Below are positions 1 to 64,000 of a DNA stretch of 64,000 nt, in pieces. The stretch's first letter is position 1, and each line of letters opens with the position of its first letter. Under the pieces are notes generated by a model, which ran no database searches, had not been told where the DNA came from, and worked only from the letters and a program-made list of their open reading frames with translations. The DNA lies in the NCBI RefSeq assembly GCF_947503385.1, contig NZ_CANNDO010000002.1, positions 248,001 to 312,000 of the forward strand, written 5' to 3'. This DNA is from an uncultured Tateyamaria sp. GTDB taxonomy: Bacteria; Pseudomonadota; Alphaproteobacteria; Rhodobacterales; Rhodobacteraceae. A program made the position numbers and the translations under genes.

Positions 1-725
1 GGCACCTCATGGGTCTGTTCGATGCGCCGTATCTTGGCATTCCGGCCACGGGCAAAATCGTGATGCTGCGCTATGCCGAGTTTTCGCGCGTGACAGATGG
101 CAGGATCACCGAACAGGCGATGTTCGTTGACCTGCTGCATCTGATGGCACAGGCGGGCTGCTACCCCCTGCCCGACATGACAGCGGCGCAGTTGGTGCAG
201 CCGGGGCCGATGACCCATGACGGGCTGTTGCGTGACCCGCAGGACCCGGGAGAAGGCGCGGCGACACTGGCCCTGATCAACCGTATGATCCATTCAATCG
301 ACCACGCCAACACGGCAGACCGTCCCCCCACCCCACAAGAGGAACTGGCGCAGAACTGGCACGACGATATGGTGTGGTGGGGGCCGACCGGCATCGGTGC
401 GACCTACACCATCGACCGCTACATCACGCAGCATCAACAGCCCTTTCGGCAGCAACTGGGCCACCGCACCTTTAACGGTCATATCTGCCGCATGGCCGAA
501 GGGGCCTATGGCGGGTTCTTTGGCTGGCCGAACCTGACCATGGAATGCACAGGCCCCTATCTGGGCCTGCCCCCGTCGGGCCGCAAGGCAGACATGCGGG
601 TGGTCGACATCTACCGCCGTGATGGCGACCGGCTGGCCGAGAACTGGATTTTCATCGATATGCTGCATTTCCTGAACATGCAGGGTCTCGACGTTCTGGC
701 GCAGCTTTCGGTGCGGGGACGCTAG
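1..725 (+). CDS. SnoaL-like (NTF2-fold) protein, tandem domains, 5' end missing
   Basis: The reading frame is open to the window edge; the first visible ATG is at 9. Two related segments can be seen: PYLGIPATGK...VDLLHLMAQAG near the start and PYLGLPPSGRK...IDMLHFLNMQG near the end, so the protein is an internal duplication. The second copy is preceded by about 70 residues (WHDDMVWWGPTGIG onward) whose counterpart is missing from the first copy, so the gene almost certainly begins upstream of this window. The pattern fits the SnoaL-like polyketide cyclase / ester cyclase family, small cone-shaped folds found in cyclases, isomerases and unknown proteins. The substrate cannot be told. It converges with ntrX, with 10 bases between the stop codons. 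Confidence 0.7.
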   Translation, partial: HLMGLFDAPYLGIPATGKIVMLRYAEFSRVTDGRITEQAMFVDLLHLMAQAGCYPLPDMTAAQLVQPGPMTHDGLLRDPQDPGEGAATLALINRMIHSIDHANTADRPPTPQEELAQNWHDDMVWWGPTGIGATYTIDRYITQHQQPFRQQLGHRTFNGHICRMAEGAYGGFFGWPNLTMECTGPYLGLPPSGRKADMRVVDIYRRDGDRLAENWIFIDMLHFLNMQGLDVLAQLSVRGR

Positions 726-735
726 CGGGTTTCGC

Positions 736-2148
736 TTATTCTGCAGCCTGCGGCGTTTCTTCGACCTGCGCCACCCGTGCGCCACCCTTGGACGCGGTCA
801 CCACGCCCAACGACTTCAGCTTGCGGTGCAACGCAGAGCGTTCCATGCCGACGAAATTCGCCGTGCGGCTGATATTGCCGCCAAAACGGTTGATCTGGGT
901 CAGCAGGTACTCCCGCTCGAACGCCTCGCGCGCCTCTCGCAGGGGCAGCGTCGCCAGCGCACCGGACAGCACAACGCGGCCCTCTTCGGCCTCGGGCTCC
1001 GCCGGTCCGGGCAGTTCGCGCGCCTCAATCGGTCCGGTCCCGTCGCCAAGGATCAGCACCCGTTCCACCATGTTCTTGAGCTGGCGGACATTCCCCGGCC
1101 ACACCATTGTCTGCAATAGGGCCGAGGCATCGTCGCTCAGCTCGCGCTTGGGCAGGCCCTGCGCCCCATTGAATTCGTCAATGAAATGAGCGGCGAGCAC
1201 CGGAATATCCTCGCGCCGTTCCTCAAGGCTGGGCACGGCAATCGGCACCACGTTCAGACGGTGATACAGTTCCTCGCGGAAGGTTTGCGCGGCTATCGCC
1301 TCGTCCAAGTCCCGATTGGTGGACGAGATCACCCGCAAATCCACGCGCACCTTGTCCGCGCCGCCGACGCGCTGAAACTGTTGATCGACCAGCACGCGCA
1401 GGATCTTGGATTGGGTGCCGATGGGCATGTCCGCGACTTCGTCGAAATAGACGACGCCACCATGGGCCTGTTCCAGCAACCCCTGCTCCACCCCGCGATC
1501 TGCGGTTTCGCGGCCAAACAGCACCTCTTCCATGCGTTCGGGTTCGACCCCGGCGCAGTTCACGGTGACAAAGGGCGCATCGGCCCGGTTCGAATTCGCG
1601 TGGATATAGCGCGCCGCCACCTCTTTGCCGCAGCCCGCAGGCCCCGTCAGCATCACCCGGCCATTGGACTTCGTTACCTTGTCCAGTTGCGACACCAGCG
1701 CACGGTAGCTGGCAGATGCCCCGATCATTTGCGCCGGCGCAGCCTCGGGACGCCGCAGGCTCTGGTTTTCGCGGCGCAGGCGCGAGGTTTCCATCGCGCG
1801 CCGGATCACGACAAGCAGTTGGTCGATATTGAACGGCTTTTCAATAAAGTCGTAGGCGCCCTGTTTGATCGCCGCCACCGCAATCTCGATATTGCCGTGG
1901 CCAGAGATGATGACGACCGGCACATCCGGGTTGTCCCGCTTGACGCTCTTGAGAATGTCGATCCCGTCCATCCGGCTGTCTTTGAGCCAGATGTCGAGGA
2001 TGATCAGCGCAGGTTCCGCCGCATTGATTGCCCCCATCGCATCGTCCGAATTCCCCGCAAGCCGGGTGGCATAGCCTTCGTCCTTCAGAATATCGGAAAT
2101 CAGTTCCCGAATATCGCGCTCATCATCTACAATCAGAATATCGCTCAT
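736..2148 (-). CDS. ntrX: nitrogen regulation response regulator NtrX
   Basis: 470 residues. Receiver domain at residues 1-120 with the phospho-acceptor Asp52 (IILDIWLKD), AAA+ domain about 140-375 with Walker A GPAGCGKE (169-176) and Walker B VVYFDE (232-237), and a C-terminal Fis-type helix-turn-helix. It is the partner of the membrane kinase NtrY, whose stop codon overlaps this start by 4 nt. The GAFTGA loop that contacts sigma-54 is not present: residues 213-220 read RETADRGV. Direct sigma-54 activation is therefore unlikely, and the protein probably acts as a DNA-binding regulator of nitrogen or redox genes. The family and partner are certain; the regulon is not visible. Confidence 0.95.
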   Translation of the reverse strand: MSDILIVDDERDIRELISDILKDEGYATRLAGNSDDAMGAINAAEPALIILDIWLKDSRMDGIDILKSVKRDNPDVPVVIISGHGNIEIAVAAIKQGAYDFIEKPFNIDQLLVVIRRAMETSRLRRENQSLRRPEAAPAQMIGASASYRALVSQLDKVTKSNGRVMLTGPAGCGKEVAARYIHANSNRADAPFVTVNCAGVEPERMEEVLFGRETADRGVEQGLLEQAHGGVVYFDEVADMPIGTQSKILRVLVDQQFQRVGGADKVRVDLRVISSTNRDLDEAIAAQTFREELYHRLNVVPIAVPSLEERREDIPVLAAHFIDEFNGAQGLPKRELSDDASALLQTMVWPGNVRQLKNMVERVLILGDGTGPIEARELPGPAEPEAEEGRVVLSGALATLPLREAREAFEREYLLTQINRFGGNISRTANFVGMERSALHRKLKSLGVVTASKGGARVAQVEETPQAAE

Positions 2149-4382
2149 ACCGCTTGCTCCTGCTCAACTAACACCGGTGCCAGGGGCAGCGTGATCACCG
2201 CCATGGCACCGAAATGGGTTTGGCCCGCGAAGGGGGCCGCGTCTTCGAGGGTCAGTGTGCCCCCATGCTCTTCGATAATTTTCTTGACGATGGGCAGGCC
2301 AAGGCCGGTGCCCTCATCACGGGTCGTCACATATGGCTCAAAGAGCCGCGCCCGGTCTTCGGGCAGGCCCACGCCATTATCGGCGATGGTGATACGCGCG
2401 CCGCGCGGGCCGGTGTCCATCCGCACCTCAATACGCGGGACATGGCCCACCGGTGCGCCCTTTTGCCTAAGTGTTTCAATGGCTTCTCCGGCGTTCTTCA
2501 CCAAATTTGTCAACGCCTGACTGATCATGGTCGCATCCACATCGGCCAGCACATCCAGCGCAGGCAGATCGTCCACAATTTCAACATCAGGCTGGCCCGC
2601 GCGCTGCAACACAACGGCATCGCGCACCAGCGTGACAAGGTCCTGACTGCTGCGTTCCGGCTCCGGCATTCGGGCGAATTTGGAAAATTCGTCCACGATC
2701 CGTCGCAAGTCTCCAGTCTGGCGAATGATCACGCCGGTCATCTGTTCGAGGGTATCGCTGTCTTCGCCCAGTTTGGGGCTGAACTTGCGCTTGATCCGCT
2801 CTGCGCTCAGCTGAATCGGAGTCAGCGGGTTCTTGATCTCGTGTGCGATGCGACGGGCCACATCGCCCCAGGCCGCCATACGCTGCGCCGACACAAGGTC
2901 CGTCACGTCATCAAAGGCAATCACGTAGCCTTCAAGCCGCCCTTCGGCACTGCGTCGCGTCGCCATGCGCACCAGCAGGTTCTCAAGACGGCCATTGCGC
3001 GTCACCTTGACCTCGCTTTGGGCAACCTCCTCCGGGCTGGCCTTGAGCAGCGCGAACTGAGCCGCAAACTCGGGGATAGCGACCGCCAGCGGCACCGCCT
3101 CCTGCGCGTCCTCCTGCCAATCCAGCAGGCGTTCGGCGGAACGGTTGGCAAAGGCCACCTTGCCCGCCGGATCGACCCCCACCACGCCCGAAGTGACGGA
3201 ACTGAGCACAGAATCAAAGAGCCGCCGCCGCCGTTCGATCTGTTCGGTGTTGGCCAGCAGCGTCTGGCGCTGCCCCTTCAGCTGTCGTGTCATCTGGTTG
3301 AAGTAGCGGCCCAGCATGGCGATCTCATCATCGCCCTCCTCCTCGCGGACCTGCACGTCAAGGTCGCCGGACCCGACCCGCTGCGCCGCGCCGGTGAGCC
3401 GCCCCACCGGCCCGCTGAGCCGTTCGGCAAACCACAGCCCCAAGGCGATGGCCGCAAGGATCAGGATGACGGCAAAGCCCAGATACAGCAGACCAAACTG
3501 GAACAGGACACGCCCCCGCTCGCTTTCCAACTGTTGATACAGACGCACGGTTTCCTGCGTTTCATCCAGCAGCGACAGGATTTCGCCGTCCACATCGCGG
3601 CTGACATATAGAAATCGGTCCACATAGGATGCGAGCGGCACCAGCGCGCGAAATTCGTTCTGTGGCCAGTCCTCAAGGATTTGAATACCGTCCTCGATGG
3701 CTGCGGTGAAATCCTCTGGCGCGGGTTCTTCGTAGTCGAACAGATAGGACCGGTCGCCGCGTGCGCGGATGTCACCGGTGCCGTCGATGATATAGGCCTC
3801 GCGCAGACCGCGCTGGACCTGCAACTGTCCTTCGGTCAGCACTTCGCGGTCGCCCACCACCTGCGCACCGCGTACCGTATCGATGTAGCGCGCCAGCGCG
3901 CGCGCGTCGGCGGCTAGGTCTTCGCGCTGCTCTTCCTTGTAGGCCTGTGCGGCGGCAAGCGAATTGCCGACCACTTGGCTGACGCGGTCCGAAAACCAGC
4001 CCTCAAGACCGATGTTAAGCGTCAGTCCGGCAAACACCGCCACCGTCACCGTGGGGATCAGCGCCAGCAAGCCAAACACTGCGGTCAGACGTAGATGCAG
4101 GCGGCTGCCGGCGGATTTGGCGCGGCGCGCAGCCACCAGCCGCGCCACTTGGCTCATCACAACCGCCGCGACAACCAGCACATAGACGAGGTCTGCCAAC
4201 AGAACGAGGCGCAGCGACAACGCCGAAGCGCCCTGATCAAACGGGCCAAGAACGAGGAACGTGGCCAGCGCCAGCACCGGCCCCATCACCGCGATAAAGA
4301 ACGTGGCGGCGTTGCGCAGCCGTCGTCTGCGACGCAAACGTCCGAAACTCACCCACAGGGAGGTTCGTGTCGTAGATGCCAC
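2145..4382 (-). CDS. ntrY: membrane sensor histidine kinase NtrY
   Basis: 745 residues with a GTG start. Hydrophobic segments at about 25-46, 57-80, 100-122 and 295-318 bracket a periplasmic sensor region (about 123-294). A HAMP linker (about 315-370), a PAS region (about 385-495), the H-box RRIAHEIKNPLTPIQ with His514, and HATPase_c motifs (NLVKNAGEAI, DNGVGLP, GTGLGL) follow. It phosphorylates NtrX and helps sense nitrogen or redox status. It lies 101 nt downstream of ntrC and is translationally coupled to ntrX. The length is usual for alphaproteobacterial NtrY. Confidence 0.95.
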   Translation of the reverse strand: MASTTRTSLWVSFGRLRRRRRLRNAATFFIAVMGPVLALATFLVLGPFDQGASALSLRLVLLADLVYVLVVAAVVMSQVARLVAARRAKSAGSRLHLRLTAVFGLLALIPTVTVAVFAGLTLNIGLEGWFSDRVSQVVGNSLAAAQAYKEEQREDLAADARALARYIDTVRGAQVVGDREVLTEGQLQVQRGLREAYIIDGTGDIRARGDRSYLFDYEEPAPEDFTAAIEDGIQILEDWPQNEFRALVPLASYVDRFLYVSRDVDGEILSLLDETQETVRLYQQLESERGRVLFQFGLLYLGFAVILILAAIALGLWFAERLSGPVGRLTGAAQRVGSGDLDVQVREEEGDDEIAMLGRYFNQMTRQLKGQRQTLLANTEQIERRRRLFDSVLSSVTSGVVGVDPAGKVAFANRSAERLLDWQEDAQEAVPLAVAIPEFAAQFALLKASPEEVAQSEVKVTRNGRLENLLVRMATRRSAEGRLEGYVIAFDDVTDLVSAQRMAAWGDVARRIAHEIKNPLTPIQLSAERIKRKFSPKLGEDSDTLEQMTGVIIRQTGDLRRIVDEFSKFARMPEPERSSQDLVTLVRDAVVLQRAGQPDVEIVDDLPALDVLADVDATMISQALTNLVKNAGEAIETLRQKGAPVGHVPRIEVRMDTGPRGARITIADNGVGLPEDRARLFEPYVTTRDEGTGLGLPIVKKIIEEHGGTLTLEDAAPFAGQTHFGAMAVITLPLAPVLVEQEQAV

Positions 4383-4483
4383 GTGGCACGCCCTCGATGA
4401 TGTGGCGCTTACTGCGCCTTACCGCCATATCCAGTGATCACCCGCGCCCTTGCGGCGCGAATGCCACGGGTTGTGTGGCAGTA

Positions 4484-5845
4484 TTACATCAACTTGCGTC
4501 GCCGTGTCACCTCTATATCGAGATCGGTGATTTTCTTGCGCAGAGTATTGCGGTTGATCCCAAGCAAATCCGCGCATTTCGCCTGATTTCCGCCGGTGGC
4601 ATCCAATGCAATCTCGATCAGTGGCGCTTCGACCTCGCGCAGAATGCGTTGATAGAGGCCCGGGGGCGGCAACATGTTGCCGTGCAGATCGAAATACCGC
4701 TTGAGGTGACGTGCCACCGATGCGCCCAGCTTCTCGGTGTCACCGCCAGACCGCATCGGCTCCAGTTCGGGCTGGTTGCCCAGCACCTGTTCGACCTCGG
4801 TGGCGGATATTTCGGGCGCGCGGCTGGTCAGGCCAAGGCGCCGCACCGCGTTTTCCAACTGCCGCACGTTGCCGGGCCAGCTGTAGGTGCGGAATATCTC
4901 CGCCGCAGGTTCGGACAGCACCCGGTGCGCCTGCCCCGACTTTTCGCCGCGCGCCAGAAAATGCTCGGTCAGGACAGGAATATCATCCACCCGCTCGCGC
5001 AGCGCAGGCACGTTCAGCGTGGCACCGGACAGGCGGTAATAAAGGTCCTTGCGCACTTGCCCCGCCTCCATCGCGGCGGTCAGGTCGGATTGGCTGGTGG
5101 CGAGAAAACGGGGCACGTATTCGCCCGGCGTGTCCATCATGCGCACGATGCGGGCTTGTAGTTCTTCGGGGATATCGCTGATCTCGTCGATCAGCAGCGT
5201 GCCCCCCTTGACCCGGCTCATCACCCGCGCAGGCCCTTCGAGGTCCTGTAGATCAGCGGCGGTTACGGTGACGAATGGCAGCGTGCGCCGGTCCGAAAAA
5301 TCATGGATCGCCCGCGCGATCAGCGATTTTCCCGTCCCGCTTTCGCCCCAGATCAGCACCGGCAGATCGGTGTTCATCACCCGCGCCACCACGCGGTAGA
5401 GCGACTGCATGATCGCCGTGCGACCCACCAGCGGCAACTCATCCGGGCGCTCATCCTCAACCGCAGGCGCACGCGACTGCCCGCGCAACTCCAACGCCTT
5501 GGCGGTGCGCTTCATCAGGTCCGGCAGGTCAAACGGCTTGGGCAGGTAGTCATAGGCCTCGGCCTCCGCCGCCTGAATGGCGGTCATGATCGTGTTCTGC
5601 GCGCTGATCACGATCACCGGCAGGCCCGGACGGTCCTCGGAAATCTTGGGCAACATCTCCAGCCCGTTGCCGTCGGGCATCATGACGTCCGAGATCACCA
5701 CATCGCCCTTGCCCTCCCCCACCCAGCGCATGAGCGTGGTCAGCGACGAGGTCGCGTGCACCTTGCACCCGGCCCGCGTCAGGGCTTGCGTCAGAACGGT
5801 GCGGATCGTGCGGTCGTCATCGGCGACAAGGATGGTGCCGTCCAT
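4484..5845 (-). CDS. ntrC: nitrogen regulation response regulator NtrC, GAFTGA-less type
   Basis: 453 residues. Receiver domain with Asp53 (ISDVMMPDG), AAA+ domain with Walker A GESGTGKS (167-174) and Walker [10 protein letters not shown] (214-222), and a C-terminal Fis-type helix-turn-helix ([20 protein letters not shown]). The segment 198-213, where enteric NtrC has its GAFTGA loop, is shortened and has no such motif. Rhodobacter capsulatus NtrC is known to have the same deletion and to activate the housekeeping sigma-70 polymerase rather than sigma-54; I infer the same here. It lies 3 nt after ntrB in the same operon and is expected to control ammonium-limitation genes such as amtB. Confidence 0.95.
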
Positions 5846-5848
5846 GGG

Positions 5849-6937
5849 TTAGTCCTCCGAATTGGATGCAAGGAGCGTGCTTTTGGGCGCGCGGGGCAGT
5901 GACAGGCGGAACACGGTGCGTCCCGGTACAGATGTGACGGAAATCCAGCCGCCATGGTCCGAAATGATTTTGCTGACCAGCGCCAGACCCAGACCGGTGC
6001 CGTTTTCCTTGCCCGATACAAACGGATCAAAGATATCAGCAGCGATGCCGTCCGGCAGGCCCGGACCATCGTCGATGATCTCGATCTGCAAGGGCAGCGA
6101 CTGGCCGCTGCCATCGGCGCGGCGCAGGCGAAAGGAATGTTCGAAATAGCTGTGCAACCGGATTGTACCGCCAGCGTTCCCGGCCGCCTCGGACGCGTTC
6201 TTGAGCAGGTTCAGAACCACCTGCAACAACTGGTCCGGGTCGCCAAAGGCCAAGGGCAGCGAGGGGTCGTAATCCTCGATAATGGTCATGCTGGCCCCAA
6301 ACCCCAGCAGCGCCGACCGGCGCGCCCGGTCCAGAACGTCGTGGATGTTGACCGCCTGCAAATCAGGGGGCGACAGGTTGCCGAACTGTTCGACCTGTTC
6401 CAGCAGTTTGACGATGCGCCGCCCCTCTTCGACGATCAGGTCGGTCAGTTCGAGGTCCTCGGGCTTGAGGTTCATACTGAGCAATTGCGCAGCCCCGGTG
6501 ATCCCAGCGAGCGGGTTCTTGATCTCGTGTGCGAGCATTTCCGCCATGCCAATGGCGGACTTTGCGGCGGATTTGACCGAATGGTTCTGTGTCATGCGCC
6601 CCGCCAGTTCGCGCGGGGAAATCATCATCACCATGTGATCGGCGGCCCCCTGAAGCGGGGCAATCTGCAAGGCGCATTGCAGCGGCGGGCGCTGGCCGTT
6701 GCCCACATCGACATCGTTCACAAACAGCGGCGTGCCGTTCTTGCGGGCGCGCGCCAGACTGTCCTCCAGAGGTGCATCGACGGCCAATTGGTCCCAGAGC
6801 GGCAGGCCGATCATGGATTTGGCCGAGGCGTTAAAGAACCCTTCGGCGGCCGAGTTGATGTCGACAATTTCATCGCCCGGTCCAATCACAATGGTTGGCA
6901 CTGGCAATGAGGCCCAGAGATCGCCAACCGCTGTCAT
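5849..6937 (-). CDS. ntrB: nitrogen regulation histidine kinase NtrB
   Basis: 362 residues, soluble. N-terminal PAS domain (about 1-110), H-box MLAHEIKNPLAGITG with His137, and a HATPase_c domain (NLLKNASEAAG, DDGPGLP, GTGLGLALV). It autophosphorylates and phosphorylates or dephosphorylates NtrC under control of PII proteins. I chose the ATG at 6937 because it overlaps the dusB stop as ATGA, the classic nifR3-ntrB coupling, and because the protein then begins at the PAS domain. The frame stays open upstream inside dusB, but that part is not NtrB-like. Confidence 0.95.
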   Translation of the reverse strand: MTAVGDLWASLPVPTIVIGPGDEIVDINSAAEGFFNASAKSMIGLPLWDQLAVDAPLEDSLARARKNGTPLFVNDVDVGNGQRPPLQCALQIAPLQGAADHMVMMISPRELAGRMTQNHSVKSAAKSAIGMAEMLAHEIKNPLAGITGAAQLLSMNLKPEDLELTDLIVEEGRRIVKLLEQVEQFGNLSPPDLQAVNIHDVLDRARRSALLGFGASMTIIEDYDPSLPLAFGDPDQLLQVVLNLLKNASEAAGNAGGTIRLHSYFEHSFRLRRADGSGQSLPLQIEIIDDGPGLPDGIAADIFDPFVSGKENGTGLGLALVSKIISDHGGWISVTSVPGRTVFRLSLPRAPKSTLLASNSED

Positions 6938-7914
6938 GCCGCCGCCATCCCGGCATCCGGCATCAGGGCACGCGGCAGCAGGTCCATGGCCTCCTTGGGT
7001 GTCTTGGCGGTCAGAACCGCGCGCCGCAGCGCCGGTGGTGTGCCCGCGTGATCCATGTACCAGCCCAAATGCTTGCGCGCGACGCGCAGACCCAGCGGTT
7101 CGCCGTAAAAGCGCAGCATATCCTCGTAGTGACGCAGGACCAGCGTCGCCAGAGCGTCCCCCTTGGGCACTTCCGGCGCAGGTGTGCCATAGAGCGTGTG
7201 CGCGACCTGTGCCAACAGCCACGGCTGTCCTTGCGCGCCCCTGCCAATCATGACGCCGTCCGCCCCGGACTGTGCCAAGGCGCTGCGCGCTGTTTCGGCA
7301 TCGACAATATCGCCATTGGCGATGACGGGGATGTGCACAGCCTCTTTGACTGCGCGGATTGCTGTCCAGTTTGCGCGCCCTTTGTAAAACTGGCAGCGTG
7401 TCCGGCCATGGATCACGATCTGGCGGATGCCTGCCGCCTCGGCCCGTGCCGCAATTTCGGGCGCGTTCATCAGCGCATCATCCCAGCCCAGCCGCGTCTT
7501 CAGCGTCACGGGGATGTCGACCGCGCCCACCACCGCATCAATCAGGCGCAGCGCGTGATCCGGCTCGCGCATCAAGGCCGAGCCGGAATAGCCGTTTACC
7601 ACCTTTTTGGCGGGGCACCCCATGTTGATGTCGATCACCCGCGCGCCCTGTCCGGCCACCATGCGCGCGGCCTCTGCCATGGGCAGCGGCTCGCGCCCGG
7701 CAAGCTGCACGGCTGTGCCTGCGGCTCCCAGACCCAGTTCGGCCTTTTCGCGGCTGCCGGGACGTGCGTTGAGCATGTCGTGGCTTGCCACCATTTCCGA
7801 CACGACAAGACCCGCGCCGAACTCGGACACGATGGTGCGAAACGGCAGGTCGGTGATTCCGGCCATGGGTGCCAGCATCACGGGTGCGGCCATGTCGAGG
7901 GGAAAGCGGTTCAT
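6934..7914 (-). CDS. dusB: tRNA-dihydrouridine synthase DusB (NifR3)
   Basis: 326 residues. FMN-dependent reductase that makes dihydrouridine in tRNA. It shows the TIM-barrel start APMAGITDLPFR, the catalytic-cysteine motif DINMGCPAKKVVNGYSGSAL, and FMN-binding elements GRTR and IANGDI. I chose the ATG at 7914 (MNRFPLDM), which gives the family's usual length. The open frame upstream to 8043 would add 43 atypical residues. It is the first gene of the ntr operon, as in Rhodobacter, where it was named nifR3; the link to nitrogen control is one of transcription rather than chemistry. Confidence 0.93.
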   Translation of the reverse strand: MNRFPLDMAAPVMLAPMAGITDLPFRTIVSEFGAGLVVSEMVASHDMLNARPGSREKAELGLGAAGTAVQLAGREPLPMAEAARMVAGQGARVIDINMGCPAKKVVNGYSGSALMREPDHALRLIDAVVGAVDIPVTLKTRLGWDDALMNAPEIAARAEAAGIRQIVIHGRTRCQFYKGRANWTAIRAVKEAVHIPVIANGDIVDAETARSALAQSGADGVMIGRGAQGQPWLLAQVAHTLYGTPAPEVPKGDALATLVLRHYEDMLRFYGEPLGLRVARKHLGWYMDHAGTPPALRRAVLTAKTPKEAMDLLPRALMPDAGMAAA

Positions 7915-8041
7915 GCGGGCGTGCTTAATCCTTGTGCTGTTATCCGGGCTATAGGAGCCGGACGTTTTGCTCAATGAAAGCAGCCCCCAACAGCGCTGCA
8001 TCAAATTGCGTTTGCCTAAAATATAGGCAACTCCCACGCCC

Positions 8042-8764
8042 ATGGACAGCGCAGACCCCAGTGCCTATGCAAGTGCCATGACCCGTTCAGGCCCAGATGC
8101 ACACAGTGCCGCCGCCGTGATCGTGGCCGCCGGGCGCGGCACACGCGCGGGCGGTGACGCCCCAAAGCAGTGGCACCAGCTGGCGGGGCAACCGGTGATT
8201 GCCCATACGCTTGACGTGTTCCGCCGCCACGCGGCGATCTCGCAAATCGTTCTGGTCACGCATCCCGACGATGCGGACAGGCTGGCGGCACTGGATACGG
8301 GTGGCGTGCAGATCGTGCCGGGCGGCGCGGACCGGGCCGCGTCGGTGCGGGCCGGGATAGATGCGGTCACGGGCTGCGACCGGGTGCTGATCCACGACGT
8401 CGCCCGCCCGCTGGTCGCAGGTGCCGTCATTGATGCGGTGCTGGAGGCGCTTATGTCCCATGACGGTGCAGCCCCTGCGCTGCCCGTTACAGACGCGCTG
8501 TGGATGGGGGCCGACGGCATTGTCACCGGAACACGGGACCGGAGCGGCCTTTACCGCGCGCAAACGCCACAGGGATTTGCACTGAATGCCATCCGGGCTG
8601 CACATGCGGCGCACGCAGGCGGTGCTGCCGATGATGTGGAAGTCGCACGCGCCTATGGCCTGAACGTCGCCATTGTGCCGGGGGACGAAGACAACATAAA
8701 GATCACCATGCCCGGCGATTTTGCACGGGCGGAACGGCTGCTGTGGGGGCGGAATGGACATTAG
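8042..8764 (+). CDS. ispD: 2-C-methyl-D-erythritol 4-phosphate cytidylyltransferase IspD
   Basis: 240 residues. Third step of the non-mevalonate isoprenoid pathway: CTP plus MEP gives CDP-ME. The nucleotide-binding signature [17 protein letters not shown] is at about 29-45, IHDVARPLV holds conserved Asp/Arg, and RAQTPQGF matches the family. Many alphaproteobacteria fuse IspD to IspF; here they are separate frames that overlap by 11 nt, so they are probably co-translated. An alternative ATG at 8078 would remove 12 residues in front of the family domain; neither start has a convincing ribosome site. It diverges from dusB with 127 nt between. Confidence 0.93.
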
Positions 8765-9233
8765 GCTGGGGAATGGGTTCGACGTTCATGCGTTTGGACC
8801 GGGCGATCACGTGATGCTGTGCGGGGTTAAAGTGCCGTTCACCCAAGGCCTCGTTGGGCATTCGGACGCTGATGTGGGCCTGCACACGATCACCGATGCG
8901 ATTTATGGTGCCGTGGCCCAAGGCGACATCGGCACGCATTTCCCCCCGACTGACCCCAAATGGAAGGGCGCGGAAAGCCATATTTTCCTGCGCCACGCTG
9001 TCGATCTGGCAGCCGAAATGGGGTTTATCGTGCAAAACATCGACTGCACGCTGATCTGCGAGTTTCCCAAAATCGGGCCACATGCCGCCGGGATGCGTGT
9101 GCGGGTCGCGGATATTGCGGGCATTGACGCGGGCCGTGTGTCCATCAAGGCGACCACAAGCGAAAAGCTGGGCTTTACCGGGCGCGGCGAAGGCATCGCC
9201 TGCATCGCCACAGCCGCCCTGTTGGGCGCATGA
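8754..9233 (+). CDS. ispF: 2-C-methyl-D-erythritol 2,4-cyclodiphosphate synthase IspF
   Basis: 159 residues, the standard length. It cyclises CDP-ME 2-phosphate to MEcPP in isoprenoid synthesis. Metal ligands are seen in GNGFDVHAF (Asp10, His12) and GHSDADV, and [13 protein letters not shown] is the flexible active-site loop. The C-terminal [15 protein letters not shown] is the family's nucleotide-binding end. The start was placed at the ATG in 8754, inside the end of ispD (11-nt overlap), because the protein then begins directly at the fold. It overlaps pgpA by 4 nt (ATGA). Confidence 0.95.
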
Positions 9234-9724
9234 TCGCGCGCGCCATTGGCACGGTCTGCGGCGTGGGCAACCTGCGCCCTGCACCGGGCACGTGGGGTTC
9301 CGCCGTTGCGTTGCCCGTGGCGTGGGTGATCCATGTCGTGGGCGGCTTTCCCCTGTTTCTGGCAGCCGCGGGTCTGGTTTTTGTCATGGGATGGTGGGCC
9401 ACGGCGCAAATCACACGCGGCAGCGACGACCACGACCCGTCCGAAATTGTTGTGGACGAGGTGGCAGGCCAGTGGATCGCCCTGTTTCCGCTGTCCTATG
9501 CGGCAAGCACACGCGGGCTGGATATTCTTGATCTGTGGCCCGGTTGGGTGTCCGCCTTTGTGCTCTTTCGTCTGTTCGACATCTGGAAACCATGGCTGGT
9601 GGGCTGGGCCGACCGGCGGGGCGACGCGCTTGGCGTGATGCTCGACGATGTGATTGCCGGGGTTTTTGCCGCTGTGGGCGTGATCGCGATGGCCGCTCTC
9701 GCCCACGGGGTGCTGATGCGATGA
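9230..9724 (+). CDS. pgpA: phosphatidylglycerophosphatase A
   Basis: 164 residues, integral membrane. It removes the terminal phosphate of phosphatidylglycerophosphate to give phosphatidylglycerol. Visible family features are the N-terminal [12 protein letters not shown] and the acidic [14 protein letters not shown] motif that carries the metal-binding residues, followed by [10 protein letters not shown] and DDVIAG. Hydrophobic stretches occur at about 23-55 and 140-160. It overlaps both ispF and the following gene by 4 nt and so belongs to a tightly coupled ispD-ispF-pgpA-pncC operon. Confidence 0.95.
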
Positions 9725-10194
9725 CCCACGCCGCCGACATCCTGCACCGCGCCGCGGCGCAAGGTATCATGATCGCCACGGTCGAAAGCTGCACAGGTGG
9801 CATGGTCGCCGCCGCACTGACGGATATCCCCGGATCGTCCGCCGTGGTCGAGCGCGGGTTTGTCACGTATTCCAATCAGGCCAAGGTCGATCTGGTGGGG
9901 GTCAGCCCGGCAACACTCGACGCTTACGGCGCCGTGAGCGAAGCGGTCGCCGCGGAAATGGCGAGCGGAGCGCTGGCCCACGCGCCCGTGCAACTGGCCG
10001 TCTCGATCACGGGTATCGCCGGTCCAGGTGGTTCAGAACACAAGCCCGAAGGCCGTGTGTGCTTTGGCATCGCAACCCCTGATGGCACGCAAACCGAAAC
10101 CGTGGAATTCGGCGCATTGGGGCGCGACGCGGTGCGACAAGCGGCCTGCAATCACGCCCTGTCGCTGCTCAGCGCCGCTTTGCGCCGCGACTAA
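9721..10194 (+). CDS. pncC: CinA C-terminal domain protein, nicotinamide-nucleotide amidase
   Basis: 157 residues, equal to the stand-alone CinA C-terminal domain (PncC/YgaD type). Such enzymes deamidate nicotinamide mononucleotide to nicotinate mononucleotide and recycle pyridine nucleotides. The motifs VESCTGGMVAAALTDIPGSS, TYSNQAKVDLVGV, and SITGIAGPGGSEHKPEGRV are diagnostic. The start is the ATG at 9721, which overlaps the pgpA stop by 4 nt; the frame is open further upstream only because it runs inside pgpA. It is last in the operon and is followed by a hairpin plus T-run at 10256-10289. Confidence 0.92.
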   Translation: MTHAADILHRAAAQGIMIATVESCTGGMVAAALTDIPGSSAVVERGFVTYSNQAKVDLVGVSPATLDAYGAVSEAVAAEMASGALAHAPVQLAVSITGIAGPGGSEHKPEGRVCFGIATPDGTQTETVEFGALGRDAVRQAACNHALSLLSAALRRD

Positions 10195-10255
10195 ATTTAC
10201 AGCATCACGCCGCGCAAAGCGCACAAATTTTCATCATTTTGCAATTTGCCCACAA

Positions 10256-10289
10256 AACAACCCGCCCCGCGGGCTGTTGCCTCTTTTTT
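10256..10289 (+). terminator. Rho-independent terminator after pncC
   Basis: AACA-a-CCCGC pairs with GCGGG-c-TGTT around a CCC loop (one internal mismatch), followed by GCCTCTTTTTT. It separates the ispD-pncC operon from amtB. Confidence 0.6.
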
Positions 10290-10351
10290 CCGCATGTGAC
10301 CTCCGCCACAGCGCCGTGCAACAGACCAAGAACCCAAAACGGGAGGGGACA

Positions 10352-11533
10352 ATGAACGGAGCCGATACCGCCTGGATCATCGTGGCAACTGCACTGGTGC
10401 TGCTGATGACGCTGCCGGGCCTTGCGCTTTTTTATGGGGGCCTTGTGCGCGCCCGCAACGTGCTGAGCGTGTTCATGCACTGCTATGCCATCGCGTGCCT
10501 GATGAGCGTGCTGTGGTTCGTGCTGGGCTATTCCATCGCCTTTGGCGGCGGTGACAGCGGATATTGGGGCGGCCTCGACAAATTGCTGCTGAGCGGCGTG
10601 ACCGCTGACAGCCTCAGCGGCACCCTGCCCGAAGTGTTGTTCTTTGCGTTCCAGATGACATTCGCCATCATTACGCCCGCGCTGATCGTGGGTGCGTATG
10701 TGGAACGTGTTGGTTTTGGCTTTGTACTGCTGTTTTCAGGGCTCTGGATGCTCTTGTGCTATGCGCCGGTGGTCCATTGGGTCTGGGGCGGCGGAATGCT
10801 GGCTGATGGTGGCATCTTTGGGGAAACCGGCGTCAAAGACTTCGCGGGCGGCATTGTGGTGCATGAAACGGCGGGCCTTGCTGCGCTGGTGTTGGCCGTC
10901 TTCCTTGGGCCGCGCAAAAACCAAACCGTGCCGCCACACAATCCCGGCATGGTGATGATGGGTGCGGCGCTGCTTTGGGTCGGCTGGTTTGGCTTCAATG
11001 GCGGGTCGCAACTGGCCGCCGATGGCGGCGCGGCCATGGCGCTGACCGTCACGCATATCTCTGCGGCCACCGCGTCGCTCACTTGGGCGCTGTGGGAAAA
11101 GATCAAGTTTGGCAAAGCCTCTCTCGTGGGCATGGTCACCGGCACCATCGCGGGCCTCGCCTCCATCACGCCAGCCTCCGGCTTTGTCGGTCCGATCGAG
11201 GCGCTGATCATCGGCGCGGTCGCGGGTATCCTGTGCCAAGAGGCGGTCGTGCTGATCCGCAACGTGCTGAAAATAGACGACACGCTGGATGTGTTCGCCG
11301 TGCATGGCGTCGGCGGCATCTTTGGCACGGTCATGATCGCAGTGTTTGGCGCAGGCGCATGGGCCGCACAGCTTGGATCGCTGGTCATCGTCGGCGTGTT
11401 CACCGTGGTTGTGACCGTCGTCCTGATCTTTGTGGTCAAGGCCATCACGCCGCTGCGCGTCGACGAAGAAACCGAGACAAATGGCCTCGACCTCGCCGTG
11501 CATGGCGAACGCGCCTACGACGTCAGCAGCTGA
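10352..11533 (+). CDS. amtB: ammonium transporter AmtB
   Basis: 393 residues, about 11 hydrophobic segments, inner membrane. It conducts ammonium/ammonia under nitrogen limitation. Seen: the N-terminal LPGLALFYGGLVRARNVLS, the first pore histidine in VVHETAGLAAL and the second in VHGVGGIFGT (the 'twin-His' pair), and WVGWFGFNGGS. The start is the ATG at 10352, preceded by GGGAGGGG. No separate cleavable signal peptide is evident. It is likely controlled by the NtrBC system encoded nearby. The usual partner glnK is not adjacent on either side. Its 3' end overlaps the convergent MmgE/PrpD gene by 19 nt. Confidence 0.96.
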   Translation: MNGADTAWIIVATALVLLMTLPGLALFYGGLVRARNVLSVFMHCYAIACLMSVLWFVLGYSIAFGGGDSGYWGGLDKLLLSGVTADSLSGTLPEVLFFAFQMTFAIITPALIVGAYVERVGFGFVLLFSGLWMLLCYAPVVHWVWGGGMLADGGIFGETGVKDFAGGIVVHETAGLAALVLAVFLGPRKNQTVPPHNPGMVMMGAALLWVGWFGFNGGSQLAADGGAAMALTVTHISAATASLTWALWEKIKFGKASLVGMVTGTIAGLASITPASGFVGPIEALIIGAVAGILCQEAVVLIRNVLKIDDTLDVFAVHGVGGIFGTVMIAVFGAGAWAAQLGSLVIVGVFTVVVTVVLIFVVKAITPLRVDEETETNGLDLAVHGERAYDVSS

Positions 11534-12807
11534 GCGAAACGCGTTAGGTCATCACCCTCGATGGCCTGCCACAGATCATCCGCCCGTGCGCCCACCAGCG
11601 CGCGGGCTTTTTGCTGGCACCGGTCTGCCCGTGTGGCGGGATCGGTCGCAGCCAAGTCCGTGGTGATGATCGCGTCGCCAACCGTCACGCGGGCCTGCAT
11701 CTCCGACAGGGTTGGATCCCCGACCACCGCAACACGCTTGCGCCACGCCACAAGGTCCGGATCTCGCGCGCAGGCATCGGTAAATTGCGCTATGTTCGCT
11801 GTTCTGATCCCATGTGCAGCCATTGCAGCCACATGGGCGTAGCTGAACTTTGCCTCAAGCCCGGTGGTTGGATCGGGCTTGTTGCAAACAGACAGCCAGC
11901 GCGGATGCGTCTCGATACGCACCATGTCTGCCACCCGCAAACCCTCGACCTGCGCCAACGCCTCCAGCGTCGCGTGCAACCCGTGGCAACAGGCGTGAAA
12001 TTTGTGCGACACGTCACACATACGCCAGGCAAAGGGCACATCATCTCCCGCTCCGTGATGCGTCTCGCCAAAGCCGAGCGGGCCGTCCAGCCCATCGGCA
12101 GCAGACGTCATGCCCGCCGCCGCCCATTGCGCCGCTTCCACCCCGGCCCGCGCCGCCAACCCGGCATTGAGCGGCTTGCCCATTGTCCCGAACTGCGATT
12201 TGAGCCCCGACGCCATGGTCGACGCCAGCCCCAGCGCACGGCGCATCCGTTCATCCCCGAGCGCCATCAGCCGACCCGCGGCAATCGTCGCGCCAAAGGT
12301 CCCGGCGGTCGCAGTCTGGTGATAGCCCACCTGATAATGCCCCCGGCCCAGCCATAGGCCAACGGCAACCGACGCCTCTGCCCCCACCAAGGCTGCATCA
12401 ATCATTGCGGACATCGACACGCCGCGCGCCTCTGCGATGGCCAATGCGGCGGAGACGACAACCACCGACGGATGCCCGATATGTGCAAAATGCGTATCGT
12501 CGTAGTCCAAGGCGTGCGACAGCGTGCCGTTGACCAGCGCCGCGTCCGCTGCGTCGCTCGTGCGCCCATCAAACCGCGTGCACGGTCCCTGCCCTGTCAG
12601 CGTGTTCGCCCATGTGTCAAAACCGCCCTCGGCCCGGCCCGCCATGCCACACACCGCCCAATCAAGCACCGACAGCCGCATGACCGCCCGCTCGGGCGCC
12701 CGCGTCTCCGCCTGCGCATAGTCTTGCAACAGCGCGGTGATCCCACCCCGTCTCTGTCCCAAAAAATCCTCCCCGAAGGGTCGGCCCGCCAAAAGGCCGC
12801 CCCTCAC
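11515..12807 (-). CDS. MmgE/PrpD family protein
   Basis: 430 residues with a GTG start that overlaps the upstream gene's stop as GTGA. The fold family includes 2-methylcitrate dehydratase, iminodisuccinate epimerase and aconitate decarboxylase. Conserved features are DYDDTHFAHIGHPSVVVV, GYHQTATAGTFGA, KPLNAGLAARAGVEAA and KFHACCHGLHATLEAL. No methylcitrate cycle genes (prpB, prpC) are near, so the substrate is unknown and the PrpD label should not be read as an assigned reaction. The first 30 residues are atypical; translation might begin later, at a TTG near 12767. Confidence 0.85.
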   Translation of the reverse strand: MRGGLLAGRPFGEDFLGQRRGGITALLQDYAQAETRAPERAVMRLSVLDWAVCGMAGRAEGGFDTWANTLTGQGPCTRFDGRTSDAADAALVNGTLSHALDYDDTHFAHIGHPSVVVVSAALAIAEARGVSMSAMIDAALVGAEASVAVGLWLGRGHYQVGYHQTATAGTFGATIAAGRLMALGDERMRRALGLASTMASGLKSQFGTMGKPLNAGLAARAGVEAAQWAAAGMTSAADGLDGPLGFGETHHGAGDDVPFAWRMCDVSHKFHACCHGLHATLEALAQVEGLRVADMVRIETHPRWLSVCNKPDPTTGLEAKFSYAHVAAMAAHGIRTANIAQFTDACARDPDLVAWRKRVAVVGDPTLSEMQARVTVGDAIITTDLAATDPATRADRCQQKARALVGARADDLWQAIEGDDLTRFAQLLTS

Positions 12808-13247
12808 CCGTAAAGCGCTGCGGCCCGCCGTTCGAACGCGCGCACAATGCGCTGCATCGCTTCGTTGAACACAACGCCAATGATGCCTTGCAGGATCGCG
12901 TTCTTGAACTCGAAATCCACAAAAAATGTCACGTTGCAGCCGCCTTCCGCTTCGGAAAAGGCCCAGTTTGACTTCATGTAACGGAATGGACCGTCAAGAT
13001 ACTCTGTCTCGATCCGGTGCGTGCCGGGATACAGCACAACGCGCGACCCGAACCGTTCGCGGAACACTTTGAAGCTGATGACAAGGTCCGCCTCCATCAC
13101 CTCATGGTCATCCCTAGGCGTGATCTGGCGCACGCGGGCTGCGGCACACCACGGCAAGAACTGAGGATAAGACGCCACATCCGCCACCAGATCATACATC
13201 TGTTGCGGTGTGTAAGGCAGGAAGCGGGTTTCGGAATGGGTCGGCAT
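12804..13247 (-). CDS. type II toxin-antitoxin RatA / Coq10 family protein (START/SRPBCC fold)
   Basis: 147 residues. Hydrophobic-ligand-binding START-like fold with family pattern [27 protein letters not shown] and the C-terminal helix [16 protein letters not shown]. In alphaproteobacteria this family is the counterpart of mitochondrial Coq10, a ubiquinone-binding protein that supports respiration. The E. coli relative RatA was described as a ribosome-association toxin; here no antitoxin-like RatB partner is adjacent, so the quinone role is more likely. ATG at 13247 is used; a GTG lies one codon upstream. Confidence 0.88.
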
Positions 13248-13316
13248 CACGCTATGGGTTTAGGACAGGTGCCGTGCGATGTGTCGCGCAAACGGTGTGA
13301 AATCAAGGGGGGTGCC

Positions 13317-13853
13317 ATGGCACAGCGGCCATATGTCATAGACCAGATGATCTCGGCCAAGGCGATTGCCGCCCGGATCGAAGCGCTGGCCCGCGAGATC
13401 GAAGCCGAGTTTGAGGGCACGGACAAACTGGTCGTGGTGGGCCTTTTGCGCGGCTCCTTTGTTTTTATCGCTGATCTTGTGCGGGAACTGGACCTGCCGA
13501 TCGAGGTTGATTTTCTTGAGGCGTCATCCTACGGCGACAGCACCGAATCCAGCAGGGAAGTCCGCATTCTCAAGGACTTGCGTGGCGCAATTGAAGCCCG
13601 CGACGTGCTGGTGGTCGAAGACATCGTAGACACAGGCCACACCATGCATCACGTCAGCACACTGCTTGCCTCGCGCAAGCCCCGGCGGCTCAAGACCATC
13701 GCCTTGCTGGACAAACCGGCGCGGCGCGAACTGTCGTTCAAGGCCGATTGGACCGGTTTCGAAATTCCTGATGAATTTGTGGTGGGTTACGGAATTGATT
13801 ACGCGCAGCGCAATCGCAACCTGCCCTTTATCGGCAAAGTGCGGTTTACCTGA
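13317..13853 (+). CDS. hpt: hypoxanthine phosphoribosyltransferase
   Basis: 178 residues, purine salvage: hypoxanthine or guanine plus PRPP gives IMP or GMP. The PRPP-binding motif [14 protein letters not shown] (about residues 98-111) and the LLRGSFVF loop are clear, and [21 protein letters not shown] is the typical C-terminal segment. The start at 13317 has an AAGGGGGGT ribosome site 5 nt upstream and gives the usual length; a longer open frame upstream is antisense to the preceding gene. The 3' end overlaps the convergent small gene by 8 nt. Confidence 0.96.
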
Positions 13854-14055
13854 ACAGACGCCGCGTGACGTTGCCGACGGTTTCGCCCTGCACCAACGCA
13901 TCATGCAGCGCGTATTTCGTCGGATCACCGCCCTCCACGGCGTCAATCGCCGCAAGTGCGTCCCGCAAATGCGCTATCGCAACGCTATGTTCTGCCGGGT
14001 TCAGGTCAAGGACGATCTGTTCCAGCGTTGATCTGATGTGTGTCACATCGGCCAT
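13846..14055 (-). CDS. small conserved-looking hypothetical protein
   Basis: 69 residues from the ATG at 14055 ([15 protein letters not shown]); an in-frame ATG at 14121 would give 91 residues but adds a low-complexity head. The protein is soluble and helical in character with no cysteine, signal or membrane segment. It sits between hpt and lipA and overlaps the end of hpt by 8 nt in convergent orientation. I do not recognise the family. The amino-acid composition and codon use look like a real gene, but evidence is limited to an open frame of reasonable quality. Confidence 0.55.
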
Positions 14056-14177
14056 TCGGCGCACCCCCAGTGCCGCTGAAGCACGTGGGTTTATGGTCAT
14101 CCGCGGGACCGGAAGTGTCAACGCAAACTTACACCACCATGGGTTGTATTTTTTGGCCGGAGCGCACTCTGTCCGGC

Positions 14178-15131
14178 TCAGCCGCGCGCGGTTTTGCCCT
14201 GCCGTGCGGCCCGCATTTTGGCGAAATCATCACCCGCATGATATGACGAACGGGTCAGAGGCGTTGCGCTGACCATCAGGAAGCCTTTGCCATAGGCGGC
14301 CTTTTCGTAGGCCGAGAACTCTTCTGGCGTCACGAAACGATCGACGCGGTGGTGTTTGGGCGTGGGCTGCAAATATTGGCCAATGGTCAGAAAATCGATA
14401 TCGGCGGCGCGCATGTCGTCCATCACTTGCACCACCGCCTGTTTGTCCTCACCCAGCCCGACCATAATGCCCGACTTGGTGAACATCATCGGGTCCAGTT
14501 CCTTGACTCTTTGCAGCAGGCGCAGCGAATGGAAATAGCGCGCGCCGGGCCGCACCTCTGGGTACAGGCCTGGCACGGTTTCCAGATTGTGATTGAACAC
14601 ATCGGGCCGCGCTTCGACCACGACCTCCAGCACAGACGGGTCGCAACGGATAAAGTCCGGGGTCAGGATTTCGATGGTGGTGTTGGGGCTGCGGTGCCGG
14701 ATTGCGCGGATGGTCTGGGCAAAATGATCAGCGCCGCCGTCCTCGATATCGTCGCGGTCCACCGACGTGATGACCACATGGTTCAGCCCCAGCTTTTCCA
14801 CGGCGTGGGCGACGCGGCCCGGTTCGAACACGTCGAGGTCCTCGGGCGGTTTGCCGGTGGCAATGTTACAAAACGTGCAGGCCCGTGTGCAGACCTCGCC
14901 CATGATCATCATGGTGGCGTGGCCCTGGCTCCAGCATTCACCGACATTGGGGCAGCCCGCCTCTTCGCAGACGGTAACAAGGCCATTGTCGCGCATGATC
15001 TTGTGCGTGTCCTTGTAGCCTTGGCTCACCGGGGCCTTTACCCTGATCCAATCCGGCTTTTTCGGCTGCGGATTGTCCGGGCGGCGCGCCTTTTCGGGGT
15101 GCCGTTGCTCTGGTATTTTCAGATCGCGCAT
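14178..15131 (-). CDS. lipA: lipoyl synthase LipA
   Basis: 317 residues. Radical-SAM enzyme that inserts two sulfurs into the octanoyl group on lipoyl-dependent enzymes. The auxiliary cluster motif [13 protein letters not shown] and the radical-SAM motif [13 protein letters not shown] are intact, as is the final serine-bearing motif [10 protein letters not shown] that ligates the auxiliary cluster. The ATG at 15131 ([19 protein letters not shown]) is the usual alphaproteobacterial start; the open frame upstream to 15236 is not family-like. It stands alone, lipB being outside the window. Confidence 0.97.
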
Positions 15132-15250
15132 CGCAGTGTCCACAAAATGGTTCAGCGTTAAACCAATTGTAACATAGTCTGTGCGGCGGAAAATACCCTG
15201 CGGTGCAAAGCCGCTATGCGCCGATCCGTGGCACACGCCCCGGATACCGC

Positions 15251-15289
15251 GAAAAAGATGGCGTCGCGGGGAGGAAGCGCGACGCCATC
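15251..15289 (-). terminator. Rho-independent terminator of the DUF6456 gene
   Basis: A perfect 12-bp stem, GATGGCGTCGCG (15257-15268) with CGCGACGCCATC (15278-15289), 9-nt loop. On the minus strand the stem is followed by TTTTTC (15256-15251). It lies 20 nt beyond the stop of the minus-strand gene ending at 15309. Confidence 0.88.
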
Positions 15290-15308
15290 TGTCCGAACCG
15301 TGGAAAGG

Positions 15309-16454
15309 TCAGCCGATCAGGCCGCCCCCGGGTCCGGTCGTCTCTTCGTAGTGCTGCTTGAGCCGCATCAGCGCGATGCGCAGCACGATCTTGCCCGACC
15401 GGGCCGACCAGCCCAGCCGCTTTTCTGTGGATTCCAGCCCTTCAAGAAAGCAGCAGCAGCGCAATACCACATCCGACAGACCCGGCCCCAGATCGCTGAG
15501 CGCATCACCCACCCGGCGGCGGGCCGCATCCGGGCCGCTGCCCACGCCGCTGTCTGCGGCAAAGCCGCCGCGCGCGCCGCCCGTCAGGAACCGATCCCAA
15601 TTCTGTGACACGCGTGGCCCCATCTGGGCCAGTTCGAAATCCTCCCGCAGACGCTCACCGGCATTGACCAGATCATCGCTCAGAAAGGGCGAGCCATCGC
15701 GGTCCCGCCGCCGCGCCAACGCGGTCAGGGGGGATTCGGACATGTTGTAACGCACGCGACGGCTTTGCCCGGTATCGGGATCGCGCACATCGCGCTCGCC
15801 CCAGTTGCGGTGCTGTTCGGCAAAGGGTGCCGCCGCCTCGGCCATGCCGCGCGCCGTGTCTTCTGTACCGTCCATCATCTCGTTCAGCGCGGTGCGGCCC
15901 GTTCCGGTGATCTTGTACCGCGTGATCCGACCGGCGGTCTCTGCGCTGATCCATTCCTGTAACGCCATGGCCTCGGCCACTTGCCGGTCGACCACCGCAG
16001 TGCGCGTGCTGGCCCCGGCAGCGCCGTCCCGCACCACAACCGCTTTTTCCATATCGATGGCCACAGCCAGCACCGCGCCCTTTTCGCACAGGCGGCGCAA
16101 GATGCGCTGCGCCTCCTGTTCGAACAAGGCGCTGTCGGGGGCGATGTCTTGTTTGGCGGCGTGCATGGGGCTCGTGTCCTTTTGCTGCGTGTACGGCGAA
16201 ACCGACGACCGTTCTTTCATACCGGTGCCCAACTTGCGCAGAACGGCGTCGATCAGGGGATCATCACGGCGGGTTTCAAACCGCCGGATCTGGCGCAGAA
16301 CGGTAGAGGCATGGCACCCCGTCTGCCGGGCCAGTTCCCGGATCGGGAACCCCGCCTCTGTATGGGCAAGGTAGTTGCGTGCCGCAGGCGGCACCCATCC
16401 GGGCAAACCCGCCAATCCGGGTTGTGCACCATTTCTGTGCAGCATCATGTCCAT
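15309..16454 (-). CDS. DUF6456 domain protein with N-terminal helix-turn-helix
   Basis: 381 residues. The N-terminal 65 residues contain a putative helix-turn-helix (PIRELARQTGCHASTVLRQIRRFE), so DNA binding is likely. The C-terminal half, from about residue 225, carries the DUF6456 domain (ESPLTALARRRDRDGSPFLS ... NAGERLREDFELAQMGPRVS), ending near VLRIALMRLKQHY. This architecture is widespread in Rhodobacterales, with no established function. It is divergent from the DUF6477 gene across a 247-nt region with DnaA- and CtrA-like sites and has its own strong terminator. A regulatory role is my inference. Confidence 0.85.
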   Translation of the reverse strand: MDMMLHRNGAQPGLAGLPGWVPPAARNYLAHTEAGFPIRELARQTGCHASTVLRQIRRFETRRDDPLIDAVLRKLGTGMKERSSVSPYTQQKDTSPMHAAKQDIAPDSALFEQEAQRILRRLCEKGAVLAVAIDMEKAVVVRDGAAGASTRTAVVDRQVAEAMALQEWISAETAGRITRYKITGTGRTALNEMMDGTEDTARGMAEAAAPFAEQHRNWGERDVRDPDTGQSRRVRYNMSESPLTALARRRDRDGSPFLSDDLVNAGERLREDFELAQMGPRVSQNWDRFLTGGARGGFAADSGVGSGPDAARRRVGDALSDLGPGLSDVVLRCCCFLEGLESTEKRLGWSARSGKIVLRIALMRLKQHYEETTGPGGGLIG

Positions 16455-16487
16455 TTCCGTCCTTCAGACCTGCCAGTTGTCCCGGCT

Positions 16488-16541
16488 TTATCCACAATTT
16501 GTCCACACAACCTAAGGATGCATTGGTTACCCATAAGTTAA
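16488..16541. promoter_or_regulatory. DnaA-box and CtrA-box-like sites in a divergent promoter region
   Basis: TTATCCACA (16488-16496) is an exact match to the DnaA box TTATNCACA; TTGTCCACA (16499-16507) differs by one base. TTAC-CCATAAG-TTAA (16527-16541) matches the CtrA site TTAA-N7-TTAA except for one base. All lie 34-87 nt upstream of the DUF6456 start and 161-214 nt upstream of the DUF6477 start. Confidence 0.5.
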
Positions 16542-16701
16542 CAATCGTCGGTCCCAGCAGCATTGTTTCCAAAAGATAAACACTTGCTAAACCAGCGGAC
16601 GCCCCTTCGCGGCGACACGCAACACCCGCTAGAGTTGTGTAACGGTAAGGCTCATCGACCAGCCCGCGACGGGTTGGCCTCACGCCAAGTGGAGCTTAGA
16701 A

Positions 16702-16995
16702 ATGCAAGACGTCCTGACCATGCTGCAAAGCCTGCACCGCCCTCGCCTGCTCATGCGGGCGGCCCGAATCGGTGCCGAGGACTACCGCCGCGGCGCGCAT
16801 CTGCCCCGGCTGCTGGGATATGGGAATCTGCCGCGCCATACGCAGGCGTTGCTGCGCTTGATGGAAATCGAGGCCGAGCTGAACGCCCAGCGCATCGAAG
16901 ACGAATCTGCGTATAACCTGTTGCGGCACATCGATATTCTGATCGCCATCGTAGGCGAGGCACGGATCATGCAGGCGGCCCAACCGGCCGCCTGA
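16702..16995 (+). CDS. DUF6477 family protein
   Basis: 97 residues, basic and helical, matching the small DUF6477 family of Rhodobacterales (RPRLLMRAARIGAEDYRR near the start). No membrane segment, signal or metal motif is seen. The function is unknown. It is transcribed divergently from the DUF6456 gene, so the two probably share regulation. The start at 16702 follows GGAG (16691-16694) at a fitting distance. It ends 9 nt before the stop of the convergent MttB-family gene. Confidence 0.85.
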   Translation: MQDVLTMLQSLHRPRLLMRAARIGAEDYRRGAHLPRLLGYGNLPRHTQALLRLMEIEAELNAQRIEDESAYNLLRHIDILIAIVGEARIMQAAQPAA

Positions 16996-17004
16996 TCGGG
17001 CACA

Positions 17005-18549
17005 TCACATAAAGCTGTCGGGCTCCGCCGCCTTGCGCTGCGCAACATAGGCGTCCAGCGCTTCGCGGGTGGCGACGTCCATGTCTGGCGCCTGATAGTC
17101 GTTCAGCAACCGTTCCACCCGCAGCCGGGCCAGTTCAATCGTGTCGCGCGCGCCCTCGTCTTCCCACGTCTCAAAGGGCTTGTAGTCGAGAAGGTCGGAC
17201 TTCCAAAACGCCTGCTTGAAATTCGCCTGCGTATGGGCGCAGCCAAGGTAGTGCCCGCCCGGACCCACCTCGCGAATGGCATCCATGGCCTGTGCGTTCT
17301 CGTCTATCTGCACGCCTGCTGCGAGGTGGTGCAATGTCCCTAACTGGTCTGCATCCATCACGAATTTCTCGTAACTGCTGACCAGCCCACCTTCGAGCCA
17401 GCCGCACGCGTGCAGCATAAAGTTCACACCCGCCAGCAGCCCCATGTTCAGGGAATTCGCCGTCTCGTAAGCCGCCTGCGCGTCCGGCAGTTTCGAGCCG
17501 CAGAACGACCCCGCGGACCGGAATGGCAGACCCAGCCGCCGCGCCAGTTGCCCAGCGCCATATGTGATATGCGCAGCTTCCGGGGTGCCAAAGGTCGGTG
17601 CGCCCGAATTCATGTCGATGGACGTCACAAACGCCCCCATGATCACCGGCGCCCCTGCCCGGCATAGCTGGGAATAGGCGATACCGGCCAGCACTTCGGC
17701 CATCACCTGCGTCAGCGTGCCCGCCACGGACACAGGCGCCATCGCACCCCCCACGATAAAGGGCGAAATGATGCACGCCTGGTTGGCTTGTGCGTAAACC
17801 TCCAGTGCGCCCATCATAACGTCATCGAATGTCATGGGCGAGTTGATGTTGATCAGCGAGGTCATCACCGTGTTCTCGGCGACAAAATCCTTTCCGAACA
17901 GAATCTCGGACATCTCGACCGAATCACGCGCCCGGCTGGGTTCCGTGACCGAGCCCATGTAGGGTTTGTCCGACAGCGTCATATGCGCGTGCAGCATGTC
18001 GAAATGCCGTTTGTTCACCGCCACATCCGTGGGCTCACAAACCGTGCCCCCCGAGTGGTGCAGCCACTTGGACATGTACCCGAGTTTCACGAAATTCTGG
18101 AAATCCTCAATCGTCGCATAGCGCCGACCGCCATGGGCGTCGCGCACAAATGGCGGGCCATAGACCGGGGCCAGAACCAGATTGCGCCCGCCGATCTCGA
18201 CCGACCGGGCCGGGTTGCGGGCGTGCTGGACAAAGCGTGACGGCGCTGTTGCGCACAATTGCCGTGCCAGACCGCGCGGAATGCGCACCCGGTCCCCGTC
18301 GACATCCGCGCCCGCATCGCGCCAGCGCTGCAACGCTGGCGGATTGTCGGGAAAATTCACACCGACCTCTTCGAGGATCGTCTCGGCATTGGTCTCGATG
18401 ATATCGAGCGCTTCTTCGGTCAGCACCTCGAAATTGGGAATGTTGCGCTCGATGAACTTCGCGGTCTCAAAGGACACCGCGCTGCGCTCTGCCCGCCGTG
18501 CCGCACCGCCGCCACCGCGTCCGCGCCGTCTTGCCGATCCATCCGCCAT
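17005..18549 (-). CDS. trimethylamine methyltransferase (MttB) family protein, non-pyrrolysine
   Basis: 514 residues, close to the MttB family length. These TIM-barrel enzymes move a methyl group from a methylamine or quaternary amine to a corrinoid protein. The family pattern is seen in NFEVLTEEALDIIETNAETI, GGTVCEPTDV, SPFIVGGAMAPVSVAGTL and AHTQANF. The frame has no in-frame TAG, so it lacks the pyrrolysine of the archetypal MttB; non-Pyl relatives act on glycine betaine, proline betaine or similar. No corrinoid-protein (MttC) or MtbA-like gene is next to it. The N-terminus is rich in Gly/Arg (residues 5-20), so translation may start later. Substrate unknown. Confidence 0.88.
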   Translation of the reverse strand: MADGSARRRGRGGGGAARRAERSAVSFETAKFIERNIPNFEVLTEEALDIIETNAETILEEVGVNFPDNPPALQRWRDAGADVDGDRVRIPRGLARQLCATAPSRFVQHARNPARSVEIGGRNLVLAPVYGPPFVRDAHGGRRYATIEDFQNFVKLGYMSKWLHHSGGTVCEPTDVAVNKRHFDMLHAHMTLSDKPYMGSVTEPSRARDSVEMSEILFGKDFVAENTVMTSLININSPMTFDDVMMGALEVYAQANQACIISPFIVGGAMAPVSVAGTLTQVMAEVLAGIAYSQLCRAGAPVIMGAFVTSIDMNSGAPTFGTPEAAHITYGAGQLARRLGLPFRSAGSFCGSKLPDAQAAYETANSLNMGLLAGVNFMLHACGWLEGGLVSSYEKFVMDADQLGTLHHLAAGVQIDENAQAMDAIREVGPGGHYLGCAHTQANFKQAFWKSDLLDYKPFETWEDEGARDTIELARLRVERLLNDYQAPDMDVATREALDAYVAQRKAAEPDSFM

Positions 18550-18651
18550 GCCATCATCCCCTTTTCGCTCGTCGTGGATCGGTGATTACCGCATCCCCCG
18601 AACCCGTGCGCGCGGTTAACGCCACAGCAGGGAAAAAAGCGACATCCCCTG

Positions 18652-18673
18652 CTTCTTCTCTTTGCAAATACTC
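18652..18673. repeat. dispersed intergenic element, partial copy
   Basis: CTTCTTCTCTTTGCAAATAC plus TC here differs by a single base insertion from the start of the element at 51874. This copy lacks the G/C hairpin that follows in the other copies. Confidence 0.5.
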
Positions 18674-18721
18674 ACATGTCCGACGCTTGCCACCGGCGCA
18701 CCCCCCGCATATTGCATTTCC

Positions 18722-20296
18722 ATGACCAGCCAGACCCATGACCGCCTTCTCATCATCGACTTTGGCAGCCAGGTGACGCAGCTTATCGCGCGCCGCCTGC
18801 GCGAGTTGAACGTCTATTGCGAAATTCACCCCTACCAGAATGTCACGATGGACTTCGTTGCGGCTTTTGCGCCCCGCGCCGTGATCTTTTCGGGTGGTCC
18901 CGATTCGGTGACACGCGACGGCTCCCCCCGCGCGCCGGAGGGCATCTTTGCGCTTGGCGTGCCCATCCTCGGCATTTGCTACGGCCAGCAGGTGATGATG
19001 CAACAGCTGGGCGGCGAGGTGCTGGGCGGCAAAATATCGGGCGGTGGCGGCACGGCAGAATTCGGCCGTGCTTTCGTGCAGCCCGCAGGCAGCCTGCCCT
19101 TGCTGGACGGATGGTTTGCCGAAGGTCCCGAACAGGTCTGGATGAGCCATGGCGACCACGTCGCACGCCTTGCTCCGGGGTTCGATGTCTATGGCACCTC
19201 GCCCAATGCCCCTTATGCCATCACGGCGGACACCAGCCGGAATTTCTATGCCGTGCAGTTCCACCCGGAAGTTCACCACACCCCCAAGGGCGCCATGCTA
19301 TACGAAAACTTTGTGCGTCTGGCCGGGTTCAAGGGCGACTGGACCATGAATGCGTACCGCGAGGAAGCGGTGCAGAAGATCCGCGATCAGGTCGGCGACG
19401 CCAAGGTCATCTGCGCCCTGTCCGGTGGTGTCGACAGTTCTGTGGCCGCTGCACTGATTCACGAGGCTATCGGTGACCAGCTGACCTGCGTCTTTGTCGA
19501 CCACGGCCTGTTGCGCAAGGACGAGGCCGAAGAGGTCGTGGGCATGTTCCGCGACCACATGAACCTGTCCGTGATCCACGCGGACGAGACCGAGCTTTTC
19601 CTCGGCGAACTTGACGGCCAATCCGACCCCGAGACCAAGCGCAAGATCATCGGCAAGCTCTTTATCGACGTGTTCCAGAAATACGCGGACCAGATCGACG
19701 GTGCGCAATTCCTTGCCCAAGGCACGCTCTACCCGGATGTCATTGAAAGCGTGAGCTTTTCCGGCGGGCCTTCGGTCACGATCAAGTCGCACCACAATGT
19801 CGGTGGCCTGCCGGAAAAGATGGGACTGAAACTGGTCGAACCGCTGCGCGAACTGTTCAAGGACGAGGTGCGCGCACTGGGCCGCGAACTGGGTCTGCCC
19901 GCGCATTTTATCGGGCGCCACCCCTTCCCCGGTCCGGGCCTTGCCATCCGCTGCCCCGGCGAGATCACGCGCCCCAAGCTGGAGATTCTGCGCGAGGCGG
20001 ATGCCGTCTATATCGATCAGATTCGCAAGCACGGCCTTTACGACGATATCTGGCAGGCCTTCTGCGCAATCCTGCCGGTTCGGACCGTGGGTGTTATGGG
20101 CGATGGCCGCACCTACGACTATGCCTGCGCCCTGCGCGCCGTCACATCCGTGGACGGCATGACAGCCGATTATTACCCGTTCAGCCACGATTTTCTCAGC
20201 GAAACCGCGACCCGCATCATCAACGAAGTGCCCGGCATCAACCGCGTGACCTACGATATCACGTCCAAACCGCCGGGAACCATCGAATGGGAGTAA
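18722..20296 (+). CDS. guaA: GMP synthase (glutamine-hydrolysing)
   Basis: 524 residues. It converts XMP to GMP using ATP and glutamine. An N-terminal class I glutamine amidotransferase domain has its nucleophile in GICYGQQ and His/Glu in [10 protein letters not shown]. The ATP-pyrophosphatase domain carries the P-loop [10 protein letters not shown], and the C-terminal dimerisation domain ends [11 protein letters not shown], which is nearly invariant. The start at 18722 ([17 protein letters not shown]) gives the standard length. It is followed 7 nt later by an FkbM-type methyltransferase. Confidence 0.98.
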
Positions 20297-20303
20297 CTGC
20301 GCC

Positions 20304-21236
20304 GTGAGGAAACTCTTTCCCAAAGGGGTCCGGCATCTGGCCGCAGTTTTGCGGGACGCGCCGCGCATTCCGCTGGCAACACTTGCCGCCGCTTTGGCAC
20401 AATTGCGCGCACCGCTTCCCGTCCTCGGAGAGACCGAAGGCGCCATCGGCAGCTACACCGGCGTGCGGGGCGAACACCATTTCGAGATGCTGGCGCGGGC
20501 CGAGTTTTCCGAAGAGCACTTTCGCCAGTTGACCAATGCGCTGCTGAAACCCGGCGACGTCGCCATAGATGTTGGCGCGAATGTGGGCACACATACGGTT
20601 CATCTCGCGCAGCTTGTCAGCAACGGGCATGTTTACGCATTCGAGCCGCAATCGCTGACCCACGCCATTCTGCGGGCCAATATCGTGCGCAACAAGTTGC
20701 GCAATGTCACGACCTTCCCCTTTGCGGCATCGGACACGACGGGCAACGTGCTGGCCATGCATCTTCCGGTGGCCTCGACGTTCAACAGCGGCATCGCCGC
20801 GGTCAGCGACGGTGGCAAACTTGGCGACAAAACGATCACTTACCGGATCGACGATCTGGACATACCCCCGACCCGCTTTATCAAGATCGACGTACAGGGT
20901 TCGGAACTGCGCGCGTTGCAAGGGGCTGCCGCACTGATCGCCCGCGACACACCCATCCTGTTTGTCGAGTTGGAAGAACAGCACCTCAAGGCGCTTGGAA
21001 CCGATACGCAGCAAGTGATGGAACATCTCTTGGGTCTCGACTATGTGCTGTTTCGCGTGTTGACCGATTATCCGTGCGACCACGTCTGTGTGCCCGCGTC
21101 AGAGGTTGACGATTTTGAGGCGCACATTTTGCCAAAGCTGGCGTTCGAGACGCAAAAGATTGCCGGGCGACGGGTCGCGCTGCGATTTGAGGGACGCAAA
21201 CCGCAAAACTACGCCGATGTCAGCGTGATCGCGTGA
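20304..21236 (+). CDS. FkbM family methyltransferase
   Basis: 310 residues with a GTG start. SAM-binding motif I is seen in DVAIDVGANVGTHTVHLA (about residues 88-105), then VYAFEPQ (motif II) and FIKIDVQGSELRALQG, which is characteristic of FkbM methyltransferases. These O-methylate sugars, lipids or secondary metabolites; the acceptor here is unknown. The gene starts 7 nt after guaA and may be read from the same message, although no functional link is expected. No glycan cluster is adjacent. Confidence 0.88.
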   Translation: MRKLFPKGVRHLAAVLRDAPRIPLATLAAALAQLRAPLPVLGETEGAIGSYTGVRGEHHFEMLARAEFSEEHFRQLTNALLKPGDVAIDVGANVGTHTVHLAQLVSNGHVYAFEPQSLTHAILRANIVRNKLRNVTTFPFAASDTTGNVLAMHLPVASTFNSGIAAVSDGGKLGDKTITYRIDDLDIPPTRFIKIDVQGSELRALQGAAALIARDTPILFVELEEQHLKALGTDTQQVMEHLLGLDYVLFRVLTDYPCDHVCVPASEVDDFEAHILPKLAFETQKIAGRRVALRFEGRKPQNYADVSVIA

Positions 21237-21264
21237 AACCGGCCGATCCGCGCGCACAACGCTC

Positions 21265-22122
21265 ATGACGCCGACGATCAAGGCCGCCGTGTGGATGATC
21301 GGCACGATCACGTCCTTTTCCGTTATGGCCGTGGCCGGGCGCGAGGTGAGCCATGCGCTCGATACGTTCGAGATCATGATGTACCGCAGCCTTGTGGGTG
21401 TGATCATCGTCGTTGTGTTTGCCACAGCAACCGGCACGTGGCGGCAGGTGGAAACCGCGCGGCTGGGCACGCATCTGGCGCGCAACGTGGCGCATTTCAC
21501 CGGGCAAAACCTGTGGTTTCTGGCCGTGACGCTGATCCCTCTCGCGCAGGTCTTTGCGCTGGAATTCACCACACCGATCTGGGTGATCCTGCTCAGCCCA
21601 TTGGTCTTGGGTGAACGGCTGACCCTTGTGCGCGCCGTTGCCGCCATTTTGGGATTCGTCGGCATACTGATCGTGGCACGCCCGGACATGGCCGGGATCA
21701 ACACAGGAATCATCACGGCGGCGTCCTGTGCGATCTTCTTTGCGATCACGATCATGCTGACCAAACGGCTAACACGGAACGAACAAATCGTGTCGATCCT
21801 GTTCTGGCTGACATCCATGCAGTTGGTCATGGGACTGGCCACCGCGGGATATGATGGTGATATCGCCTTGCCCGATCTGACAACCGGCCCTTGGGTGGTG
21901 CTGATCGGCCTTGCCGGTCTTCTGGCGCATTTCTGTCTGACCAAGGCCTTGTCCATCGCGCCCGCGACCGTTGTTGTGCCCATCGACTTTGTCCGCCTGC
22001 CAACCATCGCCGTGGTCGGGATGCTGGTCTATGGCGAGGCCATCGACATCTGGGTTCTTGTCGGCGCGGTGATCATTTTCGGCGGAAACTATCTCAACCT
22101 GTGGTGGGAAACGCGCACATAG
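21265..22122 (+). CDS. EamA (DMT superfamily) transporter, first of two
   Basis: 285 residues with about ten hydrophobic segments in two homologous halves, typical of drug/metabolite exporters with the EamA repeat. Family features include FTGQNLWFLAVTLIPLAQV, LEFTTPIWVILLSPLVLGE and, in the second half, APATVVVPIDFVRLPTIAVVG. The substrate is not predictable; relatives export amino acids, nucleosides or riboflavin, or import S-adenosylmethionine. A second, unrelated-in-detail EamA gene lies on the other side of fadL. Confidence 0.9.
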   Translation: MTPTIKAAVWMIGTITSFSVMAVAGREVSHALDTFEIMMYRSLVGVIIVVVFATATGTWRQVETARLGTHLARNVAHFTGQNLWFLAVTLIPLAQVFALEFTTPIWVILLSPLVLGERLTLVRAVAAILGFVGILIVARPDMAGINTGIITAASCAIFFAITIMLTKRLTRNEQIVSILFWLTSMQLVMGLATAGYDGDIALPDLTTGPWVVLIGLAGLLAHFCLTKALSIAPATVVVPIDFVRLPTIAVVGMLVYGEAIDIWVLVGAVIIFGGNYLNLWWETRT

Positions 22123-22196
22123 CCGCCGGTTGTGTCCGAGGGGCCACAGTTTTATGACGCTCCGTCACTTGGCCCAAAGTGCCCTTGGGTAAATAT

Positions 22197-22225
22197 TGAC
22201 GGGAAGGGCTTGAAATTGGCCTATT
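22197..22225 (+). promoter_or_regulatory. candidate sigma-70 promoter of fadL
   Basis: TTGACG (22197-22202), 17-nt spacer, GCCTAT (22220-22225), 51 nt before the fadL ATG. The -35 match is good and the -10 match is weak. Confidence 0.35.
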
Positions 22226-22276
22226 GCGTCCCAACGCCGCACCCACTCCACACCCGCGGCCTTGGGAGGAATAACA

Positions 22277-23524
22277 ATGAAAAACCGTGCTCTCGCGGTG
22301 GCGGCGCTCGCCGTCTCCGCAACATCGGTGCAGGCCGCTGGTCTGGATCGCTCAAACCAAAGCGTTTTGCCGATCTTCAATGACGACAACACGTTCAGCT
22401 TCAGCCTTGCGCATGTGAACCCCAGCGTGACCGGTACGGACGCACAAGGGGCGAGCTACGATGTCGGCGAATCCTACGAACAGACGACTTTCAGCTATAC
22501 CAAAGATCTGAACGACAAGTTCACGCTGGGTTTCATCATCGACCAGCCCTATGGAGCGGACGTCTTCTACAACGGTGACCCGACCACAACAAACCTTGGC
22601 GGCACCGGCGCAGATTTGTCGAGCGAAGCGTATACCCTTGTCGGCAAATACCGCTTTAACGACCGCGTCAGCGTGTTCGGCGGCATCAAAGCCCAGACCA
22701 TCCGCGCAGGCGTCAACCTGAGCGGCGATTCATATTCCAGCGCGATCGCGACCTCTGCCGTGGCGAGTGTTGCCGGTGTGGACGCAACCACGCTGGGCGC
22801 TGCCCTCTTGGGTGACCCAACGGCTGTTGCCGCATTGGGCGGCCCTGCGGTTGTCGGTGCTTTGGGTTTGCAAGTCGGCGGACAGATTGCTCAGTTTGAG
22901 GCCGATGGCGGCTATTCGTTCGAGATGGGCGGCGAGACAGAGTTTGGCTGGCTTGTTGGTGCAGCCTACGAAATTCCCGATATCGCGCTGCGTCTGGCGT
23001 TCACCTATCACGCAGAGATCGAATACACAGGCAGCACAAACGAAGTGCTGCTGGGCAACAATATCGCGGGCACCACCGACTTTGTGACCCCCGAAGCGAT
23101 CAATATCGACTTTCAGACCGGGATCGCGGCGGACACGCTGCTGATCGCCTCCTACCGCTGGACTGCGTTCGAAGATGTCGATCTGGTTCCCACCGGTCTG
23201 GGCAGCGACCTTGTCAATCTCGACAACGGGCAACGCTTTACCCTCGGTGTGGGTCGCCGGTTCAACGAGAACTTCTCGGGGACTGTGGTTCTGTCCTACG
23301 AGCCCACAGGCGACGACGATCTTGTGTCGCCCCTCGGCCCGACTGATGGCCTGTATGGTATCTCCGTTGGTGGTCGTTATGAAAAAGACAACCTGACCGT
23401 TTCAGGCGGCATCAATTACTCGTGGCTCGGCGACGCCCGCCCCGAAGTGGGTGGCCAACCGGTCGCGACGTTCGATGGCAACTCGTCGGTTGCTGTTGGT
23501 CTTAACGTCCAGTGGACATTCTAA
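22277..23524 (+). CDS. outer membrane protein transport protein, OmpP1/FadL/TodX family
   Basis: 415 residues. A signal peptide (MKNRALAVAALAVSATSVQA, cleavage about residue 20-21) leads into a 14-strand-type beta barrel. FadL-type porins admit hydrophobic compounds such as long-chain fatty acids or aromatics through the outer membrane. Typical features are the N-terminal plug region (GLDRSNQSVLPIFNDDN), alternating amphipathic strands, and a terminal Phe (VGLNVQWTF) recognised by the Bam machinery. The start at 22277 follows GGGAGGA. A hairpin terminator follows the gene. Hydrophobic substrate import is inferred from family membership. Confidence 0.9.
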   Translation: MKNRALAVAALAVSATSVQAAGLDRSNQSVLPIFNDDNTFSFSLAHVNPSVTGTDAQGASYDVGESYEQTTFSYTKDLNDKFTLGFIIDQPYGADVFYNGDPTTTNLGGTGADLSSEAYTLVGKYRFNDRVSVFGGIKAQTIRAGVNLSGDSYSSAIATSAVASVAGVDATTLGAALLGDPTAVAALGGPAVVGALGLQVGGQIAQFEADGGYSFEMGGETEFGWLVGAAYEIPDIALRLAFTYHAEIEYTGSTNEVLLGNNIAGTTDFVTPEAINIDFQTGIAADTLLIASYRWTAFEDVDLVPTGLGSDLVNLDNGQRFTLGVGRRFNENFSGTVVLSYEPTGDDDLVSPLGPTDGLYGISVGGRYEKDNLTVSGGINYSWLGDARPEVGGQPVATFDGNSSVAVGLNVQWTF

Positions 23525-23547
23525 GCCAAACATAGACCGTGACACAG

Positions 23548-23585
23548 AAAACCCCGGTTGGTTCCGCCAGCCGGGGTTTTTCTTT
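23548..23585 (+). terminator. Rho-independent terminator after fadL
   Basis: ACCCCGGTTGG pairs with CCAGCCGGGGT (one G-U wobble) around a short TTCCG loop, followed by TTTTTCTTT. It starts 24 nt after the fadL stop. Confidence 0.9.
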
Positions 23586-23628
23586 GCACAAGAAACGGGT
23601 GGCGGGGGGCCAGTGCGACTGTCATTGA

Positions 23629-24570
23629 ATGCCCATGATGACACAAAAATCACTTTCCGGACGGGCATGGGCTGAACTTTTGCTGCTTGCAGCGATTTGG
23701 GGTGGGTCGTTCCTGTCCATCCGCATCGCTCTTGATGAGGTTGGCCCGCTCACCTCCGTTGCGCACCGCACCTTCTGGGCGATGCTGGTGCTTTGGGCAG
23801 TTGTGGGAGTCATGCGCCTGCCGGTGCCCCGTGATCCGCGTATTTGGCTCGCCTTTCTCGGTATGGGCCTTTTGAACAACGTGATCCCGTTTGGCCTGAT
23901 GGCATGGGGGCAATTGTACATCGAAACCGGGCTCACCTCGATTCTGAACGCAGCCACTGCGATCTTTGGCGTGATCGTGGCTGCCCTTTTCTTTGCCGAT
24001 GAGCGTATGACGCTGCGCAAAGGCATTGGCGTCACGCTGGGCTTTCTCGGGGTGGCAACCGCCATCGGCCTTGAGAATTTTCGCAATTTTGACCTGCGCA
24101 GCCTTGCACAGATTGCGATTATCGGCGGCACGATCAGCTATGCGCTGGCTGGCGCCTTTGCCCGCCACTTTTTTGCGGGACTGTCCCCGCAAATGTCTGC
24201 CGCCGGGATGTTGACCGGGGCGACGATTATGACCGTTCCGCTGGCATGGGTGGTCGAGGGCCCCATGTCCCTCGGGTTGCAGACCGACACAATTCTCGCA
24301 ATCGGATACTATGCAATCATCGCCACGGCGGGGGCTTATCTGCTGTATTACCGTGTGCTGGCTATGGCGGGTTCCGGCAACCTGATGCTGGTCACGCTGC
24401 TGATCGCCCCGGTCGCGATTGTGTTGGGTGCGCTGGTCCGGAACGAAGCGCTGTCGCCCAACGCCTTTGCCGGTTTTGGCCTGCTGGCCCTTGGCCTGAT
24501 CATCCTTGACGGTCGCGTCTGGCACCTGCTGCGCCGCCGTGCCGTTGACCGCCCCAGCGGCCACAGCTAG
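23629..24570 (+). CDS. EamA (DMT superfamily) transporter, second of two
   Basis: 313 residues with ten predicted membrane segments. Diagnostic features: LLLAAIWGGSFLSIRIALDEVGP in the first segments, GLLNNVIPFGLMAWGQLYI, LTSILNAATAIFGVIVAALFF, and the second-half motif LMLVTLLIAPVAIVLG. It is a probable exporter of a small metabolite, substrate unknown. Three in-frame ATGs (23629, 23635, 23638) are possible starts. It lies 104 nt after fadL with a terminator between, so it is a separate transcription unit. Confidence 0.9.
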   Translation: MPMMTQKSLSGRAWAELLLLAAIWGGSFLSIRIALDEVGPLTSVAHRTFWAMLVLWAVVGVMRLPVPRDPRIWLAFLGMGLLNNVIPFGLMAWGQLYIETGLTSILNAATAIFGVIVAALFFADERMTLRKGIGVTLGFLGVATAIGLENFRNFDLRSLAQIAIIGGTISYALAGAFARHFFAGLSPQMSAAGMLTGATIMTVPLAWVVEGPMSLGLQTDTILAIGYYAIIATAGAYLLYYRVLAMAGSGNLMLVTLLIAPVAIVLGALVRNEALSPNAFAGFGLLALGLIILDGRVWHLLRRRAVDRPSGHS

Positions 24571-24607
24571 GACACCGGCAACGAAACCGGGGATGACGGG
24601 GGCCTTC

Positions 24608-25477
24608 ATGCTCTACAAAGATGCCGATGCGTGGCGCGCCGCCAAAAACCGGCGGGTGATGGTGTTTGGCATGTCGGGCCTTGGCAAGACGCATATGTCC
24701 ACGACCCTGCGCGCGTCCGGCACCTGGTTCCACTACTCCATCGATTACCGCATCGGCACGCGGTACATGGGCGAGTTCATCACCGACAACGCCAAGGCCG
24801 AAGCGATGAAGGTGCCGTTCCTGCGCGACCTGTTGATGAGCGATTCGATCTATATCGGCTCCAACATCACCTTCCACAACCTCAGCCCGGTCTCGACCTA
24901 TCTGGGCAAGCCCGGCGATGCGGCCAAGGGCGGGCTGCCCATCGCCGAGTATCGCCGCCGGCAAGAGCAGTTTCGCCGCTCCGAAATCTCGGCGCTGGAG
25001 GATACCGGCCATTTCGCGGAACGGGCGCAGCGGCTTTATGGCTATCCCAGCTTTATCTGCGACACGGGCGGGTCAATCTGCGAGTGGGTGGACCCGGCCA
25101 ACGACCGGGACCCGCTGATGACCACGCTCAGCACCGTGTGCCTGCCCATCTGGATCAAGGGAGACGCGGCCCACACCGCCGCCCTGATCGAACGGTTCGA
25201 CCGCGCGCCCAAACCCATGGCCTACCAGCCGGGGTTCCTGCTGGACTGTTGGACCGCCTATCTGGCCGAAACCGGCCTTGCCGAAGACGCGGTGGACCCT
25301 GACGCCTTTGTCCGCTGGACCTATGCGCGCGCTCTTGCCCATCGCCAGCCGCGCTACGAGGCGATGTCGCGCTGGGGTGTGACCGTGACCGCGGACGAGG
25401 TCGCCTCGCTCAAAGGTGAAGCGGATTTCACCGATCTCATCGCCGCAGCCCTTGAGCGCAAGGCTGCCGCCAATTAA
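24608..25477 (+). CDS. uncharacterised P-loop NTPase
   Basis: 289 residues. A Walker A motif GMSGLGKT is at residues 21-28, right after VMVFG, which is a beta-strand/P-loop arrangement. The next segment ([21 protein letters not shown]) is highly structured and aromatic. There is no membrane segment or recognised transport or signalling domain. Similar to small ATPases annotated only as 'ATPase' in roseobacters. I chose ATG 24608 ([14 protein letters not shown]); ATG 24593 is also possible. It lies 32 nt before metA, so the two may be co-transcribed. The substrate and biological role are unknown. Confidence 0.75.
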
Positions 25478-25509
25478 GTCTGCGCTTCGCACTTACCCGG
25501 ATCGAACAA

Positions 25510-26457
25510 ATGCCCATCAAACTGCCCTCCACCCTGCCCGCCTATAACGTGCTCACGCGCGAAGGCGTCATGGTGATGGACGACGAGCTGGCCGCGCATC
25601 AGGATATACGCCCGCTCAAGATCGGGCTGCTGAACCTGATGCCCAAGAAAATCCAGACCGAGACGCAGTTTGCCCGCCTGATCGGCGCCACCCCCCTACA
25701 GATCGAACTGACGCTGATCCGCATGTCCGATCACGAGGCCAAGAATACCGCCTCGGACCATATGGACAGCTTTTACCGGACGTTCCGCGACGTGCGGGAC
25801 GAGAAATTCGATGGGCTAATCATCACCGGCGCACCGATCGAGCATCTGCCGTTCGAAGAGGTCAGCTATTGGGACGAACTGTGCGAGGTAATGGACTGGA
25901 CCCAGACGCACGTGCATTCCACCTTTGGCGTATGCTGGGGCGGGATGGCGATGCTGCACCATTTCCACAATGTGCCCAAGCACATGCTGGACCAAAAGCT
26001 GTTTGGTGCCTTCCGCCACACGAACCTAGCGCCCGCTTCGCCCTATTTGCGCGGCTTTTCGGATGACTGTGTCGTGCCCGTGTCGCGCTGGACCGAGGTG
26101 CGGCAAGCCGAAGTTGAGGCTGCGGGCCTGCCTGTGCTGCTGGGCTCGGACGTGACGGGCCCCTGCCTGATCGAGGATCCGGCGCACCGCGCGCTCTATA
26201 TTCTCAACCACTTTGAATATGACAGCGACACGCTCAAACAGGAATACGACCGCGATCTGGCCTCCGTACAGGTCGAAGGGGCCGAGATCGAGGTGCCGGT
26301 GGGCTATTTCCCCAACAACGACCCGGCCCAGACCCCGGCCAACCGGTGGCGCAGCCACGCGCATCTGCTCTATGGCAACTGGATCGCAGAGATCTATTTG
26401 ACCACCCCGTACGATATGGACCGGATCGGGCAGGAACAAACCGACCTGCGGGGGTGA
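25510..26457 (+). CDS. metA: homoserine O-acyltransferase MetA (acetyl-CoA type inferred)
   Basis: 315 residues. It acylates homoserine in methionine synthesis. The nucleophile is Cys142 (FGVCWGG), and the catalytic His/Glu are in ILNHFEYD. Residue 111 is Glu ([13 protein letters not shown]). In MetA proteins Glu at 111 selects acetyl-CoA, while the Gly of E. coli selects succinyl-CoA, so this is probably homoserine O-acetyltransferase in spite of the metA name. No SAM-II riboswitch can fit in the 32 nt upstream. It is followed after 1 nt by an alpha/beta hydrolase. Confidence 0.95.
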
Positions 26458-26458
26458 C

Positions 26459-27430
26459 ATGAAAACGGCGTTGATCCTTTTGGTTGCGGTGATTGTCATC
26501 ACCATTGGCGCAGTGCAGTACCTTGCCGCCAAACGGGAACGCGAGGCCGCGGCCGCCTACCCGCCCCAAGGCCAGTTGCTGGACGTGGACGGTGTGACGG
26601 TTCACGCCGAACAGGTGGGCACCGGCCCGGATGTGGTGCTGCTGCACGGCGCATCGGGCAACACCCGCGACTGGACCTTTGCCTTTGCCGACAGACTCAA
26701 GGACCGTTACCGCGTGACGATGCTGGACCGGCCCGGTCTGGGCTGGACCGAACATGTCGCCCCGCATCACGCCCGCGCCTGGAGCAGCGCGCACGCCAAT
26801 CCGACCGAACAGGCGCAACTGCTCAAGGCGGCGACGGATCGGCTGGGCGTCGACACGCCCATCGTTGTTGGCCATTCCTTTGGCGGGATCGTGGCGCTGG
26901 CATGGGCGCTTGAATTTGATGATCTTGCGGGCATCGTATCTGTCGCAGGTGTCGCGAACCCGTGGCCCGGATCGCTTGACTGGACTTACAACCTGAACGG
27001 ATCTGCTGCGGGCGGCGGACTGGCTGTCCCGCTGTTTTCTGCCTTTGTCCCAGAGCCTTATGTGAAAAACATCGTGGCGAACATCTTTGCGCCGCAAACG
27101 GCACCCGAGGGCTATCTGGACCATGTGGGTCCCGCCCTGACCCTGCGCCGCGCGTCAATGCGCGCCAATGCGCGGCAGGTGAACTGGCTGCGCCCCCACG
27201 TGGTCGAGATGTCGGCCCGCTATGGCCAGATCAACGTGCCGGTCGAGATCGTGCACGGCGACGCCGACAGCATTGTGCCGCTGGAGGTGCATTCTGCCAA
27301 GCTGCCGAAACAGATTGGCGGTGCCAACCTGAGGATCTTGCCCGGTGTTGGTCACATGCCGCAACACAGCCACGCGGACGAAGTTATTGCGGCGATTGAC
27401 CGTGCTGCACAACGCGCAGGTTTGCGTTAA
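26459..27430 (+). CDS. alpha/beta hydrolase, membrane-anchored
   Basis: 323 residues. An N-terminal hydrophobic segment (TALILLVAVIVITIGAVQYL, residues 3-22) probably anchors it in the inner membrane with the enzyme outside. The catalytic triad is visible: Ser in VVGHSFGGIVAL, Asp in EIVHGDADSIVP, and His in LPGVGHMPQ; the oxyanion strand is VVLLHGASGNTRDW. The substrate is unknown. It starts 1 nt after the metA stop and is likely in the same operon. Confidence 0.88.
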   Translation: MKTALILLVAVIVITIGAVQYLAAKREREAAAAYPPQGQLLDVDGVTVHAEQVGTGPDVVLLHGASGNTRDWTFAFADRLKDRYRVTMLDRPGLGWTEHVAPHHARAWSSAHANPTEQAQLLKAATDRLGVDTPIVVGHSFGGIVALAWALEFDDLAGIVSVAGVANPWPGSLDWTYNLNGSAAGGGLAVPLFSAFVPEPYVKNIVANIFAPQTAPEGYLDHVGPALTLRRASMRANARQVNWLRPHVVEMSARYGQINVPVEIVHGDADSIVPLEVHSAKLPKQIGGANLRILPGVGHMPQHSHADEVIAAIDRAAQRAGLR

Positions 27431-27481
27431 GCCCCGCGCTGCCCCATATTGCATGTTAAGAGCAGTAACTTGGAGCAGCCC

Positions 27482-28351
27482 ATGAGCCTCCCTTTTGACG
27501 GCGCGATCACCGATTTCTTTGAGAACGGTGCGCCGGACGACATCCGGACCAAGCTCCGCACCGCGGACAAGAGCGATATCCTGACCCCGTCCTATCCCCA
27601 TTCCGAGCGTATGAAGCGCAAGGTCTACGAGGACGAGATGGACGCCCTGCAAATTGAACTGGTCAAGATGCAGGACTGGGTCAAGGAAACCGGCGCCCGC
27701 GTCGCCTGCGTGTTCGAAGGTCGCGATGCCGCCGGAAAAGGCGGTACAATCAAACGGTTCCGCGAGAACCTTAATCCACGGGGTGCGCGCGTTGTCGCGC
27801 TGTCGAAACCATCGGAAACCGAACGATCAGAATGGTATTTTCAACGCTACATCCGGCAGTTGCCTGCGGGCGGTGAGATCGTGTTCTTTGACCGCAGCTG
27901 GTACAATCGCGGCGTTGTGGAAAAGGTCTTCGAGTTCTGCACAGATGCGCAGCGCGAACACTTCTTTGCGCAGGTCAAACCGTTCGAGGATATGCTGGTC
28001 GAAGACGGTATCCACGTCTTTAAATTCTGGCTGAACGTCTGCCGCGCCGAACAATTGCGCCGGATCATGGCGCGCGAAAACGACCCGCTGAAACAGTGGA
28101 AACTAAGCTGGATCGACGTGGAGGGCCTCAAGAAATGGGACGCCTATACGGATGCGATCCGCGAAACGCTGGAACGGTCGCAATCGGATCACGCCCCGTG
28201 GACCATCGTCCGGTCCGACGACAAGAAACGCGCCCGCCTGAACGCGATCCGCACCGTGCTGCACGGGCTCGACTACACTAACAAGGACGCCCAAGCCATT
28301 GGAAAGATAGACAAAGGCATTTGTGGCGGCCCGGACATCTGGGATGCCTAA
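27482..28351 (+). CDS. ppk2: polyphosphate kinase 2
   Basis: 289 residues. It transfers phosphate between polyphosphate and nucleotides. Seen: Walker [17 protein letters not shown] (about residues 79-94), [10 protein letters not shown], and the Walker B/lid segment [19 protein letters not shown], all diagnostic. The length fits class I PPK2. The start at 27482 follows GGAGC. It overlaps the TetR-family regulator by 8 nt, so the two are probably coupled. Preferred nucleotide (GDP or ADP) cannot be read from the sequence. Confidence 0.93.
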
Positions 28352-28961
28352 ACGCGGTTATCACCATGGCAATCTGCGGCAAGCGTTGATCGAAGCGGCC
28401 TTGCAACTGATCGAGGACAAGGGCCCCACAGGCTTTACCCTGTCCGAGGCAGCCAAGCAGGCTGGCGTAACGCCTGCTGCTGTGTACCGCCACTACGAAG
28501 GCCGAGAAGACCTGATCGCGGAATGTGCGCGGCAGGGCTATGGCATCTTTGCTGACCTGATGGAGCACGCCTATCAATCGGGCCAGCCATCGGCGTTGGC
28601 TGCGTTTGAGGCGACGGGGCGCGCCTATCTCGCCTTTGCCCGGCGGTTTCCGGGGCACTATATTGCCATGTTCGAGAGCGGGATTTCCACCAATCGCACG
28701 CCGGAATTGGCAGATGTGGCAACCCGCGCCAATGCGGTGCTTGAAAAGGCGGCAGGCGATTTGTCCAAACACATCCCCGAAGACAAGCGCCCCCCCGCGT
28801 CGATGTTTTCCGCCCATATCTGGGCGATGAGTCACGGTGTTGTCGAACTTTTTGCGCGCAACTCTCCCGGTCGCGCCTCGCCCTTTCCGCCCGAAGATCT
28901 GCTGGAGACTGGCATCGGCATTTACCTGCGCGGCCTTGGACTGATCCGCCCCGACAATTGA
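28344..28961 (+). CDS. TetR/AcrR family transcriptional regulator
   Basis: 205 residues. The N-terminal DNA-binding domain (about 4-50) has [21 protein letters not shown] and the helix-turn-helix [22 protein letters not shown]. The C-terminal ligand/dimer domain resembles the WHG type ([16 protein letters not shown]). I chose the ATG at 28344, which overlaps the end of ppk2; a GTG at 28323 is also possible. The ligand and targets are unknown; the overlap suggests it reports on, or is made together with, polyphosphate kinase. Confidence 0.88.
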
Positions 28962-29033
28962 AAGATGTGATTTCTCTTTGTGATTGAACGCCTCCGTGCA
29001 ACCGTTGCTGTGTTGAACGGAAAGGATAGTCAT

Positions 29034-30542
29034 ATGCGATTTCATTTCGCCCTTTTGGTCGGGGCCGTTTTTGGCCTGTCGGCCCCTGCACAGGCGCAAG
29101 TCTACGCTGCATGGACCCAAGCTAACGGCACATTTGCCAGTGGTGCCGGGTCATCTGCCTTTGTGGACATGAACCTGTCATTGCGCGTGGTTATCGAAAC
29201 CAACGATCCAAACACGTCTTGCCCCGCTTATGCCGCGCGGCTGACGCGCAATGGAATGGCGACGTCGGAACCATTGGCCTTTTCCAAACGCACCAACAAT
29301 CCCGACAGCAACCGGTTTCCCGTCATCGTTTGCGAGGCGGCCGCGCCCACCGGCGTCACCGGGTTTGCCCTTGTCCAAAGCGTCACCGACACAAGCCCGG
29401 TGACCTTTACCGACAGCGCCAGCCAGCCCGTGATCCTGTCCGCCGCACAGCGCGTGGGCGCATCCGGGCCGCCCACCTTCGTGGCATTCGGCGACACAGG
29501 TTGCCGTGGGATTTACAACGCCAGAGGCGCGCAGGAATGCGCCGAGGACAAACAAAAGAAAACGAAGCTGACCAAGTTCATGTTCAAGGAGGTCGCCGAA
29601 CAGGCCGCGGCCCTAAACCCCGATTTCGTCGTGCACCTTGGCGATTACCGCTATGAAAAGGAAAGCAACCGAACGATGGACATGTGGGACAGCGACTTTT
29701 TCGAGCGTGTCCGCCTTGGGCTGTTGGCGCAGGTGCCGTGGGTCTTTGTGCGCGGCAACCACGAGGAATGTTCGCTGGCCGGGCTTGGCTGGTTCTTCTT
29801 CTTTGCCGCGGATCAAAGCAGTTGCGGGACAGGAAAAACGCTTTACCCAAGCTGGTATTTCGATGTGGCCGACAGATCGGCGGGCAATGCAAACCCGCAC
29901 CGCTTCGTCATCATCGACACCGCACCCACCGTCCACAGTTCGGGCCGGACCCATACCATCGCGGTAGCGGACATGAGCGACGCTGTAAACGCGGCGCAGA
30001 GCACATCCAGCGCGTGGTTCCTGATGCACAAGCCGCTTTGGGCGGTGGACGACTATCCGAACCCGCCCGAACAGGCCGATCACCGGACGGGCTATGTGTT
30101 GCAGGCGGCGATGAATGCGGTCGGATCAAGCGACTGCACGACCTATAACTACCAGTCCTGCGGATTGAAGGCCGTGCTGGCCGCCCATCTGCACATCCTG
30201 CAAAACAGTGTCGCCGTGGGCGGCGCATTGCCCCAGCAAATCGTGGTGGGCAACAGCGGCGTGCGGATGGACCACGCGGTCGCACCGCAAGGGTGTTCGT
30301 TCTCCATGGCACCGCTGGGCTTTGGCAGGAACAACGCCACAGCGCTGGTGCTAAACGTACGGGGGCGGACAACCCGCGTGGACAACAGCGCTTTTGGTTT
30401 TGCGCATTTCACGCGGGACAGTTCGGTGCAGCAATCGGGATGGGCCGGGCTTGCCTACTATGTGGACAGCGCAACGCCGCAACCGCTTGGATCGCTGAGC
30501 GGCACTGCCAGCAACACCCGCCTTCCCTGCCAGCACAACTGA
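29034..30542 (+). CDS. secreted metallophosphoesterase
   Basis: 502 residues. A signal peptide (MRFHFALLVGAVFGLSAPAQA, about residue 21) directs export. The calcineurin-like two-metal motifs are present: FVAFGDTGCRG (D), DFVVHLGDYRYE (GDxxY), FVRGNHEEC (GNHE), and VLAAHLHILQN (xHxH). The N-terminal 140 residues are a beta-rich domain, plausibly a purple-acid-phosphatase-like accessory. The substrate is unknown; extracellular or periplasmic phosphate scavenging is inferred. The start at 29034 was chosen for its signal peptide and the nearby GGAAAGGA. Confidence 0.85.
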   Translation: MRFHFALLVGAVFGLSAPAQAQVYAAWTQANGTFASGAGSSAFVDMNLSLRVVIETNDPNTSCPAYAARLTRNGMATSEPLAFSKRTNNPDSNRFPVIVCEAAAPTGVTGFALVQSVTDTSPVTFTDSASQPVILSAAQRVGASGPPTFVAFGDTGCRGIYNARGAQECAEDKQKKTKLTKFMFKEVAEQAAALNPDFVVHLGDYRYEKESNRTMDMWDSDFFERVRLGLLAQVPWVFVRGNHEECSLAGLGWFFFFAADQSSCGTGKTLYPSWYFDVADRSAGNANPHRFVIIDTAPTVHSSGRTHTIAVADMSDAVNAAQSTSSAWFLMHKPLWAVDDYPNPPEQADHRTGYVLQAAMNAVGSSDCTTYNYQSCGLKAVLAAHLHILQNSVAVGGALPQQIVVGNSGVRMDHAVAPQGCSFSMAPLGFGRNNATALVLNVRGRTTRVDNSAFGFAHFTRDSSVQQSGWAGLAYYVDSATPQPLGSLSGTASNTRLPCQHN

Positions 30543-30545
30543 ACC

Positions 30546-30575
30546 AAAAAGGCCGCCCCAACCGGAGCGGCCTTT
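30546..30575 (-). terminator. Rho-independent terminator of rplM-rpsI
   Basis: AAAGGCCGC (30548-30556) pairs with GCGGCCTTT (30567-30575). On the minus strand it is followed by TTTTT, 21 nt after the rpsI stop. It may also help end the plus-strand phosphoesterase message. Confidence 0.88.
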
Positions 30576-30596
30576 CCAAAATCGTGTAACAGCGGC

Positions 30597-31085
30597 TTAA
30601 CGCTTGGAGAACTGGAAGCTCTTCCGGGCTTTGGCCTTACCGTATTTCTTCCGTTCGACCACACGGCTGTCGCGGGTCAGGAAGCCTGCGGCTTTCAGGG
30701 CGCCGCGCAAGCTGGGATCATACAGTTGCAGCGCCTTGGAGATGCCGTGCTTGACCGCACCGGCCTGACCGCTGAGGCCGCCGCCTTTGACGGTGGCGGT
30801 CACGTCGAACTGGTCTTCGGTACCGGACACAGTGAACGGCTGGCGCAGGATCATTTGCAGCACGGGGCGCGCAAAATACGTGTTCAGCTCTTTGCCGTTC
30901 ACGGTGACCTTGCCGGAGCCGGGCTTGATCCAGACGCGGGCGACCGCATCCTTCCGTTTGCCGGTGGCGTAAGAGCGGCCAAACTCGTCACGGACGGGTT
31001 CGCGCGGGGTCAGTTCGACCTCTGCCGGGGCGGCATCGCCTGCCACGGCTTGCAGATCTTCGAGTGTGTTGATTTCGTCAGCCAT
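30597..31085 (-). CDS. rpsI: 30S ribosomal protein S9
   Basis: 162 residues, of which about the first 35 are an acidic alphaproteobacterial N-terminal extension. The core begins at [17 protein letters not shown] and ends with the very conserved [17 protein letters not shown], whose C-terminal Arg reaches the P-site tRNA. It is 3 nt downstream of rplM in the universal rplM-rpsI pair and is followed by a terminator. Confidence 0.98.
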
Positions 31086-31088
31086 GTC

Positions 31089-31550
31089 TTATGCGCTCCG
31101 CGTGTTCTTCTTGTTCATGGATTTGACATCCAGAACTTCGGGGCTTTGTGCCTCGTGCGGGTGCTCGGCACCGGCATAGACACGCAGGTTGGTCATCTGC
31201 TGGCGGCTCAGGCGGTTGCCCGGAAGCATACGCTTGACGGCCAGGGTCACGACCCGCTCGGGGTGCGCGCCTTCGAGGATCTGCGCCTTGGTGCGCGACT
31301 TGATCCCGCCGGGGTGGCCAGTGTGCCAGTAATGGTTTTCGTCGCGCTTCTTGCCGGTCAGCTGGATCTTGTCAGCGTTGACGATGATGACATTGTCACC
31401 ACAGTCCATGTGGGGCGTAAAGGACGGCTTGTGCTTGCCACGCAGGCGCATGGCGACGATCGAGGCAAGACGGCCCAGCACCACGCCTTCGGCGTCGATG
31501 ATGATCCATTTCTTGTCGATGTCCGCAGGTGTTGCGGTATAGGTTTTCAT
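31089..31550 (-). CDS. rplM: 50S ribosomal protein L13
   Basis: 153 residues. Family patterns [37 protein letters not shown] and [19 protein letters not shown] are plain. The ATG at 31550 ([15 protein letters not shown]) gives the usual alphaproteobacterial length; the open frame upstream is leader sequence. A good sigma-70-like promoter lies at 31590-31618. Confidence 0.98.
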
Positions 31551-31589
31551 GTGTGCATCCGGAATAAGAGGGACGTTCGAGATTGCGCG

Positions 31590-31618
31590 GTTATATGGAG
31601 GGCTGCAGGGCACGTCAA
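31590..31618 (-). promoter_or_regulatory. sigma-70-type promoter of rplM-rpsI
   Basis: On the minus strand TTGACG (31618-31613), 17-nt spacer, TATAAC (31595-31590), 39 nt before the rplM start. It is the best consensus promoter seen in the window. Confidence 0.7.
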
Positions 31619-31765
31619 CGCGTGAAGTGGACTAATTTCCCAATGCAAACAATGTCTTGAAAATAAGGTATCATATTACCCCACCGCGATACGCCTTGAT
31701 CTTGCATTTCCGCACGACCCCGGCCAAAACCAGTTCACGATGTATGTTTGTGTGCGAGCCCTTCT

Positions 31766-32080
31766 ATGGAACACCTGATTGGCCCGGTCCTTGGCGGGTT
31801 GGCCCTGTTGGCGGCGTCAACCGCCTTTGGCATCCCGATGATCCGCAAGATCGTGACGGTGCGCGAGGCCAAGCACGAACTCCGCGCAGGCTCAGCCGGT
31901 TTTCTGCGCAGCATCGCGGGTTGGGCGGTTGTGGTGATATGGCTGCTTGCCACGTGGTACGTCGCGACAATCGTTGGCGACTGGTTTGCAACAGGTGATC
32001 TGGGCGGTGCGGTGGAACGGTCCATGCGGCGCTTGCAGATCGTCTTTGAAATCGTGATTTCACTGATGGCTCTCAACTGA
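31766..32080 (+). CDS. small membrane protein linked to the zinc-ribbon gene
   Basis: 104 residues with an N-terminal hydrophobic segment (about 5-25) and a second at about 48-72 (IAGWAVVVIWLLATWYVAT). The loop between them is basic. I do not recognise the family. The stop overlaps the next start as TGATG, so the two proteins are very probably made together and may interact. ATG 31766 (MEHLIGPVLGG) is preferred because an upstream in-frame start adds an atypical head. Confidence 0.7.
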   Translation: MEHLIGPVLGGLALLAASTAFGIPMIRKIVTVREAKHELRAGSAGFLRSIAGWAVVVIWLLATWYVATIVGDWFATGDLGGAVERSMRRLQIVFEIVISLMALN

Positions 32081-33126
32081 TGCAAAGCGCAGAGGTTCTT
32101 CAGAAAGAGCTGCAATGCAGCAAGTGCGGCGGGCAGTGTACCTATCAGCCCGCGCAGCAGTGTCTGGTCTGTGAAAGCTGCGGCACGCCCGTGCCGTTGG
32201 AGACGGACGCGGACGAAGCGGCCAGTGCCGAGTTTCCCTACGACCCCAACGCCGTCGAAGCGGACCCCAAGACCGTGGACGCCAGCACCGTTCATCACTG
32301 TGAGACCTGCGGCGGCGATGTGGTGTTTGTGGGACGCGCGCTGAGCGAGCGCTGCGCTTATTGTGATGGACCTGTGGTGCTGCGCGAGGGCGACGCGGCG
32401 TTTCAGACCATGGCGCTGATCCCCTTTCGCGTTCCACAGGGCGATGCGCAGGACTATACCGAAGCGTGGGTCAAAGACCGCTGGGCCGCGCCCAATGATC
32501 TGAGCGCAATTGTTGCCAAGGGGCGGGTTGCGGGAATTTATGTGCCCTTCTGGACCTTCGACAGCACCGAGGCGATTGAATACTGGGCCAGCTACCGCGT
32601 GCGGCGCGGCAAGCGCATGGTGACGCGACGCACGACCGGCTCCATGTCGACGCAATTTAATGACCTTTTGGTTCCCGCCTCACCACATGTCACGCCGTTG
32701 ATCCGCGACGGCATCCTGCATGATTTTGACCCGCGCCGGTTGCGACCTTTTCGGGCAGGTTACATCGCGGGCTTTGCCGCCGAACAGCACCACCAGACGG
32801 TCGAGGATGGTTTGTGGTCCAACAAGGATGACAAGGACCTCTTGATCCGAAACCGGATCAAGACCCAGGTGGGCAAATCAGGCGTTCACAACATTTTTTA
32901 CGACACAAAGACCACCGGCATCCACTATCGCCGGATTCTGCTGCCGGTGTGGATCATGCATTATGAGTATCAGGGCAAAGCCAAAAAGGTCGTGGTGTGC
33001 GGCATCGACGGGCGCGCCTATGGGGAACGCCCTTTTTCTACGTGGAAGCTGGGAGGTTTGTCGGCGCTGGTCAGTTCCGTGACCATTGCCATTGGCGTCG
33101 CTTGGGGCGCGGGTGGGTGGTTCTAG
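32080..33126 (+). CDS. zinc-ribbon membrane protein of unknown function
   Basis: 348 residues. Two or three CxxC-type zinc ribbons in the first 110 residues: LQCSKCGGQC, CLVCESCGTP, HHCETCGGDVVF and RCAYCDGP. Then a globular region with KGRVAGIYVPFWTFDS and LLPVWIMHYEYQG, and a C-terminal hydrophobic segment (LGGLSALVSSVTIAIGVAWG, about 325-344). Such proteins are sometimes annotated as PriA-like or TFIIB-type zinc-ribbon proteins, but no helicase motif is seen. Coupled to the preceding membrane protein by TGATG. Function unknown. Confidence 0.75.
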   Translation: MQSAEVLQKELQCSKCGGQCTYQPAQQCLVCESCGTPVPLETDADEAASAEFPYDPNAVEADPKTVDASTVHHCETCGGDVVFVGRALSERCAYCDGPVVLREGDAAFQTMALIPFRVPQGDAQDYTEAWVKDRWAAPNDLSAIVAKGRVAGIYVPFWTFDSTEAIEYWASYRVRRGKRMVTRRTTGSMSTQFNDLLVPASPHVTPLIRDGILHDFDPRRLRPFRAGYIAGFAAEQHHQTVEDGLWSNKDDKDLLIRNRIKTQVGKSGVHNIFYDTKTTGIHYRRILLPVWIMHYEYQGKAKKVVVCGIDGRAYGERPFSTWKLGGLSALVSSVTIAIGVAWGAGGWF

Positions 33127-34538
33127 ACGCCGATCACGTCGGGCGGATTGTCGAGGAGTTCGCGCAACCGGCCCAGCCCGGCCTCAAAGCTCTCCAGGCT
33201 CAGCCCGGCATTGATCGCAAACCGCACCGCATGGGGCGCACGCGCATCGCGACAGGCGTATTCTTCGGCGGCGCGGATGCGCACCCCCTGCCCTTCGGCC
33301 GCCTGCACAAACGCGCCTGCGCGCCAGCCTTCGGGCAGATGCAGCCAAAGAAATGGCACATCCGCCCGCCAGATCAGATCAAAACTGCCCAGAATATTCA
33401 CTGCACGCTGCACATAGGTTCCGATCCCCACCCGCGCCGCGTCCATGATCGCGGGAAGCTGCGGATGCACCAGCAATGCCGCGCACAAATCCGTCAGCGG
33501 CGTCGCCAGACCAAAGAACGAGTATTCAGAGGTGCGCCGCAACGCTGAGGCCTGACCGGGTGGCGCGACGGCAATGCCCAGACGCAGCGCGGGTGTGATG
33601 GATTTGGAGATCGACGAGATGTACCAGCTGCGCTCAGGCACAATCATGCGGTAGCATGTGGCCTGCGCCGGGCCGAGGCGATAACAGTCGTCTTCGAGAA
33701 TTTGCAGATCACAGCGTTCCGCCACTGCGGCAAGTGCTTCGCGGCGGCTCTGACCGGTAAAGGCGAGCGTCGGATTATGGACCTCCGGTGACGTACAAAA
33801 CACCTGCGCGTCATGGGCGCGTGCAGCAGCCTCAAGCGCTTCGGGAATGACGCCATCGCTGTCCATGGCCACCGGGATCACATCGGCGCGCAACAATTCG
33901 GCGGCACGACGAAAGCCGGGATAGGCCAGTTCTTCGACCAGCACCACCGGACGGCGGCCCTTGAGCAGGGTTTGAAAGATCATCAGGATCGCGTTCTGTC
34001 CGCCATTGGCCAGCACCACGTCATCGGGTCCAAATGACCCAAGCGGCGCCGTTCCCAGCCATTCCGCGGCGGCTGCGCGCGCAGGCCGCCCGCCGGCGCG
34101 GGTTGGATAGTGCATCAAGCCCGATGGCGGGTCCTGCGCGACATCTGCCAGCAACTGCCGGATCAGCGTCGATTGCCCCACATTGGGCAGGTGCGGTGAA
34201 AACAGGTTCACATGCCAGCTTTGTGCTGTGGAATTGTGTGGCGTGCTGTCAACTTCGATGGGGATATCGGCCAGCAACGGCGCCTTTTGGTCAGGCTTGG
34301 CCACAAATGTGCCCCGCCCCACTTCGGCCAGCAGCGTGCCATCGTCCGTCAGCATCGTATAGGCCCGTGCCACCGTGCCCGGCGTGATACCCAGCCGCCA
34401 TGCCAGATCACGCACCGGAGGCAGTTTATCGCCCGGACCGAGGGCCCGCGCCGCAATGGCGTCGCGAATGGCCTGCATGACGGCCTTGTATTTCGGTCCC
34501 GGTGCCTGCAACAGGTCGGGCTGCCAAATTGTATCCAT
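33123..34538 (-). CDS. MocR-type GntR/aminotransferase transcriptional regulator
   Basis: 471 residues. An N-terminal GntR winged helix (about 12-80, LPPVRDLAWRLGITPGTVARAYT) is fused to a class I aminotransferase-like domain (about 110-460). The PLP lysine is in WYISSISKSITPALRLG, and LANGGQNAIL and EDDCYR match the cofactor pocket. MocR proteins sense PLP or amino compounds. It diverges from a DUF1127 gene, with inverted repeats at its start codon and between the genes, so autoregulation is likely. The 3' end overlaps the convergent gene by 4 nt. Confidence 0.92.
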   Translation of the reverse strand: MDTIWQPDLLQAPGPKYKAVMQAIRDAIAARALGPGDKLPPVRDLAWRLGITPGTVARAYTMLTDDGTLLAEVGRGTFVAKPDQKAPLLADIPIEVDSTPHNSTAQSWHVNLFSPHLPNVGQSTLIRQLLADVAQDPPSGLMHYPTRAGGRPARAAAAEWLGTAPLGSFGPDDVVLANGGQNAILMIFQTLLKGRRPVVLVEELAYPGFRRAAELLRADVIPVAMDSDGVIPEALEAAARAHDAQVFCTSPEVHNPTLAFTGQSRREALAAVAERCDLQILEDDCYRLGPAQATCYRMIVPERSWYISSISKSITPALRLGIAVAPPGQASALRRTSEYSFFGLATPLTDLCAALLVHPQLPAIMDAARVGIGTYVQRAVNILGSFDLIWRADVPFLWLHLPEGWRAGAFVQAAEGQGVRIRAAEEYACRDARAPHAVRFAINAGLSLESFEAGLGRLRELLDNPPDVIGV

Positions 34539-34619
34539 TACAATGTTTCCGTAGCGTCCAAAGATTTCATATTGTATCTAAATATTCATGGCAATACCGC
34601 CATATTGTGTCAATACAAT
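34528..34619. promoter_or_regulatory. ATTGT/ACAAT inverted repeats, probable MocR operators
   Basis: ATTGT-N7-ACAAT (34528-34544) covers the MocR start codon. ATTGT-N6-ACAAT (34604-34619) lies 15 nt before the DUF1127 ATG. A lone ATTGT half-site (34571-34575) sits between. The pairs are perfect inverted half-sites. Confidence 0.55.
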
Positions 34620-34633
34620 TTAGGAGATTTCCC

Positions 34634-34867
34634 ATGGCACAGCAGATCCAATCCCCCGCAACCCACCTTGCATACCTGACGGCTCAGAACCGCATTCCGG
34701 TCGCCTCGGTCGTGGCAGTGCGCGTGGCGGTCCTGCTGTCGAAATGGGCCATGCATCGCCGCTCGCGTCTGGCGCTCAAGGATTTGCCAGACCATCTGTT
34801 GCGCGACGTGGGACTGACACGCGCCGAGGCTGATACGGAATCTCGGCGGGTGTTCTGGCGGATGTGA
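34634..34867 (+). CDS. DUF1127 domain protein
   Basis: 77 residues. The C-terminal half (KWAMHRRSRLALKDLPDHLL, then RDVGLTRAEAD) is the YjiS-like DUF1127 domain, an Arg-rich short helical unit. Some alphaproteobacterial members bind RNA and affect small-RNA maturation or phosphate and stress responses; this one is unassigned. It diverges from the MocR regulator and has a strong terminator of its own, so it is a one-gene unit. The start at 34634 follows TAGGAG. Confidence 0.85.
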   Translation: MAQQIQSPATHLAYLTAQNRIPVASVVAVRVAVLLSKWAMHRRSRLALKDLPDHLLRDVGLTRAEADTESRRVFWRM

Positions 34868-34899
34868 CATCCCCGTGGCACCGCCAGATCTCTTCCTTG

Positions 34900-34926
34900 C
34901 GGCCGGGCCTGTCCCGGCCGTTTTTT
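34900..34926 (+). terminator. Rho-independent terminator after the DUF1127 gene
   Basis: CGGCCGGG (34900-34907) and CCCGGCCG (34913-34920) pair perfectly around CCTGT and are followed by TTTTTT. Confidence 0.92.
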
Positions 34927-34936
34927 CATTGGGCTT

Positions 34937-35650
34937 TCAGAATGTGCGCCGCAGCGCCACCATCACTTGCGTGACCGGCCCGGCCTGGGGGGCGTCATCG
35001 GCCAGCCACCCCGTCTTTGTCCGCCCATCAAATCGGCCCAGACGGGTCAGCGACAGACCATTATCCGCCGCCAACCCGGCAAAATAGGACAGCGGCGCGT
35101 GATTGATGGCATAGACGTCACGCCAAGCGCCGGTCACTTCGAACCCGGGCGCATCATCTTGAATTCGCAAGGTTATCCACGCCTCACCCTGATCCGCCAA
35201 CCGCTTACCAAGCGCCGCGAACCCCGCTTTGACCAACGGTTCGGTCAGATGGATGAACACCTGAAACGCCCATATCCTGTCAAAACGCACCTCATCTGGG
35301 ATTTCATCCGCACCGAATGTGGCGCTCTGGACGATGCGCGGCGTCCGGTTTTCAAGGTTGAACTCTGACACCAGCGCGCGCGCACCGGCAATACAATCTG
35401 CGTCAACGTCGATGCCCGTATATTGCCCCGGCGCCAGTGTTGCGATCAGCGGCAGCCCGGCCCTGAGCGGGCCGCATCCCAGATCGAGAAAACTATGGTC
35501 GGACCGCAGCCCCAGTTCAGCCAGCAGACGCAATTGCAGGTCACGCCGTGCCGTCCACCCATCCGGCGGGCCCACCAGCGCTTCGAGCGCGGCCATGCGA
35601 TCCGGCGGCAGGCTGTCGAACCGCACTGTATCCCAGACCATGCCAGTCAT
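34937..35650 (-). CDS. class I SAM-dependent methyltransferase
   Basis: 237 residues. Motif I is FLDLGCGPLRAGLPLI (about residues 51-66), and YTGIDVDADCIAGAR is motif II. The substrate is unknown. The ATG at 35650 overlaps the stop of the thioesterase by 1 nt (TGATG), so it is translationally coupled; the open frame extends upstream only inside that gene. Confidence 0.85.
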   Translation of the reverse strand: MTGMVWDTVRFDSLPPDRMAALEALVGPPDGWTARRDLQLRLLAELGLRSDHSFLDLGCGPLRAGLPLIATLAPGQYTGIDVDADCIAGARALVSEFNLENRTPRIVQSATFGADEIPDEVRFDRIWAFQVFIHLTEPLVKAGFAALGKRLADQGEAWITLRIQDDAPGFEVTGAWRDVYAINHAPLSYFAGLAADNGLSLTRLGRFDGRTKTGWLADDAPQAGPVTQVMVALRRTF

Positions 35651-36093
35651 CACATGGTCACGTCTGCCGCCGACCCGCGTGGCGGAATGGCATAGGTCAG
35701 GCTGGCGCGCGCCACCGGTTTGTCCATGCCTTCGGAATGTATCAATACATCTGTCACAGAAAGCTGTTTGCCCAGCTTCAACACCCGCCCGGTGCCCAGC
35801 AAATCCACCCCCGCAGCCGGTTTCCGCATAAAGTCGATGGAACAATTCGTTGTTACGGCCAGCGCACGCGGCCCGATCTGCGCCAGCGTCGCCACATAGG
35901 CCGTCACATCTGCAAGCCCGAACATCGCGGGCCCTGACACGGTGCCGCCGGGCCGCAGGTGCTTGTCCGAGACATTCAAGCGCAGAACCACCTGATCCTC
36001 GCTCACCTCTTCCACATGAAATTCACCCGCAACCTCGAGAAATACCGTCTCGAGAAATTGGTTCAAATCATCGGCTGTCATGACAAGCGACAT
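35650..36093 (-). CDS. PaaI-type hotdog-fold thioesterase
   Basis: 147 residues. The hotdog fold pattern is visible: LRPGGTVSGPAMFGLADVTA holds the helix with the active-site Asp, and ALAVTTNCSIDFMRKPAAG is the central strand. It likely hydrolyses an acyl-CoA; the acyl group is unknown. It is divergent from an enoyl-CoA hydratase and coupled to a methyltransferase, which suggests a role in acyl-CoA metabolism, but this is inference. Confidence 0.87.
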   Translation of the reverse strand: MSLVMTADDLNQFLETVFLEVAGEFHVEEVSEDQVVLRLNVSDKHLRPGGTVSGPAMFGLADVTAYVATLAQIGPRALAVTTNCSIDFMRKPAAGVDLLGTGRVLKLGKQLSVTDVLIHSEGMDKPVARASLTYAIPPRGSAADVTM

Positions 36094-36150
36094 GCTTTCC
36101 CTTCCCCTAATGCTGCCCTAGGGTTGGCCGCAAATATGCGGGAGGACAAG

Positions 36151-36936
36151 ATGGCACTTCTGGAACGTCAGGTCACCGATGCGGTGGCGCATCTGACAAT
36201 GAACGCACCCGAACGGCTGAATGCGTTGTCTGATGAAATGCTGGCAACGCTGCACGAAGCGCTTGACGATATCGCGGCGGATACGTCCGTTCGGGCTGTC
36301 ATTCTGTCCGGCGCAGGCAAGGCGTTTTGCGCGGGCCATGACCTAAAGCAGATGACAGCCGGACGGCAGGTCGAGGATGGCGGGCGCGCATATTTCACGG
36401 ATCTTTTTGATCGGTGCACCGGGGTCATGACCCGCATCCGCACCCTGCCCCAACCGGTCATCGCCCAGGTCCATGGCATCGCCACTGCCGCCGGTTGCCA
36501 ATTGGTGGCGACCTGTGATCTGGCCGTTGCCGCGCACGGCACACGGTTTGGGGTGAACGGGGTCAATATCGGATTGTTCTGTTCCACCCCGATGGTGCCG
36601 CTCAGCCGCAACATCCCGCGCAAGCACGTGTTCGAGATGCTGACCACCGGGCATTTCATCGAAGCGGACCGGGCCGTCGAACTGGGGCTCATCAACCGCG
36701 CCGTTCCACAAGACACGCTCGTGACAGACACCAAGGCGCTGGCCGACACCATCGCGTCAAAGCTGGCCACAGCGGTGAAAATCGGCAAGTCGGCCTATTA
36801 CGATCAGATGGAAATGCCTGTCGCGGACGCCTATCAGATGACCCGTGATGTCATGGTCGAGAACATGATGCACCGCGATACGGAAGAAGGCATTAACGCA
36901 TTTATCGAAAAGCGGTCGCCAGACTGGTCACAATAA
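36151..36936 (+). CDS. enoyl-CoA hydratase/isomerase family protein
   Basis: 261 residues of the crotonase fold. The oxyanion-hole motifs are AFCAGHDLKQM (about 60-70) and IATAAGCQLVATCDLAVAA; the latter has Ala-Gly where many hydratases carry a catalytic Glu. The second catalytic-Glu position in NGVNIGLFCSTPMVPLSR is also not acidic. The enzyme may therefore be an isomerase or a non-hydratase crotonase. ATG 36151 follows GGGAGGACAAG. Confidence 0.88.
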   Translation: MALLERQVTDAVAHLTMNAPERLNALSDEMLATLHEALDDIAADTSVRAVILSGAGKAFCAGHDLKQMTAGRQVEDGGRAYFTDLFDRCTGVMTRIRTLPQPVIAQVHGIATAAGCQLVATCDLAVAAHGTRFGVNGVNIGLFCSTPMVPLSRNIPRKHVFEMLTTGHFIEADRAVELGLINRAVPQDTLVTDTKALADTIASKLATAVKIGKSAYYDQMEMPVADAYQMTRDVMVENMMHRDTEEGINAFIEKRSPDWSQ

Positions 36937-37093
36937 TGGCAGATTTCCGCTGGCGGTTTCGGCGGTTTTTTGCCGAAAAACCAAGGGATTCCGCCTGTTG
37001 TTTCGTTACAGTCACCAAACAGTTTCCAACTCTGCGCTAGCGAATTGGGCGGAAATGGGGCACATTTGAGGCACGGTTAACAACCGATGACGA

Positions 37094-37169
37094 TTTGGGT
37101 CGCCGCAGGTCCTCAGGTCCCTCCAGGTCAGCCTCTCTCTGACCGACCTACCGCCGCGGCGACCCCAAA
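37094..37169. other. nested inverted repeat in intergenic region
   Basis: TTTGGGTCGCCGC (from 37094) pairs with GCGGCGACCCCAAA (to 37169) with one bulged C; AGGT/ACCT extends it, and GGTCAG/CTGACC (37126-37131 with 37139-37144) makes an inner hairpin. There is no adjacent T-run on either strand, so it is not a simple terminator. Two CAGGTC units repeat inside. The rest of 36937-37223 shows nothing recognisable. Confidence 0.45.
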
Positions 37170-37223
37170 AATCCCCAACAGCGTCCCAACTCAAATGCGC
37201 AGACCTGCGGCGCGTGCCGACAC

Positions 37224-37376
37224 CTATACGGGCGGCGTGCAGTTTTCGGCGCTCAGATCCTTGACCGGATCATCCGGCGCGCAGGCCTCTCCGGATACCG
37301 GGTAGGTGTCAGGGGTCTCGCAAGCGGCAAGCACCCCGAGTGCGGCCAGACACAAGCAAAGCAATGCGCGTTTCAT
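37224..37376 (-). CDS. small lipoprotein
   Basis: 50 residues. A lipoprotein signal peptide with lipobox LAAC (cleavage before Cys19, MKRALLCLCLAALGVLAAC) precedes an acidic, cysteine-containing mature part of about 32 residues. It would be lipid-anchored in the envelope. I do not recognise the family; similar short lipoproteins are frequent in roseobacters. ATG 37376 is chosen because it begins the signal peptide. It is divergent from trmFO. Confidence 0.75.
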   Translation of the reverse strand: MKRALLCLCLAALGVLAACETPDTYPVSGEACAPDDPVKDLSAENCTPPV

Positions 37377-37492
37377 CGTATTCTCCATTCTTGATACAGG
37401 GGTGTACTTAACCGCACGCGTCGCGCGCCGATTGATCTTTGTCATCTGCGGCAATGATTGCGCGGCGCGGCGCGGTGGCCTACATGGCGCGC

Positions 37493-38845
37493 ATGGACAA
37501 GACATTACATATCGTGGGCGGTGGCATGGCCGGGTCCGAAGCGGCGTGGCAAGCGGCACAGCTGGGCATTGACGTCGTCATTCACGAGATGAGGCCAAAG
37601 GTCGGCACCTTTGCCCACCAGACGGGCCTGCTGGGTGAAATGGTATGTTCCAACTCCTTTCGCTCCGATGACAGCGAACAGAACGCCGTGGGCCTGCTGC
37701 ATTGGGAAATGCGTGCGGCAGATGGTTTGATCATGGCCATGGCAGACCAGCATCGCCTGCCTGCCGGTGGTGCATTGGCGGTGGACCGGGACAACTTTGC
37801 CCAATCAGTCACGGACGCATTGACGGCACATCCCAATATTTCCGTCGCTTTTGGTGAGATCACCGACCTGCCGGATGACGGCCATTGGATTATCGCGACC
37901 GGGCCACTGACGTCGTCGACACTGGGACAGGCCATTGCCGCAGAAACCGGGGCCGAGGCGCTGGCCTTTTTCGACGCCATCGCCCCCATCGTCTATGCCG
38001 ACAGCATCGACATGAGCCAGGCGTGGATGCAGTCGCGCTATGACAAGGGCGAAACCGAGGAAGAGCGCACCGCCTATCTCAACTGCCCCATGGACCGTGA
38101 CCAGTACGAGGCGTTCATCGATGCCCTGCTGGCCGCAGACAAGACCGAATTCCACGAAGGCGAGACCGCAGGCTATTTCGACGGTTGCCTGCCGATCGAG
38201 GTCATGGCCGAACGCGGGCGAGAGACGCTGCGCCACGGCCCCATGAAACCTGTTGGCCTGACCAACCCCCATGCGCCGGATGTCAAACCTTGGGCCGTGG
38301 TGCAGCTGCGCCGCGACAACAAGCTGGGCACTTTGTTCAACATCGTGGGGTTCCAGACCAAGATGAAATACGGCGCTCAGGCGGACGTGTTCAAGATGAT
38401 CCCGGGCCTCGAAAATGCGCGCTTTGCACGGCTTGGCGGCATCCACCGGAACACATTCCTCAACAGTCCGACACTGCTCACGCCCGACATGCGCCTGCGC
38501 TCGAAACCGCATATCCGCTTCGCGGGCCAGATCACCGGGGTCGAAGGATATGTGGAATCCGCAGCGATGGGCCTGCTCGCTGGCCGTATGGCCGCAGCGC
38601 AGATCATGGGCCAGAACCTGCCTGTCCCACCAAACACCACAGCGATGGGCGCGCTCATCACCCACATCACCGGCGGTGCAGAGGCCAAGACATTCCAGCC
38701 AATGAACGTCAATTTCGGCCTCTTTCCTCCCGTCGAAGGTCTGCGGGGGGGACGCCGGGGGCGCAAGGATCGCTACAAGGCCTACACCGACCGCGCCAAA
38801 ATCGACTGGCACGGCTGGCTCGCTCCTCAAGCGAAAGCAGCCTGA
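37493..38845 (+). CDS. trmFO: methylenetetrahydrofolate-tRNA-(uracil-5-)-methyltransferase TrmFO
   Basis: 450 residues. Folate- and FAD-dependent enzyme that makes 5-methyluridine at tRNA position 54. The FAD-binding GxGxxG-like motif is at the start ([19 protein letters not shown]), then [14 protein letters not shown] with the conserved Cys. The C-terminal [12 protein letters not shown] is family-typical. Starts at 37439 and 37484 add residues outside the fold; 37493 ([10 protein letters not shown]) is used. Confidence 0.95.
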
Positions 38846-38846
38846 T

Positions 38847-38891
38847 CTTCTTCTGACCAGAAATACCACGGGGTCTGGGGCAGCGCCCCAG
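38847..38891. repeat. dispersed intergenic hairpin element, copy after trmFO
   Basis: CTTCTTCT..AAATAC..C then GGGGTCTGGGGCAGCGCCCC, with CTGGGG/CCCCAG able to pair. The layout matches the element at 51874-51924 and begins 1 nt after the trmFO stop. Confidence 0.5.
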
Positions 38892-38946
38892 TCCATCCCA
38901 CGCCACCCACTGGACGGCACAAAGGTCACAGGCCTATCCTGCACGT

Positions 38947-39552
38947 ATGACCAAATTCCTCGACAAGGCCTATCAGGCCCGCGACGCCGCATCGACCCGC
39001 GCCCTCTACGACGACTGGGCCGCCAGCTACGAAGCCGAAGTGTCCGCAAACGGATACGCCACCCCGTCGCGCTGTGCTGACGCACTCAAGGCTCACGTGA
39101 ACGATCTCACCGCCCCGATACTTGACTTTGGATGCGGGACCGGGTTGTCCGGGCTTGCGCTGAAATTGGCCGGGTTTGATGCCATTGACGGCGTGGACCT
39201 GTCCGCAGAGATGCTGACCGAGGCGGGGACCAAGGGCGTCTACCGCGACTTGAAACAGATCGAGGCTGGCGCGGACCTGCCGCGCACGGACTATACCGCC
39301 ATCGCCGCCATCGGTGTGATCGGAGCAGGCGCGGCACCGATCACCGTACTGCACCAGTTGATGCGCGCGCTGCCACGGGACGGCAAGCTGGTCTTTTCCT
39401 TCAATGATCACGCGCTGGAAGATCCCGTACACGAAGGCGGCGTCGCGGAATGGACCGACTGTGGCGCAGCGCGCCTGCTGTTCAAGGAACATGGCCCCCA
39501 CTTGCCCGGCATTGGCCTCGGCTCCAAAGTCTACGTGCTTGAAAAAGCGTGA
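38947..39552 (+). CDS. class I SAM-dependent methyltransferase
   Basis: 201 residues. Motif I DFGCGTGLSGLALKLAGFD (about 58-76) and DGVDLSAEML are typical, and the N-terminal YDDWAASYEAEVSANGY is common to the family (methyltransf_11/25 type). The substrate is unknown. The stop overlaps the GTG start of gluQ by 3 nt, so the two are coupled; a shared role in RNA metabolism is conceivable but not shown. Confidence 0.85.
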   Translation: MTKFLDKAYQARDAASTRALYDDWAASYEAEVSANGYATPSRCADALKAHVNDLTAPILDFGCGTGLSGLALKLAGFDAIDGVDLSAEMLTEAGTKGVYRDLKQIEAGADLPRTDYTAIAAIGVIGAGAAPITVLHQLMRALPRDGKLVFSFNDHALEDPVHEGGVAEWTDCGAARLLFKEHGPHLPGIGLGSKVYVLEKA

Positions 39553-40400
39553 CGTTCACAACCCGCTTTGCCCCGTCGCCGACGGGCCCCCTGCATCTGG
39601 GCCACGCCTATTCGGCGATCCTCGCCCATGATATGGCGCGCCAAAACGGTGGTCGCTTTCTATTGCGGATGGAGGACACCGATCTGCAACGCTGCAAACC
39701 GGAATGGGAGGCGTTGATCCTTCAGGACATGGCGTGGCTGGGCCTCCGTTGGGACGGGCCGGTGCACCGGCAATCGGACCATATCGCGGATTACAACAGC
39801 CGGATCGAAACGTTGATTGCGCGCGGGCTGCTTTATCCATGTTCCTGTAGCCGCGCCGACATACGGGCCGCCCTCTCCGCGCCGCAAGAGGGTGCGATCC
39901 CAGCCGTCTATCCCGGAACGTGCCGGGGTCGTGGCATGGACAGCAGGCACCCCGACGATGCACTCCGCCTCGACCTCACCGCCGCCTTTGACGTGTTGCG
40001 CGACGCGGATCTGCGCTTTGAGGAAACCGGCCCCACGCACAAAGGGCACCACACAGTCACCATGGATCAGGCGCAGAAGCAGATCGGGGACATCGTCCTC
40101 AGCCGCAAGGGCGAAGACATCGTGGCCTATTTCCTCGCCTCCGCCTTCGACGATGCCGATCAGGGCATTACGGATGTGGTCCGCGGCGAGGATCTGTTTG
40201 CATTCACCCCGATCCAGGTCCTGCTCCAGCACCTGCTTGACCTACCCACTCCGCGCTACCACCACCACCAACTGATCCGCGACGACCAAGGCAAGCGGCT
40301 GGCCAAACGTGACGACGCGCGCGCCATTTCCAAATATCGCGCCGATGGCGTCACGCCTGATCAGATGCGTTCGATCTTGTCGCTGCCACCCGCGTCCTGA
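39549..40400 (+). CDS. gluQ: glutamyl-Q tRNA(Asp) synthetase
   Basis: 283 residues, GTG start overlapping the preceding stop. A paralogue of the catalytic core of glutamyl-tRNA synthetase that attaches Glu to the queuosine of tRNA-Asp. Class I motifs: FAPSPTGPLHLGHAYS (HIGH) and GKRLAKRDDAR (KMSKS-like). The zinc-binding residues lie in LLYPCSCSRADI and YPGTCRGR. No anticodon-binding domain is present, as expected for this family. Confidence 0.93.
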   Translation: MTFTTRFAPSPTGPLHLGHAYSAILAHDMARQNGGRFLLRMEDTDLQRCKPEWEALILQDMAWLGLRWDGPVHRQSDHIADYNSRIETLIARGLLYPCSCSRADIRAALSAPQEGAIPAVYPGTCRGRGMDSRHPDDALRLDLTAAFDVLRDADLRFEETGPTHKGHHTVTMDQAQKQIGDIVLSRKGEDIVAYFLASAFDDADQGITDVVRGEDLFAFTPIQVLLQHLLDLPTPRYHHHQLIRDDQGKRLAKRDDARAISKYRADGVTPDQMRSILSLPPAS

Positions 40401-40413
40401 ACCGGAGGGCGTG

Positions 40414-40794
40414 TCAGCCGCCGGGCGACATCAACTCCACCTCGGAACCATCTGTCACATCAGTATAAAAACAGCTGCGCCGCCCCGTATGGCAAGCCGG
40501 TCCCGTCTGGTTCACCTGCACCAGCAGACAGTCCCGGTCACAATCAACGGCCATCGATACCAGTTCCTGCACATGCCCGGATGTCTCTCCCTTGATCCAA
40601 AAGGCGGCACGCGACCGCGACCAGTATGTCACCCGCTTTGTGGCCAATGTGCGGGCCACCGCCTCGGCATTCATCCATGCCATCATCAGCACCTCGCCCG
40701 AGGTGGCGTCCTGTGCAATCGCCGGAATAAGACCACCCGCATCAAACCGCAGGCGGGTCGGGTCAAACGGCACCGGGACATTTTGTTCAGACAT
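40414..40794 (-). CDS. hisI: phosphoribosyl-AMP cyclohydrolase
   Basis: 126 residues. Third step of histidine synthesis. Conserved features: [41 protein letters not shown] (metal ligands), and [13 protein letters not shown] with the catalytic cysteine. The ATG at 40794 gives the standard length; ATG 40815 adds seven residues. It is the HisI-only form, not fused to HisE, and no other his genes are adjacent. It diverges from a NifU-like gene across 69 nt. Confidence 0.95.
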
Positions 40795-40863
40795 GCGAAA
40801 ACCCTTTTGCATCATCGCGGTGGCCGCTTATGTAAGGGGGATCACACCAGAGGACCAGCGCCC

Positions 40864-41316
40864 ATGCCGGCCGATACCGACCTGATCAAGCTCTACTCCA
40901 ACCGCATTCTGGCGCTTGCGGCGGACATTCCGCATCACAGCCGCCTTGAGGCTCCTTTGGCCACGGTCAAGAAACGCTCGCCCTTATGTGGGTCCGCCGT
41001 CACGGTAGATGTCTGCGTCGAAGATGGCCGCATCAGCGCCTTTGGTCAGGACGTCAAGGCCTGTGCCTTGGGTCAGGCGGCAGCGGCTGTGACAGGTGGT
41101 GCCGTGATGGGCCGTTCGCTTGAAGAATTGCACGCCGCGCGCGACGCGTTGCGCGCCATGCTCAAATCCGGTGGCCCCGTGCCTGCCGCGCCTTTTGACG
41201 GGTTCGAAGTGCTTGAGCCTGCGCGTGATTACAAAAACCGCCACGCCTCCATCCTGCTGTGTATCGAGGCCACGACCGAAGCAATGGCAAAGGCCTTGCA
41301 GTCTGACTGCGCCTGA
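40864..41316 (+). CDS. NifU/IscU-like iron-sulfur cluster scaffold protein
   Basis: 150 residues. The three cluster-ligand cysteines can be placed in SPLCGSAVTVDV, KACALGQAAAA and ILLCIEATTEA, matching the IscU/NifU N-terminal scaffold pattern. The rest of a SUF/ISC machinery is absent here, so the protein may act as an auxiliary carrier. It could also be a Cys-poor relative with a different cofactor. The ATG at 40864 follows GGACCAG; the longer frame upstream is antisense to hisI. Confidence 0.85.
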   Translation: MPADTDLIKLYSNRILALAADIPHHSRLEAPLATVKKRSPLCGSAVTVDVCVEDGRISAFGQDVKACALGQAAAAVTGGAVMGRSLEELHAARDALRAMLKSGGPVPAAPFDGFEVLEPARDYKNRHASILLCIEATTEAMAKALQSDCA

Positions 41317-41394
41317 CATCGACTGATGGTTAGTCAAATCTGAAGGTTTCGGGCCTAGCACTCTGCGCCAAGCAGACTGCAAGAGGGGCCCGAT

Positions 41395-42789
41395 ATGACC
41401 GATCAGGCGACAAGACCGCGGATTGAAAAGATGGACGGGCTCGCCACCGCGGCTGCCACCATCGGGCACGAAGTTGTTGATATTGCCGGTGTCCTTGACC
41501 TTGTCGAAGAACAGGCACTTGGGCAAAGCGCAGCCCTTGGCACGTTGGAACAGCGCGCGCGCCAGATCGTCGACGCCAACAGTGCTGTGCGGGATTCGGC
41601 GGACGCGCTGCGACAAAACACGGCTGCGGTCACGCAGGATGTCACCACGTCCGGTCAACTGGTGCGCGACCTCGGTGCGCAGTCGCGTGAGGTTGCTGGC
41701 TGGGTGCACGCCTTGTGTGAGCGCAGCGATGAGGTCGGTTCAACCCTCAAAGCGGTGAAGAACAACAACAGCCAGATCGCGGCCATCGCGATGCAGGTGA
41801 ACACCCTTGCCATCAATGCCAAGATCGAGGCCGCGCGCGCAGGTGAGAGTGGTAAGGGTTTCGCGGTTGTGGCCGAAGCCATCAATGAGCTGAGCCAGAA
41901 AACCCGCAGCGCGGCAGAGCAGATTTCCGCCAATATCGAGGCGCTGACAAGCTGGATCGGAACGCTCGGGGTCGAGGCGCGCGATGTGGCCGACATCGCC
42001 TCTGATGTGATGACGCAAAGCGACGCAACCGATCAGGCCCTGAACCGCACGGAAATTGCCATCACCTCCACCGGGCGCCAGGCCGAGCGGATCGCAGAAG
42101 AAGCCGCGCGTGTGTCCGCCGCCGTCGAAGATTTCGTGCCTAATTTTTCGCAAATCAGTGCCGGAATCACAGAGACATCGAAGGGGATCGAACAGGCCCA
42201 TGGCCGCGTCCTGCGCCTGATCGACACATCCGAGGAGATGGTGCAATCGACCGCCGCTCTTGGGGGCATGACAGAGGATGCGCGGTTTATCGAACATGTG
42301 CAGCGCGTCGCCGCGCAAATCTCGGACACATTGGAACAGGCGTTGTCGAACGGGCGGCTGAGCGAGGCGCGGCTGTTCGACCGGACCTACGAACCGGTTC
42401 CCGGCACAACGCCTCAACAGGTACGCACCGGTTACGTTGACCTGTTCGACCAATTGCTGCCGCCGATTCAGGAACCGGTGCTGGCGTTCGACCCAAAGGT
42501 CGTGTTTTGCGCGGCGGTGGATGTGAACGGCTATCTGCCCACGCACAATCGCAAATTCTCGCAACCGCAAACCGACGACGCGGTCTGGAACACCGCCCAT
42601 TGTCGCAATCGGCGCATTTTCGATGACCGCGTGGGCCTCAAGGCGGGACGGAGTACTGCGCCATTCCTGTTGCAGGTCTACCGTCGGGACATGGGGGGTG
42701 GCGACTTCAAGATGATGAAAGACTTGTCTTGCCCGATCCGGGTCAATGGCAAACATTGGGGCGGCCTGCGCCTCGCCTACACGTTCTGA
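41395..42789 (+). CDS. soluble methyl-accepting chemotaxis-like protein
   Basis: 464 residues, no membrane segment and no signal peptide, so it is cytoplasmic. The central region (about 20-300) is an MCP signalling coiled coil; the hairpin tip INAKIEAARAGESGKGFAVVAEAI is at about 137-160. The C-terminal 120 residues form a distinct compact domain (DVNGYLPTHN ... NRRIFDDRVGLKAGRST ... DLSCPIRVNGKHWGGLRLAY) that resembles a Cache/PAS-like sensor. What it senses, and whether it joins an ordinary chemoreceptor array, is unknown. No che genes lie nearby. Confidence 0.88.
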   Translation: MTDQATRPRIEKMDGLATAAATIGHEVVDIAGVLDLVEEQALGQSAALGTLEQRARQIVDANSAVRDSADALRQNTAAVTQDVTTSGQLVRDLGAQSREVAGWVHALCERSDEVGSTLKAVKNNNSQIAAIAMQVNTLAINAKIEAARAGESGKGFAVVAEAINELSQKTRSAAEQISANIEALTSWIGTLGVEARDVADIASDVMTQSDATDQALNRTEIAITSTGRQAERIAEEAARVSAAVEDFVPNFSQISAGITETSKGIEQAHGRVLRLIDTSEEMVQSTAALGGMTEDARFIEHVQRVAAQISDTLEQALSNGRLSEARLFDRTYEPVPGTTPQQVRTGYVDLFDQLLPPIQEPVLAFDPKVVFCAAVDVNGYLPTHNRKFSQPQTDDAVWNTAHCRNRRIFDDRVGLKAGRSTAPFLLQVYRRDMGGGDFKMMKDLSCPIRVNGKHWGGLRLAYTF

Positions 42790-42858
42790 TCGGTAAGATG
42801 TCGCGACGGGACTGTGTTACCGTTCCCGGACGTCCCTTTTGGGTCAAACCGCAGTGTT

Positions 42859-42895
42859 AAAAAAAAAAGCCGCACATCCCGGGCGGGATGGCGGC
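42859..42895 (-). terminator. strong Rho-independent terminator of the small membrane protein gene
   Basis: GCCGCACATCCCG (42869-42881) pairs with CGGGATGGCGGC (42884-42895) with one bulged base. On the minus strand it is followed by ten T's (42868-42859). It lies about 136 nt beyond the stop of the 42-residue gene; that UTR has no convincing frame. Confidence 0.9.
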
Positions 42896-43030
42896 GTAAG
42901 GAAAGCGTCTCTTGCGCGGGACAGATCCGGATTTCCCCGCGGCAGACGGGGGACAGAGGCTGGCAGAGCCGCCGTCATGCACCAAATGGGACGGGCGCGT
43001 ATCGGATCGACGCAAGGTCGCAGGCAGAAC

Positions 43031-43159
43031 TCAGATCAGTTGAGGCAGGTGCAGACCCACCACCAGCATCACCATCAGCGCAGCCGCCCCTGCCGCATCC
43101 TGAAGCAATGTGCTCTGGCTGCGATTGGCGATGGCTTTGATCTGGCGAAGTGTGGTCAT
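43031..43159 (-). CDS. 42-residue membrane protein, putative SOS-regulated
   Basis: Not found by length-based ORF calling. 42 residues from ATG 43159: a basic N-terminus (MTTLRQIKAIANRSQST) then one hydrophobic helix (about 22-40: AAGAAALMVMLVVGLHLP). The ribosome site GGGAGATG is 9 nt upstream. It resembles a short protein I recall as recurring in roseobacters. A GAAC-N7-GAAC motif lies 60 nt upstream and a strong terminator downstream, so it looks like a regulated, independent unit between recG and the chemotaxis gene. Function is unknown; a SidA-like division brake is a hypothesis. Confidence 0.75.
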   Translation of the reverse strand: MTTLRQIKAIANRSQSTLLQDAAGAAALMVMLVVGLHLPQLI

Positions 43160-43218
43160 CTCTGCATCTCCCTCATTCGAGTTGCCGCTTTGTTCTCATA
43201 TTGCGCTGCCCGCGTAAA

Positions 43219-43243
43219 GAACTTTTTAAGAACATTTGCGAAC
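43219..43243 (-). promoter_or_regulatory. LexA (SOS) box-like direct repeats
   Basis: On the plus strand GAAC-TTTTTAA-GAAC (43219-43233) is an exact alphaproteobacterial LexA site (GAAC/GTTC-N7-GTTC). A third GAAC (43240-43243) follows with 6-nt spacing. It lies 60 nt upstream of the 42-residue gene and downstream of recG, so it controls the small gene. Confidence 0.7.
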
Positions 43244-43260
43244 TTTTTGGCATCGAGTGG

Positions 43261-48354
<5,094 letters not shown>

Positions 48355-48414
48355 TCGGCAGGTCTCCGGGTTACGGGGGGTAAACTCGCTTGACATCACC
48401 GTGACGAGAAAAGG

Positions 48415-48429
48415 TTAACCACACGTTAC
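48415..48429. promoter_or_regulatory. CtrA-binding-like site upstream of ctrA
   Basis: TTAA-CCACACG-TTAC, one mismatch from TTAA-N7-TTAA, 61 nt upstream of the ctrA start. Confidence 0.5.
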
Positions 48430-48455
48430 CCCTGTCTCAGTTTTATCAAGACAAC

Positions 48456-48746
48456 TTAAAGTTGTCTATATTTTTGAACGCTTGTCGCCTTCAGCGCGTC
48501 TTCGCCATGTTCAGACACGGCACGCACCCACTCGGTGAATTCTTCCGCGCTGATGCCATAGCGCTCTAGCGCCGCCTCTTGCGTCATCAATCCGTACAGT
48601 ACACCCCGCACCACCGCCGCCTTGCGCGATGCCACCCAGCGACGGGTGTTTACGGGCGGCATATCCGCCTGCGTCAGAACCGTTCCGTCCGGCAAGGTCA
48701 CCGCTCGGGGACCGTCCACTTTCTTCAAGTACATCGCACTGCTCAT
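48456..48746 (-). CDS. sciP: CtrA inhibitor SciP (DUF1153)
   Basis: 96 residues. The DUF1153 pattern is clear: YLKKVDGPRAVTLPDGTVL, RRWVASRKAAVVRGVLYGLM and ALERYGISAEEFTEWVRAV. In Caulobacter SciP binds DNA or CtrA and represses CtrA-activated transcription. It lies 101 nt upstream of ctrA on the same strand. A perfect CtrA site at 48779-48793 suggests that CtrA activates its own inhibitor, as in Caulobacter. A later ATG (48734, MYLKKV) is also possible. Confidence 0.92.
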   Translation of the reverse strand: MSSAMYLKKVDGPRAVTLPDGTVLTQADMPPVNTRRWVASRKAAVVRGVLYGLMTQEAALERYGISAEEFTEWVRAVSEHGEDALKATSVQKYRQL

Positions 48747-48778
48747 ATTTGCTTTGGGCCGAGCATTGCCGCCTGCGT

Positions 48779-48793
48779 TTAAAGTAGGGTTAA
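48779..48793. promoter_or_regulatory. perfect CtrA-binding site upstream of sciP
   Basis: TTAA-AGTAGGG-TTAA, an exact TTAA-N7-TTAA, 33 nt upstream of the sciP ATG (on the minus strand) and 64 nt upstream of mnmA (plus). Confidence 0.65.
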
Positions 48794-48856
48794 ACGCACT
48801 CTTGAGACTGTGTCGGATTTTCATATATCTGTCGGCAACTTCCTCGGAGACATCTC

Positions 48857-49996
48857 ATGCTCGACCATTCCGGTCCGCTCAACTCGCTGGGCTTTGCCAA
48901 AGCGCCCGAAGACACCCGCGTGGTCGTGGCCATGTCCGGTGGTGTCGACAGTTCCGTCGTGGCCGCCGAGCTCAAGGCGCAGGGCTATGATGTGGTGGGC
49001 GTGACCCTGCAGCTATATGACCACGGCGCGGCATTGGCCAAGAAAGGCGCGTGCTGTGCAGGCCGTGACATCCACGACGCGCGCCGTGTGGCCGAAGAGA
49101 TGGGCTTTCCCCATTATGTGCTTGATTACGAAAACATCTTTCAGGATGCCGTGATCGACGAATTCGCGGACAGTTATCTGGCGGGCGCGACCCCTGTGCC
49201 CTGCATCCGGTGCAACGAACGGGTGAAATTCAAGGACCTGTTGGAGACGGCGCGCGACCTCGAAGCCGATTGCATGGCCACCGGACACTATATCCAGCGC
49301 AAGGTCGGACCGGCTGGTGCCGAACTGCATTGCGCCGCCGATGCAGGTCGCGATCAAAGCTATTTTCTGTTCTCCACAACGCCGGAACAGCTGGACTATC
49401 TGCGCTTTCCTCTGGGCCACCTGCCGTCCAAGGATGACACGCGCACGCTGGCTGCAAAATACGGATTGGCCGTGGCCGACAAGCCCGACAGCCAGGACAT
49501 CTGTTTTGTCCCAAACGGCGATTACGCGGCGATCATCCGCAAATTGCGGCCCGAAGCGGCGGCCCCCGGAGACATCGTCGACATCAAAGGACGCGTGCTG
49601 GGACAGCATGATGGTGTGGTGAATTACACCATCGGGCAGCGGCGCGGTCTGGGCATCGGGGGGCTTGCGGACCCGTTGTTCGTGGTCAAGCTGGATCCCG
49701 AAGCAAAACAGGTCATCGTCGGTCCGCGCGACATGCTGGCCACCCGCACCGTGCCGGTGCGCGAGGTGAACTGGCTGGGCGATGCCCCCTTTGACAGCCG
49801 CGCAACATGGGATGTGGCGGTCAAAGTGCGCTCCACGCGCCCGCCCACAGACGCTGTGATTCGTCCCACGGGGCCGCACACGGCAGTGGTCGAACTGGTC
49901 GCCGCCGAAGCCGGGGTGTCACCGGGACAGGCCTGCGTGTTCTACGACCGGGGCAGCAGCCGCATCTTTGGCGGCGGGTGGATTCACCAAGGGTAG
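48857..49996 (+). CDS. mnmA: tRNA 2-thiouridine(34) synthase MnmA
   Basis: 379 residues. It thiolates U34 of Lys, Glu and Gln tRNAs. PP-loop [19 protein letters not shown]; the catalytic cysteines are in [15 protein letters not shown] and [13 protein letters not shown]; the C-terminal beta-barrel domain starts at about residue 250. The length is family-typical. It is divergent from sciP and convergent with the ABC-F gene. Confidence 0.96.
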
Positions 49997-50017
49997 CCGC
50001 ACAGACCGCGGCGCGGC

Positions 50018-51829
50018 TCAGGCTTCGGCCTTTTCCGCCAGCATCAGCCATTCCTCTTCCGCCGCCGAAAGCCGCAACTGGCGCTCTGCCAGCGCTTCTG
50101 TTGCCTTGCGGAATTTGACCGGCTCACAGGTGAACAGATCCGGGTCCGACAGCAACGCCTGCACTTTGGCAATCTCGGCCTCCAACCGTTCCATCTCCGC
50201 CGGCAGTGCATCAAGCCGGTGCTTTTCGGTAAAGCTCAGCCCACCACTGCGCGCTTCTGGCTTGGTTTTAGGCTTGGGCGCGGTCATCTTGGGTTTGTCC
50301 GGGCCTACCTCAGGCGCATCCGCGCCGCGCTGCACCCGGTAGTCACTCCATCCGCCCGCATAGACCGTTGCGCGCCCGTCCCCCTCCATCGCCACGGTTG
50401 TGACCGCCACGCGATCCAGAAAATCACGGTCGTGACTGACCAGCAGCACAGTGCCGTCATATTGGTCGAGCAGGTCTTGCAACAGGTCGAGCGTTTCCAC
50501 ATCAAGATCATTGGTCGGCTCATCCAGCACCAGCAGATTGCTCTGCCTTGCCATGATCCGGGCCAGCAACAACCGCGCTTTCTCCCCGCCCGAAAGCGAC
50601 CGCACGGGCGCACGGGCCCGCGCCTCGTCAAACAGGAACTCCTTGAGATAGCCCACCACATGACGCGGCGTGCCGCGCACCATGACCTGATCCGCCTTGC
50701 CACTCACTCGCATTTCGGGATCGCTGGTCAGGCTGTCCCACAGGCTTACGTCCGGGTCGAGTTGCGACCGCGCCTGATCAAAGACCGCCAGTTCAAGGCC
50801 TGTGCCAAGGGTCACGGTGCCTGTATCCGGCGGCTCTTGCCCGATCAGGGTTTTGAGCAAGGTGGTTTTGCCCACACCGTTGGGTCCGACAAAGGCAATC
50901 CGGTCCCCGCGCAGCACGCGCAGATCGAAGGGGCGAAAGATGAGTTTTTCACCATAAGACTTTGAAATACCGCGCGCCTCGATCACCTTGCGACCCGATT
51001 TTGGTCCGGCGTCCAGCGCCATGGCCGCCGCCCCCTGCCGCTTGATCTGGGCTGCGCGTTCGGCGCGCAAATCCTGCAACGCCCGCACCCGACCCATGTT
51101 GCGTTTGCGCCGCGCGCTGATGCCTTCGACCGCCCAGCGGGCCTCCGCCTTGATCTTGCGGTTGAGCTTGTGGCGGGTCTGGTCCTCTTCCTCCCAGACG
51201 GTATCCCGCCACGCTTCGAATGCGGAAAACCCCTTCTCCTGACGCCGGACCATTCCCCTGTCAATCCAGAGGGTTGCACGGGATAGCTCACGCAAAAATG
51301 CCCGATCGTGGGAAATCAGGACATATGCGGCCCGCGTCGCCTTCAATTCAGCCTCAAGCCACGCAATCGCTTCGATATCCAAATGGTTTGTAGGCTCGTC
51401 CAGCAACATCAGCGCCGGTTCTTCTGCCATCAAACGCGCCAGCGCCGCACGGCGACGCTCGCCGCCCGATGCCGTATCCACCGCACGCGCGGGATCGAAC
51501 TTCAACCCTTCGCCTGCCCGTTCAACCTTGTACAAATCCGACGGTGCCAGCCCGTGAACGGCAAAATCCCCAAGTGTCGCAAATCCCGACATATCAGGGT
51601 CTTGCTCCATATACCCCACAGATACACCCGGACCGGCCACGATGTTGCCGCTGTCCGCTTCGACCAGACCGGCCATAACCTTCATCAACGTCGATTTGCC
51701 CGACCCGTTGCGCCCCACCAGCGCCACACGGTCACCGGGCTGCACGACCAACGACAGATCGGCAAAAACAGGATCACCGCCAAAGGTCAGCGAGATATCG
51801 GAAAGCTGGAGCAAGGGGATACGGGCCAT
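50018..51829 (-). CDS. ABC-F family ATPase (Uup-like)
   Basis: 603 residues with two ABC domains and no membrane segment. Domain 1: Walker A GRNGSGKST, signature ASGGERRRAALARLM, Walker B LMLLDEPTNHLD. Domain 2: GPNGVGKTT, LSGGEKARLLLARI, LLVLDEPTNDLD. A C-terminal coiled-coil (from about 520) fits the Uup subtype, which binds branched DNA or ribosomes. The linker between the domains is basic. It is likely a ribosome- or DNA-associated ATPase, not a transporter. Confidence 0.93.
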   Translation of the reverse strand: MARIPLLQLSDISLTFGGDPVFADLSLVVQPGDRVALVGRNGSGKSTLMKVMAGLVEADSGNIVAGPGVSVGYMEQDPDMSGFATLGDFAVHGLAPSDLYKVERAGEGLKFDPARAVDTASGGERRRAALARLMAEEPALMLLDEPTNHLDIEAIAWLEAELKATRAAYVLISHDRAFLRELSRATLWIDRGMVRRQEKGFSAFEAWRDTVWEEEDQTRHKLNRKIKAEARWAVEGISARRKRNMGRVRALQDLRAERAAQIKRQGAAAMALDAGPKSGRKVIEARGISKSYGEKLIFRPFDLRVLRGDRIAFVGPNGVGKTTLLKTLIGQEPPDTGTVTLGTGLELAVFDQARSQLDPDVSLWDSLTSDPEMRVSGKADQVMVRGTPRHVVGYLKEFLFDEARARAPVRSLSGGEKARLLLARIMARQSNLLVLDEPTNDLDVETLDLLQDLLDQYDGTVLLVSHDRDFLDRVAVTTVAMEGDGRATVYAGGWSDYRVQRGADAPEVGPDKPKMTAPKPKTKPEARSGGLSFTEKHRLDALPAEMERLEAEIAKVQALLSDPDLFTCEPVKFRKATEALAERQLRLSAAEEEWLMLAEKAEA

Positions 51830-51873
51830 ACCGCGCAGCTAGTCGGTCCGCATGTGCCCGTCAACCAGCCCCC

Positions 51874-51924
51874 CTTCTTCTCTTTGGCAAATACTCCGGG
51901 GGGTCTGGGGGGCTGGCCCCCCAG
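51874..51924. repeat. dispersed intergenic hairpin element, full copy
   Basis: CTTCTTCTCTTTGGCAAATA then CTCC, then GGGGGGTCTGGGGGG and CCCCCCAG; CTGGGGGG (51905-51912) pairs with CCCCCCAG (51917-51924). Related copies are at 38847 and, without the hairpin, at 18652. Confidence 0.6.
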
Positions 51925-51956
51925 CCGGTCGGATCCGGGCACCCCGATCCGAAATC

Positions 51957-52685
51957 CTACCCCAACACGGCCCGCAACAGGCGTTTGCGCGCGGGTGGGA
52001 TCGCGCCGATCTCCAGTCCGGTGAACACATGCAGCGTGTTCATCTGGACATCGACAACCGCGTGATCGCTCACCCAGCCGCCCATCAGCAGGTAGGTCCG
52101 CAGCAGCGGGGGCATCCGCAGCATTGCCTTCTTTGCATCCGGTTTCCGCCGCAGACGCGCGGCATAGCGGAACACATTGGGGGCCTTGACCCGCGGCAGC
52201 CAGCGTTTGGGCGCCAAATGCCGTGCCTTGAGCATCGCAAAAGCATCAAGATAATCGGCGGTCTCCGTTCCGGCAAAGGACGAGCAACCAAAAAGCAGTT
52301 CCACCCCATTGTTATCCACAAAGGACGTCATGGCCCCCCACGCCACCCGCAGGATATCGGGATCCGCAGCATCGGGGTCCACGCAAAACCGGCCCATCTC
52401 GACCATCTTGCCGTCATACGCCTCCAACGCGCTCAACCCGTAATACTGCGCCGAATAGCTGCGCGAAATCTCGGCACCGGTCAGGGGCAACATGCGGAAA
52501 CAACTGACCAAAGCGTCGTCACAGACACGGTGGATCAGGATATGCGTGCAGATGGCGTCAAACGCATCCACGTCCCACGGCTTCGACAGTCCGAAACACC
52601 GCGCCCGCAATGCTTGTGCCGCCTGCACATCCGCAGCTGTCTGAGCAATGCGCACGGCGTAGCGACCACGTTTGAGCTTGATCAC
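51957..52685 (-). CDS. olsB: ornithine N-alpha-acyltransferase OlsB (GNAT family)
   Basis: 242 residues, GTG start with AGGAGG 8 nt upstream. First step of ornithine-lipid synthesis: a 3-hydroxyacyl-ACP acylates ornithine. The pattern RARCFGLSKPWDVDAFDAICTH, GKMVEMGRFCVDPDAADPD and LLFGCSSFAGT is typical. OlsA (second step) is not in the window. ATG 52796 would lie inside bamE and add a poor head, so the GTG is chosen. Confidence 0.87.
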   Translation of the reverse strand: MIKLKRGRYAVRIAQTAADVQAAQALRARCFGLSKPWDVDAFDAICTHILIHRVCDDALVSCFRMLPLTGAEISRSYSAQYYGLSALEAYDGKMVEMGRFCVDPDAADPDILRVAWGAMTSFVDNNGVELLFGCSSFAGTETADYLDAFAMLKARHLAPKRWLPRVKAPNVFRYAARLRRKPDAKKAMLRMPPLLRTYLLMGGWVSDHAVVDVQMNTLHVFTGLEIGAIPPARKRLLRAVLG

Positions 52686-52755
52686 AGCAGCGCCCTCCTG
52701 CCTTGCCTGTTGCGGCGGCCCATAGCATGGGCCCGGTGACAAAGCCGTGACGGTA

Positions 52756-53205
52756 TCAGCTGCCAAACGCTCCTTGCGTTGGCAGGATCCGGCCAAAGCT
52801 GCCCAAAAGCTGTCGCAGGAACGGCGTGTCGGTCACACCGCTGTCCGTCACACGGCGTTCCAGCACGACAACGCGCCCTGCTTCCAGCCCGAAACGTTCG
52901 ATGTTCTGCAACACGCCTTCTTCGTCAAAGCTGATGGCGAGCACCTGACGATCCACCACTTCGGGGCGGCGCGGACCAAAGGTGCGCACGGTGTGGGCCA
53001 CGTAAAAGAAATCGCCCCCCTCAAGCACACCGCCCGCCGTGGGCGTGCCGACCACGTCCTCGACGCTGGCGCGGGTGTCGATCCCCACCACCAGTTCCTG
53101 CAGGTCTTCTTCGGGCGGGATATAGCCATGGTTCCGGAATTGCGCAGAACAGGCGGCCAACGCCAGCGATGCTGTTAGCAGGATCGGAATGGTCCAGGTC
53201 CGCAT
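52756..53205 (-). CDS. bamE: outer membrane protein assembly factor BamE
   Basis: 149 residues. Lipobox LAAC (about residues 15-18; IPILLTASLALAAC) gives a lipid-anchored protein. The BamE (SmpA/OmlA) core follows: FRNHGYIPPEEDLQELVVG, TRASVEDVVGTPT and FFYVAHTVRTFG. It stabilises the Bam complex that folds outer-membrane barrels. An alternative ATG at 53217 adds four residues. Divergent from the DUF177 gene. Confidence 0.9.
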   Translation of the reverse strand: MRTWTIPILLTASLALAACSAQFRNHGYIPPEEDLQELVVGIDTRASVEDVVGTPTAGGVLEGGDFFYVAHTVRTFGPRRPEVVDRQVLAISFDEEGVLQNIERFGLEAGRVVVLERRVTDSGVTDTPFLRQLLGSFGRILPTQGAFGS

Positions 53206-53311
53206 GTGCGCTCCCATCGTCTTTTTGGCGCCCCTCTTGCTCAGGAAGGGCCGTGCTTTTATCTCGCTTACCCAAGACCGCGTCTTCATTCAAGAAACGA
53301 AAGCATATTCC

Positions 53312-53863
53312 ATGTCAGGCTCTGCCCCTTCCCGGGACGCCCTTCGGGTGTCCGAACTGCCGCAAAACGCCACAACCGCCTTCGAGGTCGTGCCGGATGC
53401 GGCGGCCCTGACGGCTCTGGCGGACACGCTGGGCGTGGATGCTGTGCGCAAGGTGCGGTTCACCGGGACCGTTGCGGGGCAAGGCAAGGCGGACTGGGCG
53501 CTGCGCGCCAAGCTGGGTGCCACCGTTGTGCAGCCTTGCGGTGTGACACTCGCGCCGGTGACCACGCGGATCGATGTGGACGTGGCGCGGCTCTATGTGC
53601 GCGACTACGCGGAACCGGACGCACCCGAAGTCGAGATGCCCGAAGACGAGACAATCGAACCGCTGGGCGCGTGGATCGACCCACACGCCGTGATGGCCGA
53701 AGCCCTCAGCCTCGAAATCCCCGAATTCCCCCGTGCCACAGATGCCGAACTGGGCGAAGTCGTCGCAACCGAGCCGGGCAAAGAGGCGCTGAGGGATTCG
53801 GACCTCAAACCCTTTGCCGGACTGGCCGCCCTCAAGGCGCAACTGGACGACAACAGCGACTGA
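53312..53863 (+). CDS. YceD/DUF177 family protein
   Basis: 183 residues, no membrane segment. Family pattern: RVSELPQNATTAFEVVPDA at the start, KVRFTGTVAGQGKADWALRA, GATVVQPCGVTLAPVTTRID, and a C-terminal PFAGLAALKAQLD. DUF177 is linked to 23S rRNA processing and usually precedes rpmF and plsX, as here. The ATG at 53312 is used. Confidence 0.88.
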   Translation: MSGSAPSRDALRVSELPQNATTAFEVVPDAAALTALADTLGVDAVRKVRFTGTVAGQGKADWALRAKLGATVVQPCGVTLAPVTTRIDVDVARLYVRDYAEPDAPEVEMPEDETIEPLGAWIDPHAVMAEALSLEIPEFPRATDAELGEVVATEPGKEALRDSDLKPFAGLAALKAQLDDNSD

Positions 53864-53919
53864 TCCCCCTTGCGCTGGCCGCAAAGATGGGTATTTTGCC
53901 GCGCTCACGATATTTTGGG

Positions 53920-53948
53920 TTGGACATGCCCACAGGCTTTGCCTAAAC
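53920..53948 (+). promoter_or_regulatory. candidate sigma-70 promoter of rpmF-plsX-fabH
   Basis: TTGGAC (53920-53925), 17-nt spacer, CTAAAC (53943-53948), in the 200-nt gap before rpmF. Moderate match. Confidence 0.4.
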
Positions 53949-54063
53949 GCACGTCACGCCCGCAGAATGGACGACCGAAAACCGCGCCCACGGATGGGCG
54001 ACCCGAAACATGCAGCCGCGCGACATGCGTGCGGCCCTGCCCGAACCTCGAAGGCCCACCACA

Positions 54064-54270
54064 ATGGCTGTGCAACAGAATAAAGTGTCGAAGTCGCGTC
54101 GCAACAACCGCCGTATGCACGACAGCTTGACCCCCGCGAATCCCAACGAGTGTCCCAATTGTGGTGAACTCAAGCGGCCCCACCACGTGTGCGCGGCGTG
54201 CGGTCACTACAATGACGACGAAATTGTCGCCATGACCGAAGAGGTCGATCTGGAAGACGACGCGGCCTAA
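54064..54270 (+). CDS. rpmF: 50S ribosomal protein L32
   Basis: 68 residues. The basic N-terminus [17 protein letters not shown] is invariant in L32, followed by the zinc ribbon CPNCGE (35-40) and CAACGHYND. The C-terminus is acidic. The typical DUF177-rpmF-plsX-fabH order supports the call. Confidence 0.97.
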
Positions 54271-54301
54271 GCGACCGCAGGAGCAAAGGCAGGCAGCGCA
54301 C

Positions 54302-55393
54302 ATGACGGCCCAAAAGACCGATCTGGCCGATCAAAGCACTGCAACCGCCTTTCCTATTACGCTGTCTGTTGACGCGATGGGCGGGGATTCAGGCCCCGCC
54401 GCAATTGTGTCTGGCTGCGCGATTTCCGCCAAGAAAAACCCCCGCCTTGGGTTCATCCTGCACGGCCCCGCCGATGAGCTGGAAAAGCTCGTTGCGCGAC
54501 GCAAACCCTTGGCCGGTCGCGTCACCATCCGCGATGCCAAGGGCATCGTGACAATGGACGACAAGCCCAGCCAGGTGGTGCGCTCGGGCAAGGATACGTC
54601 CATGTGGTCCGCCATTGATGCCGTCCGCTCGGGCGAGGCAACGGTGGCTGTCAGTTGCGGCAACACCGGCGCGCTTATGGCCCTGTCGATGATCCGCCTG
54701 CGCAAATTGCCCGGTGTGAACCGGCCCGCAATTGCCGTGCTTTATCCCAGCCGCAACCCCCAAGGGTTCAACGTCATGCTGGATGTGGGCGCGGACATCC
54801 GGGCTGAGGCGTCGGACCTGCTGCGCTATGCGCTGATGGGCGCGTCCTATGCCCGTAACGGGCTGAACCTCAGCCGCCCGCGCGTGGGCCTGCTGAATGT
54901 CGGCACCGAAGAGCACAAGGGGCGCACCGAACTAAAGGCCGCCTATGACCTGATCGCGGAAAACGCGGATGCGGCGGATTTCGACTTTGCCGGCTTTGTC
55001 GAAGGCGGCGATATCTCGGGCGATGTGGTGGACGTGATCGTGACCGACGGGTTCACCGGCAACGTCGCGATCAAAACGGGCGAAGGCACCGCCGCCCTGA
55101 TCGGCGACCGCCTGCGCGAGGCGTTCCGCCACACGCCCCTGTCGCGGCTGGCGTCGATCCTTGCGCTCACATCGCTGCGGCGTCTGAAAAAGCGGATCGA
55201 CCCGCGCCGGGTCAATGGCGGCGTGTTCCTTGGCCTGAACGGCACAGTGGTCAAATCACACGGCAGTGCCGACTCGACAGGCGTCTCCGCAGCGATCAAG
55301 CTGGCGGCACAACTGGCCGAACTCGGCTTTAGCGACAAGCTGGCTGCACGCATCGCAAAAGCGACGCAGCTGGCAGAGGAGAGCGAGCGATGA
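54302..55393 (+). CDS. plsX: phosphate acyltransferase PlsX
   Basis: 363 residues. It makes acyl-phosphate from acyl-ACP for phospholipid synthesis. Family features: LSVDAMGGDSGPAAIVSGCA, AVSCGNTGALMALSMI, LLNVGTEEHKG, and VTDGFTGNVAIKTGEGTA. It is soluble and membrane-associated. Its stop overlaps the fabH start by 4 nt. Confidence 0.96.
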   Translation: MTAQKTDLADQSTATAFPITLSVDAMGGDSGPAAIVSGCAISAKKNPRLGFILHGPADELEKLVARRKPLAGRVTIRDAKGIVTMDDKPSQVVRSGKDTSMWSAIDAVRSGEATVAVSCGNTGALMALSMIRLRKLPGVNRPAIAVLYPSRNPQGFNVMLDVGADIRAEASDLLRYALMGASYARNGLNLSRPRVGLLNVGTEEHKGRTELKAAYDLIAENADAADFDFAGFVEGGDISGDVVDVIVTDGFTGNVAIKTGEGTAALIGDRLREAFRHTPLSRLASILALTSLRRLKKRIDPRRVNGGVFLGLNGTVVKSHGSADSTGVSAAIKLAAQLAELGFSDKLAARIAKATQLAEESER

Positions 55394-56361
55394 CGATCCG
55401 GGCCGTGGTGCGCGGCGCGGGGCACTACCTGCCCGCGCGCGTTGTCGAGAATTCGGAATTTGAGGCGACGCTGGACACCACAGACGAGTGGATCAGGTCC
55501 CGCTCCGGGATCGAACGCCGTCATTTTGCCACGGAAACGGACACCACATCCTCCATGGCCACCGCGGCCGCGCAGGCGGCGCTGGCTGATTCGGGGCTGG
55601 AGGCGTCGGATATCGACGCCATCGTGCTGGCCACATCCACCGCCGATCTGACATTTCCGTCTGCCGCCACGATGGTGCAGGCGCAGCTTGGCATGACGGG
55701 CGGCTTTGCCTTTGACGTACAGGCGGTGTGCGCGGGCTTTGTCTATGCGCTCAGCAACGCGAACGCGCTGATCCTGTCGGGTCAGGCCCGGCGGGTGCTT
55801 GTTATCGGGGCGGAGACGTTTTCCAAGATCATGGACTGGACCGACCGCAGCACCTGCGTGCTGTTTGGCGACGGCGCAGGTGCGTTGGTGCTGGAGGCCG
55901 AAGAGGCTGCGGGCGAGGCGTCAGACCGGGGCATTCTGGCCTGCGATCTGCATTCGGACGGACGGCTTCGCGATTTGCTGTATGTCGATGGCGGGGTGAG
56001 CACGGGGACCAGCGGATACCTGCGTATGCAGGGCAATCAGGTGTTCCGACACGCCGTCGAAAAGCTGGCCGCCACTGCGCATACCGCGATGGACCGGGCC
56101 GGTGTGACCGCAGATGATGTCGATTGGATCGTGCCGCATCAGGCCAATATCCGCATCATCCAAGGCACCGCCAAAAAGATGAACGTGCCCATGGACCGCG
56201 TTGTGGTGACCGTGCAGGATCACGGCAACACTTCTGCCGCGTCTATCCCGCTGGCCTTGTCCGTGGGCCGTGCTCGGGGCCAGATCAAGGACGGCGACCT
56301 GCTGGTGACCGAGGCCATCGGCGGCGGTCTGGCCTGGGGGGCTGTGGTCCTGCGCTGGTAG
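55390..56361 (+). CDS. fabH: 3-oxoacyl-ACP synthase III FabH
   Basis: 323 residues. It starts fatty-acid synthesis by condensing acetyl-CoA with malonyl-ACP. The catalytic Cys is in FDVQAVCAGFVYAL, His in VPHQANIRI and Asn in QDHGNTSAASIPLAL. Coupled to plsX by ATGA. Confidence 0.96.
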   Translation: MTIRAVVRGAGHYLPARVVENSEFEATLDTTDEWIRSRSGIERRHFATETDTTSSMATAAAQAALADSGLEASDIDAIVLATSTADLTFPSAATMVQAQLGMTGGFAFDVQAVCAGFVYALSNANALILSGQARRVLVIGAETFSKIMDWTDRSTCVLFGDGAGALVLEAEEAAGEASDRGILACDLHSDGRLRDLLYVDGGVSTGTSGYLRMQGNQVFRHAVEKLAATAHTAMDRAGVTADDVDWIVPHQANIRIIQGTAKKMNVPMDRVVVTVQDHGNTSAASIPLALSVGRARGQIKDGDLLVTEAIGGGLAWGAVVLRW

Positions 56362-56438
56362 CACCGGCTGGGCCTTGCGCATTTTTCCCACATGGCGCGA
56401 TTTCGCGCCGTTCAGCGTCATCCTGCAACCACTTGATA

Positions 56439-56467
56439 TTGACTCGGAATTTCCGGTCAACCTATGG
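56439..56467 (+). promoter_or_regulatory. candidate sigma-70 promoter of ihfA
   Basis: TTGACT (56439-56444), 17-nt spacer, CTATGG (56462-56467), 20 nt before the ihfA ATG. The spacing from the -10 to the ATG is short. Confidence 0.4.
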
Positions 56468-56487
56468 TCGGTCAAAAGGGGGACCTG

Positions 56488-56790
56488 ATGACTGACAAGA
56501 CTTTGACCCGCATGGACCTGAGCGAAGCAGTGTTCCGTGAGGTGGGCCTGTCGCGCAACGAGAGCGCGCAACTGGTGGAGAGTGTCCTGGATCACATGTC
56601 AGATGCGCTGGTGCGCGGTGAACAGGTCAAGATTTCGTCCTTTGGCACCTTTTCGGTCCGCGACAAGTCGGCCCGCGTTGGCCGCAACCCCAAGACCGGC
56701 GAAGAGGTCCCGATCAATCCCCGCCGCGTGCTGACCTTCCGTCCCTCGCATCTGATGAAGGATCGTGTGGCGGCGGGCAACAAGTCCTGA
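56488..56790 (+). CDS. ihfA: integration host factor subunit alpha
   Basis: 100 residues. DNA-bending histone-like protein; with IhfB it shapes promoters, replication and recombination sites. The beta-ribbon arm [21 protein letters not shown] carries the intercalating proline, and [10 protein letters not shown] is conserved. The start at 56488 is preceded by AAGGGGGA. The MerR gene follows 4 nt after the stop, a common alphaproteobacterial order. Confidence 0.95.
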
Positions 56791-56794
56791 GCCC

Positions 56795-57778
56795 ATGGTC
56801 AACAAATCCGCCGACGCCTTCCGCACCATCTCCGAAGTGGCCGAATGGCTTGGCGTTCAGACCCATGTGCTGCGGTTCTGGGAAAGCAAGTTCAGTCAGG
56901 TAAAGCCCGTGAAACGTGCGGGCGGACGGCGGTACTACCGCCCTGCCGACATGTTGCTGTTGGGCGGCATTCGCAAGCTGCTGCATGAGGACGGGATGAC
57001 CATCAAGGGCGTCCAAAAGATCCTGCGCGAAGAGGGTATGGCCCATGTCGCGGACATGTCGCGTCCGCTGGACGAAGTGACGGCGGCGCAGGTGGACGGC
57101 GATCTGGTTGCAGACGGCGATGCGGTTGAGGCTGAAATGGCCCCCGCAATCGAGGAGGCACCGGTCGTTGATCTGGCCCCCGAACCGGTCGAAGAGACTG
57201 CGCAACCGACACCCGAACCAGACGAAATTGCCGCTGCGGACGATGTGGCAGAGCCGGAACCGCACGCCGATGACCTCTTTGCCGTGCCCGATACCGCAGG
57301 TCCGGACGCGCAGGTCGAGGCCGAGACGGACGACGTGCCCCTGGCAGAAGAGGACGCCGCCCCTGCCCCGGCAGAGGATCAAGCGCCGTCCCTGCCTGCC
57401 TTCATGCGCAGCCCGGCCCCCGCCGCGCCCGAGCCGGAGTCGGAGTCCGTGGACGTGCCCGAAACGGAGCCTGTGCCCGACACGCTTGAGGCCAGCGCAC
57501 CTGCCGGTCTGCCCAGCTTTATGGCGCCGCCCGAACACCCGGCACCCGAAATCCAAGAACCGGAACCCGCGCCCGAACCCCAAGCACCCAAACCAAGCAT
57601 CATCGACGTGCCAGACGACCCGGACCCCGCGACGCTGACCGCCAGCCCTTCGGCGCTTGGCCTTGCCGCCCGCTTATCAACGCTCAGCCCCGCGCAACGG
57701 GACGCCATTGCACCGCTCGTGGCCGAGTTGGTCACGTTGCGCGACCGCATGGCAAGCGCGCGCGGCGACAGCCGCTGA
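56795..57778 (+). CDS. MerR family regulator with long acidic disordered tail
   Basis: 327 residues. The N-terminal 70 residues are a MerR winged helix ([20 protein letters not shown], then [12 protein letters not shown]). From about 100 to 290 the protein is proline- and glutamate-rich with no predicted fold, then a helix ([18 protein letters not shown], about 288-305) follows. No cysteine-rich ligand loop is seen, so it is not a metal sensor. The DNA target is unknown. The gene lies 4 nt after ihfA and before tRNA-Pro. Confidence 0.87.
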
Positions 57779-57846
57779 ACAGCGACACACAGGATGCCAA
57801 TTCGCTCTTGCCCCCGGCCAGAAATCGGGTATGACACAGCTCACGT

Positions 57847-57923
57847 CGGGCTATGGCGCAGCCTGGTAGCGCGTCCGTCTGGGGGACGGAAGGTCGCAGG
57901 TTCGAGTCCTGCTAGCCCGACCA
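57847..57923 (+). tRNA. tRNA-Pro (GGG anticodon)
   Basis: 77 nt with encoded CCA. Acceptor CGGGCTA/TAGCCCG; D-arm GCGC/GCGC; anticodon stem TCCGT/ACGGA with loop CTGGGGG (anticodon GGG); T-arm GCAGG-TTCGAGT-CCTGC. Confidence 0.97.
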
Positions 57924-57996
57924 ACACCACCCCGCCCCGCACCCCAGGGGCTGTCACATGTGCCGCATGTGACCCGTTGATTTCCATGAGGCTCTC

Positions 57997-59070
57997 ATGA
58001 CCGGGGTTCTGTCAGACACGCAAATCTCCGGCCTGATCGACAGTGGCGCGTTGTCCGCCGATCCCGCGATTATCCCTGCACAGTTGCAACCCGCCAGTCT
58101 CGACTTGCGGCTGGGTCCGGTGGCCTACCGCGTGCGTGCCTCGTTTCTTGCCGGTGCGGGGCGCTCTGTGGCCGACCGGTTGACAGAGTTTGAAATGCAC
58201 CGCGTGGACCTGTCGAACGGGGCCGTACTGGAAAAGGGCTGCGTTTACGTCGTTCCGCTGATGGAACGGTTGTCCCTGCCACAAGGCGTTCAGGCCGTGG
58301 CCAACGCCAAAAGCTCGACCGGGCGGCTGGATTTGCTCACACGCACGATCACTGACGGCGGAACAGAGTTCGACCGCATTGCGCTCGGCTATAACGGCCC
58401 GCTTTATGCAGAGATATGCCCGCGGTCGTTTTCCGTACTGGTGCGTCCGGGGATGCGGTTGAACCAAATCCGGTTCCGCGATGGACAGGCGGTGCTGAGC
58501 GACGCGGCGCTGAGCGCGCTGCACGACGCCAGCCCGCTGGTGGATGGCGAAGCGGTGATTGACGACGGTCTGGGCTTTTCCGTGGACCTTGCCCTGCCCG
58601 ACACCACGCTGGTGGGATACCGGGCGAAGCCGCACACGGGCGTGATTGATCTGGACAAGATCGGGCATTACGACCCGACAGAATTCTGGGAAGAGGTGCA
58701 CACGCGGGATGGTCATATCATCCTTGATCCGGGTGCGTTCTACATTCTGGTGAGCCGCGAGGCGGTGCATATCCCGCCGGACTATGCTGCCGAAATGGCG
58801 CCCTATCTGGCCATGGTGGGCGAGTTCAGGGTGCACTATGCCGGGTTCTTCGATCCCGGTTTCGGACACGATGCCGCCGGTGGCTCGGGGTCACGCGGTG
58901 TGCTTGAGGTCCGCTGCCACGAGGCGCCGTTTGTGCTGGAGCATGGACAGGTTGTGGGCCGGCTGATCTATGAGAAGATGTCAGAACGTCCTGCGCAGCT
59001 ATATGGCGCAGACATTGCGTCGAACTATCAGGGTCAGGGCCTGAAGCTCAGCAAACATTTCCGCGTCTAG
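57997..59070 (+). CDS. dcd: 2'-deoxycytidine 5'-triphosphate deaminase (double-length)
   Basis: 357 residues, about twice the usual dCTP deaminase. Two dUTPase-fold halves are visible: ANAKSSTGRLDLLTRTITDG in the first and YAGFFDPGFGHDA in the second. It deaminates dCTP to dUTP for thymidylate synthesis. The double-length form is common in alphaproteobacteria. It follows tRNA-Pro after 73 nt. Confidence 0.9.
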   Translation: MTGVLSDTQISGLIDSGALSADPAIIPAQLQPASLDLRLGPVAYRVRASFLAGAGRSVADRLTEFEMHRVDLSNGAVLEKGCVYVVPLMERLSLPQGVQAVANAKSSTGRLDLLTRTITDGGTEFDRIALGYNGPLYAEICPRSFSVLVRPGMRLNQIRFRDGQAVLSDAALSALHDASPLVDGEAVIDDGLGFSVDLALPDTTLVGYRAKPHTGVIDLDKIGHYDPTEFWEEVHTRDGHIILDPGAFYILVSREAVHIPPDYAAEMAPYLAMVGEFRVHYAGFFDPGFGHDAAGGSGSRGVLEVRCHEAPFVLEHGQVVGRLIYEKMSERPAQLYGADIASNYQGQGLKLSKHFRV

Positions 59071-59073
59071 CGT

Positions 59074-59292
59074 TTAGGCCTGCCCGTCTTGTTCGGCGGC
59101 ACGCCGGGCTCGGCGTTCCGCGCGGATGCGCTGTTTCGGCGTCATCTGGTCTGGCGGGATGTCTTCGAGCCGTTGTTTTTTCGCAGCGCCGCCGCCCTTG
59201 GAGACACGGTTCATGCCCGCATCAATGCCCTTGTTGATCGCTTTGCGCATGATGATACGCATGACCATATTGATGATCTGGTTGACGTTCAT
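59074..59292 (-). CDS. small basic hypothetical protein
   Basis: 72 residues: a hydrophobic amphipathic start (MNVNQIINMVMRIIMRKAIN) followed by a strongly Lys/Arg-rich C-terminus (TPKQRIRAERRARRAAEQDG). It lies 60 nt after scpB on the same strand and 3 nt from the convergent dcd. I do not recognise it; the gene order scpA-scpB-small protein seems to recur in roseobacters (from memory). Function unknown. Confidence 0.65.
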   Translation of the reverse strand: MNVNQIINMVMRIIMRKAINKGIDAGMNRVSKGGGAAKKQRLEDIPPDQMTPKQRIRAERRARRAAEQDGQA

Positions 59293-59352
59293 GGACCTGC
59301 TCCGCCCCGTTTCGTTGCGGTCAATATAGCGCAGAATGCGGCAAATATCAGG

Positions 59353-60015
59353 TCAGTCCTCAAAAAGCTCGGACTGGCCTTCTTCGCTTTCGTCTTCGGG
59401 ATCGCTTTCGGGGCCGGGCAAGGTGCCGGGCGGCGGGCGGTTTTCCAACAGGCCAGCGGCGCGCAATTCCTTGAGGCCGGGCAGATCGCGCGCATTCTCA
59501 AGGCCAAAGTGGTCCAGAAAATGCTGTGTCACCACAAAGGTCACAGGACGGCCCGGGGTCATCTTGCGGCGACCAAAGCGAATCCATTCCATCTCCAGCA
59601 ATTGGTCCACAGTGCCACGACTGACGCTGACGCCCCTGATTTCCTCAATCTCGGCCCGTGTGACGGGCTGATGATAGGCAATGATAGCCAGCGTTTCGAT
59701 CGCGGCGCGGGACAGTTTGCGCGTCTCCACCGTTTCCTTTTGCATCAAAAAACCCAGATCGGCCGCGGTGCGGATCGCCCATGCGTCGCCCACTTTCATC
59801 ACCTGCACACCGCGCCCCTCGTAGCGTTTGCGCAGGTGTACCAGCGCCTCTGCCGGATCGCAGCCATGCGGCATACGAGATTCCAGTTCCCGGACGGTCA
59901 CAGGTTCTACACTGGCAAAGAGGATCGCTTCGACCATGCGTTCCTGTTCACCCATCGGGGGTGCCTCAAACAGGCTTTCTTCAATTTCTTCAGGGTGTTC
60001 CATCACGCTTTTCAT
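59353..60015 (-). CDS. scpB: segregation and condensation protein B
   Basis: 220 residues. Accessory of the SMC-ScpA condensin. Two winged-helix domains: MVEAILFASVEPVTVRELES (about 27-46) and ETLAIIAYHQPVTRAEIEEI, then RGVSVSRGTVDQLLE. The C-terminal tail is acidic. It overlaps scpA by 26 nt; an ATG at 60003 would shorten the overlap. Confidence 0.94.
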   Translation of the reverse strand: MKSVMEHPEEIEESLFEAPPMGEQERMVEAILFASVEPVTVRELESRMPHGCDPAEALVHLRKRYEGRGVQVMKVGDAWAIRTAADLGFLMQKETVETRKLSRAAIETLAIIAYHQPVTRAEIEEIRGVSVSRGTVDQLLEMEWIRFGRRKMTPGRPVTFVVTQHFLDHFGLENARDLPGLKELRAAGLLENRPPPGTLPGPESDPEDESEEGQSELFED

Positions 60016-60793
60016 CTTTCTTGCGCACCTGAATCGGCGCGAATGATTCCGTCTGGCGGATCACCAGATGCCCTTCCTTCACCAGCTCCAAGCTCGCCGC
60101 AAAGGTCGCAGCGGTGGCCGAGCGCCGTTTGACCGGGTCCAGTTCCCAACCTTCGGGCAGGTAAGACAGGATATCCGTCCACTCGCCCGCATACCCGATT
60201 AGCCCCCGCATCCGGTCCAGCGCCTGTTCCATCGTGAATACAGCGTCACGGTCCATCACAAACGGGCGGAAATCGTCGCGGGTGCGGATGCGGGCATAGC
60301 CTTGCATCAGGTCAAGCAGGGTCGCGGAGTATGTGACCCGCCGCACGCGCGTCACCTCTTCGGACTGGCCGCGGGCAAAGAAGTCGCGTCCCAACTGATC
60401 GCGCGCCATAAGGCGGGCGGCGGCATCCCGCATGGCTTGCAGGCGTTCAAGCTGAAACGCCAGATGAGCGGCGAGTTCCTCGCCCGACGGCCCGTCTTCG
60501 GTCGGATCGGGCGGGAGAAGCAGGCGGGACTTCAGAAACGCAAGCCACGCGGCCATGACGAGATAGTCCGCCGCCAGTTCCAGACGCAGCTGCTTGGCCT
60601 TTTCGACAAATGCCAGATACTGGTGCGCCAGTTGCAGGATCGAAATCTGGCGCAGATCGACCTTTTGCGTCCGGCCCAGCGTCAACAGCAGGTCCAGCGG
60701 TCCTTCATACCCGTCGACGTCGACAATCAACGCCTCGGCGGCGAGGCGGTCGGAAACGGAAAGTGTGTCTTCTTCGAAGCTGTCTTCAGCCAT
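59990..60793 (-). CDS. scpA: segregation and condensation protein A
   Basis: 267 residues. Kleisin that bridges SMC heads for chromosome compaction. Family pattern: YEGPLDLLLTLGRTQKVDL near the N-terminus and a winged helix at the C-terminus (TAATFAASLELVKEGHLV). ATG 60793 (MAEDSFEED) overlaps nagZ by 8 nt; an upstream start at 60820 is possible. Order: SPOR-nagZ-scpA-scpB. Confidence 0.94.
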   Translation of the reverse strand: MAEDSFEEDTLSVSDRLAAEALIVDVDGYEGPLDLLLTLGRTQKVDLRQISILQLAHQYLAFVEKAKQLRLELAADYLVMAAWLAFLKSRLLLPPDPTEDGPSGEELAAHLAFQLERLQAMRDAAARLMARDQLGRDFFARGQSEEVTRVRRVTYSATLLDLMQGYARIRTRDDFRPFVMDRDAVFTMEQALDRMRGLIGYAGEWTDILSYLPEGWELDPVKRRSATAATFAASLELVKEGHLVIRQTESFAPIQVRKKDEKRDGTP

Positions 60794-61790
60794 CCAAACG
60801 CCCGCCCAAAAGCGCCTCAAGTTCGGCGTTCAGGTCGGCAATGTCAATGTCATCAGGGGTGCAGCGCGCCGCCAGAGCAGCTTCGGCACGTGTTTGAGCG
60901 GCATCGCTCATTTGGCCTGCGGCATTTGCCACTTCGATCCGTACTGCGAGCGGGTCATTGCAGTGCAGGATCACGTCGCAACCCGCCGCGAGAGCCCGTT
61001 TGGCGATGTCGCCCTTGGTGCCTGACAACGCCTTCATCCCGATGTCGTCGGTCATGATCAGGCCGTCAAAGCCAATGTCACGGCGGACCATATCCATCGT
61101 GTCGCGCGACAGGGTCGCGGGGTCTTCGTCGATGGCGGAATAGACCACATGGGCCGTCATCCCCATGGGCAGATCATTCAATGCGCGGAACGGGGCAAAG
61201 TCGAATTCGCGCAATGTATCAAGGTCTTCATCCACACGTGGCAGGTCGTAATGGCTGTCCAGATCGGTGCGCCCGTGCCCCGGAATGTGTTTCAGGACCG
61301 GCAACACACCACCATCAAGGTGCCCGTCCGCCACAGCGCGCCCGATCTCTGCTATTGCGGACGCGTCCGTGCCGTAGCAGCGGTTTTCGAGGAATCTGTG
61401 CGTCTTATCCACCACCAGATCGACCATCGGCGCGCAATTGCTGTCGATGCTGAGCGCCTTCAACTCTGCCGCGATCAGGCGATAGCGCAGGTACATCGCA
61501 CGCGGGGCATCGTCACCTGCGGCACGGACAAAGTCCAAAGGTGCCGCCCATTCGCGCCATGTGGGGCTGCGCAGGCGCTGGACGCGCCCACCCTCCTGAT
61601 CAATGGTAATCGGCGCTTCGCGGCCCACCGCATCGCGCATCTCGGAGCACAGGCCATAGACTTGATCGGGTGTGTCTACATTGCGGGCAAAGAGGATAAA
61701 GCCAAACGGGTCAGCGTCACGAAAGAACGCTTTTTCATCCTTGGACAGGCGCAGCGCATCCGCGTCGAGGATGGTAGCGCCGAAATTCAT
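60786..61790 (-). CDS. nagZ: beta-N-acetylhexosaminidase NagZ
   Basis: 334 residues, cytoplasmic GH3 glycosidase that releases GlcNAc from muropeptides during cell-wall recycling. Pattern: PITIDQEGGRVQRL, KHIPGHGRTDLDSHYDLP with the catalytic His, and LIMTDDIGMKAL with the nucleophile Asp. The start overlaps the SPOR gene stop by 4 nt (ATGA). Confidence 0.94.
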   Translation of the reverse strand: MNFGATILDADALRLSKDEKAFFRDADPFGFILFARNVDTPDQVYGLCSEMRDAVGREAPITIDQEGGRVQRLRSPTWREWAAPLDFVRAAGDDAPRAMYLRYRLIAAELKALSIDSNCAPMVDLVVDKTHRFLENRCYGTDASAIAEIGRAVADGHLDGGVLPVLKHIPGHGRTDLDSHYDLPRVDEDLDTLREFDFAPFRALNDLPMGMTAHVVYSAIDEDPATLSRDTMDMVRRDIGFDGLIMTDDIGMKALSGTKGDIAKRALAAGCDVILHCNDPLAVRIEVANAAGQMSDAAQTRAEAALAARCTPDDIDIADLNAELEALLGGRLDG

Positions 61791-62776
61791 CGTGTCACGA
61801 CCGGGATACAGTCCGCACCTTCGGCAACCAGCGCCGAACAGAACCTGCGCGCATCGCTGAGGTCGGTGAACCCATGGGCGCGCAAACGATAGAACGTGCG
61901 GCCACCGCTTTGAGCCTGCTGGATCACCCGGTCCTTGCCGCTCATGTAATCGCCAAACCGGGCCAGCATCTTGTCCCATTGCGTGCGGGCAATGTCTGGG
62001 CTGTCAAAGGCACCAAGCTGGACCAGTCGTGTGCCCGCAGGCAATGCGCTGGCTTCGAGATCTTGTGCACTTGCGGGTGTTGCGGCAGGCGTGCTGGCCG
62101 GGATGACGACGGCCGGTGCCGTGCGCGGGCGCAACTGTGGCCGGATGGACGATTTGGGGCCGGGTCCCTGCACCACCGGAGCGGTCGGCGTCACCTGTGG
62201 CACCTGCGCTGCCGTGATGGAGGCGAGCACCGGTTGGACTTCGTTGTCGAGGGTGTCGATGGGTGTGGCATCTGCGGTCAACTGGCTGACCAGCGCGTCG
62301 ATCTCTCCGGCTTGCAGCGCCTGCGTGACGTCCACCGCGTCTTGGTCGAGGCTGGCGGCGACATCCAGCGGTGCGGGCTGTTGCACCGGTGCAACCGTTT
62401 CGATCATTGGTGCGTCTTCCTCGGCCAGCTCCATCGGTTGCGGCGCAAGGACAAGGCGGTCGGCAGGTGCGGCGGCAGATCCCGCCGCGGCCACTTCGTT
62501 CACCGAAAGGCCGGTGTTTTGCGCCAACTGGCCGCCGGGATCGGCGGGACGGACGCGCATATCGCCTTCGGCGGCGCGCACCACCGGGATGCCCGACACA
62601 TCGCGCATCACAAGGTTGTATCCCCAGACACCAACCCCTGCGATCAGCGCTACGGACGCCACTGAGCCAGCCAGATTTGTCATTTTCTTGAAGGTGTTAG
62701 AATGCGGCGCAGCCTGCGCGTGCGGAACGCTCGCACCCACGTAGCCCACGTTATGGGTATAGTGCATATTTGCCAT
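61787..62776 (-). CDS. SPOR domain membrane protein
   Basis: 329 residues. One transmembrane segment (about 36-57, LAGSVASVALIAGVGVWGYNLV) follows a short cytoplasmic head. A long Pro/Ala-rich periplasmic linker leads to a C-terminal SPOR domain (about 248-328, RLVQLGAFDSPDIARTQWDK), which binds denuded peptidoglycan at division septa. It is likely a division-site or cell-wall remodelling protein. Upstream of nagZ in an argS-SPOR-nagZ-scpA-scpB operon-like order. Confidence 0.9.
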   Translation of the reverse strand: MANMHYTHNVGYVGASVPHAQAAPHSNTFKKMTNLAGSVASVALIAGVGVWGYNLVMRDVSGIPVVRAAEGDMRVRPADPGGQLAQNTGLSVNEVAAAGSAAAPADRLVLAPQPMELAEEDAPMIETVAPVQQPAPLDVAASLDQDAVDVTQALQAGEIDALVSQLTADATPIDTLDNEVQPVLASITAAQVPQVTPTAPVVQGPGPKSSIRPQLRPRTAPAVVIPASTPAATPASAQDLEASALPAGTRLVQLGAFDSPDIARTQWDKMLARFGDYMSGKDRVIQQAQSGGRTFYRLRAHGFTDLSDARRFCSALVAEGADCIPVVTR

Positions 62777-62856
62777 TTTTGCCTCGTCGCCCGCGCGGAT
62801 ACGTGCCCACGCAGGTCATCTTGATTGGTTTGCCTGTGTGCCCCTGTTGCGGGACG

Positions 62857-64000
62857 TCAGCGCAGCTCGTTGGCTGGCGTTACACCCAAAATACCAAGGC
62901 CGGCGGATATAACAAGCATTGTGGCCCGCGCGAGGGCGATTTTTGCCTGTGTGGTCGCGGCGTCGTCCTGGACGAACCGCAATTCCGGCAAATCATTGCC
63001 CTTGTTCCACAGGCCGTGGAACGTGCCCGCAAGGTCATAGAGGTAAAACGCAACCCGGTGCGGTTCGTTGGTGCGCGCCGCCGTTTCCACAAGGCGTGGC
63101 CATTCCGCCAGCTTGGCGGCAAGGCCCAATTCGGCCTCATGGGCGATGCGGGTCAGATCGGCGGATTGCAGCGTGGCATCATCGGCGGCAATCCCCGCCT
63201 CCGCTGCTTTGCGCAGCACGGAGGCGCCGCGCGCATGGGCGTATTGCACGTAAAACACCGGGTTTTCGCGGGACTGTTCCAACACCTTGTCGAAATCAAA
63301 GTCGAGCGGTGCGTCGTTCTTGCGGGTCAGCATGTGGAACCGGGTCACATCCGGGCCGACCTGATCGACCACATCGCGCAGGGTGACAAAGGTCCCTGCC
63401 CGCTTGGACATTTTGAACGGCTCGCCGTTCTTGAACAGTTTCACCAACTGCGTGAGCTTGATGTCCAGCGGCACTTGGCCCTCGGACAGGGCCGACACCG
63501 CCGCCTTCATCCGTTTGACATAGCCCCCGTGATCCGCGCCAAAGACGTCGATCAGAGCATCAAAGCCGCGCTGCACCTTGTCGTAGTGGTAGGCAATGTC
63601 AGGCGCGAAATAGGTCCACGCCCCGTCAGATTTCATCACGGGACGATCCACATCATCACCGTGTTCGGTGGATTTGAACAAGGTCTGTTCGCGCGGCTCC
63701 CAGTCTTCGGGCTTTTTGCCCTTGGGCGGCTCAAGCACACCTTCGTAGATCAGACCCTTGGACCGCAGATCGTCCAACGCGGCCTCGATCCGTCCGGTGC
63801 CGTACAGCGACTTTTCAGAGTAAAACACGTCCATTTCGACGCCGAGCGCCTTTAGGTCGGACCGGATGAGGTCCATCATCGCCTCAGTGGCAAACTCGCG
63901 CACATCTGTCAGCCAGAACTGTTCGCCCTTGTCGACATATGCATCGCCCACCTTGTCCTTGAGCGCCTCGCCGACCGGGATCAGATAGTCGCCCGGATAG
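62857..64000 (-). CDS. argS: arginyl-tRNA synthetase, 5' part beyond window
   Basis: 381 visible codons; the frame stays open to the window edge ([16 protein letters not shown]), so the N-terminal part with HIGH is outside. The class I catalytic domain includes [31 protein letters not shown] and [16 protein letters not shown]. The C-terminal DALR anticodon domain ends at [14 protein letters not shown] ... [10 protein letters not shown]. Family certain. Confidence 0.97.

Follow-up and report, generated by a model that had tools for sequence, protein, structure and literature searches.

The window, by which we mean the whole 64,000-nucleotide stretch of DNA that was analysed, carries on its minus strand an open reading frame encoding 42 residues (translation, MTTLRQIKAIANRSQSTLLQDAAGAAALMVMLVVGLHLPQLI), located 101 nt downstream of the recG stop codon (Table 1). 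Judging from gene arrangement, ligA and recG may form one operon with an SOS-type gene directly behind it. An earlier note on this DNA had pointed to this frame beside recG, to a good ribosome site, and to an exact GAAC-N7-GAAC site (plus-strand reading) accompanied by a third GAAC, about 60 nt upstream of the start. All these elements were recovered, the edge of the box lying about 60 nt from the start codon and the ribosome site corresponding to GAGGGAG. Not noticed in that note were another LexA-like box close to the -10 region, a structured RNA lying in the 3′ UTR and how widely the gene occurs across the family. On the opposite strand, a gene for a chemoreceptor-like protein with an MCP signalling domain (41395-42789, plus strand) converges on the terminator of this RNA.

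Table 1. Positions of the features of the small-gene locus and of its neighbours in the window
Feature	Position	Strand	Basis or remark
Gene of the 42-aa peptide (predicted single-pass membrane protein)	43159..43031	(-)	ORF list; ATG start; stop codon 43031-43033
recG, upstream neighbour, same strand as the small ORF	43261..45348	(-)	NCBIfam equivalog NF008164, 1117 bits
ligA, gene in front of recG	45345-47699	(-)	four-base overlap with recG start
Shine-Dalgarno-like GAGGGAG	43168-43174	(-)	sequence
O1, LexA-type operator, GTTC-N7-GTTC on the coding strand	43219..43233	(-)	abuts -35-like TTTACG; matrix 19.1
Third half-site of O1, GTTC, N6 upstream	43240..43243	(-)	sequence; conserved in orthologues
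-35-like hexamer TTTACG (TTTACA or TTGACA in relatives)	43213..43218	(-)	conserved column block; putative assignment
O2, second LexA-like box GAAC-N7-CAAC near -10/TSS	43181..43195	(-)	matrix 7.33, fifth in window
Conserved structured RNA of the 3′ UTR: closing stem and inner hairpins, CUGYC motifs predicted unpaired	42897..43030	(-)	folding, covariance model
Intrinsic terminator at the end of the transcript: GC hairpin with a bulge, followed by T10	42859..42896	(-)	sequence, folding

The distribution of the peptide was examined in 101 genomes with a permissive search (E up to 1). Matches were obtained in 55 of them, including 20/20 genomes of the same genus. Among the 59 match rows, the 50 with E up to 0.155 were fetched and the nine weaker ones left out. 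A profile made of 49 members then detected the peptide in 264 of 296 sampled Rhodobacteraceae genomes, taken at almost one per genus; this figure is a lower bound, since at least one genome missed by the profile (G020) has a divergent copy where the gene would be expected. Six matches were found in 289 genomes sampled across the class, the five clear ones all in Rhodobacteraceae. The sixth (E 0.008) lay inside a 362-aa frame and was taken as a chance match.

Orthologous peptides are 40-42 residues long, with the consensus MLxxIKxxxxRxxATLLQDAxGAAALxVMLVVGLHLPxLI, in which D21, G24 and L36 are invariant in the 49 members. Over 190 same-genus pairs, the median pN/pS was 0.20. Relative to the window copy, changes fell mainly at third codon positions (348, as compared to 169 and 143 at the others). 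By these substitution patterns, the peptide gene is under clear purifying selection. AlphaFold modelled the window peptide as one helix spanning residues 3-41 (mean pLDDT 89.4) and a hydrophobic segment is present in 50/50 orthologues, in agreement with the single transmembrane segment proposed in the earlier note; the product is thus, by prediction, a short single-pass inner-membrane protein. The basic head also proposed is a property of the window copy (net charge +3 over the first 20 residues) and does not extend to the 50-locus set, where this charge ranges from -2 to +3. The last eight residues have a net charge of 0 in 50/50 peptides. No match to the family was found in Pfam, PADLOC or PDB, nor to the window protein in NCBIfam. 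In PHROGs, two of the 49 members matched an unnamed family (best E 0.0042), and tblastn of the peptide against phage and plasmid collections gave no match that would indicate an origin in either.

Upstream regions were compared in 52 loci, namely the 50 protein-found orthologues and two loci (L152 and L153) found by DNA motif and so not independent of it. On the coding strand, the orthologues read GTTC-N6-GTTC-N7-GTTC-TT(T/G)AC(A), followed at a fixed distance by ATGAGAACAAA...CAAC. The promoter-proximal GTTC pair (O1) has an N7 spacing in 51 of the 52 loci and N6 in one; the third half-site is present in 47 (46 at N6, one at N7), and in 49 the half-site adjoining the -35 reads AGTTC. In 50/52 loci, the distance from the start of the last GTTC to the GAAC of O2 is 27 nt. 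N7 further on, the four bases are CAAC in 44 loci and GAAC in two, a full GAAC-N7-GAAC standing at O2 in L050 and L153; in L152, a GAAC-N7-GAAC lies one half-site upstream of O2, the conserved GAAC being common to both. With C kept in place of G in 44/52 loci, O2 is at best a weak box.

Absence of the box upstream of orthologues had been named in the earlier note as the observation that would speak against the proposal. The box is kept, with N7 in 49 of the 50 protein-found orthologues and N6 in one. The comparison was extended to 20 more genera, chosen among the better-scoring entries of the 296-genome profile search: the N7 pair was found in 20/20, the third GTTC in 19/20 and the downstream GAAC-N7-CAAC in 20/20, and a recG-like end lay upstream of the small ORF in all 20. 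Shuffled upstream regions contained GTTC-N7-GTTC in 14 cases out of 10,400. The half-sites of the array start 10 and 11 bp apart, which places the array on one helix face. Since A-tracts and the -35 are conserved along with it, the array could also be adapted to RNA polymerase. Sites for CtrA and EcfG were weighed by eye only.

When the own genome was searched for the triple array followed by TTTAC, the small-gene site was alone at fewer than three mismatches. When 84,980 species genomes were searched for the extended motif GTTCTNAAAAAGTTCTTTAC, at least 117 stretches were returned, 80 of which were loaded. In 78 of these 80 loci, the motif stood in front of the small ORF as judged by profile score; the other two were a chance match in Muribaculaceae and a locus ending too early. 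Of the 80 loaded loci, 77 have recG upstream in the same orientation, at a distance of 150 nt or less in 73. Carriers of the extended motif include Ruegeria, Sulfitobacter, Roseovarius, Celeribacter, Leisingera, Rhodobacter, Rhodovulum, Gemmobacter and Paracoccus.

The bare GAAC-N7-GAAC motif occurs at chance level: three copies are seen in the 64-kb window as compared to 1.85 expected, a number reached in 27 of 100 shuffles, and 115 genome-wide as compared to 155 for the reversed control pattern. Therefore, the case for LexA rests on conservation and on the match to the LexA boxes of the family itself. A LexA matrix was derived from 28 recA and 25 lexA sites (53 sites, 42 distinct boxes) in promoters of relatives and of the own genome's lexA. 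Because the training sites were picked as GAAC-N7-GAAC, GAAC is fixed by construction and the test separates boxes within that pattern. O1 was the best position of the window, with a score of 19.1 as compared to 11.2 for the next one; the two other exact GAAC-N7-GAAC sites scored 7.3 and 7.0. Leave-one-out scoring of the training boxes gave a median of 22.7 and a 10th percentile of 15.6, and the O1 value falls within their range. Among the 50 protein-found orthologues, O1 exceeded the 99.99th background percentile of the window in 49 and O2 in 47. The top score in the window, together with conservation in the orthologues, argues for the LexA-type site that had been claimed.

Training boxes begin with GAACA in 31 cases out of 42, with GAACG in nine and with GAACT in two, both from lexA promoters. 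Read in the orientation opposite to the gene, O1 begins with GAACT, as follows from the AGTTC next to the -35. In the own genome, the lexA box begins with GAACG, and boxes beginning with GAACA belong to recA, to dnaE2-like, Y-family-polymerase-like and uvrD/pcrA-like genes and to pdeM; the dnaE2, polymerase and helicase name matches are below curated cut-offs and two of these proteins are cut by the locus end. The contrast between GAACT in O1 and these GAACA boxes had initially raised doubt about LexA, a doubt reversed by the lexA promoters and the matrix test. By sequence, the operator resembles the family's own lexA and recA boxes, though its GAACT half is rare (2/42).

Twenty of the 30 lexA loci had promoters readable by script, the other 10 being unreadable. 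Six of these 20 (L273-L277, L281) contain a third GAAC at N7 or N6, and one further three-half-site promoter belongs to the lexA gene of genome G032 (L154); N7+N6 triple arrays occur in L277 and L154. The readable lexA promoters of the window's genus have two half-sites, not three. In the three-half-site lexA promoters, about 8 nt separate TTGACA from the start of the first half-site. A scan of 101 genomes for the triple array found 49 places, 46 at the small gene, one at a lexA promoter (G032) and two elsewhere, as compared to four for the reversed control.

In Caulobacter, LexA boxes are described as GTTCN7GTTC, and about 97% of SOS promoters have one of them (PMC12700426). By comparison, the small gene has two operators; such a pair of boxes with an additional half-site suggests that a costly product is kept tightly controlled. 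A study of LexA in D. shibae gives some LexA sites in its main text, which does not mention recG, and the full list in its supplement (PMC6473078).

The transcript is predicted to extend beyond the small ORF. The earlier note had described a strong dedicated terminator. A GC hairpin followed by a T-run does exist; it is not directly behind the ORF and stands about 134 nt after the stop codon, where it ends a structured RNA. A simple terminator scan of 42700-43400 listed two other sites and not this one. Folding of the 179 nt from the stop codon onward gave a z-score of -3.52 with the terminator in the window copy. Without the terminator, the value was -2.07 for the window copy and -2.3 on average over 50 loci, 29 UTR cores being below -2 and 21 not. 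Pairing of the closing stem was more favourable between own partners than between mixed ones (mean -24.4 as compared to -18.6 kcal/mol; 0/20,000 permutations; 29 loci across genera, with the window's genus represented by L001 only), single loci ranking from 1 to 28 of 29 for their own partner. L020, L033 and L050, in which no such RNA was seen, were left out of this test, and L021, the 5′ strand of which was cut at a wrong place, was kept.

A covariance model was built from 16 same-genus sequences. It matched 22 of 61 genomes: 19 belong to the same genus, one belongs to another genus of the family and two, matched weakly, fall outside the family. Within the genus, it found 19/20 genomes, 16 of which had trained it, with one confident match each, and once the own genome; the window RNA, itself a training sequence, scored 126.7 bits. 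Across 44 sources (43 loci outside the training set), 25 matches were obtained with E no higher than 1; for 10 of these, the window among them, E was below 0.001. In the resulting 25-row alignment (A4), which is fitted to the model and contains 15 weak rows (E above 0.001), 19 of 21 modelled pairs changed on both sides and 90.8% of cells pair, as compared to 30-44% in slid controls; 0/500 shuffles reached this level. RNAalifold recovered from the genus alignment part of the closing stem only, with almost no covariation term. L048 was left out of alignment A1, L020 out of A2, and L007, L014, L017 and L020 out of A3.

The motif CTGYC is found 182 times in 50 UTRs as compared to 40 expected. Three to five CUGYC motifs occur in 38 of 47 loci and mostly fall in regions predicted to be unpaired: the mean predicted unpaired value is 0.73 for CTGYC, 0.41 elsewhere and 0.52 for other pyrimidine-rich 5-mers, CTGYC being higher in 47/47 loci (again without L020, L033 and L050). 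The same-genus locus L020 (genome G019, AT-rich) retains both the peptide and the promoter array, and the CUGYC RNA was not found there. Rfam 15 gave three matches in the window region, all far below the gathering score, and no match in nine relatives. Overall, the comparative folding data indicate that a structured RNA is conserved in the 3′ UTR, shows compensatory changes across genera and shares the terminator of the mRNA.

The gene, its conservation and purifying selection, the LexA-type operators and the RNA structure can be read at the sequence level. On this basis, we favor the view that the locus is an unnamed SOS gene combining LexA control, a membrane peptide and a functional RNA, to which, taken together, we give a probability of roughly 55%. 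LexA bound to O1, through two or three GTTC half-sites abutting the -35, would keep the promoter off, and LexA would probably also bind O2 near the -10, helping repression. Upon DNA damage, cleavage of LexA would release the promoter. We consider such binding of LexA and induction by DNA damage to be very probable. The transcript would then yield the 40-42-residue single-pass inner-membrane peptide, which may act as a checkpoint effector holding back division, as a functional analogue of SidA. That the peptide arrests division, the function we take as the likeliest one for it, is a tentative proposal drawn from the analogy with SidA. The transcript would end in the folded RNA of about 130 nt showing CUGYC in loops and junctions, kept for stability or, most likely, as a 3′-UTR-derived regulatory RNA with several similar contact sites; the chances that this RNA acts in trans appear to be even. 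A bolder version, in which a single SOS checkpoint transcript would supply both a division-stopping peptide and a multi-site sRNA reprogramming translation after DNA damage, with its CUGYC motifs (mostly three to five) set in a conserved scaffold, as a core trait of Rhodobacteraceae, is doubtful at present.

TisB-like membrane action is the main alternative to a division brake for the peptide. TisB/IstR is a type I toxin-antitoxin system in which a LexA-controlled short hydrophobic peptide is encoded by a structured mRNA. A toxin of this kind, induced in the SOS response, would insert into the inner membrane and lower energy metabolism or cause dormancy, and the RNA would restrain or time translation. 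The control logic and the size class are the same as for TisB, and a double operator with a highly structured mRNA would suit a product that must stay off. However, the conserved structure lies 3′ of the ORF, unlike in TisB/IstR, and no antisense RNA was found in a limited scan of 42700-43400: on neither strand did this simple scan detect a sigma-70-like promoter, a weak argument for promoters of this class since the gene's own promoter was missed too. The neutral last eight residues in 50/50 peptides also speak against a TisB-like toxin, as does the presence of the gene in 264/296 family genomes, type I toxins being usually patchy in distribution. We regard this explanation as quite unlikely.

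Another explanation takes the RNA, as a multi-site sRNA under LexA control, for the principal product, to which the peptide is accessory. Strong covariation and repeated CUGYC motifs predicted unpaired are in its favor, and precedents exist in Rhodobacter sphaeroides, of the same family, where Pos19 is an sRNA carrying a small ORF and SorX derives from a 3′ UTR (PMC5036791). Pos19 is RpoE-dependent and, according to its authors, absent from other species (PMC5036791), whereas the RNA of the small gene has a LexA-type control region and occurs in many genera. The clear purifying selection on the peptide, and its persistence in L020 where the RNA was not found, make it unlikely that the RNA is the main product. 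The array might also bind a dedicated activator, for instance an OmpR-type regulator, instead of LexA. Half-sites starting 10 and 11 bp apart and abutting the -35 would fit such a protein. So would the near restriction of the triple and extended motifs to the small gene. Against LexA, N6 differs from the spacing published for its boxes, and the tie of GTTCTNAAAAAGTTCTTTAC to one gene is what a dedicated regulator would also explain. In contrast, the score of O1 with the LexA matrix points to LexA, as do the triple arrays present in some lexA promoters. CenR was rejected as a candidate, since its R. sphaeroides motif, given as TGA-N8-TGA, does not fit the array (PMC9275681). Overall, an activator in place of LexA seems distinctly improbable.

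Returning to the favored reading of an unnamed SOS gene, SOS division inhibitors differ between lineages and are found anew in each group. YneA and SosA are SOS-induced division inhibitors of Firmicutes, YneA acting through FtsW; the candidate described here would share their role, YneA and SosA being larger and having extra domains. In the literature searched, no SOS division inhibitor named for Rhodobacteraceae was found, and no report on the small gene or its RNA was recognised in the open-licence articles searched (supplements excluded). A gene present in most sampled Rhodobacteraceae, with LexA-type operators and behind recG, is a good candidate for a DNA-damage checkpoint. The structured RNA lacking a match in Rfam would in turn be a candidate SOS-induced regulatory RNA across many genera. 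The Caulobacter protein SidA is described as a 29-aa SOS-induced division inhibitor of the inner membrane, acting through FtsW and induced on LexA cleavage (PMC4211646). Both proteins are alphaproteobacterial and very small, the inner-membrane location being predicted here, and the likeness is one of size, predicted topology and control only. Unlike SidA, the small-gene product has 40-42 residues with a D/G/L pattern of its own, a fixed place behind recG and a structured 3′ RNA.

Further LexA-like boxes were noted in the own genome. Immediately at the start of the gene of PdeM, a ligase-associated DNA damage endonuclease (L087:2498-3175; C2 near 900897), stands GAACAAATCATGAAC. A 130-aa ORF (L088:2560-2952; C3 near 312861) is accompanied by GTTCTATATTTGTTC, a canonical LexA-type box; in the ORF list, the frame opens right at this box (2562), and the real start may be further in. 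This ORF, which had no match in Pfam (E 1e-4) or NCBIfam (E 1e-10), is possibly a further unnamed SOS gene. Finally, a LexA-like box, GTTCTATATATGTTC, precedes a 139-aa ORF (L091:2512-2948; C4) which, on visual inspection, resembles the C-terminal portion of the error-prone polymerase DnaE2 and is separate from the dnaE2-like gene at L073.
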